Source: CBDBIG01 sp965205845 [NCBI: bacterium]
GTDB taxonomy: Bacteria; SAR324
Length of the DNA stretch: 64,000 bases
Assembly: GCA_965205845.1 (NCBI GenBank)
Contig: CBDBIG010000003.1
Location: 372,001-436,000, forward strand
Direction: 5' to 3'
Of the stretch, positions 1 to 64,000 are shown one piece after another. The notes beneath the pieces are model-generated. The model worked only from the letters and a program-made list of their open reading frames with translations. It did no database searches and had not been told where the DNA came from. The position numbers and the translations under genes are program-made. Each line of letters starts with the position of its first letter. Within the stretch, counting starts at the first letter, position 1.

Positions 1-221
1 TCAAGCCACACGTAGTTGTCTTGGACGGCGCGTTTCACCGCTTGGGCATGGGAGACGCGGGTACGGTGGTCTTGTACTTGAGCAGCACCGATTGGGTCAT
101 CTGAATAGCGATTGATACGCCGTCCGCTGCTCAATTTCTCTTGAATTTCTTGCAAACGCCCGCTGGAATTTTGCAAATTGCGTACCGTTTCTCCGTGGCG
201 CGTTGTGTCTGATACACGCAT
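1..221 (-). CDS. flgL: Flagellar hook-filament junction protein FlgL (partial, N-terminus only)
   Basis: This is the first 73 codons of FlgL, the second of the two adaptor proteins that join the hook to the filament; the rest lies beyond the left edge. The start is the ATG at 221, giving MRVSDTTRHGETVRNLQ followed by the flagellin-like N-terminal heptad region (KLSSGRRINRYSDDPIGAAQ), where the SSGRRI...SDDP signature is typical of FlgL and flagellin D0/D1 helices. It lies 75 bp after flgK on the same strand, the normal gene order, so it is almost certainly the next gene of the flagellar operon. Confidence 0.9.
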   Translation of the reverse strand, partial: MRVSDTTRHGETVRNLQNSSGRLQEIQEKLSSGRRINRYSDDPIGAAQVQDHRTRVSHAQAVKRAVQDNYVWL

Positions 222-295
222 AAGCAAAACCTGTGCTAGCCCTAAAAAAGGGGATTGTATTCATAGTGTGTTTTTTAAAATCCTGCCCTTGAGCA

Positions 296-1987
296 TTACA
301 GGTCAAGCACCGTTTGGGTCATTTCATTCACCGTGTTTAAAAACTTTGCAGAAGCCTCAAAACCCCGTTGATGCTGCACCATGGCGGCCAACTCCTCATC
401 GGTATTCACCCCCGAAACCTCGTTACGCAGTTTTTGAAACTGGTCGACGATTAAGCGGTGGTTTTCTGCCTCTTGTTGTACGCGATCAATCTCTAAGCCA
501 AGGTCAATCAAACTGCCATTGTAGTATTCATCCAAGGTGCTGGTTTGCTGGTTTAGCAGGTTCGAAAACTGGAGTTGATGAATTCCCAAAGCGACAGAAT
601 TGTCCCCTGGCTTAAGGCGTTGGCCCGTGGTAACCTGTTGGGGGTTGTTGACAATATCTGGGTTGAGGCTAAAATTTTTGGCCCCTCCGCTGCTGTGAAA
701 AAAACCATTTAGCCCCAAAGCCACGCTAAAATCGCTTTCATCGGGTCCCAGCACAAAATGCTCCCCGGGGGCTGCTTGCAACTGCACCCGCCCTTGGGAA
801 TCAATCTCGGCCATTAGGTGGCCACCTGCCAGTTGGTTAATCCGGGTTACCACATCTTCGACGCTGTCTTTGCCCGCGTGTACGGGAATTTCGAGGGTAT
901 TGCGGATGGTTTCGCCATCGGGGCTGGTAAATTGGACGCGAAACATGCCATCACGCAAAAAGGGAGCGGGGTTATCCTGCCATAAATGTCCCATCTCTGC
1001 TGCCCCTTGCAGGCTTTCAAAACGATGGAGCAGGCCCGTGCCTGGGTTGTGCAAACGGTTTACCTCATACATTAGGGTGTCCGCCAGGGTGTTGAGTTCA
1101 TCGAGCGCTTTGGAAGCCGTTTTATCACGCACCTCCACCATGTGGTGCAATGCGCCGCTTTTAAGCGTATAGGTTAAATTGTGTGGCGGGCCAGAGGATT
1201 GCAGCCCGTGAATTTGCATGCTGGCTGCGCTTTTAAATTCTGCGGGTGCAAGATGCAGCCTTGATGATACCCCGCCGTTAACCAGAGGAAATCCGTTGCC
1301 AATGCTTACATTGAGCATCTTTTTATTATCCTCGACCCATTTCACCTCCACAATGCGGGAAAGTTCTTTGAGGGCTTTTTCGCGCGCATCGCGCAGATCG
1401 TTGGCCTCACCACGCAACCGATCTACCCGTGAAATTTGCCTGTTGAGTTCGGCAATTTTGTTCGCCTTTTGGTTGACCTCATGAATGCTTTGGCTTAAGC
1501 GTTCATTAAAATCTCCGCGCAAGGTTTCAATGCTGTTGTGCAAACCGCCCATGCGCTCTGCCAAAGCCTCGCCTTTTTGCAACACATCGCGCCGATGAAT
1601 TTCTTGCTCGGGGTTGTTGGCCAAACCCGACCACGAACCCCAAAATGCGTTTAAAGCCTCGCGCAGGCCATTGCCCTCAATCTCGGCAAACAAGCTTTCC
1701 AAAGCACGCAAGCCTTGTTGGCGTACCCCAAGGCCAGCATCGGTTGATTGCTCTGCAATCAGCCGTTTGTTCACAAAATTGTCGCGTACCTGGGCTACCC
1801 GCTCCACATCCACCCCGCCACCTAACAAATTGCGGGTAGGGTGCTTGGCGGCGTATTCCACCCTTTGGCGTGAGTAGTTTTCATCTTCCGCATTGGCGAT
1901 GTTATGCCCAGCCGTTTGCATGCCCGACTGCTGCACTTGCATGGCGCGTGCGCCAAGGCTTAGCTGAGAAAACAATGAACTCGTCAT
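296..1987 (-). CDS. flgK: Flagellar hook-associated protein 1, FlgK
   Basis: FlgK (563 aa) caps the hook and is the first hook-filament junction protein; it is exported by the flagellar type III apparatus. The N-terminus begins MTSSLFSQLSLGARAMQVQQ and carries the rod/hook-family helix with TAGHNIANAEDENYSRQRV (residues about 26-45). The C-terminal helix (EEL..MVQHQRGFEASAKFLNTVNEMTQTVLDL) is the paired D0 helix. The central 300 residues are variable, as usual for the family. The length fits known FlgK proteins (about 450-650 aa). ATG start at 1987. It follows flgN and precedes flgL on the same strand, consistent with FlgN being its export chaperone. Confidence 0.95.
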   Translation of the reverse strand: MTSSLFSQLSLGARAMQVQQSGMQTAGHNIANAEDENYSRQRVEYAAKHPTRNLLGGGVDVERVAQVRDNFVNKRLIAEQSTDAGLGVRQQGLRALESLFAEIEGNGLREALNAFWGSWSGLANNPEQEIHRRDVLQKGEALAERMGGLHNSIETLRGDFNERLSQSIHEVNQKANKIAELNRQISRVDRLRGEANDLRDAREKALKELSRIVEVKWVEDNKKMLNVSIGNGFPLVNGGVSSRLHLAPAEFKSAASMQIHGLQSSGPPHNLTYTLKSGALHHMVEVRDKTASKALDELNTLADTLMYEVNRLHNPGTGLLHRFESLQGAAEMGHLWQDNPAPFLRDGMFRVQFTSPDGETIRNTLEIPVHAGKDSVEDVVTRINQLAGGHLMAEIDSQGRVQLQAAPGEHFVLGPDESDFSVALGLNGFFHSSGGAKNFSLNPDIVNNPQQVTTGQRLKPGDNSVALGIHQLQFSNLLNQQTSTLDEYYNGSLIDLGLEIDRVQQEAENHRLIVDQFQKLRNEVSGVNTDEELAAMVQHQRGFEASAKFLNTVNEMTQTVLDL

Positions 1988-2419
1988 AAGGGGCCACGGT
2001 TATGGGTAAAAAAGGAATCTGCAATAGGATTTTTAAACGCGCACACCATGCATCAATTCGGGGTCCATGGCTTGCATCAAGGTGGGTACAAGGGCTGTTT
2101 TTTTATTAAGAGGATGACCACCCACCTCATTAAAAAGGGTATTTGAACACGGCATTCCCCAGTTCCCATTACGCGGTTCTTGTACGGAACAATGCAAAAA
2201 GGGCGCAAAAAGGGCGCAAAAAGGCGCATTTTGTTGCTCTGGCGGGTAAAGCATCTGAGATGTGATAACAAAGAAACAAAAACCAACGCGCCAAGGCGCG
2301 ATGCCAGGGGTGTATGGGCTGAACAAGGGCCGTTTGTTGCCAATACATGCTGAAATCTGGCGTGACTAAACACAACTGTGATCCCCCAAAAGTTTTTGCA
2401 CTTTTGTAAGTTGCACGTT
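1988..2419 (-). other. Intergenic gap between flgN and flgK with an 11-bp repeat
   Basis: No convincing gene is seen in these 432 bp; the overlapping short open frames have no recognisable features. At 2194-2225 there are about three copies of the 11-bp unit gcaaaaagggc, the same unit that forms a larger array at 4071-4136 between flgI and flgJ. The gap is unusually long for the interior of a flagellar operon, so a promoter for flgKL may lie here, but I could not identify one by eye. Confidence 0.5.
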
Positions 2420-2953
2420 TTAAACCGATTTGCTGGTAAAATGCATGGTGCGCTGGGCCAGACGGCCTGCACCGGAGTAAGTGGTGTGCAGTTTGGCTGC
2501 CTCGCAAATAACATGCAAGGTCGCATCCATGGCCTGCAAACGGGCTTTGGCGTTGCGTGCCGTGTGCGCTGCCATGCGTTGAATATCTTGTGCTTGTTGT
2601 CTTAGCTTTTGATGCAACGGCAAAAAAGCGTCCGCGTTTTCAGCAGCAGCGCAGTTTGCCAAGTCTTTTAGGCATGGCGGACTATTGCTCACCCCCCATT
2701 GGGTGCCCAATTCGATGGCACACGCAACAAGTGCTTTCTCAACATCTTGTACTTCCACAGCCATACGCGACTTGCGCTGTTGGAGGCGGGTAAAATCGGT
2801 AGCATTCAGTTTTCCATCATTTTCCAGTTCGTAAGCCAATGCTTTTTCCATGGCAACCAGGGTCTTTTCCAATTTGCGCAACAACCCCAGCATGGCCTGG
2901 GCACTGCCTTCGCCGCGTCCTAACGATGTGGGTTCATTGGCTAAAGAAGGCAT
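2420..2953 (-). CDS. flgN: FlgN-like flagellar export chaperone
   Basis: A 177-aa, mostly helical protein in the flgN position between flgM and flgK. FlgN chaperones FlgK and FlgL to the flagellar export gate. The supporting features are gene order, coiled-coil-like sequence through residues about 20-150 (LLRKLEKTLVAMEKALAYELENDG) and the C-terminal TYSGAGRL segment, which resembles the short conserved tail of FlgN-family proteins. The sequence family is poorly conserved, so identification rests substantially on context. ATG at 2953. Confidence 0.8.
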   Translation of the reverse strand: MPSLANEPTSLGRGEGSAQAMLGLLRKLEKTLVAMEKALAYELENDGKLNATDFTRLQQRKSRMAVEVQDVEKALVACAIELGTQWGVSNSPPCLKDLANCAAAENADAFLPLHQKLRQQAQDIQRMAAHTARNAKARLQAMDATLHVICEAAKLHTTYSGAGRLAQRTMHFTSKSV

Positions 2954-3044
2954 ACGTAAAAAAACCAGCGAGCCCGTTTGCCTTGTTCAAGCATAAGGGA
3001 GGGGGTTGGGGGAAAAAAAGGGAGGGGGCCTCCTTAGAAAGCCA

Positions 3045-3350
3045 TTACAAGCGCTCGTGAATCGCTTCTGCAACCAGTTTGTCGGCCACCGCGTTGGCAT
3101 TGACTTGGTAAGTGCCTGCTTGAATCTCGGCACGCAGGGTTTCCACTTTTTTCATGTCGACATCCGGTGTGTCGGCAATTGCCTGCTTTAGTTTGTGCAC
3201 GGTTAAGGCTGGGCGTGCCTGACCTTGCAAGCCCTGAGGGGCTTTACGAAAGGGGCTAGTATCTTTTTTTACCTGAAACTCACCTGCGCCACGGCTTTTT
3301 GCATGGCGCGTTTCTGGCGAAATATGAGGGGTGCTGGGATCAACCTTCAT
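3045..3350 (-). CDS. flgM: Negative regulator of flagellin synthesis FlgM (anti-sigma-28)
   Basis: A 101-aa small hydrophilic protein. FlgM binds sigma-28 (FliA) and holds late flagellar gene expression off until it is exported through the finished hook-basal body. The C-terminal half (MKKVETLRAEIQAGTYQVNA followed by NAVADKLVAEAIHERL) matches the sigma-binding helices: the V..LR..I..G.Y.V....VA.K pattern is diagnostic. The N-terminal half is probably disordered. It lies directly upstream of flgN, so the checkpoint regulator and the chaperone are co-transcribed with their clients. Confidence 0.93.
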   Translation of the reverse strand: MKVDPSTPHISPETRHAKSRGAGEFQVKKDTSPFRKAPQGLQGQARPALTVHKLKQAIADTPDVDMKKVETLRAEIQAGTYQVNANAVADKLVAEAIHERL

Positions 3351-3571
3351 GGTAAACTCCTATAGATAGAGGCAGTCAGTGGTTTTGTGTGTGGGTGTTT
3401 GTTTTAAAATACGGCTTGCGTGTTTTAACAATGGGTATCAAGCGGTGTTTATCAAGTGACAACGCAGTGCCAAGCAAACAGCCATCACCCGCCATCATGC
3501 TACCTTATTTAAACCCTTGATGCCCAGCGTGTTCTGCCTTGCAGGGCCCGCGTCTCAGCCCTTCGTTTTGC

Positions 3572-3994
3572 TTAAGGGATCACGGGTGCCCCTTTACTGG
3601 GTGCAAGGGCCGCTTTTTCAGTATAAGGATTTTTGCTGCCTTGATGAACTGCGGCGCGCTCTGCTAGGGGCTCGTATTTTTTAAGCGATTGCAGTAAATT
3701 TTCCGTAAAACCGAGACCCCCGTTTTCACCAATTAAGCGCACGTACTCCGTGTCAAGCATTTCGGTAAACCATTCTTGGCTGGTGGTTTTGCCAAATAGA
3801 TCCGACTTTGGGGTGGCTTTGCGCATCGAGCGCACCATCATCTCGGTCAGCATATTCTCAAATTCTTGCGCTGCCTTGCGTAACTTCACCATATCTTGCG
3901 CTTTGTTGGCTTCTGCTGCTGCACTTTGGGTTTGTGCAAGCTGGTGTTGCTTGCGTGGCAGGCTTGCGTAGTCTGGAATAATATTGAGTGCCAT
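3572..3994 (-). CDS. flgJ: Rod-binding protein FlgJ (rod-cap domain only)
   Basis: About 140 aa, consisting only of the rod-binding domain; the C-terminal muramidase domain of the enterobacterial FlgJ is absent. Such short FlgJ proteins are common outside the gammaproteobacteria, with a separate hydrolase opening the peptidoglycan. The diagnostic stretch is LRKAAQEFENMLTEMMVRSM followed by ...GLGFTENLLQSL. I chose the ATG at 3994 (MALNIIPDYASLP) rather than the upstream in-frame start at 4042, because GGTTAGG lies upstream and the extra residues look untranslated. It sits between flgI and flgM. Confidence 0.88.
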   Translation of the reverse strand: MALNIIPDYASLPRKQHQLAQTQSAAAEANKAQDMVKLRKAAQEFENMLTEMMVRSMRKATPKSDLFGKTTSQEWFTEMLDTEYVRLIGENGGLGFTENLLQSLKKYEPLAERAAVHQGSKNPYTEKAALAPSKGAPVIP

Positions 3995-4362
3995 TTTTTT
4001 TAAAAACCTAACCCTTCGTTGTAAAAGCAGGTGGCAAGTCAAGGGAGACTGACTATCAGCCCACTATAATGCAAGAAGGGTGCAAGAAGGGTGCAAAAAG
4101 GGCGCAAAAAGGGCGCAAAAAGGGCGCAAAAAGGGCACAAGGCAAAGCATTAAAAAGAGAGAGCATGTCAGACTAGGCACTTTACAAGCCTTGGCTCTAA
4201 ACCCTTGCAGTGCGAAGTGGGGGTAGGCCCGTATGACAGCAAGGAGTGTGGCGTAAACCCCAAGGGTCTCCTCTTGCGTGGCTGAGTGATAAGGGGAAGG
4301 AAAAAGGGTTTTTCCTTTAAAAAAAAACGGCTGATGGCTTTTTTAAAAAAGGGTGTTCTTTC
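3995..4362. other. Gap between flgI and flgJ
   Basis: No gene is seen in this 368-bp stretch. It contains the 11-bp tandem array at 4071-4136 and a poly-A/poly-T tract near 4316-4328. The region upstream of flgJ could hold a secondary promoter, but nothing specific could be recognised. Confidence 0.5.
4071..4136. repeat. Six tandem copies of an 11-bp A-tract repeat
   Basis: Six contiguous 11-bp units: two of gcaagaagggt, then four of gcaaaaagggc. The A5 tracts recur every 11 bp, close to one helical turn, so the array should be intrinsically curved. A three-copy version of the same unit occurs at 2194-2225 in the same operon. No open reading frame is plausible through it. Confidence 0.9.
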
Positions 4363-5511
4363 CTAGCGAATCTCCAATTCTGCATGCAAAGCCCCAGCAT
4401 TTTTGATGCCGCGCAGTATTTGCACCAAATCTGCTGGCGAAGCCCCAATGCGATTCAGGCCTTCGACCACCTCTTTTAGGTCGACCTCCCCTTTAAACAG
4501 GGCAATCCCGCGCTTTGTTGGGTCCCCAAGGGCACTCCCAGGCTCGGCGTTGGCTCCATTACTGTTTTCAGGACCCACTTCAATGCGAATACCCCCCTGG
4601 GAAATGGCCACGGGTGCGATGCGCACATGCTGACCCATCACAATCGAGCCCGCACGTTCATCAATAATTACTTTGGCAACAAAGTCGGGTTCCACCTCCA
4701 AATTTTCAATTCGTGAAAGCAACTCCACAGTACGCCCTAAATAACTATCGGGCACAGAGATTTCAACAGAACCTGCATCTTTGGCTTGGGCTGAACCTTC
4801 ACCCAAAGCGCGATTCACCGCCTTGGCCAAACGATAGGCTGTGGTAAAATCGCTTTGCTTAAGGTTAATGTACACGCGGGTGCGGGTGTTTAAATTGAGG
4901 TTGATTTCGCGCTCAACCAGTGCACCGCTGGGCACGTGGCCTTTTGTAGCCACCAGGCTTGAGCGCGAATCGAGGCGGGTGCGGGTGTCTGTACTGGTGT
5001 CCAAATCGCGCCGTAACCCTTGTGGAATACCCGATATGGTCCCTTGTGCAATGGCATATACCTGCTGGTTGGTGGCACTTAAAGGGGTTAGCATCAGCGT
5101 CCCCCCACGCAAGGAGGTTGCATCCCCTAAGGTATCGATGGTTACGTCAATCCGTGATCCCGCCTTGGCAAAGGGGGGGAGCACGGCAGTTACCAACACC
5201 CCCGCAACGCTCCGTCCCATAATTTCTTCGGGGGTGAGGTTAAGCCCCATGCGCTCTAAGGCGTTACGCAAGGGCCTCCGTGACAGCAAGGTGCCCTCAT
5301 TATCGCCTGTGCCATCCAATCCCACCACCAGACCGTAGCCAATTAGTTGGTTGTCGCGGGCACCGCGTAAATAAGCGATGTCTTTAATACGAATAGCAAA
5401 AGCAGGCAGGGCAAGGCTGCATAGCAAAATTGCTAGCATGGAGCATTTGGCCAGGGGTTTAAAACCCACAAAAAAAACCTTGTTAGGTGTTGGATGGACG
5501 GGATGCATCAT
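4363..5511 (-). CDS. flgI: Flagellar P-ring protein FlgI
   Basis: FlgI (382 aa) polymerises in the periplasm into the P-ring that acts with the L-ring as the bushing of the flagellar rod. The N-terminus has a long signal peptide (hydrophobic core LAILLCSLALPAFA, predicted cleavage before IRIKDIA). The mature protein starts with the hallmark RIKDIAYLRGARDNQLIGYG followed by LVVGLDGTGDN. ATG at 5511 has a purine-rich AGAGG upstream. Its neighbours flgH and flgA (P-ring assembly chaperone) are in the expected order. Confidence 0.97.
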   Translation of the reverse strand: MMHPVHPTPNKVFFVGFKPLAKCSMLAILLCSLALPAFAIRIKDIAYLRGARDNQLIGYGLVVGLDGTGDNEGTLLSRRPLRNALERMGLNLTPEEIMGRSVAGVLVTAVLPPFAKAGSRIDVTIDTLGDATSLRGGTLMLTPLSATNQQVYAIAQGTISGIPQGLRRDLDTSTDTRTRLDSRSSLVATKGHVPSGALVEREINLNLNTRTRVYINLKQSDFTTAYRLAKAVNRALGEGSAQAKDAGSVEISVPDSYLGRTVELLSRIENLEVEPDFVAKVIIDERAGSIVMGQHVRIAPVAISQGGIRIEVGPENSNGANAEPGSALGDPTKRGIALFKGEVDLKEVVEGLNRIGASPADLVQILRGIKNAGALHAELEIR

Positions 5512-5642
5512 TTTTCCTCTTGTTTCGTTTAAACATGGGCGCTGTGTGTGATAGCAAAAAGAGGCATGTGTGAAGCCGCATCACGGGGGAGGAAACTTTA
5601 AAAAAGCCGCGTCAAGCCTTGGGCAAAAACGCGGTTTCCATT

Positions 5643-6458
5643 TTAGCGCTGGAGCTGCTCTCGGGTTACCTTTTCCAAGCCAGGGGAGATTAAAAAGCGC
5701 GTTAAGCGTTGACCAAAATCGCTTCTCGGATTAAGAGACCCTTTGCGCGAACCCTTTTTTTGAGGTACTGAATTGCGCCGTTTTAAGCGGCGTACTTGGT
5801 AGGTTACTTGGTGCAACCTTGAGGAATCGACGGAATTGGCAGCGTCTACATCCGAAGGGCGTGCCACCCCAGAAACGCTCACGATATATTTGATTTCGCC
5901 GCCATCCATAAAAATGGGCGGTGAGTTGCCTCCCACGAGCAATTGTCCATTAGACAATACCCGTTGCACGCGCCCTTCTATCTCATTGATGCTACTTAGG
6001 ACCGCATTTTGTTCACGGGCAATACGAATTTTGCGCAATTGCCTAAAATATGCAATTTGCTGTTGTGGGTCGGCGATTTTAGGGGGGGGAGGGGGAGGGG
6101 AATTATCCCCTTCAGGGACGCGAATGACGCTGCCTAAGTTGCTTAACCGGAGCAAATCTCCACGGTAGCGCGCGCGGTGATCGCGCAATAAATTGCCCCA
6201 ACTGGCAGACCCTCGCCATAAGGTGCCTTCATATTGGTTACGGGTGGGGTTAATCGGTTTTGGGACAATAATGTCGGTCTGCCTGCGCCTGGTTTCTGTG
6301 TTGGCTACCCTGGTTGCAATGCTACGTTCAGCAAGGCTTGCCTTGCTGGGGCCAAACAAACCGCACCCAGTGCTGCTGAGCAAGGCTACCCCAAGCAGTA
6401 AAGCGCAATGCCTATGCAGTGTTTTTGAGAACTTTTGCTTGGCATTTTGGGTGTTCAT
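5643..6458 (-). CDS. flgH: Flagellar L-ring lipoprotein FlgH
   Basis: FlgH forms the outer-membrane L-ring. The signal peptide ends in a lipobox (LLSSTGC) and the protein contains the family features: NTLWRGSASWGNLL-like segment about residues 80-95, HRARYRGDLL, and the region YFRQLRKIRIAREQNAVLSS followed by EGRVQRVLSNGQLLVGG. I chose the ATG at 6458 because it gives a compact lipoprotein signal; in-frame starts at 6500 (ATG) and 6515 (TTG) are possible. An FIVSGVARP-type stretch near the C-terminus (YIVSVSGVARPSDVD) is strongly conserved in the family. Presence of FlgH indicates an outer membrane. Confidence 0.95.
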   Translation of the reverse strand: MNTQNAKQKFSKTLHRHCALLLGVALLSSTGCGLFGPSKASLAERSIATRVANTETRRRQTDIIVPKPINPTRNQYEGTLWRGSASWGNLLRDHRARYRGDLLRLSNLGSVIRVPEGDNSPPPPPPKIADPQQQIAYFRQLRKIRIAREQNAVLSSINEIEGRVQRVLSNGQLLVGGNSPPIFMDGGEIKYIVSVSGVARPSDVDAANSVDSSRLHQVTYQVRRLKRRNSVPQKKGSRKGSLNPRSDFGQRLTRFLISPGLEKVTREQLQR

Positions 6459-6531
6459 GTTTGCAGCTTTCAAGGGTTTAGTTTTTACAAAAAAGCGCAT
6501 GGCGTTTACAAACAAGAAAAAAGAGGAATGC

Positions 6532-7740
6532 TTAATTCACGCGTACAACCTGTCCTGCTTCCACAATACCGTACACGACCTTACCCGACTGCAGGTTGCG
6601 GACAGGGATAAATGCCCCCAACTTACCCCCCGCAAGCGAGACACCAAGGGAGGTAAAGCGCACCCCAGGTTTGCGATACGACAGCGTAACCCGCTGCCCT
6701 GCTTTAAGGGGTTGTTTCACACTGGCAAGCCATGCGCGTCGTACCTGCTGCCCTGGTAGAATGGTGCGTAATGCTTTGCGTCCCACCGCTTTTTGTGGCC
6801 CCACCATTTGGTTTAGGTTGGTGGGCGGATGCTCTGCCAAGAGAATCACGCGTTCAAGATCCTTCGCTTGCAACACCTCGCCGGCAGCAATGGGGTGCTT
6901 GACCGTGGTGGTATGGAATACTTGTTTTTGCTGCAACCCTACCCCTGTCGAAAAAGCACGTTTGCCATTCACTAAAATAGTGACGCCCACCCGCACAATT
7001 TGAATGCTGTTCCTTGCTTGAACCCTTTGGGGTGCATAAAACTGCCAGGTTAATCTACCCAAAGGAAGCCTTGCAGTGCTTGGGATCGAAACCGCCTCCC
7101 ACATGCGTGTGTGTGCTTTAAATGCCTTACCAGGGTTGATGCTTTTTATGGCAGCACGCCCCACGGGGTTGGCATAGCGCACATTGTGCATTCTCTTGGC
7201 TTTGGCTTTGGTGGGTGCTTTGTTAAGGCTGGTTGCCTGCAGGTATTGCACGGCACGGGCTGCAATTTCATCCCCGCCAATGCTTTGATAGGCACGTTGA
7301 ATGATAACCTGCTGGGGTATTTTCAAATCGATGGCTACACCCGGTGCGATGCGCTGAATTTTTCTCCGTAGAATAATGCTGCTTAGGCGTGCCTCGGATC
7401 CTGGTTTTGGGGAACGCCCAAGGGACGCTGTTTGCAACTGGTTGGCTAGCCTAAGGTCGGCACCACCGATCTCCGCAATTTCGCCAAGGGTATAGTTAGG
7501 GCCTGCTACTTTGGCGTGGTTAAACAGGCGTATTTGGATCGCGCTTTGGGTTGCCGGAAAAGGTTGGGCAGCAAGGGCGAGGTAGGGGACTGCCCCCAGC
7601 AAAAACCCCAGCAAAAAAAACCATGTACATAAGCGAGGCCATGTTTGATAAACGCTTTTTTGCAGGGTTGGAAGGCAAGCGGTTGAGTACGCCGTACGCA
7701 AAAACGGGCACGTCTGAAATAGGAATGGATTGAGATTCAT
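6532..7740 (-). CDS. flgA: Flagella basal body P-ring formation protein FlgA
   Basis: FlgA is the periplasmic chaperone for FlgI. I chose the ATG at 7740 (402 aa), preceded by GGGAG; the open frame extends to 7869, but that would overlap the end of flgG's spacer and adds a segment of low-complexity DNA (four gccaa copies near 7829-7848). There is an N-terminal membrane-spanning signal (WFFLLGFLLGAVPYLALAAQ). The C-terminal part holds the SAF domain: IAAGEVLQAKDLERV, ...LPGQQVRRAWLASV..PLKAGQRVTL and the terminal GKVVYGIVEAGQVVRVN. It is longer than typical FlgA (about 220-340 aa), with an extended middle region. Confidence 0.9.
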   Translation of the reverse strand: MNLNPFLFQTCPFLRTAYSTACLPTLQKSVYQTWPRLCTWFFLLGFLLGAVPYLALAAQPFPATQSAIQIRLFNHAKVAGPNYTLGEIAEIGGADLRLANQLQTASLGRSPKPGSEARLSSIILRRKIQRIAPGVAIDLKIPQQVIIQRAYQSIGGDEIAARAVQYLQATSLNKAPTKAKAKRMHNVRYANPVGRAAIKSINPGKAFKAHTRMWEAVSIPSTARLPLGRLTWQFYAPQRVQARNSIQIVRVGVTILVNGKRAFSTGVGLQQKQVFHTTTVKHPIAAGEVLQAKDLERVILLAEHPPTNLNQMVGPQKAVGRKALRTILPGQQVRRAWLASVKQPLKAGQRVTLSYRKPGVRFTSLGVSLAGGKLGAFIPVRNLQSGKVVYGIVEAGQVVRVN

Positions 7741-7872
7741 GACACTTTTTTTAAAACTCCCTTTTTTGTAAAAAAATCTCAGGCAAAGACGCCCATAGCG
7801 CATACTACCCACCACTCGCGACAAGCCAAGCCAAGCCAAGCCAAGCGGCCCATTAAGCGTGCCCTCCATGGC

Positions 7873-8661
7873 TTAACGCACAATGTTATTGGCGGTCTCG
7901 AGCATTTCATCCGATGTTTGAATCGACTTCGAGTTTGCCTCATAGGCGCGTTGGGCAATAATCATGTTAATCATTTCATCCACAATGCTTACGTTAGAAA
8001 TTTCTTGAAAAAACTGAATGAGCGTTCCTGCACCATTTTCACCTGGCCTGTTAACAATAGGTGGTCCCGATGCCACGGTAACCTCAAACAGGTTGCGCCC
8101 TAATGGGGTAAGACCTGCGGGGTTAATAAACTGGGCCAGTTGGATATTGCCAACGTTAACTGGGGTTTGCCCGTCACCCAAAAGGGCGGTTACGGTACCA
8201 TCCGCCCCAATTTGGACCTGGCGTGCTTCTTGGGGAAGCACAATTTCGGGCTCAATCGGAAAACCATCGGGGGTAACAATGCGCCCTGCTTGATCTTTTT
8301 GATAGCTCCCCGCACGGGTGTAGGCAATGGAACCATTGGGCAGTGCAATCACAAAAAAACCGTTACCTTCAATAGCTACATCAAGGTCGTTGTTGGTCGC
8401 GCGCATGTCACCTTGTGTAAAGATTTTTTGTGAAGAAACGTGCTTTGTACCATGACCGTGGTGAATCCCCACGGGTACGGTGGTACTATCCGAGGAAGGT
8501 CCTCCCGCCGCTTGCTCGATTTGGTAAAGCAGATCTTGAAAATTGTTACGACTTTTCTTAAACCCCACCGTGCCCACATTGGCGAGGTTGTTGGCTACGG
8601 TATCAATTTGACGCTGTTGCCCTGTCATGCCAGAGGCAGCAACAAACAATGAACGCATCAT
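7873..8661 (-). CDS. flgG: Flagellar distal rod protein FlgG
   Basis: FlgG (262 aa) builds the distal rod. It is full length and well conserved: N-terminal MMRSLFVAASGMTGQQRQID followed by TVANNLANVGTVGFKKSRNN, and the C-terminal VNMIIAQRAYEANSKSIQTS-like helix (here INMIIAQRAYEANSKSIQTS). AAGGAG lies upstream of the tandem ATG pair. It is downstream of flgF by 251 bp; that spacer shows no gene. Confidence 0.97.
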   Translation of the reverse strand: MMRSLFVAASGMTGQQRQIDTVANNLANVGTVGFKKSRNNFQDLLYQIEQAAGGPSSDSTTVPVGIHHGHGTKHVSSQKIFTQGDMRATNNDLDVAIEGNGFFVIALPNGSIAYTRAGSYQKDQAGRIVTPDGFPIEPEIVLPQEARQVQIGADGTVTALLGDGQTPVNVGNIQLAQFINPAGLTPLGRNLFEVTVASGPPIVNRPGENGAGTLIQFFQEISNVSIVDEMINMIIAQRAYEANSKSIQTSDEMLETANNIVR

Positions 8662-8912
8662 GGCACTCCGGGCTCCTTAAGTTTTATAGTTTGCCATCCG
8701 AGGCCATGTTTTTTTACAAAATGCACCCATCCGATGAGATACTTTTTGTTGATGAGATTGCTCGATCCTCATAAAATAAATCCGGATCCTGTGAAGTGTC
8801 GATGCTTTTTGCGGGATTGCGTTTTCCACGCAAAAGCGCAACCCTACCCTTGCCTTCACCCATCCCATGCTTGCATTGAAGAATGCAAAAGTGAGTCCGT
8901 CACAAGAAATGA

Positions 8913-9695
8913 TTACCGTATTTCTGCCAAACCGATCGCTTTCTTGTTCATTTCATCTGCTGTGGTGAGTGCCTTTTGGGTTGAACTATAGGCACGGTTG
9001 GCCAAAATAAGGCGCACCATTTCATCGACAGTATTCACGTTTGAGGTCTCCAACGCACCTTGCTGTACCAAAGGTGCTTCACTGATTTCAGGATGGTTTG
9101 AGGCATCAATTTGCTTAAATAAGCTATCCCCCGCTTTGTTTAAGCGATCGGGAAAGGGAAACTCGACAATACGCAAACGATCGACCACTTTGTTATCCAC
9201 CAACACACGCCCATCCTCCCCAATGTGCACTTTGCCCGTGCCCACTTGAATCGAACCCTTCATTCCATTCACCCGTTCGCCTGCCTGGGTTACCAAAAAC
9301 CCATCCACATTGCGCACAAAAGCACCCGCCTTGCTAAAGCGCTCTCCATGGCTGGTGGAAATGCTAAAAAATGCCTTGGCATTCGCGAGGGACACATCCA
9401 AATCTTGTCCTGTAAAACGCATTTTTCCTGCTTGAAAATCCTTGCCCATTTCAGCCAAAGCCACATGAAACCCACCATAACCCGAGTAGGGAGCAATGTG
9501 TTCATGGTGCGCAAACCGCTCCTCATCGGATTCTGAGGCTACCCCCCAACGCTGCTCTAAGACCTGTTTAAATGCTGCTTGGTCGCGTTTATAACCGCTG
9601 GTGTCTGCATTGGCTAGGTTGTTCGAAATAGCCTCCATATGGGTTTCAATGGCATTGGCACGCGATGTTAACCAGTACATTCCTTGAGGATTCAT
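8913..9695 (-). CDS. flgF: Flagellar proximal rod protein FlgF
   Basis: FlgF (260 aa) is a rod protein related to FlgG. N-terminal NPQGMYWLTSRANAIETHME then AISNNLANADTSGYKRDQAA is the rod/hook signature, and the C-terminal NTVDEMVRLILANRAYSSTQ pairs with it. The ATG at 9695 has AAAGGAGAT ten bases upstream. It is the first gene of the visible minus-strand flagellar cluster, so the operon promoter probably lies in 9696-10050; flgBCDE are not in this window. Confidence 0.95.
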   Translation of the reverse strand: MNPQGMYWLTSRANAIETHMEAISNNLANADTSGYKRDQAAFKQVLEQRWGVASESDEERFAHHEHIAPYSGYGGFHVALAEMGKDFQAGKMRFTGQDLDVSLANAKAFFSISTSHGERFSKAGAFVRNVDGFLVTQAGERVNGMKGSIQVGTGKVHIGEDGRVLVDNKVVDRLRIVEFPFPDRLNKAGDSLFKQIDASNHPEISEAPLVQQGALETSNVNTVDEMVRLILANRAYSSTQKALTTADEMNKKAIGLAEIR

Positions 9696-10101
9696 GGATA
9701 AACATCTCCTTTATACGGCGCAATCAAGGATTGATACATTAAGGCAGCGAAAATCTACCGTGTTCAAACGCGCAGATTCTCTGACACCCAGTACACACAG
9801 CAAACTAAAAGAAACTAAAAGCAAGAAGCATACCTTTTTTGGTGCTCGTGGTACGCCATTTCGAGTACCTGGGCTTGCATCTCTTGCGTGGTGCACGGGC
9901 TCCCAAGCGTTTTAGGTAACCGCGTGGCGCTTTGCCTTGCCCACACACGTGTAGCAGGGTTCATGGCTTCATTTTTTTCTTAAAAGCGTTTACCATTGCC
10001 TTTTGCCGTAACAACCATCGCGTAAAAAACCACTTTACTTATGGCTTTATTGTCTCTTGGTTTTTTCCCCATGCCGATATACAAGGTACACGCACCCCCT
10101 T
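9696..10101. promoter_or_regulatory. Divergent intergenic region between flgF and def
   Basis: About 400 bp separating two divergent genes with no credible gene inside. It must contain the promoter of the flagellar operon (leftward) and of def (rightward). I see no confident sigma-54 or sigma-28 consensus by eye, so no box is assigned. Confidence 0.5.
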
Positions 10102-10704
10102 ATGAGCGACACGCATGACAAAATACCTCCTTTGGTTACCCTGGGAGACCCACGGCTGGCCCGCCCTTCTTTGCCAGTTAAACTCAAAATAATGGGCAAA
10201 CCCACGTTTCAAAGGCGCATCGAAATTTTGCTACAAGCCATGAATCTATACGGTGGCATTGGGATTGCCGCCCCGCAAATTGGTTGGTTTGAGCGCTTTT
10301 TTTTGCTGATGCGCCAAGCGGGTGATGGCGAAGAGGGAGGCAAGACACGCATTGAGGCGTGGGTGAACCCTGAAATTGTGGAAAGTTCGACAGCATTGTG
10401 CTGGGCTTGGGAAGGTTGCCTTTCGGTACAAGGCTTGCGCGGCTGGATTTGCCGCCCACAAAGCGTAAGCATTCGTGGTTTTAAGGCCAATGGTGAACGC
10501 GTATCTACTGATTTAAATGGCTGGGATGCGCGGGTATTTCAGCATGAATTTGACCATTTGGATGGATGGCTATTTCCTTATCGTGTGCAAGATGTACGGC
10601 ATTTGGTAAGCGAAACCGCTTTTGATCAGCGTGAACATTGGCCCGCTGATTGGCCAGCACCCCATGCACGCGATCTACCCTATGGGGAATTGGTAGAAGC
10701 ATAG
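10102..10704 (+). CDS. def: Peptide deformylase
   Basis: Peptide deformylase removes the N-formyl group from nascent proteins using a metal ion. All three motifs are present: GGIGIAAPQIG (motif 1), EGCLSV (motif 2, with the metal-binding Cys) and QHEFDHLDG (motif 3, with the two metal-binding His and catalytic Glu). I chose the ATG at 10102 (MSDTHDKIPPLVTLGDPRLA); the frame also opens at a TTG at 10057. It stands apart from fmt, the usual partner, which is not in the window. Confidence 0.95.
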   Translation: MSDTHDKIPPLVTLGDPRLARPSLPVKLKIMGKPTFQRRIEILLQAMNLYGGIGIAAPQIGWFERFFLLMRQAGDGEEGGKTRIEAWVNPEIVESSTALCWAWEGCLSVQGLRGWICRPQSVSIRGFKANGERVSTDLNGWDARVFQHEFDHLDGWLFPYRVQDVRHLVSETAFDQREHWPADWPAPHARDLPYGELVEA

Positions 10705-10975
10705 GCTGCCTTCAACACTGTGATAAAGGGGTATAATCAGGGTATCATCGTTGGTGAAGGGCAACCCATTCTTTCGCTGTTTGAAGATCTGCTTGCTGCA
10801 CCCTTGTTCCATTTGCAGCCCCGTTGCCAATGGGCATGTCTCGATAGCGTGTATGGGTTATAAGCGGCCAGTAGATCTGCGTCCCAGCCCAAAATCATGC
10901 TTTGGGCCGCTGCTCCACACCCTTCCCAAGCATCGTTATTGTATACTCTCCAACGGTTTTTTTGCTTCTTCATGA

Positions 10976-12031
10976 ATGAGCGTCGTCGTGCACCCAGGGA
11001 AAACCACCGCTACCTCCACCAGCCAATCCGTACCATTAAGCCTGCAAAACCTGCATGTCGACCAATTGACTAAGGCCATTTTGGCGGGCAATCGTGCCAT
11101 GCTCGCCCGCGCCATCACACTGATTGAAAGCATAAATCCAGACCACGAAAGCAAGGCGCAAGCGTTGTTACAACACATGATACCCCATGCAGGAAAAGCC
11201 ATCCGCCTGGGAATTACAGGCCCCCCGGGAGTGGGAAAAAGCACTTTTTTAGAAACCCTTGGTTGCCAGCTTACCCAAGCGGGCAAGTACATTGCTGTTT
11301 TGGCGATTGACCCCAGCAGCAAGCGCACCAAAGGGAGCATTTTGGGGGACAAAACCCGCATGAATCGCCTTGCCCAACAAGAGCATGCGTTTATCCGCCC
11401 TTCCCCTTCGGGCGGACGTTTGGGTGGGGTTGCCAGTGCCACCCGAGAGACCATGCTGCTCTGCGAAGCCGCTGGTTTTGACATTATTTTTGTTGAAACC
11501 GTGGGCGCGGGTCAAAATGAGACCCAAGTGGCAGAAATGGTAGACTGCTTCATGGTGCTCGCTTTGCCTGGGGCTGGCGATGAACTACAGGGCATTAAAA
11601 AAGGGGTGCTCGAACAAGCCGATTTTATTGTGGTTAATAAAGCCGATGGCGCCAATGCCAAACTGGCCATGAACACCGCTTGCGATTGTAAAAATGCCTT
11701 GCGTTTCCTCACCCCTTTGGAGGCATGTTGGAAGCCAAGGGTGTTATTGTGCAGCAGCCTAAAGCAAACGGGTATTCAAGAGCTTTGGCAACAAGTGCTT
11801 GAGCATCGCCAGGTGATGGAAGCGGCAGGTGCTTTGCAAACAAGGCGTGCCCAACAGCAGATACGTTGGATGTGGAATTTGCTCGAAGCACGCCTGGCCA
11901 GGCAAGTCCAAACCAAGCTCGCCAACAACAAAACCCTTGGTAGCATTGAAAAGGCCGTGGCAAATGGGCAGTGTTCACCGAGCCACGCTGCAGAAAAACT
12001 GTGGCGCTTGTGCGGGCTTCCCGGTGCTTAA
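10976..12031 (+). CDS. meaB: MeaB/ArgK-family GTPase (methylmalonyl-CoA mutase chaperone)
   Basis: A G3E-family P-loop GTPase that protects and reloads B12-dependent methylmalonyl-CoA mutase. The Walker A is GPPGVGKST (about residues 81-89); downstream are the family-specific LAIDPSSKRTKGSILGDKTR, the switch segment VETVGAGQNET and the guanine-specificity motif NKAD. The C-terminal helix (residues about 270-350) corresponds to the dimerisation arm. The mutase itself is not in this window. Unusually, the last 13 codons plus the stop are part of a perfect 74-bp tandem duplication (11993-12140). Confidence 0.93.
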   Translation: MSVVVHPGKTTATSTSQSVPLSLQNLHVDQLTKAILAGNRAMLARAITLIESINPDHESKAQALLQHMIPHAGKAIRLGITGPPGVGKSTFLETLGCQLTQAGKYIAVLAIDPSSKRTKGSILGDKTRMNRLAQQEHAFIRPSPSGGRLGGVASATRETMLLCEAAGFDIIFVETVGAGQNETQVAEMVDCFMVLALPGAGDELQGIKKGVLEQADFIVVNKADGANAKLAMNTACDCKNALRFLTPLEACWKPRVLLCSSLKQTGIQELWQQVLEHRQVMEAAGALQTRRAQQQIRWMWNLLEARLARQVQTKLANNKTLGSIEKAVANGQCSPSHAAEKLWRLCGLPGA

Positions 12032-12140
12032 AATGAGTTTTTTCAAAGCAAACTACCAACCCTGTGGAAAAACTGTGGCGCTTGTGCGGGCTTCCCGGTG
12101 CTTAAAATGAGTTTTTTCAAAGCAAACTACCAACCCTGTG
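11993..12140. repeat. Perfect 74-bp tandem duplication across the meaB stop codon
   Basis: Copy 1 (11993-12066) and copy 2 (12067-12140) look identical base for base. The unit contains the end of meaB, its TAA stop and the first 35 bases of downstream sequence, so a second, untranslated gene end follows the first. Confidence 0.95.
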
Positions 12141-12253
12141 GAAAAACCATCATGGTTCCCCTCATTTGGCCACCACACCCCGAATAATTTATACAAGGCT
12201 TAAGGGGGGGTGCTCCCTCCCCAAACCCTTGCATCCCAAAGACGATAAGCCTC

Positions 12254-13150
12254 CTAGCGAAAAAAACCCACCAAACCAATCCCACACGACACAACCAACA
12301 CCCCTATTGTTTGACGAAAACCCAATACCTCCTGCTTAAACACCCAACGCCCGAGCAACATGGTAAACACGGGAGAAGCCCCCACAATGGGAGCTGAAAT
12401 TACCAGCGATCCCACATTTAAAGAGATGTTTAACATGAACGCACCAATGCCGTTAATGAGGCCTGCAGCGGCGAACCAGGCCCCACCCGAACGGTTTACG
12501 TACAGCAAGGATTGCGGATTGCGCCAAAATGCCAAAATACCAATGATCACCAATGAAGTTGACATGCTGACCAGGGTGTTTAAAAAGGGGTTGGGTAAAA
12601 TACTCATCCCATATTTGCTTACCACTTGACCCAATGCCCTAAAAAAAGCCGTGCCAAAAGGCAGCAGCAATGCAATGACGGGCCAGTCGCTCTTCACGCC
12701 CCCTCCACGCCACGTTAAAACCACCACGCCCAGCACCACACACATGGCTCCCAATGCTGTAAAAATGTGTAACTCCTCTTGAAGCAAAAAGACGCCGCCT
12801 ATAATGGCCAATACGGGTGTAATCGAAGAAAGGGAAGCACTTAAAGTAGCCCCGAGGATATGATTGCCTAAATTGGCCAAATTGGCACTAATGGCGGGGC
12901 GAAACAAACCGATTGATACGAATATCAGGACGGCGGGGGAACTAAAATCACTTGGTGTCAAAAAGGCGGGAGATAGCACAATAAAAAAAGCCACGGCAGA
13001 AAAGATAGCAACAACGGTTCCCGTGGCGGATGGGACACCACAGCGCAATCCTTTATGAATGCACTGAACACCGCAGGCAAATAGAAAAGCCGAACCCAGT
13101 GCCAACAAAACCGCCAACACGCTATCACTCAAAGCAAAAACCTTTATCAA
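12254..13150 (-). CDS. DMT-superfamily (EamA-type) permease
   Basis: A 298-aa integral membrane protein with about ten hydrophobic segments arranged as two EamA repeats; the second begins near residue 155. Such proteins export or import small metabolites; the substrate cannot be inferred. The only reasonable start is a TTG at 13150, preceded by AAAGGGG. It lies 29 bp downstream of the CoA-transferase gene on the same strand, suggesting a two-gene unit moving or activating an organic acid. Confidence 0.85.
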   Translation of the reverse strand: MIKVFALSDSVLAVLLALGSAFLFACGVQCIHKGLRCGVPSATGTVVAIFSAVAFFIVLSPAFLTPSDFSSPAVLIFVSIGLFRPAISANLANLGNHILGATLSASLSSITPVLAIIGGVFLLQEELHIFTALGAMCVVLGVVVLTWRGGGVKSDWPVIALLLPFGTAFFRALGQVVSKYGMSILPNPFLNTLVSMSTSLVIIGILAFWRNPQSLLYVNRSGGAWFAAAGLINGIGAFMLNISLNVGSLVISAPIVGASPVFTMLLGRWVFKQEVLGFRQTIGVLVVSCGIGLVGFFR

Positions 13151-13179
13151 GGACCCCTTTTTTTTAAAATGCTAGGGGG

Positions 13180-14367
13180 TTATACGACGCGTGCTTTACG
13201 CAACGCCTCAATATCTTCCTGGCAGTATCCCAATTCTGCAAGCAATGCTTGGGTGTGTTCGCCCAAGACGGGAGGGCGCGTGCGAATCCCCCCGGGGGTG
13301 CGTGAAAGGCGCACAGGAGTATCTACCAAGGGTGCGGGGCGCTTTAACCCTGGATATTGGGTGGGTTGAAAGAGCTTTTGTGCCATCACATGCGCATCTT
13401 GCAGCACGTTTTTGGCACTTAATACAGGGCCTGCGGGTACTTGCGCGGCTTCTAAGGCGCTCATGGCCTCCTCAGTGCTGCGGATTTTGCACCATGCGGC
13501 CATGCGCGCAGAAATCTCTGCACCATGCGCGCCGCGCAGTGCGTCTGATGCAAAACGGGGATCGTTGAGCCATTTGTCTTCTTCCCCCATGAGTTTGGCC
13601 CAACGGGCAAACAACGGGTTGCCAACCACCATGGTTACAATATGGCCGTCTTTGGTGGAAAAGATATCGTTTGGTGCGTGATGGTGCCCCGTTGCACCGT
13701 GGGGCTGCCGATTGTTCTCCAAGACCCCTTCTTCAATTAAAAAATTGTTGTTTAACGCCAAACTGCTCGAAAACAATGAGGCCTCCACCAACTGACCTTG
13801 GCCGCTTTTGTGCCTTTCAAACAACGCTGCCATCGCCCCAAATGCAGCAAACAAAGCGGTGCTGTAATCGACATAGGGCGTGTGTGAGCGCACAGGTTTT
13901 TGAGGTTCTCCTGAAATGTGCATCATTCCACTCATGGCCTGGCCCACCAAATCAAACCCCACCCGCTGGCTATAGGGACCTTTTCCACCAAAAGCAGAAA
14001 TGTGTACCAAAATAATATCGGGCTTTATTTTTACCAAAGAATCATAATCAATCCCCATCGCCCGCAAGGTTTGAATGGGCAAATTGGCAATTACAATATC
14101 TGCCGTTTTCAGCAACCGTTCCACCACTTGTCTGCCTTCGGGTTTCATGGGATTTAAGGTGAGGCATTTTTTGTTGCGCCCCATTTGCAAAAAAGTGCCC
14201 CCTTCTCCACTTTGGCACACGCTAGAAATATAGCGATCTTCAGAGCCAGCCACTTTTTCAATACGAATGACCTCGGCACCAAAATCAGCCAGCATTGTGG
14301 CGCAAAAAGGGCCCGCAATATAGCGCCCAAAATCCAACACCCGTACCCCTGCCAATACTTCGCTCAT
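13180..14367 (-). CDS. CaiB/BaiF-type (family III) CoA transferase
   Basis: A 395-aa protein with the family III CoA-transferase start (VRVLDFGRYIAGPFCATMLA then DFGAEVIRIEK). The segment GKGPYSQRVGFDLVGQAMSG and the TPYVDYSTAL stretch carry the expected catalytic Asp (in VDY). These enzymes transfer CoA between carboxylic acids such as carnitine, formate/oxalate or succinate/mesaconate; the substrate is not predictable here. ATG at 14367. It precedes a DMT permease in a probable operon. Confidence 0.9.
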   Translation of the reverse strand: MSEVLAGVRVLDFGRYIAGPFCATMLADFGAEVIRIEKVAGSEDRYISSVCQSGEGGTFLQMGRNKKCLTLNPMKPEGRQVVERLLKTADIVIANLPIQTLRAMGIDYDSLVKIKPDIILVHISAFGGKGPYSQRVGFDLVGQAMSGMMHISGEPQKPVRSHTPYVDYSTALFAAFGAMAALFERHKSGQGQLVEASLFSSSLALNNNFLIEEGVLENNRQPHGATGHHHAPNDIFSTKDGHIVTMVVGNPLFARWAKLMGEEDKWLNDPRFASDALRGAHGAEISARMAAWCKIRSTEEAMSALEAAQVPAGPVLSAKNVLQDAHVMAQKLFQPTQYPGLKRPAPLVDTPVRLSRTPGGIRTRPPVLGEHTQALLAELGYCQEDIEALRKARVV

Positions 14368-14528
14368 TTTATCCCTTTCACCTGCCCATGCTTAACACTG
14401 CGTTAATCGTAAAAATTGATGTCTGTTTGCAGATTAGCATAATTTTACGCTTCGCTCTGCGGCGATGTACGCTAAGATCTGTGCAAAAATAAAAAAGGGC
14501 ACGCTCCACAAAATGCTGATGGGGCGGG

Positions 14529-14732
14529 AAAGCGGTGGGGAAAGCGGTGGGGAAAGCGGTGGGGAAAGCGGTGGGGAAAGCGGTGGGGAAAGCGGTGGGG
14601 AAAGCGGTGGGGAAAGCGGTGGGGAAAGCGGTGGGGAAAGCGGTGGGGAAAGCGGTGGGGAAAGCGGTGGGGAAAGCGGTGGGGAAAGCGGTGGGGAAAG
14701 CGGTGGGGAAAGCGGTGGGGAAAGCGGTGGGG
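14529..14732. repeat. 17 tandem copies of a 12-bp G-rich repeat
   Basis: Seventeen perfect copies of aaagcggtgggg in the 394-bp gap between the RSH gene (stop at 14762) and the CoA-transferase gene (start at 14367). Both strands are open for a long way because the 12-bp unit is a multiple of three, giving Gly-Glu-Ser or Pro-Leu-Ser repeats, but no gene features support translation. The regular GGGG blocks could form G-quadruplexes on the plus strand. No other feature is seen in the gap. Confidence 0.95.
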
Positions 14733-14761
14733 GTGGGATAATAAATGGGCTACAAGCCACC

Positions 14762-17059
14762 CTAGTCATCACCCAAAAGCAGCGCGGAAGAAACCGTGGG
14801 AATGATTCGCAACTGCTTCACAAAAGGGAGTTTGCGCAAGCGCTTAAGCATGCTTGCCAGGATTTCTAAATTTTGTGACGGAATGCGAATTTGCATCACG
14901 GGAGGTTGGTTCGATTGGGGTTCTGCACGCATCCGCAAGATATTAACGCCAAGCAGTTTGCATACCCTGGTAATGCGATAGATCATTCCTGCACCATCGT
15001 ATTTCAAGGTGATGCGGACCTCAAGGGGTGTGGTGGTAGGGGGGTTTTTCCATGCCGCAGGGAGGCGCTTTTTTGAGGGCAACGCTTGAAGCCAGTGACA
15101 ATTTTGGTGGTGCAAAACAAGGGCATTTTGATGCTGGACCGCCACAATCACATCCCCTGGTAAAGGGTTACAGCACTCCGCCGTGGTGTGCTGTCCTGCC
15201 ACCCCCGGGATCACGTCGAGCAATGGCAATTCATCGCGCTTACGTATGTTAAATTTGCGAATGGCTTTTTTAGCCCATGTTTCAAGGCCACTCCCACTCG
15301 ATTGCCGAGATGAGGTGGGAATCGCACCGCTATTTTCTAAAAAGGTGTGCGCTTGGATGCGACCATCTGCCAAATGCTCAACCACTTCTTGGGCGTTTAA
15401 ATTCAACTGCTTTAAGTGCGCCTTCAATTGGGGCAATTGAAAAATATCCCCCGTGTGGGAAAGCCCTACCTGTTTGGCATGGCGAGATAAAATTTCTCTG
15501 CCAATGCGTTGTATTTGGGTTTGGGAGCGTATTTTAAAATGGCGTTTTAGTGCCAAACGCGCCTTGGTAGTACACACACGGTTCGGCCAACTTTCCTCGG
15601 GGAATGCATTGGGATGGGTTAGCACTTCCACCACTTCGCCATCATTTAACGGGGCAAAAGGCGAGCACGTTTTGCGGCCAATGCGGCCGCCAATGCAATG
15701 GATGCCTAAATCAGAATGAATGGCAAAGGCAAAATCGAGCACCGTCGACCCACGTGGAAAATGGAACAAGTGCCCTTTAGGGCTAAAGACCTGCAAGGTT
15801 TCCATCTGAGCATGGCGGAGCACATCTTCCATGCGCAATTGGTCGGAATCGATGCTGTCAAGTAACTCAAGATGGCTGTTAAAGTAACGATTAATCTCTT
15901 CTTTATCCCCTTTCCACTGGGCCAGCAAGCCACGGGTATTCACCTGATGCATACCGGTTGAAACGTAATTCAAGGTCATGGTTTCACCGCCAATAAACAC
16001 CTTAGAACATAGCCCGCGGTAATGGTTGGGTTTTGGGTTGCTAATGTAGTCGCGAATGCTATTGGAGGCAACCCTAAAAAGGGCTTGCAACGCCCCCATG
16101 GCTTGATAGCACTGGGGATTCTCTTCCACAATCAAGCGAAAACCCACCAAGGCTTTTGTGGGTGGTTTGATGGCCAATAAAAGATCGGACAATGGCTGAA
16201 ACAAGGCTTGAATGCGTACATTATGGATGCCTGCTTCGTATAAAATACCGCGTAAATTTTCCGCAATGCCATGGGCCTTGGTTTTTTCGCGCCAAATATT
16301 TTTGGATAAAGTACGTTGCATTTTTGACCAGCGCAACGGGTAGCGGTGTTTAAAACCCAAATTGATCAATTGCTTGGCAATCCTTTCCATGCCTAGGCGC
16401 TCGGCAATCGGGGCATATACGTTCAAGGTTTCCTCGCTGATGCGAATTTGCTTGCCTCTAGACAAAGCGTGTAGGTCGCGCATGTTATCAAGGCGATCAA
16501 ACAGTTTTACTTGCAGCACACACCAGTCTGCAACGGTCGAGGTGAGCAGTTTGCGGTAGGTTTCAACGGGTGCACCTTGGTAGGCTTTGCGTTTTGCACG
16601 GGCTTTGGTCAGTCCGTCGATGGCATTTGCAATCCATTGTCCGTAGTTGGTTGCAATGTCTTGCTTGGTAACCTTGGTATCTTCAATGATATCGTGCAAA
16701 AGTGCCACAATGGCCGTTTCTATATCCATGCCAGCACGTGCGGTCATCAGTGCCACACGCAATGGGTGTAGCAGGTAGGGACCACCATTTTTGCGTACTT
16801 GGCCCTGGTGGTGACGTTGGGCATCTGCCAGTGCCCGCTCAAGCATCTTACGCTTTGCGCCTGGACTATTTTGGTAATGGGCCAACAAGGTAGCCGTATA
16901 TTGCTCTAAACACTGGGCGTACTTGGAAGGCAAGACGTCTTGCTTGGCTTTTGGGGCGACCTTGGTTCCCTCAGTGGGTTGGTAGGAGGGGGGAAGCAGC
17001 ACCACGCTATCGTTCGAAGCGAGGTTATCTGGGAAGGGTGTGGCAGGCGGAACGGGCAT
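14762..17059 (-). CDS. RSH-family (p)ppGpp hydrolase with a degenerate synthetase domain
   Basis: A 765-aa RelA/SpoT homologue with HD hydrolase, synthetase-like, TGS (about 423-480) and C-terminal ACT domains. The hydrolase is intact: R89, HPL (H98), HDIIED (H122, D123, E126, D127) and KLFDRL (D188). The synthetase half is not. The catalytic Asp of the DLxAIR motif is replaced by Ala (KALVGFR, about residue 303), the EIQIRT motif reads LNYVST (about 363-368), losing the catalytic Glu, and NGYQSLH reads NHYRGLC. From known RSH biochemistry this predicts a hydrolase-only protein. Another synthetase must then exist elsewhere in the genome if ppGpp is made. Confidence 0.88.
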   Translation of the reverse strand: MPVPPATPFPDNLASNDSVVLLPPSYQPTEGTKVAPKAKQDVLPSKYAQCLEQYTATLLAHYQNSPGAKRKMLERALADAQRHHQGQVRKNGGPYLLHPLRVALMTARAGMDIETAIVALLHDIIEDTKVTKQDIATNYGQWIANAIDGLTKARAKRKAYQGAPVETYRKLLTSTVADWCVLQVKLFDRLDNMRDLHALSRGKQIRISEETLNVYAPIAERLGMERIAKQLINLGFKHRYPLRWSKMQRTLSKNIWREKTKAHGIAENLRGILYEAGIHNVRIQALFQPLSDLLLAIKPPTKALVGFRLIVEENPQCYQAMGALQALFRVASNSIRDYISNPKPNHYRGLCSKVFIGGETMTLNYVSTGMHQVNTRGLLAQWKGDKEEINRYFNSHLELLDSIDSDQLRMEDVLRHAQMETLQVFSPKGHLFHFPRGSTVLDFAFAIHSDLGIHCIGGRIGRKTCSPFAPLNDGEVVEVLTHPNAFPEESWPNRVCTTKARLALKRHFKIRSQTQIQRIGREILSRHAKQVGLSHTGDIFQLPQLKAHLKQLNLNAQEVVEHLADGRIQAHTFLENSGAIPTSSRQSSGSGLETWAKKAIRKFNIRKRDELPLLDVIPGVAGQHTTAECCNPLPGDVIVAVQHQNALVLHHQNCHWLQALPSKKRLPAAWKNPPTTTPLEVRITLKYDGAGMIYRITRVCKLLGVNILRMRAEPQSNQPPVMQIRIPSQNLEILASMLKRLRKLPFVKQLRIIPTVSSALLLGDD

Positions 17060-17545
17060 AAAATGCCTTCATTTAATCAACAATGGTTTAAAGGGCACGG
17101 CATTTTTGTGATATCTCATGAAAAATATAAAAACAAGACCACCGCCTGTAATTGTAGTACACAATCTAGCCTTCTGTCTACGCACATCGAATGATACGAT
17201 GTCAAATCAATTTTCCAACACAAGCACATGCCACAATTCCATGCTTATTATTCTCAACAATGGCTTTTGCCATCCCATGGAGTCCATAACACTCCCGATG
17301 CAAAAAGCGTGACAAACATAGGTAGATCGTTATCCACCTTGGGATGCATTTTTTTAAGGGCTTTTGCCATCCCATGGGGGTCCATAACACTCCCGATGCA
17401 AAAAGCGTGACAAACATAGGTAGATCGTTATCCACCTTGGGATGCATTTTTTTAAGGGCTTTTGCCATCCCATGGAATCCATAACACTCCCGATGCAAAA
17501 AGCGTGACAAACATAGGTAGATCGTTATCCACCTTGGGATGCATT
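17060..17545. repeat. Intergenic region with three 97-98 bp tandem copies after the TPR gene
   Basis: Copies begin at 17264, 17361 and 17459 (cttttgccatcccatgg) and the last runs up to the stop codon of the TPR gene at 17546. Each contains gatgcaaaaagcgtgacaaa and the ccaccttgggatgcat segment. Small indels (poly-T length, 3 bases after the ATGG) distinguish copies. The remainder (17060-17263) is AT-rich, lies upstream of the RSH gene and should include its promoter. Confidence 0.9.
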
Positions 17546-18406
17546 TTAAGGTAGGTAGCGTAGCGATTGCCTTGCATAACGGCTAAGGGGTGACGTGGGT
17601 GCAAGGCTAACCACCTTTTCAAAATGCAGTTTTGCCTCAGCCCATTGCTCCTGCTTTACCGCCAACTGGCCTAGATGATAATATTTAAACTCTGCGTGGG
17701 CTCCTTCGGGCATGGCATTCAGCAAGACTGCCGATTGTTCGAGGTCATTTTGCTTAACTTTGAGTTTGGCAAGACCAACGGCGGCTAAAATTTGCAGTAA
17801 ATCTTCGCTTTTACGGTGAACTCGCACCGCGGAAAACGCTTTTTCTGCCATGCTAAAATCATCTTTACGCCAAGCCAAACCTGCCAATCGCATCCACGCC
17901 CCAGGGGCTAAAACTGAACTGGGGTACTCCTTTAAAAACCCTTCCAATTGCTCTTGGGCGTCTGCAATGCGCACCGCTTCTGACCTGCTTTCATCTTGCA
18001 GCACGTATTCAATTTTGCTCAAAGCAATGCCCTGTAATTGCAAGGATGCGTTATGTTTGACTTGGTAGATGCTAAGACCAACACCTACGATCATCACCCC
18101 AGCTGCGGCTGACACTAACAATTTAACGCGCGCTTTGGCCCAAACAATGACACGGGCCATGGTTTTTTGAAAAACATCGGTGCGCAAGGTTTGCTTGTCG
18201 ATCCTCTTTGAATCGCGTGTTGTTGCTTTTTGCGCTGTTTGGGCGAGAGGTTCCACTTGCTTCGCCGCGGCTTGCTTTTTAGCAGTTGCGATCCCCTTTT
18301 TGGGGGCAGCGGGGGTCGTTTTGCTAAGCATTTGTGCGCGGGTTTCTTTTGTGGAATTCACGCCCTTTTTGGCGGAAGTGCGGGAGGTTTTTTCCGTGGT
18401 CATCAT
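17546..18406 (-). CDS. Single-pass membrane protein with TPR repeats (YfgM-like)
   Basis: A 286-aa protein of unknown specific role. Residues 1-90 are Lys/Ala/Thr-rich and probably disordered; residues about 94-116 form one membrane segment (KLLVSAAAGVMIVGVGLSIY); the C-terminal 160 residues contain tetratricopeptide-like repeats (YPSSVLAPGAWMRLAGLAWR; YYHLGQLAVKQEQWAEAKLHFEKV). This architecture resembles YfgM, the ancillary SecYEG translocon subunit and periplasmic chaperone, but the long N-terminal extension is different, so this is a structural analogy. It lies downstream of the glycerate kinase gene. Confidence 0.7.
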   Translation of the reverse strand: MMTTEKTSRTSAKKGVNSTKETRAQMLSKTTPAAPKKGIATAKKQAAAKQVEPLAQTAQKATTRDSKRIDKQTLRTDVFQKTMARVIVWAKARVKLLVSAAAGVMIVGVGLSIYQVKHNASLQLQGIALSKIEYVLQDESRSEAVRIADAQEQLEGFLKEYPSSVLAPGAWMRLAGLAWRKDDFSMAEKAFSAVRVHRKSEDLLQILAAVGLAKLKVKQNDLEQSAVLLNAMPEGAHAEFKYYHLGQLAVKQEQWAEAKLHFEKVVSLAPTSPLSRYARQSLRYLP

Positions 18407-18466
18407 GGTTGAGCCTTATGCGCTTACGAGCATTTATTTTTTCATCAAACGCCTGCTTGTCGCCAT

Positions 18467-18477
18467 CCCCCCCCCCC
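18467..18477. repeat. Homopolymeric C11/G11 tract
   Basis: Eleven consecutive C residues on the plus strand (G11 on the coding strand), one base beyond the stop codon of the glycerate kinase gene and 60 bp upstream of the TPR gene start. Tracts of this length are slippage-prone, so the spacing between the two genes may vary among cells. Confidence 0.85.
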
Positions 18478-18478
18478 T

Positions 18479-19783
18479 TTAACCGCGCAAAAAAACGTGC
18501 AAATCCATAACGTTGTTTCTGCTCGGGGGTTCTTGAATCAAGTTTTGCGATTGCTTAAGCAAGGTGTAGGAGTCATTGTTTTCTAATAAGGCCCGATACG
18601 CAAGTTTTTTTTGTTGAACGCGCCGCCAACTCTCCGCATCCACCACCCCTCCCGCCGCATCGGTCGGACCATCATTGGCATCGGATCCAGCGGCTAAAAA
18701 CACATCCTTGCCTCGCAACAAAGGCATCATTTGGGCAGCCAGTTCCTGGCAGCGGCCACCTTTGCCTGTGCCTTTTACCTCCACCGTCGTTTCTCCGCCT
18801 GAAATAAGGCATAACTTGCTGTGTTCACTGTGGTTTGCGCACAGGTTGGTCCAACGCTTCATCAGCAAGGGCAAGGCTTTGGGATTGAGTCCCGTGGTGG
18901 GTTCTTCAACCACATGGGTTCTATATCCCTTGATCTTCGCTGCTTTTTCCACCGCTTGCAGCAAATGACGGTTGGTTCCTATCAAACCATGAAGAGGAGG
19001 GGGAATAAAGGTTTTGGATACAAGCTGCCCTTTTTCCAATTGCTGTCGCAGTATTTCGGGCGTTTTTGACCACAGGCCGCGCGACCGGAGCAGCCCCACC
19101 ACCTTTTGCGCATCAATGGTTTCGGGTTGCGTAAGGCCAGAGCCAATGCTCCCCAGGGAGTCCCCGGGTACATCGGATAGATAAAGCCCAAGGCTTTGTG
19201 CTGGGGCAGCCAAGGCAGCCAATCCACCGCCTTTTAAGCGCGACATCGCCTTTCGCACCGTATTGATTTGGTGGATATCGAGGTTGACTGCGAGCATGCC
19301 TTGGGTCAAGGCTTGTTTTTCAGCCAAGCTGATTCCAGGGATGGGCGCTGGTAACAGGGCAGAAGTACCCCCTGAAATGAGGGCTAGCAAAATGTCGTCC
19401 TTACCCAGGGGCTTTACCAGGGCTTCTAAGCGCCGTGCGGCTTTTTCTCCGGCTTCATCGGGGGTGGGGTGCCCGCATTCTAACTGTTCGAAGGGGGGAG
19501 AATCTAAGCCAAACCCGTATTTGGTAACGATAAGACCCGTTTTAATGGCAGAGCCTAAAATAGACTGCGCTTGCTTGGCCATTGGTGCTGCGGCTTTTCC
19601 TACAGCCACCACGCATACCTGTCCTGGGGCAGGAAGCAAAACGCGTTCACGCCGATCTAAAAAATGGCACGTAATGGCGTTTTTTTCATAGTGAAGGGCA
19701 TTGTTTACCAGCAATTCGGGTGTAACGCTTTGTAAACCCGCCCGATACAGTTCTAATGCTTCCTTACGCAACGGTTTACTCAT
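18479..19783 (-). CDS. gckA: Glycerate 2-kinase (MOFRL family)
   Basis: A 434-aa class II glycerate kinase, which phosphorylates D-glycerate to 2-phosphoglycerate and so joins glyoxylate/serine metabolism to glycolysis. Recognisable parts are the N-terminal domain with GKAAAPMAKQAQSILGSAIK, the LLALISGGTSALLPAPIPGI nucleotide-binding segment, and the C-terminal MOFRL domain with CLISGGETTVEVKGTGKGGR followed by CQELAAQM and AAGSDANDGPTDAAGGVVD. ATG at 19783 overlaps the end of the upstream flippase-like gene by 8 bp, implying translational coupling. Confidence 0.92.
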   Translation of the reverse strand: MSKPLRKEALELYRAGLQSVTPELLVNNALHYEKNAITCHFLDRRERVLLPAPGQVCVVAVGKAAAPMAKQAQSILGSAIKTGLIVTKYGFGLDSPPFEQLECGHPTPDEAGEKAARRLEALVKPLGKDDILLALISGGTSALLPAPIPGISLAEKQALTQGMLAVNLDIHQINTVRKAMSRLKGGGLAALAAPAQSLGLYLSDVPGDSLGSIGSGLTQPETIDAQKVVGLLRSRGLWSKTPEILRQQLEKGQLVSKTFIPPPLHGLIGTNRHLLQAVEKAAKIKGYRTHVVEEPTTGLNPKALPLLMKRWTNLCANHSEHSKLCLISGGETTVEVKGTGKGGRCQELAAQMMPLLRGKDVFLAAGSDANDGPTDAAGGVVDAESWRRVQQKKLAYRALLENNDSYTLLKQSQNLIQEPPSRNNVMDLHVFLRG

Positions 19784-20837
19784 GGTTTTTGGGTCTTTTC
19801 TCCTTTGGTATTGAGACGTTAGAGGTTACCCGCGGCCAAGAAAAACTCATGGCCCCCAGCGCGACGAGACCCATGCTAACCGACATGGCAAAATACACAG
19901 CCGTGTAAGCCAAGCTTGCCGCCAATGCAGCCGATTTTGCAGCCCCAAAAGGGGCCAAAGCCAACCAAAACCCAGCCTGCACGGGGCCCAGTTGGGCGGG
20001 TGCGCTGGGAAAAATGACGGCAATCGACAGCACACCCACCACAATCAACCCAGCCCCAAAGGACAGGGGAATCCCCAATTGAGATAGCAAAATGCTAATC
20101 ACGCTCGCATTGAGCAGCCAGCGTAAAGTCCCCCACAACAAAACTTGCGCTGTGCTCCAATAGGATTTCATCGACGAAAAACCAACGATCAACTGGAGCA
20201 AAAAAGGCAGCAAAATCTGCTGGATGCGTGCGGGTAAAAACGCGAGGGCATGCCTTCCGATGCGCTCAAGGGTGTGGGTAAAAAAGACCAGCAGCAACAA
20301 CAACAACCCTAAAGCCACGATGATCCCAATTAAAAAGGGCTGTATCGTTAAAAAAGGGGCCGGGATGGGGTGTACCATCAAAAACCCAAAGAGTGCCAGG
20401 CAGCAAACGATGAATAAATTGGTTAAATGCTCCACCCCGACGGTGGTTAAAACCGCTGTGGTCGACTGGGCGTAGCGTTTTGCGAGCACCAGAGACCGCA
20501 CAACATCCCCAGAGCGTGCGGGGAGAACAAAGTTAGCACCCAAACCAATGAGCATGGGACCCGCGGCTTGCCAAAAAGAAAAGTTGCGACTGGGGCGCAA
20601 CAAAATACGCCAACGCTGAACATACAACCCGTATTCGAGCAAAACCAATCCACCCAGGAAGAGGGTGGTTTGCCAAGGAAACCCGAGGAGATCCCTTTTA
20701 AGGGTCTGGAAGTCCACCCCGCGAAAAGCGAACACCAACAACACGCCGCTAAACACAAAGGCAAAAGCCAATATCAAAACGCGGCGCACCCAGGTAATCC
20801 TTTTTTTTGATTTTTTATGTTCGAGGATACCCAACAA
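19776..20837 (-). CDS. Lysylphosphatidylglycerol synthase/flippase-type membrane protein (UPF0104)
   Basis: An approximately 350-aa membrane protein with eight or so hydrophobic helices and the family stretch GANFVLPARSGDVVRSLVLA followed by KRYAQSTTAVL, which matches the transmembrane domain of MprF-like and AglD-like proteins. The role is unknown; related domains flip modified lipids. The longest frame starts at a TTG at 20837; a GTG at 20789 with AAGGAT eight bases upstream is an alternative start. It overlaps the glycerate kinase gene by 8 bp. Confidence 0.8.
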   Translation of the reverse strand: MLGILEHKKSKKRITWVRRVLILAFAFVFSGVLLVFAFRGVDFQTLKRDLLGFPWQTTLFLGGLVLLEYGLYVQRWRILLRPSRNFSFWQAAGPMLIGLGANFVLPARSGDVVRSLVLAKRYAQSTTAVLTTVGVEHLTNLFIVCCLALFGFLMVHPIPAPFLTIQPFLIGIIVALGLLLLLLVFFTHTLERIGRHALAFLPARIQQILLPFLLQLIVGFSSMKSYWSTAQVLLWGTLRWLLNASVISILLSQLGIPLSFGAGLIVVGVLSIAVIFPSAPAQLGPVQAGFWLALAPFGAAKSAALAASLAYTAVYFAMSVSMGLVALGAMSFSWPRVTSNVSIPKEKRPKNHE

Positions 20838-20862
20838 ACACCCGAATAGTTACGGGCCTACA

Positions 20863-21190
20863 AAAAGCCAAGGGCAAGCACCCCCCGTCCTAAGCTGCTT
20901 AGGTGTGCTTGTGGCGTCAGGTATTGGTGAATGGCAAGGGCTGCATCGCGCCCTTCTTGCAGTAGCCCACACCACCAGCGAGGCACCACGGGCACAAATC
21001 CCCTGCCACAAAAACCCACAAAACCAAACCGGGCACTAAAAGCCAAGGGCAAGCACCCCCCGTCCTAAGCTGCTTAGGTGTGCTTGTGGCGTCAGGTATT
21101 GGTGAATGGCAAGGGCTGCATCGCGCCCTTCTTGAATAGCCCACACCACCAGCGAGGCACCACGGGCACAATCCCCTGCCACAAAAACCC
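20863..21190. repeat. 175-bp tandem duplication of the gltD 3' end
   Basis: Copy B (21038-21190) is the true end of gltD; copy A (20863-21037) is a downstream duplicate. Copy A has small indels (cttgcagtag versus cttgaatag; cacaaatcccc versus cacaatcccc) and so has drifted, indicating an older event than the meaB duplication. Each copy holds a perfect inverted repeat, cctaagctgcttagg. Confidence 0.92.
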
Positions 21191-22475
21191 CTTGGATGTT
21201 AGTCATGTAATGGTTATCGTGCTCCACATTCCCTCGAGGGGTTAACTGCACATCCAGGGTTTCCAAGAGCCCTTCGCGCACTGGCCCCAAAAATCCCATG
21301 GCTAAAATAACCATATCTACGGGCAAAGAAAACGCCTTGTCTGAGAGTTCCTTCATGCTCGTGGGTGCACCGTTGGTCAATTCCCAAGCCAATTCCACCC
21401 CATCCAAGCGGTTTAGCTCCCCGTTTTGACCTTGCAAACTTTTGGTTAACGCCGACCACTTGCGAATGCCGCCTTCCTCGTGAGAGGTTCCCACCTTTGG
21501 GGTTTTAGGCTTGGGCATAATTTCCAACTGATGCACCTCACGCGCACCCTGACGGTGGGTGGTCCCTAAGCAGTCTGCACCCGTATCCCCACCACCTAAA
21601 ATAATCACCCGCTTGTCGGTGGCTAAAATCGCTTGCTCTGTTGGGATAACATCGCCATAATTTCGACGGTTTTGTTGGGTTAGGTAGTCCATGGCCAAGT
21701 GCACGCCTCTTAGGCTACGCCCTTGGACATCCGCAGCAAAGTGGCGCGCACGTTCGGCACCCGTTGCCAATAATACGGCATCGTAGTCTTGGCGCAGTTG
21801 CTCAGCGCTATAGTTTTTGCCAACATGAACGCCCATCTGAAAGCGCACGCCCTCGGCTTCTAATTGCTTTACACGGCGTTGCACCAACGATTGCTCAAGT
21901 TTAAAATTGGGAATGCCATAGGTTAGCAACCCACCTAGACGGTCATTTTTCTCAAATACCACCACCTCATATCCCAACCTTGCCAAGCCTTGTGCCCCTG
22001 CAAGTCCTGCGGGACCCGATCCAATAACGGCCACTTTTTTATCCATTTTTTGAAGGGCGGGTTGGGGGTGCACCCAACCTTGTTCAAAGGCTCTATCAGC
22101 GATTGATTTTTCAATGCTTTTAATGCTTACAGGGTCATCAATAATGCCCAATACGCAAGCATCCTCACACGGCGCAGGGCATACCCGCCCTGTCACTTCA
22201 GGAAAGGCATTGGTCCTGTGCAATTCTTGACTGGCCTGTTTCCAATGCCCCCCCATCACCAGGTCGTTCCAATCGGGAATCAAATTCCCCAAAGGGCAGC
22301 CGTTTCCACCGTGGCATGTGGGCACGCCGCAGTCCATGCAACGTGCACCTTGCTCTTTGAGCAGGGCTACGGGCACATCGAGTTCAAATTCTCTGTAGTC
22401 CTTTAAGCGCGCATCCACTCGGCGGCGCACTAACACGTTGCGTGTATACTCCAAAAATCCGGTTGGTTTGCCCAT
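21036..22475 (-). CDS. gltD: Glutamate synthase small subunit
   Basis: GltD (about 479 aa) is the NADPH-dehydrogenase subunit of GOGAT, passing electrons to GltB through Fe-S clusters and FAD. The N-terminal cysteine clusters (CMDCGVPTCHGGNGCPLGNL and CPAPCEDACVLG) bind 4Fe-4S; GSGPAGLAGAQGLARLGYEV is the FAD dinucleotide motif and VIILGGGDTGADCLGT the NADPH motif. I chose the ATG at 22475 (MGKPTGFLEY) over the GTG at 22484. The C-terminal 12 residues lie in duplicated sequence. gltB is 70 bp upstream on the same strand. Confidence 0.96.
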   Translation of the reverse strand: MGKPTGFLEYTRNVLVRRRVDARLKDYREFELDVPVALLKEQGARCMDCGVPTCHGGNGCPLGNLIPDWNDLVMGGHWKQASQELHRTNAFPEVTGRVCPAPCEDACVLGIIDDPVSIKSIEKSIADRAFEQGWVHPQPALQKMDKKVAVIGSGPAGLAGAQGLARLGYEVVVFEKNDRLGGLLTYGIPNFKLEQSLVQRRVKQLEAEGVRFQMGVHVGKNYSAEQLRQDYDAVLLATGAERARHFAADVQGRSLRGVHLAMDYLTQQNRRNYGDVIPTEQAILATDKRVIILGGGDTGADCLGTTHRQGAREVHQLEIMPKPKTPKVGTSHEEGGIRKWSALTKSLQGQNGELNRLDGVELAWELTNGAPTSMKELSDKAFSLPVDMVILAMGFLGPVREGLLETLDVQLTPRGNVEHDNHYMTNIQGVFVAGDCARGASLVVWAIQEGRDAALAIHQYLTPQAHLSSLGRGVLALGF

Positions 22476-22554
22476 AGATACCACGTTGCTCTGTCGTCAA
22501 AATAAGAGATGTATTTGTTTTGGAGGCACTTTTTAAGTTAGCGTCGCGTACGCG

Positions 22555-25500
22555 TTAAGCAATTTTACGCTTGGCTTTTTGGGTTTCTAAAACGCGCTTA
22601 TAGTCAATGGGCATGACCTTCACAAAGGGCACGACCACTTCGTGCCACGCTTGCAGGAGCTCTCCCGCTTTATACGAACCCGTTAAGTGTCGATGCATTA
22701 TCAGCAATTCGTGAATCGTCGTTTTATCCTCTTCGGTTAGGGTTTCGAGCAACACGCTTCCCATGTTGCAGCGTGGCGCAAAGGTTTGCTTTTCATCAAG
22801 CACATAGGCAATGCCTCCTGACATACCCGCCGCAAAATTGCGCCCCGTTTCACCCAAAACCAACACAATGCCCCCTGTCATATACTCGCAACCATGATCG
22901 CCAACCCCTTCGACCACGGTGTTGGCACCGCTATTTCGTACCGAAAAACGCTCCCCGGCAAGGCCATTAAAGAAGGCCCTTCCACCGGTAGCACCATATA
23001 GGGCTACATTCCCAATAATCATGTTGCTTCCAGGGTCAAAGGTTGCCTTAGGTGAGGGGCGCACCGCCACCAAACCACCGCTCAGACCTTTGCACACATA
23101 ATCATTGCCTTCACCTACCAAGGTAAGGGAAACCCCGCGGGGTAAAAAAGCCCCAAAACTTTGACCAGCAGTGCCCTGAAAGCAAACTTGAATGGTATTG
23201 TCTGCCAAGCCTTTAGCCCCATAACGGCGACTGATCTCAGAGCCCAGCATCGTACCCGTGGCAAGGTTGGTGTTGTGAATGGGGAGGTCTATTTTCACAG
23301 ATTGTTGTTTTTCAAGGGCTGGCTTGGCCAGGCGAATCAGTTCAACATCGAGCACATCTCCAAGGGCATGCTGTTGCACCTCGATGCGATGCCTTGGCAC
23401 ACCCCTCCCGACCTTTGGCGTGGCTAAAATAGGGGATACATCAACCCCTTTGGCCTTCCAATGTGTAATCGCTTGGCGCACGTTTAGGCATTCCGTCTGT
23501 CCAACCATCTCATCAAAACTGCGAAAGCCCATCTCGGCCATCCATTGGCGGACCTCCCTCGCAACAAACTCAAAATAGCGGGTAACATGTTTGGGGTCTC
23601 CGCGATAGTTTTTGCGTAAAACCTCATCTTGGGTGGCAATACCCACAGGGCAGGTGTTTAAATGGCACACGCGCATCATCATGCACCCAAGGCTTATCAA
23701 GGGCAATATCGAAAAGCCAAATTCTTCGGCCCCCAACAGCGCTGCCACCACCACATCGCGCCCCGTTTTAAGTTGTCCGTCAGTTTGCAAGCGCACCCTG
23801 CCGCGCAGGCCGTTTAAGCGCAAGGTTTGCTGGGTTTCAGCCAAACCCAGTTCCCAAGGGGAACCCGCATGTTGAATCGAACTCAACGGCGAGGCACCTG
23901 TACCGCCCTCATGCCCGCTGATTAAGATAATATCGGCCTTGGCTTTGGCCACCCCTGCTGCAACCGTTCCGACACCCGCTTCCGACACCAGCTTAACCGA
24001 GACATCAGCCTTGGGGTTGGCATTTTTGAGATCAAAAATGAGTTGTTTAAGGTCTTCAATCGAATAAATATCATGGTGTGGTGGGGGCGAAATGAGCCCT
24101 ACCCCGGGCGTAGTAAAGCGGATTGACCCAATGTATTCATTCACCTTATGCCCTGGCAACTGCCCACCCTCACCGGGTTTTGCACCCTGGGCGATTTTAA
24201 TTTGGAGTTCTTTGGCATTCACTAAATAGTGACTGTTTACCCCAAAACGCCCTGAGGCTACCTGCTTAATGTAACTGTTGCGGCTATCTCCATTGGCATT
24301 TGGCGTAAAGCGCACGGGGTCTTCCCCCCCCTCACCCGTGTTGCTTTTGCCCCCCAAACGATTCATGGCAATTGCCAGATCTTCATGAACCTCACGGCTA
24401 ATTGACCCCAAGGACATGGCTCCCGTACAAAAACGGGCCGTAATGCGCTTCACGCCTTCCACTTCTTCAAGGGGAATAGGGTTCTTTTTTAGGGTAAACA
24501 AGGCCCTCAATGCGCCAATTTGTTCCTCGTTTTCGTCCACCAATTTGGAAAAACGCTGGTAGTGGGCAAAACTATTTGTACGCACCGCCACCTGTAAATT
24601 GTGCAAAATGCCAGGATTAATGGCGTGATGCTCCCCATTGCGCCTAAATTGATACTGCCCCCCCACTTGCAAACTGGGGTTTGCCACACCACCACCAAGG
24701 TCGAAGGCATCGCGATGGCGTTTGAGGGCTTCGGCACACAGACCCGTAAAACCCACCCCACCAATGGGCGAATGGGTGCCTGGAAAATAGCACTCAACCA
24801 CCTCTTTGCTCAAACCAAGGCAGTCAAAAATTTGGGCTCCCACATAGCTTTGTAGGGTAGAAATGCCCATTTTAGAAAAAACCTTTAACAAGCCTTTTTC
24901 CACGGCCTTAAAATAGTGTTGCTGGGCTGTGCGTTCTTTTTTTGCCGACACAGCGGGCGTGTCTTCCTCGCCGTTGCCAGGCCGACCCATCAATGCCATT
25001 TGGCGTACACTGCAAAGGCACAAATACGGATTGACCGCATTGGCACCATAACCAAATAAGACAGCGTAGTGGTGTATTTCGCGAGGCTCGCCACTTTCAA
25101 TAACCAAAGCAACCCCTAAGCGCAAAGACTGGCGAATAAGGTGGTGATGCACGGCTGCGCAGGCCAACAAACTGGGTAGCGGGGCATGGGTCGCGCTTAC
25201 TCCGCGATCCGATAGCGTTAAGATATTTACCCCAGCACGTACGGCAGCCTCGCTGTCTTTGCAGAGCATCTTTAAGGCTTTTTGCATTCCTTCTGGGCCA
25301 TTGCTGGCCACAAATAGTGTGCTTAACACACAGCCCTTAAACCCCCGTGTATCAACCGCTTGTAGCCGCGATACATCGGCATTGGTGAGCAAAGGCGTAT
25401 CCAATTTGAGCACATCATCATCATTCATGCCTAAATCGGATAAGTCGGCTTTTGGCGCAATCAGCCCCACCAAAGACATCACGAGCTCTTCGCGAATGGG

Positions 25501-27090
25501 ATCAATGGCTGGGTTAGTAACCTGTGCAAAATTTTGCTTAAAATAGTTAAACAGCAGCTTGCTTTCCTGGGACAACACGGCGATTGGGGCGTCGTTACCC
25601 ATCGAACCAATGGGTTCTATCCCTTGTTGCGCCATCGGACCGACCAGCAGTCGCAGGTCTTCTTTGGTATAGCCAAAGCTTTGTTGTAGGCGCAGTAGCA
25701 TACCATCATCAAGTTGTGGGGGCTGAGTATTCCCTGGGGGCAGGTCATGCAAATGAACGATGTGTTTCTTGACCCAACCCTCATAATCGTGGGCTTGGGT
25801 TAAGTGCGCTTTCATATCCTCATCTTCAAGGACCCGTCCCCGCTCTAAATCAAGCAAAAACACCCGCCCTGGTTGCAAACGCAAATTACGCGCAATGTTC
25901 TCGGGGGCAACAGGGAGTACACCCGTTTCAGAAGCGCACACCACCATGCCATCTTTACAAATGGTAATTCGCCCTGGGCGCAAACCATTGCGATCTAGGG
26001 TAGCACCCACAACGCGCCCGTCGGAAAAATGGATGCACGCAGGACCGTCCCAAGGCTCTAACAAACTGGCATGGTATTCATAAAAAGCCGCACGGTCAGC
26101 AGACATATGCTGGTTTCCGTCCCATGCCTCAGGAATCATCATCACCATACAATGGGCTAAATCGCGACCCGTATGGGTTAAAAAATCGACCGCTTGATCA
26201 AAAATTGCGGAATCGCTGTTGATCGAGGTAAAAATAGGGCGCAAATCGGCCATTTCTTGGCTGCTATACGCATCGCTTTGCAAGGAGGCCTCGCGGGCTT
26301 GCATCCAATTGCGATTTCCCCGAATGGTGTTAATTTCACCATTATGCGCTAAATTACGAAACGGCTGGGACAACTCCCAACTGGGAAATGTGTTGGTGCT
26401 AAACCTTGCATGGACCAGTGCCAGTGCCGATTGCATGCGCGGGTTGCTAAAATCGGCATAAAACCCGCGCAGCTGCAAGGGGGTTAGCATGCCCTTGTAC
26501 ACAATGGTTCGCGAGGAAATGCTGGGAGCATAAAAGGGGATTTTTTGGGATACACACGCTTTTTCAATCCGTTTGCGCAGTAAGTAAAGGCGTTGCTCGA
26601 GCACTTCACCTTTCAAATGGTTTTCCAAACCTGCTAAAAACACTTGGCAAATAAAAGGCCTGGTGTCCCGTGAATTCGCCCCTAGTTCACGAGCATTCAC
26701 CTTAAGATTGCGATACCCCAACACTTGCATGCGGCTTCGTTGGGCACAGTCTTGAATGCATGCTTGGGCTTGCGCACGCAATGCTGCATCTTGCGCCAAA
26801 AAAAGCATGCCCACCCCATAAAAACCCGCATCAGGCAAGGCAAAGCCCAGGTGCTCAGCCCCGTCTGCAAACAACGCATGGGGAATTTGCAACAACATTC
26901 CGGCCCCATCGCCCACATTGACATCTGCACCCACCGCCCCGCGATGCTCCATGTTTTCGAGCATTTTCAGGCCTTGCTCAATGGTTAAGTGAGACGGGCG
27001 ATTATGTGTATAGGCAACAAACCCCACACCACAAGAATCTTTCTCGTATTCTGGGCGGTACAATCCTTGGGGTAGGGGAAAACTGTGCAT
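22555..27090 (-). CDS. gltB: Glutamate synthase large subunit
   Basis: GltB (1511 aa from the ATG at 27090) transfers the glutamine amide to 2-oxoglutarate. The class II amidotransferase nucleophile is the Cys in EKDSCGVGFV near residue 20, to be exposed after propeptide removal. Central FMN/Fe-S domain signatures are visible: GEGGEDPVRFTPNANGDSRN, SGHEGGTGASPLSSIQHAGS and CHLNTCPVGIATQ (3Fe-4S cysteines). The C-terminal beta-helix (GANTVVEGVGDHGCEYMTGG) is complete. An in-frame TTG at 27096 is a less likely start. It forms an operon with gltD. Confidence 0.97.
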   Translation of the reverse strand: MHSFPLPQGLYRPEYEKDSCGVGFVAYTHNRPSHLTIEQGLKMLENMEHRGAVGADVNVGDGAGMLLQIPHALFADGAEHLGFALPDAGFYGVGMLFLAQDAALRAQAQACIQDCAQRSRMQVLGYRNLKVNARELGANSRDTRPFICQVFLAGLENHLKGEVLEQRLYLLRKRIEKACVSQKIPFYAPSISSRTIVYKGMLTPLQLRGFYADFSNPRMQSALALVHARFSTNTFPSWELSQPFRNLAHNGEINTIRGNRNWMQAREASLQSDAYSSQEMADLRPIFTSINSDSAIFDQAVDFLTHTGRDLAHCMVMMIPEAWDGNQHMSADRAAFYEYHASLLEPWDGPACIHFSDGRVVGATLDRNGLRPGRITICKDGMVVCASETGVLPVAPENIARNLRLQPGRVFLLDLERGRVLEDEDMKAHLTQAHDYEGWVKKHIVHLHDLPPGNTQPPQLDDGMLLRLQQSFGYTKEDLRLLVGPMAQQGIEPIGSMGNDAPIAVLSQESKLLFNYFKQNFAQVTNPAIDPIREELVMSLVGLIAPKADLSDLGMNDDDVLKLDTPLLTNADVSRLQAVDTRGFKGCVLSTLFVASNGPEGMQKALKMLCKDSEAAVRAGVNILTLSDRGVSATHAPLPSLLACAAVHHHLIRQSLRLGVALVIESGEPREIHHYAVLFGYGANAVNPYLCLCSVRQMALMGRPGNGEEDTPAVSAKKERTAQQHYFKAVEKGLLKVFSKMGISTLQSYVGAQIFDCLGLSKEVVECYFPGTHSPIGGVGFTGLCAEALKRHRDAFDLGGGVANPSLQVGGQYQFRRNGEHHAINPGILHNLQVAVRTNSFAHYQRFSKLVDENEEQIGALRALFTLKKNPIPLEEVEGVKRITARFCTGAMSLGSISREVHEDLAIAMNRLGGKSNTGEGGEDPVRFTPNANGDSRNSYIKQVASGRFGVNSHYLVNAKELQIKIAQGAKPGEGGQLPGHKVNEYIGSIRFTTPGVGLISPPPHHDIYSIEDLKQLIFDLKNANPKADVSVKLVSEAGVGTVAAGVAKAKADIILISGHEGGTGASPLSSIQHAGSPWELGLAETQQTLRLNGLRGRVRLQTDGQLKTGRDVVVAALLGAEEFGFSILPLISLGCMMMRVCHLNTCPVGIATQDEVLRKNYRGDPKHVTRYFEFVAREVRQWMAEMGFRSFDEMVGQTECLNVRQAITHWKAKGVDVSPILATPKVGRGVPRHRIEVQQHALGDVLDVELIRLAKPALEKQQSVKIDLPIHNTNLATGTMLGSEISRRYGAKGLADNTIQVCFQGTAGQSFGAFLPRGVSLTLVGEGNDYVCKGLSGGLVAVRPSPKATFDPGSNMIIGNVALYGATGGRAFFNGLAGERFSVRNSGANTVVEGVGDHGCEYMTGGIVLVLGETGRNFAAGMSGGIAYVLDEKQTFAPRCNMGSVLLETLTEEDKTTIHELLIMHRHLTGSYKAGELLQAWHEVVVPFVKVMPIDYKRVLETQKAKRKIA

Positions 27091-27236
27091 TATCAAGCGT
27101 GCTTAGGCGTTTTAATAGAGGTTATAAAAAAATATATCTTCGCGCAAAAGAAACGCCCAACGAATGGCAAAACCCGCAGCTGGTAAGGCCCGTGTGCCCT
27201 ACCTATTGGCCAAGCGGTTACACAAGTAGCCCTAAA

Positions 27237-27252
27237 TTGACAAAAATGTCAA
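27237..27252. promoter_or_regulatory. Perfect palindrome TTGACA-N4-TGTCAA upstream of gltB
   Basis: TTGACA aaaa TGTCAA, 147 bp upstream of the gltB start codon. Its symmetry suggests a dimeric regulator's operator; it could also include a -35 element on either strand. No regulator is identified. Confidence 0.4.
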
Positions 27253-27700
27253 GCCTGGGGGTGTTTAGGCCTGGGTGCTTAAACCTTGCTTTTTTGCGTT
27301 TGATAAACGCATCGAGCATGCGTTGCGGCTCCCCGCTATCATAGCATCGGCGAAAGGCATCAACACCTGCTTCGAATACCCTGGGCTACCTAAGGTTCAA
27401 GCCAACTTTCAATGGCTGTAAAAATGCACCTGCTTTGCGACTCGCTATAACCGTTCCCATGGTTTACCCCTTGTAGCCGTCCACATGCTTTGCCACTGGT
27501 CATTCTGGAGCCTATTTATATTGGCATGTTTTGTTGCGTATAAAATTCAATCCCTTTATGGCAATGAATGCTTAGTGTAAACGTTCACATGGTTTTGCAT
27601 CTTCTTTCACATGCTTTGCCACCGTCGGTTTCGCCGTTTAATTTCAAGTGGCACCTTTTTTACCTATCGATTTTACCATCAATCGCTTGCCTTCTTTGTT
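27253..27700. other. Non-coding accessory region with a dispersed repeat
   Basis: No gene is seen. The block 27479-27590, starting ccacatgctttgccactggt, recurs with changes at 35995-36100, and shorter pieces (catgctttgccac) recur around the other Mu remnants. It marks the left edge of the prophage-derived segment. Confidence 0.6.
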
Positions 27701-27885
27701 AGTGATGCTCATCTAAGAACTTGCCTTGCCCTTTAACCGTTGCGAGACTTTCAAAGTCTTCGCTCAACAAAAAAACCTTGCCGTAGTCGTTTTCGTGCCC
27801 GTGGTGGGGCTAAGTCGAGGTAGAAGGGGGTGTTTTTTGCATCGTAGCGGTTGAGCACGTCTTGGCCAAGGTTTGCACTCAAGAT
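27700..27885 (-). pseudogene. D12-class DNA adenine methylase fragment
   Basis: Broken frames encode NRYDAKNTPFYLDLAPPRARK and then a fragment corresponding to LKVSQRLKGKASS. A better copy of the same gene lies at 36170-36490, where GKFLLSINDTPQIRAYFARF is intact; comparison identifies both as Dam-like methylases (YD..TLFYLDPPY region, with DPPY lost). Here the fragment is joined directly to the end of the MuA remnant (KYDARVRILS-ANLGQDVLNR), marking a deletion junction. Confidence 0.65.
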
Positions 27886-28800
27886 GCGCACCCTGGCATC
27901 GTATTTGTGGGCCTTGATTTGCTCGGCTGGCGCGTAAAAAACTACGCTGCTGGCTGGCCTTGGTAATGGGGCTGGCTGCGTAACTTTGTGCAAACACCGC
28001 ATCAAAAGAACGCCCGTTGCACACGCCCCCGGTGCGCCCCGTTTGGGCATTGTGATACCCCATTTGCTGCTCGACCAGAGCGCGAAAGGTGGCAATGGGA
28101 ATCGCTTTTTGCGTGTAATTCCCGGGCTTGATGAGGGAATTGTTGCGTGGGGCTGTTGCCCGTGTATGCGCCTGGGCAGGCGGGATGTTTGGCGATGCTT
28201 TCGCACAGGTCTAAAAAGGCGCGCTCAATCGATTTTGCCTGGCCGTGATAAGGCTGTGCCCAGTGGATGGTGCAGCCCAAAGCCGTGAGCAAACCATAGG
28301 GGGTCTTCTTGCTTTGATTTTAAAGCGAAAGCGCTGGGGGGCGCCCCCTGTCAAGGCCTTGCTGGCGAAGGCGCGCCCGTTGTCGAGCAACACCGCTTGA
28401 GGCACGCCAAAGTCGCGCAAAATGCTTGAAAAGGCAACGCGCACCAGGTCGCTGTTCTCGCTCCGCCCGAGGCGCCAACTGAGGAATTTGCCCCTCGTAA
28501 ATATCTTGCAATGGCCTTTGAGCATGGACTGCAGGGCTTTTTGACCTTTGGCCATTGGGTAAAAACATCAAAGCGGTGGCCATCGCCACAAACGAGGGCC
28601 AAGGCGAAAAGGTCTTTTAAGCAAACGCTTTTGCGAGGGAAATGTGGCATTAAGAGGTGTTGCGCCGCGGCGGGCAAGGGTGCGCACTCAGGTGGGGGAG
28701 CTCGGCCAAAACACGGCGCTTTAAGGTGGGGAGGCTGGGTATGTGCCAGCGATGCAGAGTAGCGGCCTGTTGCAAACGCCTGTAGCCAAGCGTGCGCTGT
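27870..28800 (-). pseudogene. Mu-like transposase A (MuA) pseudogene, remnant 1
   Basis: Reading leftwards in several frames one finds the DDE-core segments of a MuA-type transposase: VCGDGHRFDVFTQWPKVK (first Asp), then VLLDNGRAFASKALTGGAPQ (second Asp), then TIHWAQPYHGQAKSIERAFL followed by DLCESIAKHPACPGAYTGN, then NGRSFDAVFAQSYAASPI. At least three frameshifts break the reading frame, so it cannot be functional. MuA catalyses transposition and replication of Mu phages. Related scraps occur at 34950-35720 and 56830-57360. Confidence 0.85.
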
Positions 28801-28811
28801 CCCAAAAGTAG

Positions 28812-29060
28812 GTATTGATGGGAACTTAATAGGGCAGTATGTGAGCGGCGCTATTAAACCCGGCATCGAAAAATGTGTGCTTATTGCACAAAAAGCCAAT
28901 ATTTCTATCCAATGGTTAGCCATTGGCGAAGGCCCGATGCGCGTTGGCGGGCTGGCAGCAAAAAAAGCCCTTAAGCGTAAAAACCACCTGCCCTGCCGAC
29001 ATGAGCCCCGCAGAAGACTTTGCGGTGATCGCCACGGGACGCGGTATTGTAAATCCCTTT
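28812..29060 (+). pseudogene. Mu-like phage repressor fragment
   Basis: Divergent from the MuA pseudogene, as in Mu. The plus strand encodes GQYVSGAIKPGIEKCVLIAQ followed by KANISIQWLAIGEGPMRVGG, the second half of a CI/HTH repressor domain (L..YxSG...P......IA..ANxSxxWLAxGEGPM). The start of the HTH and the C-terminal domain are missing or shifted in frame (AEDFAVIATGRGIVNPF follows in another frame). Confidence 0.65.
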
Positions 29061-29124
29061 CGAACATTTTCCAACCCTTTAGAATTCCCTCTACAGGGCC
29101 CTCGAAAAAGTCTTACGCCATGTG

Positions 29125-29760
29125 AACGAAAAACGCGCAAACCCGCATGCCACCGTTTTTTGGGCGGGACACGTGGGACTCGGTTTTGGGGCTGCCGCCT
29201 GTGTCAAAAAACCCTGTGAATCCCGCTATATCCCGCTATATCCCGCTATATCCCGCTATATCCCGCTATTTTCTAGTGGTGGCAAAGCATGTGAATGGGC
29301 ACACGGAGCAAAAATTTACGGCTCGGTTTTGGGGCTGCCGCCTGTGTCAAAAAACCCTGTGAATCCCGCTATATCCCGCTATATCCCGCTATATCCCGCT
29401 ATATCCCGCTATTTTCTAGTGGTGGCAAAGCATGTGAATGGGCACACGGAGCAAAAATTTACGGCTCGGTTTTGGGGCTGCCGCCTGTGTCAAAAAACCC
29501 TGTGAATCCCGCTATATCCCGCTATATCCCGCTATTTTCTAGTGGTGGCAAAGCATGGGGACGGGCACACCAAAAACGCGCAAACCCGCATACCACCGTT
29601 TTTAGGGCGGGACACGCGCGACTCGGTTTTGGGGCTGCTGCCTGTGTCAAAAAACCCTGTAAATCCCGCTTAATCCCGCTTAATCCCGCTTAATCCCGCT
29701 TAATCCCGCTTAATCCCGCTATTTTCTAGTGGTGGCAAAGCATGTGAATGGGCACATTGG
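29125..29760. repeat. Nested tandem array: 143-157 bp units containing 10-bp repeats
   Basis: Long units start at 29181, 29324, 29467 and 29624 (cggttttggggctgc). Inside each unit is a run of a 10-bp sub-repeat, tatatcccgc (three to five copies), changed to ttaatcccgc in the last unit. Each ends with gtggtggcaaagcatgtgaa. Open frames across it (translating to ISRYIPLYPA-type repeats) are by-products of the repeat. Diverged relatives occur at 34380-34775 and 40506-40663. Confidence 0.92.
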
Positions 29761-29870
29761 CAACAAAAATGCCCAAGCGCTAAAAAAATGAGTGTTTGGC
29801 CTTTACTCCTATGGCAGGGTTATGTTATAACCCGAAAAATTTTAGATTTAATTCTTCCTCAAGATCACGA

Positions 29871-29990
29871 TCCTACCGCTAGGGTTTTGATCCTACCGCT
29901 AGGGTTTTGATCCTACCGCTAGGGTTTTGATCCTACCGCTAGGGTTTTGATCCTACCGCTAGGGTTTTGATCCTACCGCTAGGGTTTTGA
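29871..29990. repeat. Six tandem 20-bp repeats with GATC sites, upstream of a lipoprotein gene
   Basis: Six identical copies of tcctaccgctagggttttga, ending one base before the AAGGAG Shine-Dalgarno of the next gene. Each has inverted arms CCTA-N4-TAGG, and GATC recurs every 20 bp (29869, 29889, 29909, 29929, 29949, 29969, plus 29863). The array may be an operator cluster, a methylation-sensitive switch or a 5' leader; a TATAAC-containing AT-rich stretch lies just upstream (29821-29860). Confidence 0.93.
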
Positions 29991-30000
29991 AAGGAGCGCC

Positions 30001-30609
30001 ATGTTACCCAGCCTCACCCAATCTGCAAAAACGGGCCTTATGGGCACCCGCCTGGCTTGGCCGGTGTGGGGGGCTTGGCTGCTGGGCTTTTCACTGTTGC
30101 TCAGTGCTTGCGGTGGTGGCGGTGCTGGTAGTGGTGGCGGTGCTGGCAGTGGTGGCGGTGCTGGCAGTGGTGGCGGTGCTGGCGGTGGGAACCCGATTGC
30201 GGGGGTTTGGGAGAGTCGCTTGGGAGATTATCACATTATTGGGGACGACACCTGGGAAATCAGCAGTGTAACATTGGCAGGGGGCGTGTACAGCATTGTG
30301 GAGATTGACCGTTCCAACCGAACTATGATCGTCAAAAGAGAATATAGCAGCCGACCGATGCTGGGGTTTTTTCCTTGCCCCAACGATAGGTTGGGTTTTA
30401 ACGCCGACCCCGTTACCTGCTATATTCAATTCCAGTGGGAGGAACGTGGAAGCACCTTGTATGTTTGCATCTTTCATGAGGTTGGAAACGACACACTTGA
30501 AGAAGCCCGGACGACTCTAACATACCCCCTGATTTTTCCTACGGCGGGCGGGCGGCCGATGGCCAATTGTGGTCCTGGAGGATGGGAGGAGTTGACGAAC
30601 CCCCTATAG
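30001..30609 (+). CDS. Glycine-rich predicted lipoprotein, unknown function
   Basis: A 202-aa protein with a lipoprotein signal peptide (hydrophobic GAWLLGFSLLLSAC, lipobox LSAC, lipidated Cys about 37). It is followed by a flexible linker of GGGAGS repeats encoded by an 18-bp in-frame minisatellite (about 30109-30190). The remaining ~135 residues look beta-rich (GVWESRLGDYHIIGDDTWEI) with four cysteines that may form disulfides. I do not recognise the family; lipocalin-like folds with GxW near the start are one possibility. AAGGAG lies five bases before the ATG. Strong RBS plus intact signal peptide support expression despite the surrounding repeats. Confidence 0.75.
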   Translation: MLPSLTQSAKTGLMGTRLAWPVWGAWLLGFSLLLSACGGGGAGSGGGAGSGGGAGSGGGAGGGNPIAGVWESRLGDYHIIGDDTWEISSVTLAGGVYSIVEIDRSNRTMIVKREYSSRPMLGFFPCPNDRLGFNADPVTCYIQFQWEERGSTLYVCIFHEVGNDTLEEARTTLTYPLIFPTAGGRPMANCGPGGWEELTNPL

Positions 30610-30727
30610 CGCAAAAGGCCCCCTTACGGGCAGCGACGAGCGTGCAAAGTGGGGGATGGCGGGCATTCACCAAAAGCTAAGGTAGATGGGGTGGCAGCGT
30701 GCGGGTAGTGGAAAACGGAAAAAGGGG

Positions 30728-31705
30728 CTACGAACTGCGGGCGATTAATTGCTGAATGAGGTTTTGGAGCGCACTGCGGCTGGCGCTATTGGGGAGGTTG
30801 GTGAGACAGTCGAGCCCCTTTTGGGCGTGGATTTTGGCCGTGGCTATGGTTTTTTGCCCGATGTTTTTTGCCCGCATCATCTCGACCACTTGCTGAACAT
30901 GGCTTGGGTCGAGGGGTTCTTGTTGCTTAAACAAAGCCATAATCCAGTTTTTTTCTTGGGTGGTGGCGTGCTGCAGCAGGCGATGGATGGGTAAGGTCAT
31001 TTTCCCCTCGCATAGATCGCTCCCCACAGGTTTTCCTAAGGTTTCTTCGTTGCCAAAGTAGTCGAGAATGTCATCGGTGATTTGAAAAACCAGCCCCAGT
31101 TGATGCCCATACTCTTGCATTTCCATTTGCGCGGCTTGGCTTGCGCCTGCCACAGCAGCTCCAACCCTCGCCGAGGCAGCAAAGAGGCAAGCCGTCTTGT
31201 AGGTGATAATCTGCATGTAGTCTTCTTCTGATGCGGTTTCGTGGCGGTATACCAACTGCAAAATCTCGCCTTTGGCCATTTGTTTGGCGGCATCAGAAAC
31301 AGCCTCGAGGAGCACGGCCTGGCCTAGGGTGGTCAGGGCGCGAAACACATGGGCGAGGAGGTAGTCGCCCACCAGCACGCTGGCTTGGTTGCCCCATAGC
31401 ATGCGCGCGGCTTTGCGCCCACGGCGCGTTTGCGCTTCATCCACCACGTCATCATGCAACAAGGTAGCCGTGTGCAGGTGCTCCAAAGATGCCGCCACCA
31501 CATACAGCACTGGGTCAATCTTGGGTTGAAACATTTGACATGCATACACGCTCACCGCTGGACGCACCCGTTTTCCCCCCGCCGAAAAAACGTATTCAGC
31601 CACGTTGTTTAGCAGGGGAATTTCCGTATTTAAGGTACGCTGAATTTCTTGCTCAATGCGTTCTAAATGCGTTTGAATGTGCCTAAAAAGTGCTTGTTCG
31701 ACCAT
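30728..31705 (-). CDS. ispB: Polyprenyl diphosphate synthase (octaprenyl/decaprenyl type)
   Basis: A trans-isoprenyl diphosphate synthase making the long side chain of ubiquinone or menaquinone. It contains the first Asp-rich motif LLHDDVVDEAQTRRG and the second FQITDDILDYFG, with GKRVRPA (substrate-binding) near the N-terminus. Small residues upstream of the first motif and overall similarity point to a long-chain enzyme rather than FPP synthase. The ATG at 31705 (325 aa) is preferred to a TTG at 31723. It is divergent from the next gene. Confidence 0.92.
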   Translation of the reverse strand: MVEQALFRHIQTHLERIEQEIQRTLNTEIPLLNNVAEYVFSAGGKRVRPAVSVYACQMFQPKIDPVLYVVAASLEHLHTATLLHDDVVDEAQTRRGRKAARMLWGNQASVLVGDYLLAHVFRALTTLGQAVLLEAVSDAAKQMAKGEILQLVYRHETASEEDYMQIITYKTACLFAASARVGAAVAGASQAAQMEMQEYGHQLGLVFQITDDILDYFGNEETLGKPVGSDLCEGKMTLPIHRLLQHATTQEKNWIMALFKQQEPLDPSHVQQVVEMMRAKNIGQKTIATAKIHAQKGLDCLTNLPNSASRSALQNLIQQLIARSS

Positions 31706-31885
31706 GAGGTATAAGGAATACAACCTTTCTGACTTGGATATTTTTTGGCCAAAAGCTTACGCGACCTTAGCCCAGCCAGGGGTGAGGAGGTTTTGTGAAA
31801 AAGAGTGAATGCTGGTAACTTGGGCACGAGTGGCTTTCGCTACAATGCGCCATTTGCGTTTCACCAATGCCAGCAAAAAAATCCA

Positions 31886-32509
31886 ATGATCCTACCCCAT
31901 CCACCCACCATACCTGGCACGAAGTGTTTGCATACACAGGCACCCATGCTGTCGCACTGGGTAGGCCTTTGTTGGTTCGGGTGGCTGCTCGTGCTGGGAA
32001 TAGTCTACGCACCTGCAGTGTTGGCGAAACCCCTTGGGAACTCTACACCTAGCAAGCAGCCCGCATTTCCGCCAGTACTCCCCCCGTTCATTAAGATAGA
32101 CATTTTGGATGCCAAGGGGAATATTTCAGCAAAAGCCTTAGTGTATTACCGTTTTATTGAAATTTTAACTCCCGAAGAAAAAAAAATAGGCAGCGTTGGC
32201 ATTGTATGGGCCAAAAATCGCTGGCAGTTGTTTTTGGTGGGTGTCAACAACCAGCGCAGCTTGCTAGGCTGGTCCTCTCGCAGGCAATTGTTTAACGCCA
32301 AAGGTGAATTGGTGGCCATTTATGCATGGACACCCGTGTGGAGTTTTATTTACGATGCGAAGCGCAGGCGCTTGGGGCGGGCAAAATGCTTGGCTTTTCA
32401 AGGCATTTGTGCAGCGGGTGCGGCAGGCTGGCTGGCGGGGCTGTTTCCACAAAGTGTCGCCATTTCTCCTCTCAATGCAACAAATGGCAACAACACGGCG
32501 AACCCATGA
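31886..32509 (+). CDS. Predicted exported or membrane-anchored protein, unknown
   Basis: A 207-aa protein with a hydrophobic N-terminal segment (WVGLCWFGWLLVLGIVYAPA ending AVLA, a plausible signal peptide) and a hydrophilic domain (FIKIDILDAKGNISAKALVY; KNRWQLFLVGVNNQRSLLGW). I recognise no family. The start is the ATG at 31886; an upstream GTG at 31805 would add 27 residues without obvious function. The stop is adjacent to the next open frame, so the two genes may be co-expressed. Confidence 0.6.
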   Translation: MILPHPPTIPGTKCLHTQAPMLSHWVGLCWFGWLLVLGIVYAPAVLAKPLGNSTPSKQPAFPPVLPPFIKIDILDAKGNISAKALVYYRFIEILTPEEKKIGSVGIVWAKNRWQLFLVGVNNQRSLLGWSSRRQLFNAKGELVAIYAWTPVWSFIYDAKRRRLGRAKCLAFQGICAAGAAGWLAGLFPQSVAISPLNATNGNNTANP

Positions 32510-32611
32510 GTGTTTTTGCTGCAATGGTGCACCCCCCCCATAAACAAGCTGTTCTTTTGGCCCAACGCCTCCACTGAGCACCAAAAACAAGGCTTTTTTG
32601 TAAACAAACCC

Positions 32612-33595
32612 ATGACAGAGAGTGAGATTATTCTACACAGCATGGCACCTTGCTTGCTGTTATCTTTGGTGTTACGCACCCCTTGGCAAAAGCTAAAAGC
32701 AATCCAAGGCTACGCACCATGGCTGTTTGCTGGTGCCAGCCTGCCAGCCTTGGCTGCCTTCGTGCAACATGTTTTTGCGGCAGATAGAATCGCTTTTTTG
32801 CTGCGCTCACCAGGGTTGTATGCCCCCGCGTATGCCTTATTGGTCATTGGCACCCTTGGCTTTTTGGTGGGCTGTTGGCGGACCCCCACAGATGGATGGC
32901 TTAGAACCAGAGCCATGTTGTTAGGGTATGCACTGCATATGGGTTTGCTGTATTTTACCAGCAGTGGTGTCGCCTTGCTATACCCTTGGAATGAGCAGTA
33001 CATGTCCTTTGCACTGCTGCCTGTGGGCATGCCTGCTTTGAATATGTGGCTCTTGTTAATATGGCTCTTGGTCTGCTGCCTGCCGACCACCAGGCGTTAT
33101 TTGGCACCCTTTGGTTGGGGCATGGCAGTGTTATGGATTGGTCTATGCGTCTTTCAAAAAGGGGTGGTGATTCGGGATATTCGCGCCCAGTTAAAACTGC
33201 CCGTAGGTCAGGAGAGAGTTCGCCTGTTTACTCAGCCAAAAGATAGCCTTCCTTGGCGTTGGGCTGTGGTGGTCGAACACCTTGATTTAAACACAGTCGA
33301 AATTTGGGAGCACGCGATAAGTCGGCAGCAGCCCTTAAAATTGCACCAGGTAGCCCATTGGCGCAACCTTACAAAATTAAGCTCTTTCTTGCACACTCCC
33401 GTTGCGTTGCGCGCTTTAACGCGCCTCTTCCAAAACCCCATTGGCGAGGCGGTGATAAAAAATGAGCGATGGGTGGTGGTATTGCAAGAGGCTGCAAGCA
33501 TTCATCAGGTGTCTCCACGGCGCTTTACTATGGAAATTCAGCCCGCAGCCTATGGCACTGTTACGCGTCATTTTTCCGTTCAAGGCTTTGATTAA
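32612..33595 (+). CDS. Multi-pass membrane protein resembling YdjM-type hydrolases (PF04307), metal site apparently lost
   Basis: A 327-aa protein with four or five N-terminal membrane segments and a soluble C-terminus. The stretch LGYALHMGLLYFTSSGVALL followed by YPWNEQYMSFALLPVG parallels the family pattern (gylsHllLDlltpyGvqllwPf...); the C-terminal PKDSLPWRWAVVVEHLDL parallels its lPWRvvv segment. The usual H..LD metal-binding pair is H..LL here, so hydrolase activity is doubtful. The assignment is by pattern only. The ATG is at 32612. The final 22 codons and stop are duplicated immediately downstream. Confidence 0.5.
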   Translation: MTESEIILHSMAPCLLLSLVLRTPWQKLKAIQGYAPWLFAGASLPALAAFVQHVFAADRIAFLLRSPGLYAPAYALLVIGTLGFLVGCWRTPTDGWLRTRAMLLGYALHMGLLYFTSSGVALLYPWNEQYMSFALLPVGMPALNMWLLLIWLLVCCLPTTRRYLAPFGWGMAVLWIGLCVFQKGVVIRDIRAQLKLPVGQERVRLFTQPKDSLPWRWAVVVEHLDLNTVEIWEHAISRQQPLKLHQVAHWRNLTKLSSFLHTPVALRALTRLFQNPIGEAVIKNERWVVVLQEAASIHQVSPRRFTMEIQPAAYGTVTRHFSVQGFD

Positions 33596-33679
33596 CCGCT
33601 ACCCATGGAAATTGAGATCGCAGCCTATGGCACTGTTACGCGTCATTTTTCCGTTCAAGGCTTTGATTAACTGCATTTT
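33530..33679. repeat. 75-bp tandem duplication across a stop codon
   Basis: Copies 33530-33604 and 33605-33679 differ at only a few positions near the left end. Each contains the C-terminal codons (MEI..AAYGTVTRHFSVQGFD) and TAA stop of the YdjM-like gene. The unit is exactly 25 codons, so the second copy remains in the same frame behind the stop. Confidence 0.93.
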
Positions 33680-33737
33680 TTTACCCCCTTAAACGCTACC
33701 TTTTGTTAAAAAACCGTGTGCGGTTTTTGGCTTGAGT

Positions 33738-34307
33738 ATGGACACACACAAAATTGAAGCAGGATTTCGTTTGGTGCTTGAAGGTTTAGACCTTGATTTA
33801 AATGAAGCCCAGCTACGCAACACCCCAGAACGCACAGCCACTACCTGGGTTGAAACCTTGTGCCGTGGATTAAGTCAGCCGCCTTATCGATTAAGCCTTT
33901 TGCCCAATTTGCAACAAGAAGCCCAAGGCCTTTCCATGGTGTGCTTAAATCAAATTCCTGTGCTTTCGTTGTGTGCACACCATTTGTTGCCGTTTTGGGG
34001 GCTGGCAACCGTCGCCTTTATTCCTGCCAAAACCTTGTGTGGTCTTGCCGATTTATCGAAATTGGTGGATTATTTTGCGCGTCGCCCCCAACTGCAAGAG
34101 CAGCTTACCCAACAGGTAGCCTTAAGCCTGCAAGAGCAAATGCAAACTTTGGGTGTGGCCGTATGCATTAAGGCCAGCCATGGTTGCATGACAATGCGTG
34201 GCGTACAGCACGAGGGCCGTTTTACCACCTTGAGCTTTTTGGGGCAGTTTCAGCAAGAAAACAACTTGAAGCAACATTTTTTGCAAATGGCACAACAATC
34301 CACTTAA
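33738..34307 (+). CDS. folE: GTP cyclohydrolase I
   Basis: FolE (189 aa) converts GTP to dihydroneopterin triphosphate, the first step of folate biosynthesis. Zinc and catalytic residues are present: CAHHLLPFWG (Cys-x-His-His) and KASHGCMTMRGV (His-x-Cys). The middle matches the family (LADLSKLVDYFARRPQLQEQ). It is a little shorter than the E. coli enzyme (222 aa), mostly at the N-terminus. The ATG at 33738 is preferred to the TTG at 33732. Confidence 0.95.
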   Translation: MDTHKIEAGFRLVLEGLDLDLNEAQLRNTPERTATTWVETLCRGLSQPPYRLSLLPNLQQEAQGLSMVCLNQIPVLSLCAHHLLPFWGLATVAFIPAKTLCGLADLSKLVDYFARRPQLQEQLTQQVALSLQEQMQTLGVAVCIKASHGCMTMRGVQHEGRFTTLSFLGQFQQENNLKQHFLQMAQQST

Positions 34308-34379
34308 AAACCCCCTTTGCCCGAGTTGGCATGAAGGTTTGATCTTCCCTTGCAAACTTATGGGCTTTGCCATTGCCCC

Positions 34380-34780
34380 CGTCCCCATGCTTTGCGACCA
34401 CATGGAAATAACGGGATGTAGCGGGATTTCTGACACAGCTACACCCCAAAAAGATGGCATGTGCCCGTTCACATGCTTTGCGACCACATTTTCCCCGTTC
34501 ACATGCTTTGCGACCACATGGAAATAACGGGATGTAGCGGGATTTCTGACACAGCTACACCCCAAAAAGATGGCATGTGCCCGTTCACATGCTTTGCGAC
34601 CACATGGAAATAACGGGATGTAGCGAGTGTGCCCGTCCCCATGCTTATGCGACCACATTTTCCCCGTTCACATGCTTATGCGACCACATGGAAATAACGG
34701 GATGTAGCGGGATTTCTGACACAGCTACACCCCAAAAAGATGGCATGTGCCCGTTCACATGCTTTGCGACTCGTAATTTA
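34380..34780. repeat. Tandem array related to the 29-kb repeats
   Basis: Four copies of a unit starting catggaaataacgggatgta (34401, 34517, 34603, 34687; one truncated) interleaved with gtgcccgttcacatgctttg and cgaccacattttccccg segments. On the minus strand this reads as a relative of the 29.2-29.75 kb array (caaagcatgtgaacgggcac ... tgtgtcagaaatcccgct). Open frames across it are by-products. It directly precedes MuA remnant 2. Confidence 0.88.
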
Positions 34781-34949
34781 ACGGGTTTTTAGTGGGTAAT
34801 AGCGGTTTTCGGGTAGCGATTTGCAAGCAAAGAGAATGGCGATGCTCCATAAAGCCTATCTGCAAGGCTCACAAGGCCAAGATTGCAGCACGCACAAAAG
34901 CCTACCCCAGGGCTCATTTTTCAAACTAACCACTCTAAAGGGAGTGTAT

Positions 34950-35720
34950 TTCGTTGGCTTCGAAACAGTCCGCGCCCAAGCTCGCAAACCCTTGGCTTGC
35001 CTTGCTGGGATCCATAAATGGCAGCGGTCAAGGGGTAACAGCCCCCTCGCCAAGCGGAGAAAATTACATGCAAAAAGCCATTCCCATGGATACGTTTCGC
35101 GCCTTGGTCAACAGACAAATGGCATTGCACAACGCCTAACCATGGGCGTAGGAGGGGGTTATGCAACGGGCGTTCTTTTGATGCGGTGTTCGCACAAAGT
35201 TACGCTGCGAGCCCCATTGCCCAGCCCAGCCCAGCCCAGCCCCAGCCAGCAGCGCGGTTTTTACGCATTAGCCGAGCAAGTGATGGCCAAAAAATACGCT
35301 GCCAGCGTGCGCATTTTGGGCAAGCGCTTTTGGAGCTGAAAAACGAAGCCCTTACGCAGGCAAACTTCTCACCGTACGCTTCGACTCCGATGCCTTACGT
35401 GATGGCGTCCATGTTGAAACCCCCGATGGGCACTTTCTGTGCGCTGCCCCTTGCAGAAGGCGAAGATGGTTTCCTCAATGCCGAGGCTAAAGCATGTGTC
35501 CCAAAGTTGCAAAGCAGGTGCACGTTTACAGGGGCAAACCCCGCCTTTGCTGCGGCTAAAGGGGGCGAAGGCAGCGTGGCTCAAAGACAGCACGCCCTCG
35601 AGAGGGCGCATGGCCTCGCGCCTAGGCCACGGGGTGCAAGCAGGGGCGACCTGAGCAGTACTGGCACTAAAACCTGCACCTTTGGCGACCTTGTGCTGGT
35701 GCACAAACTTTAGAGCTGGA
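34950..35720 (+). pseudogene. MuA transposase pseudogene, remnant 2
   Basis: Plus-strand frames hold the C-terminal part of a MuA-like transposase: SGENYMQKAIPMDTFRALVN followed by RQMALHNA, then a frameshift to MQRAFF/DAVFAQSYAASPI, then AEQVMAKKYAASVRILGKRF, then LTVRFDSDALRDGVHVETPD followed by GHFLCAAPC. The catalytic core is absent. A CCCAG repeat (35220-35240) lies within it. Confidence 0.8.
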
Positions 35721-35779
35721 TGTGCAGAGCTTGATGTTGCTCAAAGAGCAACTGTTGAATCTCCCTGATTTAAATTTAA

Positions 35780-35905
35780 CCGATTGCCTCGCCCAGCCCA
35801 ATCGCTTTGCAAATGCGCTTAGCAGGCACATAGGGCTGGCTTCGCATGTTCCACAATTAGCACCTCTTTACCTTGAAAAGGCACGCCCATCAATTCTGTG
35901 TTCAT
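35780..35905 (-). pseudogene. Phage antirepressor N-terminal fragment
   Basis: Starting at the ATG at 35905, MNTELMGVPFQGKEVLIVEH then, after a one-base frameshift, YVPAKRICKAIGLGEAIG. This matches the P22_AR_N-type antirepressor start (F.G..I..IEH....YV....I....IGL). Only the first ~40 residues remain. Antirepressors inactivate prophage repressors. Confidence 0.6.
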
Positions 35906-36169
35906 TAAAGTTCTCTCCTTCTTGGTAGAAACAAGAAAGAGGGTGCCCTCTGCCAGCCAGCTCCGCAAAAAAAGAGGCATGGATGTAGCGGGCCACATGC
36001 TTTGCCACTGGTCATTCTGGGGTCTCTTTATTTCGGCATGTTTTTTGCATAAAATATTCAATGACCCACGGCGATGAAAGGGGCTTGCGGGTGTAAAGGG
36101 ACACATGTTTTTTTCCTTATCCTTGCGATGTTGTGGGTATGGCGAGGCCACTTTTACGGTTTTCATGGC

Positions 36170-36490
36170 CTCAGGTGCTAAGTTTGTGTAAAGCAATTCG
36201 CTTACCTGTTTTTTCCCGACAACAGCATGCAAGCCTAGGGTGTAGTGCGTTTTCATTTGGTAGCGGTCGAACCGCGCAAAATACGCGCGTATCTGCGGTG
36301 TATCATTGATGCTCAGGAGAAACTTGCCTTGCCCTTTAACCGTTGCGAGACTTTCAAAGTCTCGCTCAACAAAAAACCTTGCCATAGTCGTTTTCGTGCC
36401 CGTGGTAGGGCTAAGTCAAGGTAGAACAAGGTTTCTTTTGAATCGTAGCGAGTGAGCACATCTTGGCCAAGGTTTGCACTCAAGATGCAC
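36170..36490 (-). pseudogene. D12-class DNA adenine methylase, C-terminal fragment
   Basis: Minus-strand frames give LTRYDSKETLFYLDL (the region before the DPPY motif, with PPY replaced), then in another frame VERDFESLATVKGQGKFLLS followed by INDTPQIRAYFARFDRYQMK and KKQVSELLYTNL, the typical end of Dam-like phage methylases. The N-terminal half (SAM-binding FxGxG) is absent and the right edge is fused to the tail sheath remnant at about 36490. Confidence 0.75.
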
Positions 36491-36515
36491 CCTTTTCAGG
36501 GCCGCGTGGGCTTGC

Positions 36516-37825
36516 TTAAAGGATTTTTAGGGGTTGAAGGTTGGGGGTTACCACGGCTTGCCCGGCCCCTACCTGGGTTCCACTGTTGGCTACCTTGTGC
36601 CTTGGGTACTTGGTGGCGATACGATTGCGCAAACTGGTGCGTAAATGGGACAAGGTGCGCATGGTGGTGACGTCCAAATAACTGGCATCTGCAACCCCGC
36701 TTGGGTTGGTTTTATAACTGGAAATCAAGCGTTCAAGGTGCACCCCTTGGCTGCCAATGGTGAAGGTGCTCACCCCATGATGCAATGCGGTATTGCGCTC
36801 GGTATAATCAAGTTGGGCTGCAAGGGGGGGAGGCAAAATCCCTGAAAGATACAGCGTTTGCAAGGGGCGCGCTGGGTCAAGGGCTGCTTCGCGCTCACTT
36901 ACCGCAGCAGTGGTGGCTGCCCATAACCAAGGGGCACTGGGGCTTTTGCCCAGACCCACAAAGCAAAGATGCTGGCTGCCAAAGGGCATCGCCTAGGGTA
37001 GTCATTTGGCTTAAACTACCTTGGGCAGGCAAAAAGGCCATGCCGTCAATGGCTTCCAAGGCACCCCAACGGCTTTGGAGCAGGGTGCTCAAGGCAGTCA
37101 CGGCACTGGCATCCTGTATAGGGGCTGACCGATGCTGTGATACTGGGTGCTTCCAAGGGCTGCCAAGGAGGGCGTCAAAGCCACCTCACCCGTGCCGAGC
37201 GTGCCCGTTCCAATCGTCATGCTCAAACCACGGGGTAAATCTTCGTTTGTGCCAAGGCCCTGTTGCACTTCAATGTGATTGCCCGTGTTGCCCGCCCAGC
37301 GCACTGTGAGCGTTAGCACCGCACCGCTAGCCTCGGCCGTCATCGGCCAAGCTGGGCAGGGGAGCATTGCATGCCGCTATAGAGGGCTGTGGCGATGGCT
37401 GCGCCCCCATCGCCTGCCCCCACTCCGGACGCTTACCCGTTGCCGTGGCAACATAGCAGCGCAATCCTGCCCGCGGCACTTGGTTACGCCTCAAAGGTGA
37501 GGGTTTTGCGTGCCGCCACGCCCCCACGGGGTGCGGGAATGGCAAGGGCCATACCTCGCCCGTTGGGTGTATGTGCTTAGCACTTGCGTACATCATCATA
37601 GCGCATGCTCCCTGCCCCAAACAGCGTTTTGGCTTGGGCTGTGCAAACAAAAAAAGTGCGTGCGGATCACGTGGTTCTCTTGCGCACTGCGGTGTGCTGG
37701 CTTTTTGCCCCAACAGCAAAATACGCCTTAACTCGGTGGCGGCACCTGCCCCACTGTTATCAATCTCGATATACTGCCCTGGCACCCTCATGCCCCGTGG
37801 GGATTTGCTCGAAAAAGATGCTCAT
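36516..37825 (-). pseudogene. Mu gpL-like tail sheath protein pseudogene
   Basis: The start is MSIFFEQIPTG at 37825; one extra G in cggggcatgagg (about 37792-37797) shifts the frame before MRVPGQYIEIDNSGAG and RRILLLGQK. Further pieces in other frames are LTLTVRWAGNTGNHIEVQQG, LSTLLQSRWGALEAIDGMAF, and the good C-terminal part ERNTALHHGVSTFTIGSQGV followed by HLERLISSYKTNPSG..SYLDVTTMRTLSHLRTSL and KYPRHKVANSGTQVG. This is the contractile-tail sheath of Mu-like phages, broken by at least three frameshifts. Confidence 0.8.
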
Positions 37826-38014
37826 GGGTGTTGCCCCCTCGTTTTTGGTTTTGGCTTCCTTGGCTTTTTTGGCTCCTTGCACGCTAAAGTTGGGGTCGGT
37901 CTCAAGGGCTGCTAAAGCCTCCTTGCTTAAGCCTTCCTCGACACGGGTCTCGCCTTGTGGCCATTGCCTGCCAGCACGCCACATGGGGTGCTGGGCGATG
38001 ATGGTTATCGTCAT
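37760..38014 (-). pseudogene. FluMu-type small head/tail protein (HI1506-like), fused into the sheath frame
   Basis: MTITIIAQHPMWRAGRQWPQ followed by GETRVEEGLSKEALAALETD and PNFSVQ matches the small Mu-like prophage protein found between the major head protein and the sheath (pattern: I.a....fRRaGr.w......lt..qlaaL..Dp.L.V). No stop separates it from the sheath start, so the frame reads through into MSIFFEQIPTG. Its ATG and upstream DNA are duplicated together with the end of gpT. Confidence 0.6.
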
Positions 38015-38474
38015 GGTTTTTTTACCCCTTTTAAGCCAGCCAAGATGAAACCAAGAGCTCTGCTGTGCCCCGCCAGACGTTGGTGGCGCCAGCCATGTTT
38101 CTCTCGGCGTTTAGTATCTCTAGGGCCGCCTCTCTGTGTGCGGGTGGCACCACCAGCATCGTGGGCTTTACGCCCAGGGGCCGCCCGCGGTTTTTCATGC
38201 TCTCCAACGCTGCAAAGGCGGCTTTGTAGTTGTCGGATGATGGTTATCGTCATGGTTTTTTTACCCCTTTTAAGCCAGCCAAGATGAAACCAAGAGCTCT
38301 GCTGTGCCCCGCCAGACGTTGGTGGCGCCAGCCATGTTTCTCTCGGCGTTTAGTATCTCTAGGGCCGCCTCTCTGTGTGCGGGTGGCACCACCAGCATCG
38401 TGGGCTTTACGCCCAGGGGCCGCCCGCGGTTTTTCATGCTCTCCAACGCTGCAAAGGCGGCTTTGTAGTTGTCG
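37997..38474. repeat. 239-bp tandem duplication spanning the gpT 3' end
   Basis: Copies 37997-38235 and 38236-38474 appear identical. Each includes the last ~70 codons of the gpT gene, its stop, and the Shine-Dalgarno and first codons (MTITII) of the following FluMu-type gene, so the phage gene junction exists twice. Confidence 0.94.
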
Positions 38475-39160
38475 GTGGTAAGGCTTTGTTTGCTGCCGTA
38501 GGCCAGCTGCCACAAGCCAAAGCCGACATTGTCGCGGCACTCCACACCGTAAAGGTAGACGTTGCGCATAAACACATTGTCATCCTCGGAGCGGTCTTTG
38601 CGCACAAGCAGCCCCTTTTTGCGCTCTTGAAAGATAATCGGCTTAATCATGCGGCTGGTGTCGAGCAAAAACCACGGGCTACCACTGCCTCCACCGCTAT
38701 TGGATGCCGTGGTGGTGCTACCGTCTTTGTTTTCAATGGGGTGGTCGGTGTCAAAGAAATACTGCCCATCGTAGCAAGGGCTTTTAAAACCTTTCTTGAG
38801 CAAGCCAAAGACCAACTCGTTTTTGTGTGCCATCAGCGAGCGCCCCATCTCGGTAAAGAGTGGGGTATACACCCCAACTTGGTCGTCTTCAATGTCTGTG
38901 CGATTGACCGAGACGCTGTCTTCCCAGAGCTTGTTTTTGATGCGGTAGTCGTGGCTGGCCATGCTCGAAATGATGCGATCTCCCAGCCACAAATTCATCC
39001 CTTTGATGCTGCCCAACCATGCATAGTGATTTTCTGCCGTGCTTGAAGCAACCGGCATCGCTACCTTTTGCCAGTCGTCACCCGCCATCCCAAAGCCTTG
39101 ATTAAAGGCTGCGCTGTACCCAACAAATAAGTCGTCTAGGCTTTGTCTGTTGATGATCAT
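38270..39160 (-). CDS. Mu-like prophage major head subunit gpT (intact frame)
   Basis: A 296-aa frame with the full gpT pattern: MIINRQSLDDLFVGYSAAFN, VASSTAENHYAWLGSIKGMN then LWLGDRIISSMASHDYRIKN, SVNRTDIEDDQVGVYTPLFT, CYDGQYFFDTDHPIENKDGS and the C-terminal LVVPPAHREAALEILNAERN ending NVWRGTAELLVSSWLA. gpT is the capsid protein of Mu-type phages. It is the only undamaged phage gene I can see here; its 3' quarter is duplicated downstream. Confidence 0.88.
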   Translation of the reverse strand: MIINRQSLDDLFVGYSAAFNQGFGMAGDDWQKVAMPVASSTAENHYAWLGSIKGMNLWLGDRIISSMASHDYRIKNKLWEDSVSVNRTDIEDDQVGVYTPLFTEMGRSLMAHKNELVFGLLKKGFKSPCYDGQYFFDTDHPIENKDGSTTTASNSGGGSGSPWFLLDTSRMIKPIIFQERKKGLLVRKDRSEDDNVFMRNVYLYGVECRDNVGFGLWQLAYGSKQSLTTDNYKAAFAALESMKNRGRPLGVKPTMLVVPPAHREAALEILNAERNMAGATNVWRGTAELLVSSWLA

Positions 39161-39185
39161 TTATACTACCTCCACCCATGCAAGG

Positions 39186-39395
39186 TTATCGTCTACGTTG
39201 ATGATTTTGCCCACCTTGGCAAGCCCCTGCCGACACATCGGTCACCGTTTGGTCATCAAGGGCATAGGCATCGCTACCAATATCTGCCTTGGTCAGCGTT
39301 GTGGCTTTTTTAAAGCCAAACACCCCACGGCGCACCAGCACGCTCACCTCGCCTGCCGTTGTGCCGTTTTTTGCCCCCGCTTGGGCCACGCCCAC
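39186..39395 (-). pseudogene. Mu-like capsid decoration-type protein fragment
   Basis: GVAQAGAKNGTTAGEVSVLV followed by RRGVFGFKKATTLTKADIGSDAYALDDQTVTDVS resembles the end of small phage proteins encoded just upstream of gpT (pattern GEVxVxxRRGVF...diGxxaYalDDqTV). The frame is broken at both ends (QGGQNHQRRR is out of frame). Confidence 0.5.
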
Positions 39396-39439
39396 AAATT
39401 TAAGGCGGGTTGCTTTGCTCGTATTGGTTGGCCATTACA

Positions 39440-39761
39440 GCCCAGACGCTGTGCAAGGCAGGCGCTTTGCTGGGCTGGCAGGCATGCGCGAAAGGGGTAA
39501 TCGGCGTCGGGAGTGGTGTGCACGAGCGCAACACGAAAGATTGCCTCAATAGGGATAAATCGGCATTGGGGGTGTGCACGAGCGCAACAGGAAAAAGCGC
39601 CTCAATAGGGATAAATCGGCGTCGGGAGTGGTGTGCACGAGCGCAACAGGAAAAAGCGCCTCAATCTCGCCAGGGCGGCGGGCACGCACCAGGCGCAAGT
39701 TGGCGGGGTCGTCTGTGTGCGCCACAATAGAAAGAAAGGCCTTTGGGGTGAATAACCACAC
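39440..39761 (-). pseudogene. Small protein with three internal ~57-bp tandem repeats
   Basis: The frame starts MWLFTPKAFLSIVAHTDDPA then NLRLVRARRPGEIEALFPVALVHTTPDAD. This resembles small widespread proteins of about 80 aa that begin MWLFT..GFFSIV...D....L.VRAR..GD. After the TTPDAD codons the DNA repeats about three times (units starting near 39498, 39557 and 39613, tcggc(g/a)t...gcgcaac), changing frame between copies; the expected ending (DADYPFRACL) is only found after the last copy. The repeat expansion has probably inactivated the gene. Confidence 0.55.
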
Positions 39762-39766
39762 TTGCC

Positions 39767-39988
39767 TTAGCCTTTTTTGCCCGGTTTGGGTTTGGCGGGG
39801 GGAGCATCGTGAATTTCGTCCGCAAAGGGCCCACCACTGTCCATTTTGGCCTGCAAGTGCTTTGGATAAGGCTTGAATTTGCCTTCTTCAAACAAGCGGA
39901 AATCTTCCTCAGCTTCTCGCTGCATCTTCTCAACTAACTTTTTTTGCCTTGGCGTCAGGTTTGGTGCCACTTCCCATTCAATCTTCAT
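39767..39988 (-). CDS. Hypothetical small protein beside the ADP-ribosyltransferase
   Basis: A 73-aa charged protein (LTPRQKKLVEKMQREAEEDF then RLFEEGKFKPYPKHLQAKMD) with a Pro/Lys-rich tail (PPAKPKPGKKG). Its start overlaps the end of the ADP-ribosyltransferase frame by 11 bp, typical of a coupled gene pair. I recognise no family. Because the partner looks like a toxin domain, an antitoxin or immunity role is possible but unproven. Confidence 0.5.
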   Translation of the reverse strand: MKIEWEVAPNLTPRQKKLVEKMQREAEEDFRLFEEGKFKPYPKHLQAKMDSGGPFADEIHDAPPAKPKPGKKG

Positions 39989-40420
39989 CTTCCACTATTT
40001 CCTCTAATTCTATGATTGTTTGTTTGCCCCGCCGAATGCGCAAAATTACCAGAAACCTGGTTCCTGGTTTGAAGAGGACCTCTTTTTCGTGCGCGTGCCG
40101 GGATATCCAAGATACCTCCTTGCCCGTGCGGCTCTGTATTTTCAGCCGATGCGGCCCACCAAAGGCTTTACCCGTGGATGTGCTGGTAAAGCCTTTGGGT
40201 GTCCAAACCTTGCCTGGCTTGAGTTTGGCCAGTTCACTTTCGGGCAGGGTCGTCCCTCGGGTGACCTTCCCCCGGTAGTTGGGGAGTTTTGCCAGCCCCG
40301 CAGTGATGGTTTTGGTGTAGTGGGCGTATTCCTCTCCCAGGGCATCGATTTGCTCAGCAAAGGGGCAAGCGCGCATTGCAATCACGTCTGAGCGTCCAAA
40401 ACACATCGCCCACTTTTTCA
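39978..40420 (-). pseudogene. Phage-type ADP-ribosyltransferase domain (MuF-associated), 5' truncated
   Basis: About 145 residues with the R-S-E pattern of arginine-type ADP-ribosyltransferases: YRGKVTRGTTLPESEL (Arg), TPKGFTSTSTGKAF (Ser-Thr-Ser) and SRHAHEKEVLFKPGTRFLVI (Glu-x-Glu), with an upstream helix DALGEEYAHYTKTITAGLAK. Such domains are attached to phage head morphogenesis (MuF) proteins. Upstream the frame is damaged: VGMDIAIRTDP and ERDLGALKKWAMCFG lie in different frames and the 5' part stops at the repeats near 40506. The catalytic domain itself shows no internal break. Confidence 0.7.
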
Positions 40421-40505
40421 AAGCACCCAAATCACGCTCGGGTCTGTGCGAATGGCGATATCCATCCCCACATAGCAAGCACCGTGAGCATACAAGGCGG
40501 GCACA

Positions 40506-40663
40506 CCCGCTATATCCCACTTATTTCAATGTGGTGGCATAAGCATGGGGACGGGAACACCCGCTATATCCCGCTTATTTCAATGTGGTGGCATAAGCAT
40601 GGGGACGGGAACACCCGCTATATCCCGCTTATTTCAATGTGGTGGCATAAGCATGGGGACGGG
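40506..40663. repeat. Three tandem 54-bp repeats after the FAD/Fe-S dehydrogenase gene
   Basis: Copies start at 40506, 40560 and 40614 (cccgctatatccc); each includes cttatttcaatgtggtggca followed by taagcatggggacggg. The unit is a relative of the 29-kb and 34-kb arrays and closes the prophage-derived segment. It ends 11 bp before the stop codon of the next gene. Confidence 0.93.
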
Positions 40664-40673
40664 GGCTATTGCA

Positions 40674-43601
40674 TTAGGCCAATGCTTGCAGATCATTTCC
40701 GCGAACAGCACAGGCCAATACCTCAATTAAATGTGTGGCTTTGCGGGGCGAAAAATGCGCAATTTGCTGGCGGCAAGACATCCCGTCTGCCACGATGATA
40801 TCGTTCGGTTTCGCCTTTTGGACGGCTGGGCCAAGGCGCTGCTGGTAAATGGTTTTTGAGATTTCATAATGCTCTTTTTCATAACCAAAAGAGCCCGCCA
40901 TGCCACAACAACCTGCATTGATGGTTTCTACTTTTGCCCCAGGGATGGCACGCAATACCGCTACGGTTGGAGCCACACCAATAAGGGATTTTTGGTGGCA
41001 ATGCCCGTGCAACAGCATGCGTACATTGCTGGGCCCTGTAGGAAATGTTAACGATCCCGCCTTCACCAATTGGTATAAAAACTCATCAACCGTCATGCAT
41101 TGTTTGGCGACGGTCTGGGAATCTTCACCCGGTAACAGGTCGGGGTAGTCCTCCTTAAGGGTTAACAAGCAAGAGGGCTCAACCCCCAAAATAGGAATGC
41201 CTTTCTTGGCATAAGGGAGCAACCCTTGCACATTAAAACGGGCGTTGCCTCGGCCTTCTTCAAGCAAGCCCTTAGAGATCATCGGGCGCGCACAGCATTT
41301 TTTAGCAGGCAATACAACCTCATAGCCACAGTACTCCAGCACCTCGATCGCTGCACGCCCCAACGAAGGGGTGTTGTACTCCATAAAAGTATCGTGAAAC
41401 AACACCACCTGCGGGCGTTTTTGTTTCGGTGCCATTGCCCCATTTAAAGGCTTTGCTTCTGCCCTGATGCGCACAGCACGTGCGTGGAACCAATGGCTAA
41501 AAGTTTGGCTCGCAAAACTGGGCAGTTTGCGTTTTGGTGCAATTCCCATCAGTTGCTTGCCAAATCCACTAAAGGGGAGGTTTAGCAGCAGGTTTGAAAC
41601 GGGTGCAGCCCAGCTACCCCAGTGATTGATGCTCTCAATCGCACCAAACAAACGGCTACGCAAAGGCACCCCGTGGCGCTTATGATAGTGGTACAAAAAT
41701 TCATACTTAAACTTGGCCATGTCCACTTTAGAAGGACACTCGGTTTTGCAGCCTTTACATTCAAGGCACAGATCCATTACCTCATACATGTCATGGCTGG
41801 TCAGGTATTCGGGAGGTAAATCGCCTTGAAGCACGCCCTTGAGTGCATTGGAGCGCCCACGGGTCGAGTGCCTGTCATCGCGAGTGGCTTGATAAGAAGG
41901 GCACATTACCCCGGCATCCAATTTACGGCATTGGCCATTGCCGTTGCACATTTCAAGGGCAAAAGAAAACCCGCCATCTTTGGAAAAATCTTGGTTTATG
42001 GGCGGGGTGTGAACAATTTCTTTACCCCAACGCAGGTTCTCCAGTGGATCTTGGGGGACCACAATGTTACCCGGGTTAAGCAAATTTTGCGGATCAAACA
42101 CGCTCTTTACCTCACGGAACGCTTGATACAATTGCTTACCAAACAGTTTTTCAATGGTCCAGCTGCGTACACGACCATCCCCGTGCTCGCCGGTAATCGT
42201 GCCCCCGTATTTGTCGACCAATTCCACAACTTCCTCAAAAATGCTGCGTAACTTTACTTTGTCGGCAGGTTTTTTAAGGTTCAAAAAAGGGCGAATATGC
42301 AAACAGCCCACCGAGGTATGGCCGTAATAGCCCGCCGTCACCCCGTGCTTTTTGACCACAGCATCAAACTCTTTGACGTAGTCTGCCAAGCGCAAAGGGT
42401 CAACAGCCGAATCTTCCACAAAAGGCAGAGGCTTTTCATCAATTCGTCGTCCCATCAACAAGCCCAAACCCGCTTTGCGCAAGTTCCACACCTTGGTTTG
42501 TTCCTCTTGACTAAGGGCTTTAACATAGGCATATCCTTGTTTATCCTTTCGCATCTCGCGAGCAAGACGACCCACCTTATCGGCTACCTCTTTGGGACTA
42601 TCCCCGTAAAACTCTACAATAACAATCGCTCCAGGGTGGCCTTCTAAAAAATCAACCTGCCCTGCAAGGGCGGGGGAAACGCGCGCCTCGTCGATGATTG
42701 TATCATCGACAAGTTCCATGGCAGAGGGCTTATGGGACAAAATGAGGCTGTCAGCCTCCACCGCAGCAATTTTATCTTTGAAATGGGCTATCAGCAACGC
42801 TTTGTGCTTAGGCAACTTCACAATGCGTACCTTAAGCGCACGTATCATGGCCAAGGTGCCCTCAGAGCCCACCATGAAGCGGGCAAAATTGACCCCGTCG
42901 GGCTTCAGCAATTCATCCAAATTATAACCAGACACCCGCCGATCAATTTTGGGGAAATGCTTTTCAACCTCGCTTTTTTGGTCGGTAGCAATGCGCATCA
43001 ACTCGCGGTGAATGCGACCATCAAGGCTATTTTCTCGCCCACGCACGGCCAAAGCACTGTCGTCCATGTCACCAAACTGTGTCAACGAGCCATCCGCCAA
43101 GAGTGCTTTGATTTGTAGTACATGGTCTACGGTTTTACCGTAAATAATCGATCGCGCCCCACACGAATTATTGCCCGCCATCCCCCCAATGGTAGCGCGA
43201 TTGCTGGTGGAGGTATCAGGCCCAAAGCCATAGCCTAAAGGGGCAAGGTGCCCATTGAGTTGGTCCTGCACCACGCCTGGTTGTACCCAAGCCCATTCTT
43301 CGTCTGTGTTGACCTCTAAAACATGGTTCATATGGCGCGAGCAGTCGAGGATAATGGCATCGTTCACCGACTGTCCTGCGAGGGCGGTCCCGCCACCACG
43401 CGGCAACACAGGAATGCCGTGATCGCGTCCAATTTCCATCACGCCCTGCATATCTGCCTCGTCGCGCGGAAACACGACAGCCCTGGGTTGCACTTGGTAC
43501 ATGCTGGCATCGGTGCTATATATTTGGCGAGTCACAGCATCAAAATGCACTGCCCCTTTAAGGTTTTTTTCCAGAGCAACCTGCCAATCGTTTTTCTTCA
43601 T
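40674..43601 (-). CDS. Fused FAD-linked oxidase / Fe-S oxidoreductase (YdiJ- or D-lactate-dehydrogenase-like)
   Basis: A 975-aa fusion of a GlcD-like FAD domain with a GlcF-like Fe-S domain. The FAD part contains VLPRGGGTALAGQSVNDAII and NRATIGGMAGNNSCGARSII, plus GYYGHTSVGCLHIRPFLNL and TITGEHGDGRVRS. The Fe-S part has CNGNGQCRKLDAGVMCPSY and CLECKGCKTECPSKVD (4Fe-4S) and the CCG-type motif NAGCCGMAGSFGYE. Such proteins oxidise 2-hydroxyacids (D-lactate, D-2-hydroxyglutarate, glycolate) and pass electrons to the quinone pool. The ATG at 43601 has AGGGGA upstream. The neighbouring thiolase lies 462 bp away, so no operon is implied. Confidence 0.9.
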   Translation of the reverse strand: MKKNDWQVALEKNLKGAVHFDAVTRQIYSTDASMYQVQPRAVVFPRDEADMQGVMEIGRDHGIPVLPRGGGTALAGQSVNDAIILDCSRHMNHVLEVNTDEEWAWVQPGVVQDQLNGHLAPLGYGFGPDTSTSNRATIGGMAGNNSCGARSIIYGKTVDHVLQIKALLADGSLTQFGDMDDSALAVRGRENSLDGRIHRELMRIATDQKSEVEKHFPKIDRRVSGYNLDELLKPDGVNFARFMVGSEGTLAMIRALKVRIVKLPKHKALLIAHFKDKIAAVEADSLILSHKPSAMELVDDTIIDEARVSPALAGQVDFLEGHPGAIVIVEFYGDSPKEVADKVGRLAREMRKDKQGYAYVKALSQEEQTKVWNLRKAGLGLLMGRRIDEKPLPFVEDSAVDPLRLADYVKEFDAVVKKHGVTAGYYGHTSVGCLHIRPFLNLKKPADKVKLRSIFEEVVELVDKYGGTITGEHGDGRVRSWTIEKLFGKQLYQAFREVKSVFDPQNLLNPGNIVVPQDPLENLRWGKEIVHTPPINQDFSKDGGFSFALEMCNGNGQCRKLDAGVMCPSYQATRDDRHSTRGRSNALKGVLQGDLPPEYLTSHDMYEVMDLCLECKGCKTECPSKVDMAKFKYEFLYHYHKRHGVPLRSRLFGAIESINHWGSWAAPVSNLLLNLPFSGFGKQLMGIAPKRKLPSFASQTFSHWFHARAVRIRAEAKPLNGAMAPKQKRPQVVLFHDTFMEYNTPSLGRAAIEVLEYCGYEVVLPAKKCCARPMISKGLLEEGRGNARFNVQGLLPYAKKGIPILGVEPSCLLTLKEDYPDLLPGEDSQTVAKQCMTVDEFLYQLVKAGSLTFPTGPSNVRMLLHGHCHQKSLIGVAPTVAVLRAIPGAKVETINAGCCGMAGSFGYEKEHYEISKTIYQQRLGPAVQKAKPNDIIVADGMSCRQQIAHFSPRKATHLIEVLACAVRGNDLQALA

Positions 43602-43959
43602 TGTGTTTCCCCTGATAATCGTTGCTATGCCCCGCATGTACGTATCCCGTTAATCACCTAGAACGCAGCATAAAGAAACACGCTGCACACCACCCACCCT
43701 CGACTACCATTTTTTTCTGAGTGTGCACAAGCAAAACCTCGAACGCGCTCAAAATCTCCGCGCGCAACACCCACCGCTTATCCCCGTTTAGCACCCACAT
43801 GAACCGCGTTCAACCACACCTTACAGTTCCTCGAGCAAGCCAACCAGCACGCCGTTCCAACTACCAAGCCCCCCTGCTGGCACAAGGGTTTTGCAGCATA
43901 GGGTTTTGCGAAGGGGGTTATTTTTGCGTTGGACATCGTTTAAAATAACCTCCCCCACT
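43602..43959. other. Intergenic region upstream of the dehydrogenase gene
   Basis: No credible gene. It should contain the promoter of the dehydrogenase gene (leftward), and its right edge meets the duplicated thiolase terminus. Confidence 0.5.
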
Positions 43960-44123
43960 TAAGTGGCACTTAGCCAAAAACTAAGCCACCCTTTCAATCA
44001 CGGCTGCCACACCCATACCACCACCAATGCATAGGGTAATCTAAGTGGCACTTAGCCAAAAACTAAGCCACCCTTTCAATCACGGCTGCCACACCCATAC
44101 CACCACCAATGCATAGGGTAATC
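43960..44123. repeat. Perfect 82-bp tandem duplication across the thiolase stop codon
   Basis: Copies 43960-44041 and 44042-44123 look identical. Each holds the last ~20 codons of the thiolase gene, the TAG stop and a palindrome-rich tail (taagtggcactta; cttag...ctaag). Confidence 0.95.
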
Positions 44124-45310
44124 AGGGCCGTGCTTTTGTCGCTGCGTTCCATTTCATCGACAGCAGTCCCTACAAGCATCGCCCCTGTAGCCCCAATGGG
44201 ATGCCCCAGGGCAATGGCACCACCATTCACATTCACGCGGGCCGAGTCAATTTCTAAGTCATGCATGGTTTTCATGGGCACGCAAGCAAAGGCCTCGTTA
44301 ATTTCCCACAAGTCGATATCTTTGGCTTGCATGCCTGCCTTGCGTAAGGCTAGGCGGCTGGCAGGCGTGGGTGCTGTAAGCATAATAAATGGCTCCGAGC
44401 CCACTTGCGCAACAGAGCGTACTTTGGCGCGCGGTTTAAGGCCTTGGGCCTTGGCGTAAGAATCACTGGCTACCAAAATGGCGGCGGCGCCATCAACAAT
44501 GCCACTCGAGTTGCCGGCGTGATGCACATGGTTTACCCGCTCAATTTCGGGGTAGAGTTGCTTGGCCAATCCATCATAACTTTTGCCATTGTTGGGAGAA
44601 TCGGCACCTAGCTTTTCAAAACTGGGATTTAAACCCGCCAAGCTCGCCATTGAGGTATCCGGGCGGGGGAACTCATCTTGGGAAAGCAGTACCTTCCCTG
44701 CTTGGTTTTTAACGGGAACAAGGCTTTGTTGAAAGCGCTTTTCTTGAATGGCTACCCCAGCTTTACGCTGACTTTCAACAGCAAAAGCATCAAGGTCATC
44801 GCGGCTAAAGCCTTCAAGGGTCGCAATCAGGTCTGCACTAATCCCCTGGGGCGCCATGGGTTGGACTTTAAGCAATTGGGGGTTGTTGCCTGCCAAACCC
44901 GCCCCATCAGACCAAAGCGGTTGCCTTGACATCGACTCCACACCACCACCCACCACCAAGTTTTGCATGCCCGAGAGCACCCCCATGGTGGCAAAGTTAA
45001 ACGCTTGCAGACCTGAGCCACAAAAGCGGTTTAGCGTAACCCCCGGGGTTTGATGGGGCCAACCTGCGAGCAAAGTGGCCATGCGGGCAATGTCTGCACC
45101 TTGATCCCCTGCCTGGCTGACACAGCCTGCAACCACATCTTCCACATCTTGTGTGGGAAACGGGTTGCGCTGCGCCAAGGCACGTAAGCAAGTGGCCAAC
45201 AATTCTTGTGGATGCACCGTACTTAGCGCACCCCCTGGTTTGCCATTGGCAGCCTTGCGCCCTTTGCCACGTGGTGTACGTACTGCATCAATAATCCATG
45301 CCTGTGTCAT
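44063..45310 (-). CDS. Acetyl-CoA C-acyltransferase (thiolase)
   Basis: A 415-aa thiolase, catalysing reversible acyl transfer in fatty acid degradation or acetoacetyl-CoA formation. The nucleophile Cys97 lies in [14 protein letters not shown], the conserved [11 protein letters not shown] supplies the active-site His, and the C-terminal [14 protein letters not shown] carries the second Cys. ATG at 45310 ([20 protein letters not shown]); the frame extends upstream to 45391 without support. The similarity pattern is of the FadA type acting on longer or branched substrates, but substrate length cannot be fixed. The C-terminus is part of an 82-bp duplication. Confidence 0.93.
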
Positions 45311-45563
45311 GCTTGATTTCTCCTTAAAAACGTATATCTTGTAACCAAGAACGGGAATATACCACCTTATTGACTCATAGGAGCCTAGCATAAAAGACTG
45401 TTCAAATAGTCACTGATCCGCTCACATTTTGCCAAGGCATTTTTTTAATCCATGATAGGATGAGCGTTTAACGATTAGGATAATTGTCGTAATTGTCCGC
45501 ATAATATGCGTGCGGCGTTATGTGTTCTACCCACCTTTTTTACACGCAAAAACCGATTAGTCC

Positions 45564-48521
45564 ATGAGAACATTGCACGTTAAAACCCTCGGCGGTGAAT
45601 ACCCCATCGTGATTGGGCGCAATATTTTAGAAGCGACCTTACCCAAAGCCGTGTTGCGCAGTGGGGGTGAAATGGTGGTGGTAATTACCAATACCACCCT
45701 CGAAACCCTGCACTTACAGCGCTTGTTGCTGGCATTACAAAACATTCCTTTGCGCGTGGAATGGCTAAGCGTACCCGATGGCGAACAGCATAAAACCTTA
45801 ACCCAGCTGGAACGCATACATGATCATCTCATGAAATTGCAGGCCAACCGCCGTACAACTTTGGTGGCCTTTGGTGGCGGCGTGGTTGGCGACATAACAG
45901 GGCTGACCGCCGCCACCTACATGCGTGGTATCCCTTATATTCAAGTCCCCACCACCTTGCTCTCTTTTGTGGATAGCAGCATTGGAGGGAAAACCGCGGT
46001 GAACCACCCACGTGGTAAAAACAGTATCGGCGCCTTTAAACAACCCAATTCCGTGGTGACGGAATTGGAATTTCTCAACACCCTGCCCAAGCGTGAACTA
46101 CGTGCAGGTTTGTTTGAACTGATAAAACATGGCATTATTCGCGACCTTGATTTATTTGACTTTATCGCCTGCCAGGAAGGAGACGTATTCGACGCGCAAG
46201 CAGCTTTTTGGGAGGAGGCTGTTACGCGCTCGTGCATGGTAAAACGCGACTTGGTCCAAAAAGATGAACGCGAACAAGGGGTGCGTTCCTTGCTCAATTT
46301 TGGGCATAGCTTGGCGCATTTGCTTGAAACCCATACCGAGTATCGAGGGTGTTTGCATGGTGAGGCGGTAGGCATTGGGATGATGTTCGCCGCCTTTGCT
46401 TCTCATAAAAAATGGGGTTTGTCTAAAACAGACTGGAAAAAAATGAAGCAAATCCTCACCCCTTGGCTTATGCCCATTGACACCCCCCCTTTATCCCGTG
46501 AACAGTTTGCGGATCTGCTCTCTCATGATAAAAAAAACACCGCCAAAGGCCTTAATTTCATTGCGCTCACGCACCTGGGTCAAGCGGTGGCGCGTCCCAC
46601 CACCCAAATTATCGATCTGTGGCCGTGTTTTCAGGACTTTGTACAACAACATCCCCAGCTATTGCCTGGAATTGCCAACCACAGCCCCAACAATCCCTCC
46701 CCACTACCGCCCGTAGGTGTGGCAAGGATGCCATTTCCCCAATCCGCTTCTCTGTCACCTGCTGTGCTGGCGGGTAACACAACGGCTACAGCCTTACCCA
46801 ACAAGTTCCCCACCACCCATACAAAGCAAGGGCTTTCAACCAACAATGCCCTCATTTTTTTAAACCACCTTGCCTTATATTGGAAAGATTTTGCCAAGGC
46901 ATGGGATACCTTGCTGCCTTTTGCCCAGCAAGCGGCTGCCAAGTCCAAAAATGTACTGCAAACGCGTATTCACCACGCCTTGGTCAAGCAACTCCCTGCG
47001 TGGTTTGGTTTGCCCAGCGGCCCCGGAGCACATTATCGCGAATGGGGCACGTTGCATGCCCTTGAGGACATGTTAAACCCAGGGTATTTTTCAGCAGAAA
47101 GTGTCGAAAAAACCTTGCCCAATACGCTCCAAGGGGGGACACGCCAAAAAGCCACCGAAATCCTATGTGATTGGTTGCGTTTGCGCGATCAGGGCATCCC
47201 CAAAGCCTTTCCGTTTTCTTCTTTGCAAGCGGAGGAAGTGTTGGATTGGGTATTGCTTATGCCCAGGGAGACCTGGGACGAGCATTGGGTAGAGCATCTC
47301 AATGCCCTAGAAGCCTGTGGTTTTGCGGGGCCTTCTAGTGCCAGTATTCAAGCATGGATGCGCTTTGAGGCAGGAAGTTTTAACAGCCCCCCCAACGCGG
47401 TGCAGCTTCAAGCATGGCAAGAAGCCACCTGGCATTTTAACGCCCCATCAAAAACCTTTGAAACACCCAGCCTGGCTGCTGTTGAACCGACTGATAGCAG
47501 CAAGAACATAAGCACCCTTACCCATGCCAGTGCAACCCAAGCCGACGGTTACTTTATTGCGACCCAGACAGCACCTACCACCTTTGCTCACCCAAACCCA
47601 GGCGCCACGGCAAGCAACCCAGAAATTCCCAGCCAAACCCTCCCCACCGCAGTGCTCTCGGCCATGGCCAATTTGGTTAGCGCAGCCTTTGCAGGGCGCT
47701 TTAGCGTGTTGGACATTGAAGGCCCTTGCAGCGAACTCCCGGTTTGTAAACGTTGCCCTTTTGGGCTTGCCCAGCAACAGCAAAACATCAACCCCCTATG
47801 CGCTTGGGCTGACAAAAACACAAAAACCACCCGCCACCAAAGCGATTTTAGCGCCACAGAGGCCCAGGCATGGCTAGGGCAGCAAAGCAATTTTACAAAT
47901 CTTCCCGATTCCTTGTTATTACAAGTCGCCTTTAACCTTAGTGCCCAAGAAAAAGAACGCCTTGAGCAAGCTATGTTTCACGATGATTTAAGCAGCATCG
48001 CCCAATTGCCTCCCGAGAGCATTGCGAATTGGGCGCATAAGCACGGCCTTCCTGCAGAAGCACTCCAAGCGTTTTTTACCTTGCTAATCCGGCTTAAAAG
48101 CAAGTCCTTGCGTCCAGGGTCTAAAATGTCGACCGCACAAGATGTATTTGACCACTGCGGACCGCACATGAGCAGCTTAAAGCAAGAGCGCTTGTTGCTG
48201 ATAATGCTCGATGCCAACAAATGCTTTTTGGGCGAACGTCTGATTAGCCAAGGGCTCATTGATGGGGTCTTTTTTCACCCTCGCGATGTTTTCTCTCCCG
48301 CCATTTTGCAAGGAGCGCACTCCGTTATTCTCGTACACAATCATCCCTCAGGCAATCCTACACCTTCACAAGCAGATATTACGCTCACGAAATCCCTCTA
48401 CAAAGCTTCCATTTTGCTGCAAATTCCCCTAATTGACCATATCGTGATTGGGGGCGATACTTATGTAAGTATGCTAGAGACACAATGGGTTGCTGATAAC
48501 AGCAACTTTGGGGTAGAGTGA
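45564..48521 (+). CDS. aroB: AroB-RadC fusion: 3-dehydroquinate synthase with a C-terminal RadC/JAB domain and a cysteine-bearing middle region
   Basis: A single uninterrupted 985-aa frame. Residues 1-365 are a complete 3-dehydroquinate synthase (shikimate pathway): FGGGVVGDITGLTAATYMRG, the metal ligands in LFELIKHG, LNFGHSLAHLLE and LHGEAVGIGM. Residues about 860-985 are a RadC-type JAB domain: HPRDVFSPAIL, HNHPSGNPTPSQAD (H925, H927, S935, D938; the usual PREVF Glu is Asp) and IPLIDHIVIGGDTYVSMLE. The 490-residue middle includes GGTRQKATEILCDWLRLRD and a cysteine cluster C722-x5-C728-x2-C731-x14-C746, faintly like the HhH and Fe-S loop of endonuclease III-type glycosylases. The usual partner aroK is not upstream. 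I know of no standard AroB-RadC fusion. Confidence 0.88.
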   Translation: MRTLHVKTLGGEYPIVIGRNILEATLPKAVLRSGGEMVVVITNTTLETLHLQRLLLALQNIPLRVEWLSVPDGEQHKTLTQLERIHDHLMKLQANRRTTLVAFGGGVVGDITGLTAATYMRGIPYIQVPTTLLSFVDSSIGGKTAVNHPRGKNSIGAFKQPNSVVTELEFLNTLPKRELRAGLFELIKHGIIRDLDLFDFIACQEGDVFDAQAAFWEEAVTRSCMVKRDLVQKDEREQGVRSLLNFGHSLAHLLETHTEYRGCLHGEAVGIGMMFAAFASHKKWGLSKTDWKKMKQILTPWLMPIDTPPLSREQFADLLSHDKKNTAKGLNFIALTHLGQAVARPTTQIIDLWPCFQDFVQQHPQLLPGIANHSPNNPSPLPPVGVARMPFPQSASLSPAVLAGNTTATALPNKFPTTHTKQGLSTNNALIFLNHLALYWKDFAKAWDTLLPFAQQAAAKSKNVLQTRIHHALVKQLPAWFGLPSGPGAHYREWGTLHALEDMLNPGYFSAESVEKTLPNTLQGGTRQKATEILCDWLRLRDQGIPKAFPFSSLQAEEVLDWVLLMPRETWDEHWVEHLNALEACGFAGPSSASIQAWMRFEAGSFNSPPNAVQLQAWQEATWHFNAPSKTFETPSLAAVEPTDSSKNISTLTHASATQADGYFIATQTAPTTFAHPNPGATASNPEIPSQTLPTAVLSAMANLVSAAFAGRFSVLDIEGPCSELPVCKRCPFGLAQQQQNINPLCAWADKNTKTTRHQSDFSATEAQAWLGQQSNFTNLPDSLLLQVAFNLSAQEKERLEQAMFHDDLSSIAQLPPESIANWAHKHGLPAEALQAFFTLLIRLKSKSLRPGSKMSTAQDVFDHCGPHMSSLKQERLLLIMLDANKCFLGERLISQGLIDGVFFHPRDVFSPAILQGAHSVILVHNHPSGNPTPSQADITLTKSLYKASILLQIPLIDHIVIGGDTYVSMLETQWVADNSNFGVE

Positions 48522-48664
48522 TCCTTTCTACAACGGATGCTGCTTTTTTGTAGAGCAGTGCGCCTGTTGTCCGTTTTTAAGCATAGACCACCTTTGCCGT
48601 AGACCGTGCGCAAAAGCCAGCATTTGCCCACCATGATGATGACAATGAAAGCGAGGTTAATCCC

Positions 48665-48814
48665 GTGAAAATCTCTAAAAAAAGCCCTACAAAACGGCGC
48701 AATGCTGCCAAAAAAACCAAATTTCGTAACCGTCGTCTGCGTGCTACTGGGGTCGCGCGTGTGGCCTACAGGCGCAAACGCCGCATGCAACGCCGTAAGC
48801 AAGCACGCGGCTGA
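48665..48814 (+). CDS. Very basic 49-residue protein, unknown
   Basis: From the GTG at 48665 the frame encodes KISKKSPTKRRNAAKKTKFR then NRRLRATGVARVAYRRKRRM and QRRKQARG: 14 Arg, 9 Lys and no acidic residue in 49. GAGG lies eight bases upstream. The GTG overlaps the TGA of a short upstream frame (ATGATGATGACAATG..., ending CCGTGA), a GTGA coupling arrangement. It has the flavour of a small ribosomal or nucleic-acid-binding protein but does not match L34, L36 or Thx by eye. It follows the aroB-radC gene by 143 bp. Confidence 0.55.
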   Translation: MKISKKSPTKRRNAAKKTKFRNRRLRATGVARVAYRRKRRMQRRKQARG

Positions 48815-48904
48815 TATCAGTTGATCTTGGTGCATGCTTTTTAATCCACCAAAAAATCGCACCTTGCTTTTGGATGGCAAACACGTGGCGAGCGTTTTAC
48901 AGGG

Positions 48905-49030
48905 GGTGCGTGCCTGAAGGGGGGTTGGTCTATTCTTGTTCGGCGCGCTTTTTGGTGCGTGCCTGAAAGGGGGTTGGTCCCTTCTTGTTCGGCGCGCTTT
49001 TTGGTGCGTGCCTGAAAGGGGGTTGGTGTA
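48905..49030. repeat. 49-bp tandem repeats leading into the SCO gene
   Basis: Two full copies (48905-48953, 48954-49002) and a partial third (49003-49030) of a unit with ggtgcgtgcctgaaaggggg and cttgttcggcgcgctttttg. Each copy brings an AAAGGGGG Shine-Dalgarno-like string; the last one serves the downstream gene. Confidence 0.93.
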
Positions 49031-49763
49031 TTCCTGTTGGTTGTATTTTTTGCTTGCCCCAGTCGATTGGGCTAACGGGCTTTGTCGCCGCAAGCCTTGG
49101 GCACTGCATCAAGCACGGCTGACCTGGGGGCTGTTTCTGGCCAGTTGTTTGCTTCTAGCCAGTACGCAGCAAGTGTTGGCCCACAACAACAAGATCAAGG
49201 CGGATGGACCCCTCCCCACACCCAAAGCCCCCGCGTTACCGTTGGCAGCCTATGAGGCCTCTCCAACATTGGGCACCGATTTTAGGCTCATCAACCACCA
49301 TGGGCAACCCATTACACGGGCACATTTTGCGGGTGGCGTGGTCCTGATGAGCTTTGGGTACATTGATTGCCCCGATGCTTGCCCGCGTTTGCTTGGCGTT
49401 ATGGCGGAGGTGCGCAGAATTCTTGGTAAACCCCAGCGGTTACACCTGGTGTTTGTGAGCATTAACCCGCAAAAACTCCCCCCATCACGCCTAAAAGCGC
49501 ATGTGGCCCGGTTCTCTGCGGGAATTATGGGGATCACAGGCCCTGCAGCGCACATTAAAAACACCACCCGTGCTTATCAAGTGCGTTATCGTCAACGCTT
49601 TACAGAAGCCAGCCAAAAAACAAAACTGGGGTACCTCATTGACCATAGTTTGGTGTTTTATTTGCTGGATGCCACGGGAAAAACGCGCTACGCATTTCCC
49701 TACGATATCTCGCCCGAAGTGGTTGTGGCAGGGGGGCGTAAGTTGTTAGGGGAAGGCGGTTAA
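49026..49763 (+). CDS. SCO1/SenC/PrrC family copper chaperone
   Basis: A membrane-anchored thioredoxin-fold protein that inserts copper into the CuA site of cytochrome c oxidase. The CxxxC motif is in FGYIDCPDACPRLL and the distal His in GYLIDHSLVFYLLD. An N-terminal hydrophobic anchor (LTWGLFLASCLLLASTQQVL) precedes the domain. The start is uncertain: GTG at 49026 follows AAAGGGGG inside the last 49-bp repeat, TTG at 49041 is possible, and the open frame runs back through the repeats to 48936. Oxidase genes are not in the window. Confidence 0.85.
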   Translation: MYSCWLYFLLAPVDWANGLCRRKPWALHQARLTWGLFLASCLLLASTQQVLAHNNKIKADGPLPTPKAPALPLAAYEASPTLGTDFRLINHHGQPITRAHFAGGVVLMSFGYIDCPDACPRLLGVMAEVRRILGKPQRLHLVFVSINPQKLPPSRLKAHVARFSAGIMGITGPAAHIKNTTRAYQVRYRQRFTEASQKTKLGYLIDHSLVFYLLDATGKTRYAFPYDISPEVVVAGGRKLLGEGG

Positions 49764-49908
49764 GGGGCGCGGCAATCGAACCGCATTCCAGTATGGCATT
49801 GGCCACATGTCCGTTACCCAGCGGGCCAGATCACCTGTTTATTTTATTGTCTAATGAATGCGGGATAACGCATAGCCGGAGGTTTTTGATGGAACTCAAA
49901 GGAGCAAA

Positions 49909-50270
49909 ATGACACAAAGACGCTTAACTTGCTGCTGCTAGGCTTTATTAGCTGGGGAATTTACTATTTCATGTGGGCGTATCGCCTTTCTTATCACGTT
50001 TGAAGGCACGATAAACAACGCATCCGCTCTTACCACGATAGGATATCTATTTAGCATAATGATTCCGGGGCTACTTATTATTTGGTCTTTTAAGGTGCGA
50101 TAAGGTCTTGCAAGAATGTGCCCTTGGAGAAATGAAACTCGACCTCAAAATGAATCGCACCTATACCTTTTTCTTTCAGGGTTTGCTACATCAACGACTG
50201 CATCAATGCCTTGGGAGACATGGAGAAAAAGCGTAGCATCCTCGGTTAGCCGTAATTCTAAGGGGCATCG
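49909..50270 (+). pseudogene. Possible remnant of a small DUF4234-like membrane protein
   Basis: Short frames contain NLLLLGFISWGIYYFMWAYR followed by LSYHV and, later in other frames, a YTFFFQGLLHQRLHQCLG-like segment. The N-terminal part resembles small membrane proteins with the pattern LLxxITxGIYxxxWxY. Stops and frame changes make it non-coding as it stands. The rest of 49764-50278 shows nothing else. Confidence 0.35.
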
Positions 50271-50278
50271 TAAAACCA

Positions 50279-50386
50279 TCACCCCGGGGCCTAACCCAGC
50301 ATCCAGAGCCACCACCCCGGGGCCTAACCCAGCGTCCAGAGCCACCACCACCCCGGGGCCTAACCCAGCATCCAGCCACCATCGAC
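50279..50386. repeat. Three tandem 33-36 bp copies across the SDR stop codon
   Basis: ccccggggcctaacccagc starts at 50282, 50315 and 50351. The copy at 50351 encodes the end of the SDR (GWMLG and TAG stop); the others lie downstream. The unit length alternates by one ACC triplet. Confidence 0.92.
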
Positions 50387-51154
50387 AGGCAACGTAATCC
50401 CCGTTACGTAACTGGCTGCGGGCGATACCAAAAACAGCAATGGTCCTTGAATTTCATTCACCTCCCCCACCCTACCCAAGGGAATGCGCTCGACCATCCG
50501 CTGTTTGTGCTTGGGGGTGATGTCGCCATGGCGGGGGTCGAGGTTTATCTCGGTGGGAAACCAACCTGGGGCAATGGCGTTCACGCGTATCCCATAAGGT
50601 GCCCATTCCAAGGCCAATTGGCGTGTCATCCCCTCCACGGCCCCTTTGCTGGTGGAATACCCCACCGTGGGAAAAATAACGTTGCCACGCAGACCCGCAA
50701 TGGAGGAGATGTTGACCATGGCCCCACCCCTTTTTTGGGCAATCATTTGCGAACCCACCTGCTGTGCAAGGCGAAACGCTGCAAATACGTTCACTTCCAT
50801 CACCTTGCGGATCGCTTCTTCGCTTTGTTCTTCGGCGCGGGCATAATCGGCAGCACCCGCGTTGTTGATTAAAATATCAATGGGTCCTAAGGCCTGTTCT
50901 ACTTGAGCCAAACCCGCCGTTACGCTGGCGAGATTGGTAATATCCATGGCGATTGGAAGGCATTCCCTTGTTGTTTGCAAGCGTTTTGCAAGGACTTCCA
51001 AGCGCTCTTTGCGCCTCGCGGCGATGGCGACTTTGGCCCCCGCATGTACCAGTGCTTCGGCAAAGGCAGCACCTAAACCGCTTGAAGCACCCGTAACCAA
51101 AGCGGTTTTTCCTTGTAAACCAAACCATGTCGCCAATTGTTGTGTGGATTGCAT
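50360..51154 (-). CDS. Short-chain dehydrogenase/reductase
   Basis: A 264-aa classical SDR: cofactor motif TGASSGLGAA (about residues 21-30), NNAGAADYA, catalytic Ser in VNISSIAGLRG and YSTSKGAVEG (Tyr-x-x-x-Lys), and PVDGGWMLG at the end. AARRKERLE after beta-2 suggests NADP(H) preference. The substrate is unknown. ATG at 51154. It is divergent from the DUF374 gene. Confidence 0.92.
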   Translation of the reverse strand: MQSTQQLATWFGLQGKTALVTGASSGLGAAFAEALVHAGAKVAIAARRKERLEVLAKRLQTTRECLPIAMDITNLASVTAGLAQVEQALGPIDILINNAGAADYARAEEQSEEAIRKVMEVNVFAAFRLAQQVGSQMIAQKRGGAMVNISSIAGLRGNVIFPTVGYSTSKGAVEGMTRQLALEWAPYGIRVNAIAPGWFPTEINLDPRHGDITPKHKQRMVERIPLGRVGEVNEIQGPLLFLVSPAASYVTGITLPVDGGWMLG

Positions 51155-51313
51155 GTTTTTATACTCCTTGTGCTAGGCTCGAGTGTGTGTTTTCGCAGCC
51201 CTTCTTTAAAAGCATGCGACAGCCCGTTTCGCGCGTGTGCACACCTCTATTTAAATAACCATCCGGGCGGATTCAACGGGTATTTTTCCACTTTAAATTA
51301 TGGGGTTCCGGGA

Positions 51314-52051
51314 ATGATCACACCGCAAACCTTGTTGCGCCGTGGCATGATATGGCTGTGTTTTTGGCTGTGCTGGAGGTGGCAGCGTTATGTGGTGATT
51401 AACGGCCACGTTCTCGAATCGGTATGGCAACAAGGGGGAGGCCTGCTTAGCTTTTGGCACAATAACATCTTTAGTGCTACGGTGCACTGCATCAAAAACA
51501 CCCCGAGCCTCTTTACGCTGATTAGTGGCAGCAAAGATGGCAAAGACACCCAGTGGGCGGTGGGACAGTTTAACAACCACAAGATAGTTGTAGGCTCCCA
51601 TCACAGCGGCGGCTTCGCCGCACTTTACCAACTCATCAAGTTAATGCGCAAAAAGCAAGATTTCTTTTTGGTCACTCCCGATGGCTCAAAAGGTCCGCGT
51701 TACCGCATCAATGCAAACGGGTTTTTGCTGGCCGCCAAACGAACCCAAACCCCCATTATTCCGCTACACGTGGGCATTCAACGCTGTTGGGAACTGGGCA
51801 CTTGGGACCGCATGCGTATTCCCAAACCTTTTGCAAAATCTTACCTGGTGTGTGGTGACCCGATTTGGCTAAAACCCCTCGAAAAAAAGGAGCCCCTTGC
51901 TGAACAGCTCCTGGCGGATAGCCAGTACCTTGAGCAAGAAATGAACTTACATGCTTTGCGCAGCTTGCGGCTTGCCAATGCCAAGATAGACCCCGTTTTA
52001 AGCAAATTATGCGAAGCATACACCTCAAGCAAAGAGGCGATTGGCAGTTAA
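51314..52051 (+). CDS. Lysophospholipid acyltransferase family protein (DUF374)
   Basis: A 245-aa membrane-associated protein of the DUF374 group, related to glycerolipid acyltransferases. Characteristic stretches: LLSFWHNNIFSATV (H-x-N variant), TLISGSKDGKDTQWAVGQFN, VGSHHSGGFAALYQLIKLMR, FFLVTPDGSKGPRYRINANG, TPIIPLHVGIQRCWELGTWD and RMRIPKPFAKSYLVCGDPIW. It may acylate lipid A precursors or phospholipids. I chose the ATG at 51314; the frame is open upstream to 51137 but would overlap the SDR start region. Confidence 0.85.
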   Translation: MITPQTLLRRGMIWLCFWLCWRWQRYVVINGHVLESVWQQGGGLLSFWHNNIFSATVHCIKNTPSLFTLISGSKDGKDTQWAVGQFNNHKIVVGSHHSGGFAALYQLIKLMRKKQDFFLVTPDGSKGPRYRINANGFLLAAKRTQTPIIPLHVGIQRCWELGTWDRMRIPKPFAKSYLVCGDPIWLKPLEKKEPLAEQLLADSQYLEQEMNLHALRSLRLANAKIDPVLSKLCEAYTSSKEAIGS

Positions 52052-52084
52052 TCTACTTGCCTCCACTTTGTGTCCGGCAAAAGG

Positions 52085-52363
52085 CTATCCTCCTACGATA
52101 GGCGGTGCAAACACAATGTCGCTATCCGCTCCTACCTTGGCCTTTAGTCCCATAAATGCCTGCTCGTTGTTAATGAACACCGCAACCCCTGGCATGAGAT
52201 CGTCTCGATACAACAAGCCTTCCAACAGCTGCGGATACTGCATACTCAGGCGCTCCAGAGCCTGTCTTACCGTGCAACTCTCCCCTTGGGCAAGGTCTAA
52301 CTGTAATGAAGCGGCACCCTTTGTATAGGGGCGCAACAGGGATGGGATGGCAATCGTTAGCAT
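52085..52363 (-). CDS. MoaD/ThiS-family small sulfur carrier
   Basis: A 92-aa beta-grasp protein ending in the diagnostic di-glycine (IVFAPPIVGG), which is activated as a thiocarboxylate. The body (TVRQALERLSMQYPQLLEGL then LYRDDLMPGVAVFINNEQAF) matches MoaD-like carriers. It lies on the same strand 277 bp after the molybdenum hydroxylase large subunit, so a role in molybdopterin synthesis or maturation of that enzyme is a reasonable inference. Confidence 0.85.
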   Translation of the reverse strand: MLTIAIPSLLRPYTKGAASLQLDLAQGESCTVRQALERLSMQYPQLLEGLLYRDDLMPGVAVFINNEQAFMGLKAKVGADSDIVFAPPIVGG

Positions 52364-52639
52364 GGTGTGCGGCGTGTTCCATGAAAAAGGTCCAAGAATC
52401 GTTTCTGCCAGTTATTTTTTTGATGTGATGAGAGCGGCACCAAAGGCTTCTTTAGGCGGCGGGATTACGGTACATATCCCGTTTTTGAGACATCAATCGC
52501 AAAACGCCTATGAATAGAGGGAATCGATTCGGACCGATAGATCGAATAAATAGGGCGCAAAACGGTACTTTTTGGCACCAGAACACCTGCACCCTATGGC
52601 GTTTTTGCAGAGCATCCGCAGCCCATTAGGGGCACCTTT

Positions 52640-54952
52640 TTAGTCAGCGGCGGCCATAGTGGGTGGGCTGGCAGCAGCTTGAATCGCCGCTTGTAATTTG
52701 GGGGGAGACATAGGGAGCGAATTGACCCGAACCCCCACTGCACGAGCAATGGCGTTATGCAACGCGCCCATGGGGGGCACAATCGGCGTTTCACCCACCC
52801 CACGCACCCCGTAAGGATGCCCCGGATTAGGCACCTCTACCAAAATGGTTTCCATATTGGGGGCGTCCAAAAAAGTTGGCATGCGATAATCCAAAAAGCC
52901 CGGGTTTTGCATCTCGCCTTTTTGGTCATAACAATACTCCTCATTCAGCGCCCAGCCAATGCCTTGCAAGGCACCGCCCATCATCTGCCCCTCCACGTAG
53001 GATGGATGGATGGCTGTCCCCACATCTTGCACCACCGTGTAGCGCAAAATTTTGACCTTACCCGTTTCTATATCCACGTCGACATCGGCAATATGGCAGC
53101 CAAAACTCGCCCCCACGCCTTTGTTGGTGTTTAAAGAAGCACGCCCCACCACGGGTCCCCCTGTATGAGGTAGTTTGGAGGCAAGAGCCTTAACACTCAT
53201 GGGCTTTTCGGCCTGGTTTGGGTGTTGAAATGCACCGTTTTGATAGACCACTTTCTCGGTTTTAACATCCCATAGCGTGGCCACACGTACGCGCATCTGC
53301 TCAATCGCGTCTTGGCAGGCCTCCCACACGGCATATCCTGTGGCATAAGTGGTGCGGCTGCCACCTGTAACATCGGTATAGCCAATCGAATCCGTATCGG
53401 CCACGGAAGGTCGTACTTCCTCTGCGCGAATACCCAATGCTTCGGCAGCCATCATAGCCATGGAGGTCCGCGATCCGCCGATATCGACCGAACCCGTTAC
53501 CACACTGGCCGTACCATCGGTGTTGATAAAAACTTGAGCACTGGACTGCATTCCCGCATTGTGCCAACAACCCAAGGCAATGCCGCGACTTTGGTTCGGT
53601 TTTGCAGGCACGGGTGCGCGATAGTGCTCGCTGTCCATGGCTTTTTGAATGGTTTCTCTTAAGCCAATGCGCGGGTAAACCAAGCCATCTGGCCTTGGAT
53701 CGCCTTGGGCAACGGCGTTTTTTAGGCGCATTTCTAAAGGGTCTATCCCTAATTTTTGTGCCAATTGGTCCATCACCGACTCAACCCCAAACATCGCCTG
53801 GGGTGATGAAGGCGCACGATACGCCGCCACTTTGGAGGTGTTGGTGAGCACATCATAAACACTGACGCGCATGTTGGGAACCTTGTAACATGCCATGGCG
53901 CAATTTGCACCCATGGCGCCCCATTGACCAGGGAATGCCCCCGCCTCATAAGCCATTTCGACCTCTGCTGCCACCAAGGTGCCGTCTTTTGTAGCCCCCA
54001 TGCGTACCTTGGCCACGGTGCTCGAGGCGGGGCCCGTGCATTGAAACACATCAGCGCGCGTCATTCCCATTTTGACAGGACATCCGCTTTTCTCCGAGAG
54101 CAAAACCGCCAAAGGCTCTAAATACACGGGGATTTTCCCCCCAAAGCCGCCCCCAATTTCCATGGGGACCATTTTGATGGTCGACAACGGGCGATTGAGA
54201 ATGGTTGCCGTCTGTTCACGCGCGGGGAATGCACCTTGGGTGCTGGTCCAAACCGTAACCTGCCCATCGCTGCGGCTCATGGCGGTGGCATTTTGCAACT
54301 CAATATAGCCCTGATGGACGGTTTTGGTTTTAAAACTGCGCTCCACAACCACATCGGCTGAGGCAAAACCTTCTGCGATAGTACCGCGTTCATGCAAGGT
54401 GTGATGGCAAATGTTGGTTGATTTGCGCTGTTTTTGCCCCATGATGATGGTGGTGATCTCACCATGGAGGAGTTCAGCATCATCCGCCATGGCTTCCTCG
54501 ACATCAACATGGGCACGCAACACCTCATAATCGACACGGATGGCTTTGGTCGCTTCTTCAGCAATCCACGGGTCGTCTGCTGCCACAGCTGCCACAGCAT
54601 GCCCTTTAAACAAGGCCTTTTCTCCTGCCAACACGCGGTCGGTCATGTAGCGCATGTTTTCGACGCCTTCGCCCGATTCAACGAGGCGGTCCTCCAGTTT
54701 AGGGAGATCGCCACCCGTGATTACGGCGTGGACACCCTCCATAGCCAGAGCAGCACTGGCATCTACGCTCCGAATGCGCGCATGGGCATGAGGGCTGCGC
54801 AATACCCAACCATGCAGCAAGCCGGACATCTGCGTGTCCCCGCCATAGCGCGCCACTCCCGTTACCTTCTCTTCGCCATCGTGTCGAACGGGCCTGGTAC
54901 CAATAACATTAAAGGCACCGCGGCCCTCGTGGTTAAATGTCGAACGTTTCAT
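52640..54952 (-). CDS. Xanthine dehydrogenase-family molybdopterin-binding subunit (CoxL-like)
   Basis: A 770-aa large subunit of a molybdenum hydroxylase. Features: IGTRPVRHDGEEKVTGVARY at the start, the Moco-binding EIGGGFGGKIPVYLEPLAVL, YRAPSSPQAMFGVES, TGSVDIGGSRTSMAMMAAEA and the C-terminal GVRGVGETPIVPPMGA with the catalytic Glu of the GVGE motif. The substrate is unknown. ATG at 54952 has AAGGAGG. Its partner 2Fe-2S gene is upstream, separated by a lipoprotein gene. No FAD (CoxM) subunit gene is visible. Confidence 0.92.
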   Translation of the reverse strand: MKRSTFNHEGRGAFNVIGTRPVRHDGEEKVTGVARYGGDTQMSGLLHGWVLRSPHAHARIRSVDASAALAMEGVHAVITGGDLPKLEDRLVESGEGVENMRYMTDRVLAGEKALFKGHAVAAVAADDPWIAEEATKAIRVDYEVLRAHVDVEEAMADDAELLHGEITTIIMGQKQRKSTNICHHTLHERGTIAEGFASADVVVERSFKTKTVHQGYIELQNATAMSRSDGQVTVWTSTQGAFPAREQTATILNRPLSTIKMVPMEIGGGFGGKIPVYLEPLAVLLSEKSGCPVKMGMTRADVFQCTGPASSTVAKVRMGATKDGTLVAAEVEMAYEAGAFPGQWGAMGANCAMACYKVPNMRVSVYDVLTNTSKVAAYRAPSSPQAMFGVESVMDQLAQKLGIDPLEMRLKNAVAQGDPRPDGLVYPRIGLRETIQKAMDSEHYRAPVPAKPNQSRGIALGCWHNAGMQSSAQVFINTDGTASVVTGSVDIGGSRTSMAMMAAEALGIRAEEVRPSVADTDSIGYTDVTGGSRTTYATGYAVWEACQDAIEQMRVRVATLWDVKTEKVVYQNGAFQHPNQAEKPMSVKALASKLPHTGGPVVGRASLNTNKGVGASFGCHIADVDVDIETGKVKILRYTVVQDVGTAIHPSYVEGQMMGGALQGIGWALNEEYCYDQKGEMQNPGFLDYRMPTFLDAPNMETILVEVPNPGHPYGVRGVGETPIVPPMGALHNAIARAVGVRVNSLPMSPPKLQAAIQAAASPPTMAAAD

Positions 54953-54990
54953 GAAGCCGTCCTCCTTCTTTGTTGAACAATCAAATTACG

Positions 54991-55352
54991 CTATTTTTTA
55001 GGCTCTTTTTTCAATGAGACCAAATTGCCTTCCACCTTATAACAGTTAGAAGTACCAACCACGAGGTTAAATTTACCTATATCGAGGCGCACATTCACCA
55101 GCAAGTCACCATCTATTCCCCGGTTTTGACCGTTTTTAATCGCATTATCCATCGCCCGCTGAAGCCTATCGGTGTGATCACCCCACTGAATACCCAAAAA
55201 GGACTTAAGGCAGCTCTCTCCTGTGGTACGGCTTTTGCGGGGGGTGTTATAGTCTAAATGACGCACGTTATGCGAGGAAGCAGCGGTAAACTGCCCTAAC
55301 CTATAGTTATGCGTGCAAGCAGCAAGCAGCAAGCAGCAAGTATGATTTTCAT
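54991..55352 (-). pseudogene. TRL-like lipoprotein gene, out of frame by one heptanucleotide repeat (candidate phase-variable locus)
   Basis: AAAAGGAG precedes the ATG at 55352, which encodes MKIILAACCLLLA and then leaves the frame, stopping after 18 codons. The downstream frame continues LLAACTHNYRLGQFTAASSH, a perfect lipobox, then NVRHLDYNTPRKSRTTGESC and GDLLVNVRLDIGKF to the end, like TRL-family surface lipoproteins. The two frames meet in a run of (CTTGCTG)3. One more 7-bp unit would fuse the ATG to the lipoprotein frame. An upstream in-frame ATG at 55383 gives no signal peptide. It sits between the 2Fe-2S and large subunit genes. Confidence 0.75.
55313..55340. repeat. Heptanucleotide repeat (CAAGCAG)3 plus CAAG in a signal peptide
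   Basis: Three and a half copies of caagcag on the plus strand (cttgctg on the coding strand), inside the signal-peptide codons. A 7-bp unit changes reading frame with each gain or loss. Confidence 0.93.
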
Positions 55353-55396
55353 GGTCGAAAAACTCCTTTTCTGAGGAATCCATTAAAATCTAGGCA

Positions 55397-55545
55397 ACTC
55401 AATCTGCCGTGCTGGCGCCTTTTCGCAGCGTTTTTGCAGCGGCCACTCAATCTGCCGCGTTGGCGTCTTTTCGCAGCGTTTTTGCGAGGCCACTCAATCT
55501 GCCGCGTTGGCGTCTTTTCGCAGCGTTTTTGCAGCGGCTTGAATG
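55397..55545. repeat. Three tandem 47-48 bp copies across the 2Fe-2S gene stop codon
   Basis: actcaatctgcc starts at 55397, 55445 and 55492. The rightmost copy encodes the true C-terminus (KTLRKDANAAD, TGA); the two left copies are downstream duplicates with small changes. Confidence 0.94.
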
Positions 55546-55985
55546 GCAACCATAATCTGCTGATAGCCCGTGCAACGGCATAAATTGCCCGCCAAAAAAT
55601 ACTTCACCTCTTGCTCGCTGGGATTAGGGTTTTGTTCAAGCAACGCCTTGGCTGCCACCAAAAACCCGGGGGTGCAAATGCCACACTGCAACCCTGCGCT
55701 CTTTAAAAATTCTGCTTGCAAGGGGTGTAATTTCGGTCCTTTGCTCATCCCTTCAACGGTTTCAATGCAAGCGGTCTCTGCTTCCGCCGCCATCACCAAG
55801 CACGAATCAACCAAGCCACCATCCACAATCACACTGCACGCCCCACAGTCCCCCGTCAGGCAGCCCTCTTTGGTACCTGTCATGCCAGCAGACTCGCGCA
55901 AAGCCTCCAGCAAGGTCATGCGATCATCAACCATAAGGGGCGTTTTGCGCCCGTTAACCACTGGGTTAATCAGCCGTTTCCCCAT
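55494..55985 (-). CDS. 2Fe-2S subunit of a molybdenum hydroxylase (CoxS-like)
   Basis: A 163-aa protein with the two 2Fe-2S domains of this subunit: plant-type cluster CLTGDCGACSVIVDGGLVDSC and the helical-domain cluster GLQCGICTPGFLVAAKALLE with FLAGNLCRCTGYQQIM. It carries electrons from the molybdenum centre of the large subunit. ATG at 55985 follows AAGGTGG; the TTG at 56009 is less likely. The C-terminal codons are triplicated downstream. Confidence 0.94.
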   Translation of the reverse strand: MGKRLINPVVNGRKTPLMVDDRMTLLEALRESAGMTGTKEGCLTGDCGACSVIVDGGLVDSCLVMAAEAETACIETVEGMSKGPKLHPLQAEFLKSAGLQCGICTPGFLVAAKALLEQNPNPSEQEVKYFLAGNLCRCTGYQQIMVAIQAAAKTLRKDANAAD

Positions 55986-56139
55986 ACCACCACCTTCCTT
56001 TATAAACAATACGTGTACCTACCCGTCAAAAGCACATCCTCGAAACATGCCAAAACATGATTCATGCCTCAAACGCTCTTGGCCCACAAAGTCACCATTA
56101 TTCACAATCCGCTTTGATACGAACAACAACCCGTTACAA

Positions 56140-56613
56140 TCACATCGAACTTAATTTAAGCAGTAGGGTCAAACGCGTACCGCTTGGTTCTTCGCCATAA
56201 AAATTTTTGCCATTGTCGCTTGAGGCTAACAAGAGAAAAAGAAACATACCCCCACCAAGCCAAACCCAGCCCTGGGAAGTCCAACCCATTTGATAAACCA
56301 GTTGGTCGAAAACATAAACTATTTCACCTATCATGGCAAGCAGGGCAAAAAACGCACTGCGGCCTACATCGTGGACGCGCTTTGCGTATAAAGCAAATGT
56401 AGGCCAAAACAATCCCACAGTCGACCATGCACAACTTAGGAAGTAGAGTTCATCAGCAGCCATGCCCCATTCAAGCATGCCGTTTAACACAAGGGCCACG
56501 CCGTAGGCAACTGTATGTAGCGCGTAAATCAAAACCAAGCCTACGTAAAATTTTGCGCGGTTAATGCGCCCATTAAAACTAAACAACAAATTAACAACCG
56601 TCATGCGTCCCAT
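56140..56613 (-). CDS. DUF805 family membrane protein
   Basis: A 157-aa protein with four membrane segments and the DUF805 opening (LLFSFNGRINRAKFYVGLVL) and core (ALYAKRVHDVGRSAFFALLA), where R.HD.G is the family hallmark. Function is unknown; some relatives are annotated as inhibitors of apoptosis-promoting Bax1-like or stress membrane proteins without evidence. ATG at 56613 or 56604. It is 130 bp upstream of the 2Fe-2S gene but unrelated in role. Confidence 0.8.
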   Translation of the reverse strand: MGRMTVVNLLFSFNGRINRAKFYVGLVLIYALHTVAYGVALVLNGMLEWGMAADELYFLSCAWSTVGLFWPTFALYAKRVHDVGRSAFFALLAMIGEIVYVFDQLVYQMGWTSQGWVWLGGGMFLFLLLASSDNGKNFYGEEPSGTRLTLLLKLSSM

Positions 56614-56829
56614 AAACCCTTAAACCCCCAACCCATTACTTCATCAAAAGGAGACAACCCGCCACATTACAATGATGCAGCAGCTGGCATTGTATCATTA
56701 CAAACAACCACAAGAGCGATCGTCAGTCATTGGTGTACCAAAATCAAGTAGACTTTAAACAAAGCCAATGCAACAAACAACCACCTTCGTATTCTACTAT
56801 AGCAACTGCAGCCTAAACACCACAAAAAT

Positions 56830-57364
56830 ATCTTGGTGAATGCATTTTATTACCCCAGCGTACTCGTTCGCGTGCTTTGTCACCACAAGGGGATAGCGGG
56901 GTGCAATAGGAGCTTCGTTTTTCGCTCCAAAAGCGCTTGCTCAAAACGCGCACGCTGGCATCGTATTTTTTGGCCATCACTTGCTCGGCTGGTGCGTCAA
57001 AAACGGCGCTGCTGGCTGGGGCTGGCCTTGGCAATGGGGCTCTGAGGCATAACTCTCTTCAAACACCTCATCAAAAGAACGCCCGTTGCATAAATCCCCC
57101 CTGCGCCCATGGTTGGGCGTTGTGCAACGCTATTTGCCCATTGACCAAGGCACGAAAATCATCTGCGGGAATGGCTTTTTGCATGTGCTTTTCTCCGCTT
57201 GGCGGGGGGGGGGTTGTTGCCCACAAAAGGCACCTTGCGCAGGCGGGGTGCTTGGCGATGTTTGCTGCACAGTTGAAGGTGCGTTCAATGGGCTTTGTGG
57301 CGGTTGGATACCGATTTTTTCTGCCCCCCATGTGCGGAACCTTTGCTTGCGTATTGACAACCAC
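56830..57364 (-). pseudogene. MuA transposase pseudogene, remnant 3
   Basis: Minus-strand frames contain KPIERTFNCAANIAKHPACA, then SGEKHMQKAIPADDFRALVN followed by GQIALHNAQPWAQGGFMQRA, and in another frame APAEQVMAKKYDASVRVLSK then RFWSEK. This is the same C-terminal region of MuA as in remnants 1 and 2. A run of about ten G residues (57204-57213) lies within. Its left end carries the ctttgtcaccac repeat fragment (56874), and its right end abuts the carB stop codon. Confidence 0.8.
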
Positions 57365-57365
57365 G

Positions 57366-60300
57366 TTAGGTCAAAGGTTGGCAGGTAAAGCTGTTCTCAA
57401 GGCTGGCATATTGGTGCCGTCCTTTGGCGAGCCCTTCCACGGCATTGGCTAATGCCTGGGCTGCCTCAAGGGTCGAACAATAGGGCAGTTGGTGCATCAA
57501 CAACATTCTGCGCAAGTGATCGGGGGCTAGTTTGCTGCGCGCTGAGCTGGTGGTGTTGACCACCAAGGCCAATTTTCCGCCCTGCATCCATTCAAACAAA
57601 GATCCTTTTTGACCATGCTCCAGGTGGGTTTGGGTGATGTTGCGGATCCCCGCTGCCTCAAAAGCACCCGTGGTACCTGGGGTGGCTAAAATAGAAAACC
57701 CCAGGGCTTGAAACTGCTTAACAGTGGAAGATGCTACCGCCTTGTCGGCGTCCTTTAAGCCAAAAAACACCCATTCCCCTTGTAACAAAGCGTTTCCCGC
57801 CCCTTGTTGTGCTTTGTAAAAAGCTTCTGCAAAGTTGTTTCCACGCCCCATGACCTCGCCCGTCGAGCGCATTTCGGGGCCCAGCGTTAAATCGGCTCCT
57901 GGAAGTTTGACAAAAGGAAACACCGTCTCTTTGACCGAAAAGGCGTTTAGAGGCTTGCTGCTACCCAGTTCGGGGGGTAAAGGACGACCCAGCATACACC
58001 AAACGGCCCATTTTGCCAGTGGAATGCCCATCGCCTTGCTGACAAAGGGCACCGTACGTGATGCCCGGGGGTTGACCTCAATAATCCAGATGTTCTTGTT
58101 TGTCACGGCAAATTGGGCATTCATCAAGCCCACCACGCCAAGTTCAAGGGCTAGCGCTTGGGCTTGGCGCCCAATTTGCGTTTGTATCTCAGCACTTAAG
58201 GTGTGGGGCGGTAAGGTGCAGGCACTGTCTCCGGAGTGCACCCCTGCGTGCTCAATGTGTTCCATCATTCCCCCAATCACGGCGCGTTTGCCATCGCAGA
58301 TCAAATCAATGTCCACCTCAACGGCATCTTGCAAAAACGCCTCAATCAGCACAGGTGCCCCGGGGGCGATTTTGCTGGCCTCATAAAAAAAGCCTGCCAA
58401 TTGCTTGCTGCTATGCACCACCTCCATGGCGCGCCCACCCAACACGTAGGAAGGACGCAAAATGATGGGCAAACCCAACTTTGCAACGGCTTGTTCGGCC
58501 TCGGCCAGGGTTTTTACCGAAAAATTTTGCGGTTGTTTTAAACCCAATCGACCCACCAAATCTGCAAAGCGCTCGCGGCTCTCTGCGCGGTCAATCACGT
58601 CTGCCCCTGTGCCCAAAATGGGAATTCCTGCGGCGTGTAAACTGTTGACCAGCTTGAGTGGGGTTTGCCCACCAAGCTGCACAACCACGCCGTCGGCTTG
58701 TTCGTGATGCAATACCTCTTGCACATCTTCCAAGGTGACGGGTTCAAAATACAGGCGGTTCGAGATGTCATAATCTGTGCTTACCGTCTCGGGGTTGCAG
58801 TTAATCATGACCGCCTCCCATTGGGCCTCACCCAAGGCCATGGCAGCGTGTACACAGCAGTAGTCAAATTCAATGCCTTGCCCAATGCGGTTGGGCCCTG
58901 CCCCTAAAATAACCGCACGCTTGGCACTGCCGCTTGGTGTTGATGCGTCTCCTTCATCCTCATAGGTCGAATAAAAATAAGGGGTGGCCGCTTCAAACTC
59001 TCCCGCACAGGTATCCACCTTGCAAAATACGGGGCGTACGTTCACGCTGCGGCGTTGAGCGGAAATTTCTGCCTCGCTCCTTTGGGTTAGTTGCGCGATG
59101 CGAGCATCCGCAAACCCCCAATGTTTCCATTTGCGCCACATCGTGGGCGATACCTGACACCAATTGCTGTTTTCAATCTGGACTTCCTCTTGGACCAACT
59201 GGCGAATTTGCGCCAAAAACCAAGGGTCAATCCCCGTCAAGGAGTGCAGATCCCCATCGCTAAATCCCAAGCGCATGGCTTGGGCCACATACAAAATGCG
59301 TTGTTCGGTCGGATGACGCAACTCTTGCCTTAACAACGCGTCGCGTTCTTGGGCGCAAGGTGGCAACACAAGGTCGTTCAACCCCACCCAACCGCATTCA
59401 AGGGAACGCAATGCTTTTTGAAAGCTCTCTTTGAAGTTGCGCCCAATGGCCATAACTTCACCAATCGACTTCATTTGGGTGGTGAGGTGGTTGTCTGTGG
59501 TGGGAAATTTTTCAAAGTTAAAGCGCGGAATTTTGGTAACCACATAGTCCAAAGCGGGTTCAAAACAGGCAGGGGTTTTGCGTGTAATGTCGTTGGACAG
59601 TTCGTCTAATGTCCAGCCGATAGCCAGCCTAGCAGCAATTTTAGCAATGGGAAAACCCGTGGCCTTGGAGGCCAAAGCACTTGAGCGTGAGACCCGCGGG
59701 TTCATTTCAATCACTCGAACCTCGCCATTTTGGGGGTTGATGGCAAACTGAACGTTGCAGCCACCGGTGTTCACCCCAATTTCTCGAATAATTTGCAAGG
59801 CGTAATTGCGCAAGCGTTGCCATTCTTGGTCGGAGAGGGTTTGGGCTGGGGCTACGGTAATGCTGTCCCCTGTATGCACGCCCATGGCATCGAGGTTTTC
59901 AATCGAGCACACAACCACGGCATTATCCTCGCAATCGCGCATTACCTCCATTTCGTATTCCTTCCATCCCAGCACCGATTCCTCCACCAAGGCCTGGTTT
60001 GAAGGTGACGCGGCCAAGGCACCTTCCAACACGCTCTGGGCTTCTTCCATGGTATAAGCCACCCCACCCCCAAAGCCGCCCAGGGTGTAGGAAGGGCGCA
60101 CAATAAAAGGCAGACCGACTTGCTTGGCAAATTCAAGCCCTTCTTCCACGCTACAAATGGCTTTTCCAAAGGGGCACTGGAGCCCAATGCGCTCCATGGC
60201 TTTCTGAAATTTTTCCCTGTTTTCTGCCTTTTCAATGGCAGTGGGGCTCGCACCAATCATTTCCATCCCATAACGCGCCAAAATGCCTTGTTCATCCAAT

Positions 60301-60602
60301 TGCAAGGCAAGGTTAAGCCCCGTTTGTCCGCCCACGGTGGGCAAAATAGCCGAGGGCTTTTCTTGGGCAATAATTTTTTCCAGCATTCTCGGGGTAAGAG
60401 GCTCGATGTAAGTGGCATCGGCCAGGTCTGGGTCGGTCATAATAGTGGCAGGATTGGAATTAACCAAAATCACCCGCACGCCATCTTGACGCAAAGCACG
60501 GCAAGCTTGGGTGCCACTGTAGTCAAACTCACAGCCCTGGCCAATGACAATGGGTCCAGAGCCGATAATCAGTACGCTCTCAATCGCTTTGCGCTTAGGC
60601 AT
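57366..60602 (-). CDS. carB: Carbamoyl-phosphate synthase large subunit
   Basis: CarB (1078 aa from the ATG at 60602) makes carbamoyl phosphate for pyrimidines and arginine. It starts [20 protein letters not shown] and has both ATP-grasp halves ([20 protein letters not shown] and [20 protein letters not shown]), the second synthetase domain start [20 protein letters not shown], and a C-terminal allosteric MGS domain ([20 protein letters not shown]). The open frame extends to 60743 without a good start. carA, normally adjacent, is not in the window. Confidence 0.97.
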
Positions 60603-61010
60603 AATGGTTTTTTGAGTAGGGGATGTTAAGCATGGAGTACGCGTAAAATGGGGTTGTTTTCCAAAATGGTTAAAATGGGTTTGCTGAAAGGTTTGTGAAG
60701 GGCGGAGGGTTTGCCCATCCCCCAAATTGACCGCCGCCCCCAACCCTTATAGGCAGGGCATTTTATTGTATACAAAGGCACACCCGTAAATGCTAGCATA
60801 TTCTCTGCCGATCGCTGCGCCACATTTTTGAACCGGGGGTGCCGTTGTTTTTAAAAACGGCACGGCGGATGGCCTTCGTTTGAATTTGGCTACGGGCCTT
60901 TGCCTTGCCAAACGCGCCTTAATCTCAAATATATCCTGTGGCTGCCCATGGCGTTGTCATAACCATTTTTGCTGCATTGGGTGGGTTTTTTTGCCAAAGG
61001 GAACCCTTGG
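60603..61010. promoter_or_regulatory. Divergent region upstream of carB with a hairpin
   Basis: About 400 bp between carB and the hydroxylase gene with no internal gene. At 60839-60863 a perfect 8-bp inverted repeat (gtgccgtt / aacggcac) encloses a T/A-rich loop; it could be an operator or a rho-independent structure. It also must hold promoters for both divergent genes. Confidence 0.45.
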
Positions 61011-61817
61011 ATGATGACATATCAAACCACTTTGCGTTTAGGAGCCTTTGCAGGCACGATCATTTTGTTGGTTGTTTTGGAAAGCTTGATCCTTTATCGT
61101 CCGCAAACCTTAGGCAAAATACGCCGCTGGGGCACACACCTGCTCCTTACCTTCCTCAACACCCTGCTTTTACACCTCGTTTTTCCCATATTGGCAGTAG
61201 GTGGAGCGGTGCTGGCCCAACAAAAAGGCTGGGGTTTGCTTAACCTTGAAGCCTTGGACGCCTTACCCAGCTGGGCAGCATGGATGCTTGGTTTGCTGGC
61301 CTTCGATTTTGTGGTTTATCTCCAACATGTCCTTACCCACCGAATTCCTTGGTTGTGGCGTTTGCACCGTGTGCATCATAGCGATCCAGAATTGGATGCC
61401 AGCTCCGCACTGCGCTTTCATCCTCTCGAAATATTGCTTTCCATGGGCATAAAGTGGGGTTTTGTGCTCTGCCTTGGCCCGCCGCCAACCGCCTTGCTGG
61501 TGGGAGAAATTTTGCTTAATAGCGGTGCTTTGTTTAGCCATGCCAACATTCGCCTTGCACCATGGCTCGAAAAAAGTTTGCGTACCGTCGTCGTAACTCC
61601 CGATATGCACCGCGTGCACCATTCGGCTTATCCAAGGGAAACCAACTCCAATTACGGGTTTTTTTTCTCGTTTTGGGATCGTCTCTGCGCCACCTACTGC
61701 TCCCAGCCCCAAAAAGGGCACATTGCCATGCAAATTGGTTTAGAGCATTTTCGTAGTCCGAAAGATTCGCGCTTGCGCACCCTTTGCATCCAACCGTGGC
61801 GCAAAATCTCCTCCTAA
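61011..61817 (+). CDS. Fatty acid hydroxylase / sterol desaturase family membrane protein
   Basis: A 268-aa integral membrane di-iron enzyme. The histidine motifs are present in order: LQHVLTHRIPWLWRLHRVHH (HxxxH and HxxHH), a later His in FSHANIRL, and DMHRVHHSAYPRETNSNYGF (HxxHH). Four hydrophobic segments surround them. It hydroxylates or desaturates a lipid substrate that cannot be determined. I chose the ATG at 61011 (second ATG at 61014). It is followed after 33 bp by a glycosyltransferase, probably co-transcribed. Confidence 0.88.
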   Translation: MMTYQTTLRLGAFAGTIILLVVLESLILYRPQTLGKIRRWGTHLLLTFLNTLLLHLVFPILAVGGAVLAQQKGWGLLNLEALDALPSWAAWMLGLLAFDFVVYLQHVLTHRIPWLWRLHRVHHSDPELDASSALRFHPLEILLSMGIKWGFVLCLGPPPTALLVGEILLNSGALFSHANIRLAPWLEKSLRTVVVTPDMHRVHHSAYPRETNSNYGFFFSFWDRLCATYCSQPQKGHIAMQIGLEHFRSPKDSRLRTLCIQPWRKISS

Positions 61818-61850
61818 CAAAAATACCAACAAAACCTTCGGATACCCACC

Positions 61851-62960
61851 TTGACCTCAAAAAACCCTCGAGCCTATTCCGCCCCCATGCTTTGTGTTGT
61901 TATCCCCATTTTGAACGAGGTGCACAACGTGCGCCCCATGGTAGAAGGTTTAGAACGCGCTTTAAAAGGGCTTGCCTGGAGGGCTGTGTTTGTCGACGAT
62001 GATTCAAGCGATGGCACACTAGACGTGTTGCGACATCTTTGCCACCACCACCCGCATATCCGTTTTATTCATCGTATTCACCGCCGCGGACTGGCTTCCG
62101 CTTGCATCGAAGGGATGCTCTCGAGCGCGGCAGATGTATTTGCGGTGATGGATGGGGATTTGCAACATGATGAGACCATGCTCCCTAAAATGCTGAGCTT
62201 GCTTGAGGAGGAAAACCTTGACATGGTCTCAGCCAGCAGGTTCCTCCCGAATAGCACCCTCGAAGATTTTTCAGCCTTGCGTCAAAAGTTGAGTCGCTGG
62301 GGCAATTGGCTTGCGAACCTTCGGATCAACCCTCCCTTGACCGATCCTTTAACAGGCTTTTTCGTCATTCGCGCCAACGTATTTTTACCCATAGCGAGGC
62401 ATTTGAGCCAGCAAGGGTTTAAAATTTTGGTGGATATTTTGCTTACAACGCAAAAACCCCTGCGATACCGCGAGGTCCCCATGGTGTTTCACAAGCGCAG
62501 CCATGGCAGTAGCAAACTCAACCATTTTGTGATGCTTCAGTTTTTATACATGGTTTTGGACAAAAGCCTTGGGCACTTAATCCCCTTGCGGTTCTTACTC
62601 TATACGCTGTCTGGCATTGGAGGCATGCTGGTAAACATTGGCATCCTTGGGGTGGGCTTGTTCGTTTTCAAGCAGCCTTTTGAGATTTCCCAAGGCATGG
62701 CCGCAACCATCGCGATCAGTGTCAATTTTCTTAACAATAACTACATCACCTACCATGAGAGACGCCTGCAGGGTAGAAAGGCACTGCTGGGTTTGCTGCG
62801 GTTTTACTGTGTGTGTGCCGTTGGCCTTTTTTGTAACGTGGGGGCGGCGCGGTTTCTATTTTTGAATGAAACCCCTTGGTATATTGCAGGATTGCTTGGT
62901 TTTTTGCTGGGTGGGGTTTGGAATCATGCGGTTTCATCGCATTTTGTGTGGAAAAAATAA
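61851..62960 (+). CDS. GT2 polyprenyl-phosphate glycosyltransferase fused to a GtrA domain
   Basis: A 369-aa fusion. The N-terminal ~230 residues are a dolichol/undecaprenyl-phosphate mannose synthase-like GT2 domain: VVIPILNEVHNVRPMVEGLE, FVDDDSSDGT, AVMDGDLQHD (DxD) and VPMVFHKRSHGSSK. The C-terminal ~130 residues hold four membrane helices of a GtrA-like domain (ISVNFLNNNYITYHERR). Such proteins load a sugar on a lipid carrier and flip it for glycan or lipid modification. The start is TTG at 61851 or ATG at 61887. Confidence 0.9.
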   Translation: MTSKNPRAYSAPMLCVVIPILNEVHNVRPMVEGLERALKGLAWRAVFVDDDSSDGTLDVLRHLCHHHPHIRFIHRIHRRGLASACIEGMLSSAADVFAVMDGDLQHDETMLPKMLSLLEEENLDMVSASRFLPNSTLEDFSALRQKLSRWGNWLANLRINPPLTDPLTGFFVIRANVFLPIARHLSQQGFKILVDILLTTQKPLRYREVPMVFHKRSHGSSKLNHFVMLQFLYMVLDKSLGHLIPLRFLLYTLSGIGGMLVNIGILGVGLFVFKQPFEISQGMAATIAISVNFLNNNYITYHERRLQGRKALLGLLRFYCVCAVGLFCNVGAARFLFLNETPWYIAGLLGFLLGGVWNHAVSSHFVWKK

Positions 62961-63586
62961 GGCTAAAAAAACCTTTGCCAACCCCAAAAAGCCTTCGCTG
63001 CCATTGAGGCGCACCTCTGACCTCGGGCAAATGCATCTTTCGCGTGATCTATGTGGGAATGGCCGTAGCCAAGATTGACCAGCCCATTATAATCTCGTCA
63101 TCCATCGCTGGATGTAAATCATGGGCACAATCGCCAGGGCGTTTTTTGATGGGGGGTTTGGAAGGCCATTTCTATTAAGATTAGATGATTGTTTTGATTG
63201 AATAAAAAAATAACCATGCTGTGAACAAGTGTAAATTATCGCCAGTTTCTTTAAAAACTGTAACCGAATTGTAAACACCTCCTCATTCTTTCTCCCAATA
63301 TTCAAACTGTATTTCTTTGCTGGTCTACGATCTGAGGCTGGTACTTCTGAATAGATTGATTCCTTCGAAAAAATTCAAGGGTTAATGTCAGGGAATCTTT
63401 ATCCTGGTTTCAGAGGCCATGGCTATGTCCTGTGCGGCGATTTTGCTTTCAGGTTGAGTCTTTACCTTTTGGTTAAATGTTTCACACGCGATTAAATGCT
63501 GGAAAAAATAGATGCTTGGTTTACCAAGTGTTTGTTTTGGGATGGGGTATGTGGGGTGTGAGTGTATAACGCGAACAGGGTCATTC

Positions 63587-63655
63587 ACTTAGGGCTACCT
63601 AAGTGTCTTTGCTATCCTTCGGTGAAGGATAGCACCCCTTGTTTTTCAAACAAGG
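63587..63655. other. Three consecutive perfect stem-loops (candidate structured RNA)
   Basis: Stem 1: acttagg-gcta-cctaagt (63587-63604). Stem 2: tgctatccttc-ggt-gaaggatagca (63610-63634), 11 bp. Stem 3: ccttgttt-ttc-aaacaagg (63637-63655), 8 bp. A T8/A7 tract follows near 63700. The cluster could be a small RNA, an attenuator or stacked terminators; it does not match a known RNA family I can recall. Confidence 0.55.
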
Positions 63656-63744
63656 CAGGGCGGGGCAAGGGACTCCGAAGCCATGATGCAATGGAATACC
63701 TTTTTTTTAAAAAAAGTGTATTACACTTTGCGTATCCTGCCATT

Positions 63745-63908
63745 TCTCAAGTGGCCCTTTAGAGTAGAAAGTTGCGGTTTGCCCTTGTAAGGACTGCGGT
63801 TTTGTTACGGGGTTCCCGCTATCTCTTCTCAAGTGGCCCTTTAGAGTAGAAAGTTGCGGTTTGCCCTTGTAAGGACTGCGGTTTTGTTACGGGGTTCCCG
63901 CTATCTCT
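63745..63908. repeat. 92-bp tandem duplication
   Basis: Copies start at 63745 and 63837 with tctcaagtggccctttagag and share gttgcggtttgcccttgtaa; the second ends at about 63908. No gene end is recognised here, unlike the other duplications. Confidence 0.94.
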
Positions 63909-64000
63909 CAAAATTGGCAAGGCAAATGGCTGGCTGTGCGCTTGTCTTTGAACACGATGGAATTGACCAATCTAAGGCGAATTAAGAAGGGATTGAATTT

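What the first reader, a model, noticed from the sequence alone, without database searches (positions are those of the whole stretch)
45564..48521. AroB-RadC fusion with a cysteine-cluster middle region
One 985-codon frame joins a complete shikimate-pathway enzyme (all AroB metal ligands present) to a complete RadC-type JAB domain (HNHPSG...SQAD) through 490 residues containing a KA-rich helix-hairpin-like stretch and C722-x5-C-x2-C-x14-C. The N-terminal HhH domain normal for RadC is not obvious; the middle region may replace it with something endonuclease III-like. Joining central metabolism to a DNA-repair/competence-type domain has no obvious rationale, so either a processed polyprotein or a new bifunctional regulator is possible. 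I know of no described AroB-RadC enzyme, but could not search.
Basis: partly seen in the sequence, partly recalled or inferred. Interest (0 to 1): 0.85.

Follow-up and report, generated by a model that had tools for sequence, protein, structure and literature searches.

The report
One-off AroB-orphan-RadC fusion protein
A single bacterial gene joins an intact amino-acid-pathway enzyme (AroB) to an intact RadC-type metal-dependent hydrolase domain through about 420 residues with no known relatives; it reads as one real gene and is an unseen combination, but only one copy is known and what the joining is for remains a guess.

Summary
Window 45564-48521 (+) is one uninterrupted 985-codon frame: AroB (residues 1-359, catalytic residues kept), an unknown middle (360-775) and a RadC-type JAB domain (856-973, JAMM residues kept). 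Codon usage favours this frame throughout, weakly only in the first linker (360-428). The middle is linker, predicted helical stretch (429-626), second linker, then four cysteines (C722-x5-C-x2-C-x14-C). It has no significant Pfam, PHROG or PDB-sequence match, none in phage or plasmid records, and only chance-level stretches in 576 genomes of three class samples. The endonuclease III idea found no support: the helical part scores like shuffled sequence; only the Cys loop faintly resembles HhH-GPD iron-sulphur loops. The host is unplaced: GltB points to Magnetococcia (18 of the 20 best matches), CarB and AroB do not. In 48 genomes of that class aroB and radC are separate, and none of the 108 aroB loci held carries radC. 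So this is a so far single fusion of two known families around an orphan module. Best reading: two working domains on one chain, AroB perhaps a dimeric carrier. With one copy and no reads, an indel artefact joining two genes cannot be excluded, though codon statistics in the join lean against it.

The parts
45564..46640 (+). AroB (3-dehydroquinate synthase) domain, residues 1-359
   Evidence: TIGR01357 above cut-off; Pfam PF01761 and PF24621; PDB 5eks 262.6 bits; conserved active-site residues
46641..46847 (+). Linker 1, residues 360-428, rich in P/S/T/N/G, no acidic residue in 360-425
   Evidence: composition; weak but best forward codon score; in-frame ATG at 46728 has no well-spaced Shine-Dalgarno
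46848..47441 (+). Orphan helical module B, residues 429-626
   Evidence: coding codon usage; AlphaFold single-sequence model all helical, mean pLDDT 53.5; no family or convincing homologue
47442..47639 (+). Linker 2, residues 627-692, rich in P/S/T/N/G, without helix or strand in the model
47640..47828 (+). Helix plus four-cysteine stretch C722-x5-C728-x2-C731-x14-C746 (residues 693-755), possible metal site
   Evidence: 5.7-bit match of the isolated segment to the third HhH-GPD paralogue's Cys loop
47889..48128 (+). Position of the RadC N-terminal helical (HhH) domain, residues 776-855, highly diverged
   Evidence: NF000642 alignment starts at 780; 5.8 bits to a mixed RadC N-terminal profile, 5 of 1000 shuffles as high; -1.2 bits to the Magnetococcia profile, 487 of 1000
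48129..48482 (+). RadC-like JAB domain, residues 856-973, JAMM residues E875, H925, H927, S935, D938
   Evidence: PF04002 125.1 bits; PDB 2qlc; conservation in 88 RadC ORFs

Best explanation
A real gene fusion confined, as far as seen, to one bacterial lineage. Shown: one frame carries a complete AroB, an orphan middle of about 416 residues and a complete RadC JAB domain. Inferred: the AroB part makes 3-dehydroquinate as usual and, as DHQ synthases are dimers (recalled), would carry two copies of the tail. The RadC part keeps its metal site and does whatever chromosomal RadC does, which the literature leaves open (nucleic-acid processing or a JAMM-like peptidase). The two linkers let the modules act independently. 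The helical and Cys4 modules may have taken over the contact role of the lost or diverged RadC HhH domain. No metabolic link between the halves is needed or shown.
For: Both end domains keep their catalytic residues, so both seem under selection. Frame-0 coding signal through the middle. The gene stands alone: the upstream neighbour (thiolase, 44063-45391) is divergent and the next candidate downstream is a 49-codon ORF at 48665; a 117-codon ORF in another forward frame (47524-47877) lies where the other frames score lower. RadC domains occur in other fusions: RadC-like DinG (PMC11981726, passages) and polyvalent proteins of conjugative elements (PMC5512222, passages). AroB-shikimate kinase fusions have their own NCBIfam models.
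Against: Single copy, no genome for the window, no reads. In 48 Magnetococcia genomes no match spans both domains, and none of the 108 aroB loci held has a radC (1.5 Mb in all, several cut short), so no neighbour pair explains the fusion. No relative shows that the middle is conserved. Linker 1 has only a weak coding signal. The role given to the middle is a guess.
Confidence: 0.55

Rival explanations
1. Two adjacent genes, aroB and an orphan-RadC gene, appear joined because of a sequencing or assembly indel near the end of aroB. One such layout is concrete: the +1 frame has a TAG at 46714, followed by a frame-0 ATG at 46728.
For: In 11 Magnetococcia loci the AroB ORF ends 13-26 residues after the match, which would put an end near residue 360-370 here; the join region is rich in C runs (46653, 46685, 46699, 46737, 46808); linker 1 has the weakest coding signal; stop and start would lie 11 bases apart; the window holds perfect tandem duplications, which can be assembly products.
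Against: Frame 0 is the best forward frame both before and after 46728, and the +1 frame needed by this layout scores -5.7 over residues 360-388. The AAGG before the ATG at 46728 touches it, so it is not a spaced ribosome-binding site. No tandem repeat was listed in the ORF.
Confidence: 0.2
2. A polyprotein: the chain is made whole and cut in the linkers (about 360-428 and 627-692) into AroB, middle and RadC, perhaps by the JAMM-like RadC domain itself.
For: Two long P/S/T/N/G-rich linkers separate the modules; the RadC JAB domain keeps its JAMM residues; a 2025 review finds metalloproteases as structural relatives of RadC-like domains (PMC11981726, passages).
Against: No cleavage motif was looked for or seen; no RadC with shown peptidase activity in the passages I read; PMC5512222 argues for nucleic-acid processing instead (passages).
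Confidence: 0.12
3. The middle is a degenerate HhH-GPD (endonuclease III-like) glycosylase with an iron-sulphur loop, so the tail is a DNA-repair fusion.
For: C-x5-C-x2-CP begins the Cys loop of a third HhH-GPD paralogue found in 40 of 48 Magnetococcia genomes. The isolated Cys segment scores 5.7 bits to it; with that segment shuffled, 0 of 400 reach the score of B plus C. The whole middle scores 1.1 bits, 5 of 500 shuffles as high, the hit lying on the Cys loop. The Cys loop is also the best hhalign hit to Nth, MutY and the third group (p 0.0045-0.019). The middle is all helical in the models.
Against: No HhH-GPD hit at E up to 10. The helical part is no better than shuffles: 36, 164 and 231 of 400 as high with the third, Nth and MutY HMMs; 76 and 79 of 150 by profile alignment. 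hhalign probabilities stay at 8% or less. The fourth Cys is at x14, not x4-5. By eye no catalytic lysine and aspartate line up.
Confidence: 0.08

Closest known systems
3-dehydroquinate synthase AroB (TIGR01357)
   Same: Residues 1-359, full length, catalytic residues kept
   Different: Carries a 626-residue C-terminal extension; known AroB fusions are to shikimate kinase (PRK14021 and PRK13951 models) or in the AROM protein
RadC family protein (PF04002; NF000642; TIGR00608)
   Same: JAB domain with E, HxH, S, D
   Different: Whole-protein scores are below both NCBIfam cut-offs (134.2 against 180; 111.5 against 133.85); N-terminal HhH at best a faint trace; sits at the end of an AroB
RadC-like DinG and RadC-bearing polyvalent proteins
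   Same: RadC JAB domain used as a module in a larger protein (PMC11981726, PMC5512222, passages)
   Different: Partners named there are helicases, HhH or ArdC-N domains, not a biosynthetic enzyme
HhH-GPD endonuclease III-like proteins (PF00730)
   Same: Short Cys loop with C-x5-C-x2-CP start
   Different: No detectable sequence similarity in the helical part; fourth Cys spacing differs

Membership tests
AroB (3-dehydroquinate synthase) | Score above the curated equivalog cut-off | tested here: met
   TIGR01357 350.8 bits, cut-off 305
AroB (3-dehydroquinate synthase) | Metal ligands and catalytic residues | tested here: met
   E185, H248, H265, K143, K152, K188, N245, H252 among invariant columns of seven AroBs; roles recalled
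AroB (3-dehydroquinate synthase) | Enzyme activity | not testable with these tools
   needs an assay
RadC | RadC-like JAB domain above Pfam gathering score | tested here: met
   PF04002 125.1 bits, cut-off 22.1
RadC | JAMM residues E, HxH, S, D | tested here: met
   E875, H925, H927, D938 invariant in 88 of 88 RadC ORFs, S935 in 84 of 88; 80 of the 89 loci were fetched by patterns that include VHNHPSGN, so that stretch is partly selected for
RadC | Whole-protein RadC models (NF000642, TIGR00608) above cut-off | tested here: not met
   134.2 of 180 and 111.5 of 133.85 bits
RadC | N-terminal helix-hairpin-helix domain | tested here: inconclusive
   5.8 bits to a mixed profile (5 of 1000 shuffles as high), -1.2 bits to the Magnetococcia profile (487 of 1000)
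HhH-GPD / endonuclease III | PF00730 match | tested here: not met
   no match at E up to 10 for the middle (HMMER filters drop most weak hits)
HhH-GPD / endonuclease III | HhH-GPD fold | tested here: inconclusive
   models with mean pLDDT 42.9 and 53.5; no fold stands out
HhH-GPD / endonuclease III | Four-cysteine iron-sulphur loop C-x6-C-x2-C-x5-C (recalled) | tested here: inconclusive
   window has C-x5-C-x2-C-x14-C; of five third-paralogue loops printed, three read C-x5-C-x2-C-x4-C and two end in x5

The most novel reading that the evidence does not exclude
A true bifunctional protein in which a dimeric biosynthetic enzyme (AroB) carries a RadC JAMM hydrolase and a new helical plus Cys4 metal-binding module that replaces the RadC HhH domain, so that RadC activity is tied to, or processed from, an enzyme of aromatic biosynthesis.
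Probability: 0.2. Interest if true: 0.65.

Novelty: new variant of a known kind. Interest (0 to 1): 0.38.

Why it matters
RadC is widely distributed (PMC5512222, passages) and still has no agreed function; an unusual fusion partner is the kind of clue that could suggest one. If the fusion is real and stable in its lineage, it gives a well-understood enzyme as a handle on the RadC module, and an orphan helical/Cys4 module to study. If it is a one-off, it is a curiosity: a chance fusion of two housekeeping genes.

Tried and rejected
Endonuclease III-like middle: tested by Pfam, hhalign against Nth, MutY and a third HhH-GPD group, HMMs with shuffles and a profile alignment of my own with shuffles. 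Negative for the helical part; the Cys loop gives a faint match, told in full under the third rival. By eye I saw a pattern like the K-A-x-x-I helix of HhH-GPD proteins; the numbers did not bear it out, so I dropped it. In one search several ORFs of the groups were wrongly picked, so its hhalign results are void; one search repeats them with ORFs chosen by similarity.

Homologues of the middle: genome contigs by pattern with residues 366-985 (none), viral contigs (none), phages and plasmids by tblastn at E up to 0.1 (none), whole genomes (11 of 143 at E up to 1, best 0.0026 with a stop inside; 8 of 48 at E up to 1; 3 of 385 at E up to 0.01). These are short and scattered and I take them as chance. 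One search checked six of the loci: no coherent match, though two short stretches (L207, L210) reach 2.5e-4 and 1.2e-4 in a search of one locus alone. Against all 304 loci held, module B and the linker 2 plus Cys segment gave three hits between 0.005 and 0.05.

Fusion in Magnetococcia: long open frames around aroB (up to 1038 aa) and radC (up to 768 aa) looked like fusions. In the 11 aroB loci read, the ORF ends 13-26 residues after the AroB match, so the extra length lies upstream, not on the radC side; by eye it overlaps a secretin-like gene in L183 and L184. The long radC frame in L192 overlaps, by eye, a helicase gene on the other strand.

Fold searches with low-confidence models list helical repeats and long helices without a significant match; no HhH-GPD protein is among the rows shown. 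I draw nothing from them.

Placing the host: CarB ranks the Magnetococcales genome only ninth of 20, AroB is closer to other genomes, and the GltB tree did not place the window (no supported set; one row, G034, has a branch of 5.4 and was probably read in the wrong frame). Only the GltB ranking points to Magnetococcia.

Papers: RadC, fusion and 3-dehydroquinate synthase, AroB fusion, RadC fusion, aroB, radC and bifunctional: listings only, no title or abstract shown on an AroB-RadC protein. Attaiech 2008 is not held; I know it from reference lists.

Full report
What is there. The frame 45564-48521 on the + strand is open for 985 codons. Residues 1-359 are a complete 3-dehydroquinate synthase: TIGR01357 350.8 bits against a cut-off of 305, best solved relative by sequence 5eks. 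Columns invariant in an alignment with six other AroBs include the metal ligands E185, H248 and H265 and K143, K152, K188, N245 and H252 (roles recalled). Residues 856-973 are a RadC-type JAB domain (PF04002 125.1 bits; PDB 2qlc). Of 89 loci (80 viral contigs, 9 Magnetococcia), 88 gave a RadC ORF; E875, H925, H927 and D938 are invariant in these and S935 is 84 of 88; the window has all five. The viral loci were fetched partly by a pattern over HNHPSGN, so the invariance of that stretch is partly built in.

The middle. Residues 360-428 and 627-692 are linkers: P, S, T, N and G make up 50% of 360-425 and of 627-692. Between them lies a predicted helical stretch, 429-626. After the second linker come a helix and four cysteines, C722-x5-C728-x2-C731-x14-C746; four Cys in 25 residues occurred in 185 of 20,000 shuffles of 366-785. 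The whole middle has no Pfam match; one sub-segment gives E 0.085 to a helicase UBA model at half its cut-off. There is no PDB sequence match at E up to 10, no PHROG better than E 0.36 and no match in phages or plasmids at E up to 0.1. In whole genomes only short, chance-level matches were found: 11 of 143 at E up to 1, 8 of 48 at E up to 1, 3 of 385 at E up to 0.01. AlphaFold without relatives gives mean pLDDT 42.9 for 421-800 and 53.5 for 429-626, all helical; fold searches name nothing convincing.

Is the middle coding in this frame? Codon statistics trained on 16 other ORFs of the window rank frame 0 above the other forward frames in all six segments. Linker 1 is near zero (0.029 per codon) and one reverse frame is higher there (0.118). 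Split at the in-frame ATG 46728, frame 0 still leads among forward frames in both halves. The other forward frames have stops nearby. I take the frame as real and the join as probably real.

The two-gene alternative. In 11 Magnetococcia loci the AroB ORF ends 13-26 residues after the match, which here would mean an end near residue 360-370. A single-base error in the C-rich stretch after 46650 could hide a stop (TAG at 46714 in the +1 frame) ahead of an ATG at 46728. The +1 frame scores poorly there (-5.7), and the AAGG before that ATG is not spaced as a ribosome-binding site. Without reads this stays open; I give it 0.2.

Endonuclease III? Of seven Magnetococcia genomes examined, six carry three HhH-GPD proteins and one carries two. 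A small third paralogue is found in 40 of 48 genomes at E up to 1e-20, and its Cys loop begins C-x5-C-x2-CP, like the window's. For the idea: the isolated Cys segment scores 5.7 bits to that profile, none of 400 versions with that segment shuffled reach the score of B plus Cys segment, and the whole middle is reached by 5 of 500 shuffles, the hit being the Cys loop. Against it: module B alone is reached by 36, 164 and 231 of 400 shuffles with the third, Nth and MutY HMMs. By a profile alignment of my own, 76 and 79 of 150 shuffles reach module B, and 106 and 66 of 150 reach B plus Cys segment, with the third and the joint profile. hhalign probabilities stay at 8% or less. So the reading has no support beyond the Cys loop.

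RadC's own N-terminal domain. The NCBIfam RadC model aligns from residue 780, but a profile of 44 RadC N-terminal regions gives 5.8 bits with 5 of 1000 shuffles as high, and the Magnetococcia profile gives nothing. The domain is lost or diverged almost beyond recognition. Both whole-protein RadC models stay below cut-off.

Relatives. No genome is held for the window. Among 398 genomes of the phylum of G001, 18 of the 20 best GltB matches lie in the class that holds the Magnetococcales genome WMHbinv6 (class membership read from the handles), at 54-56% identity. Other markers do not agree: CarB puts that genome ninth of 20, AroB is 48% identical to G212 but at most 43% within the class, and a GltB tree with one faulty row did not place the window. 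In 48 genomes of that class no match spans AroB and RadC. In a sample of 349 genomes, 326 match at E up to 1e-30 and no listed match runs past residue 395 (not all matches are listed). RadC relatives reach 38% identity in the listed matches of 398 genomes at E up to 1e-20, 41% over about 98 residues in Magnetococcia and 59% over one 58-residue segment in a viral contig. Of 304 loci held, 108 have aroB (1.5 Mb in all, several cut short) and 97 have radC; none has both.

How it may work. I favour two independent working modules on one chain, with the dimeric AroB (recalled) carrying RadC. Which substrate RadC acts on is open: one comparative study argues for nucleic-acid processing (PMC5512222, passages); a 2025 review reports metalloproteases as the related structures and says that RadC-like DinG has not been studied (PMC11981726, passages). 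Everything after 'both domains keep their active sites' is inference.

Verdict. A probably real and, in what I searched, unique architecture of known families around an orphan module: a new variant of a known kind, of moderate interest, held back by a single copy and no homologue of the middle.

Noticed in passing
window 11993-12147, 33530-33671, 37997-38475, 43960-44123, 63744-63908: Tandem duplications of 74-239 bases, about two copies each, 95-100% alike; the first four overlap the 3' end of a listed ORF (10976-12031, 32510-33595, 38270-39160, 44063-45391). Either this lineage duplicates short stretches often or they are assembly overlaps.
   Followed up: no
window 29179-29535, 29662-29720, 34377-34770, 40498-40663, 55393-55538: Further tandem arrays, those near 29 kb and 40.5 kb sharing an ATCCCGCT-like unit.
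   Followed up: no
window 38270-39160 (-): Mu-like prophage major head protein gpT (PF10124, 394 bits); the 239-base duplication at 37997-38475 covers its 3' end.
   Followed up: partly
window 48665-48814 (+): A 49-codon GTG-started ORF of very basic protein just downstream of the fusion, with GAGG eight bases before the start; no Pfam match.
   Followed up: partly
window 40674-43637 (-): FAD oxidase fused to a 4Fe-4S and CCG-domain part (987 aa), beside the thiolase.
   Followed up: no
class of G014 (Magnetococcia), loci L244-L273: A small third HhH-GPD paralogue in 40 of 48 genomes with an iron-sulphur-like Cys loop; its job was not looked into.
   Followed up: partly
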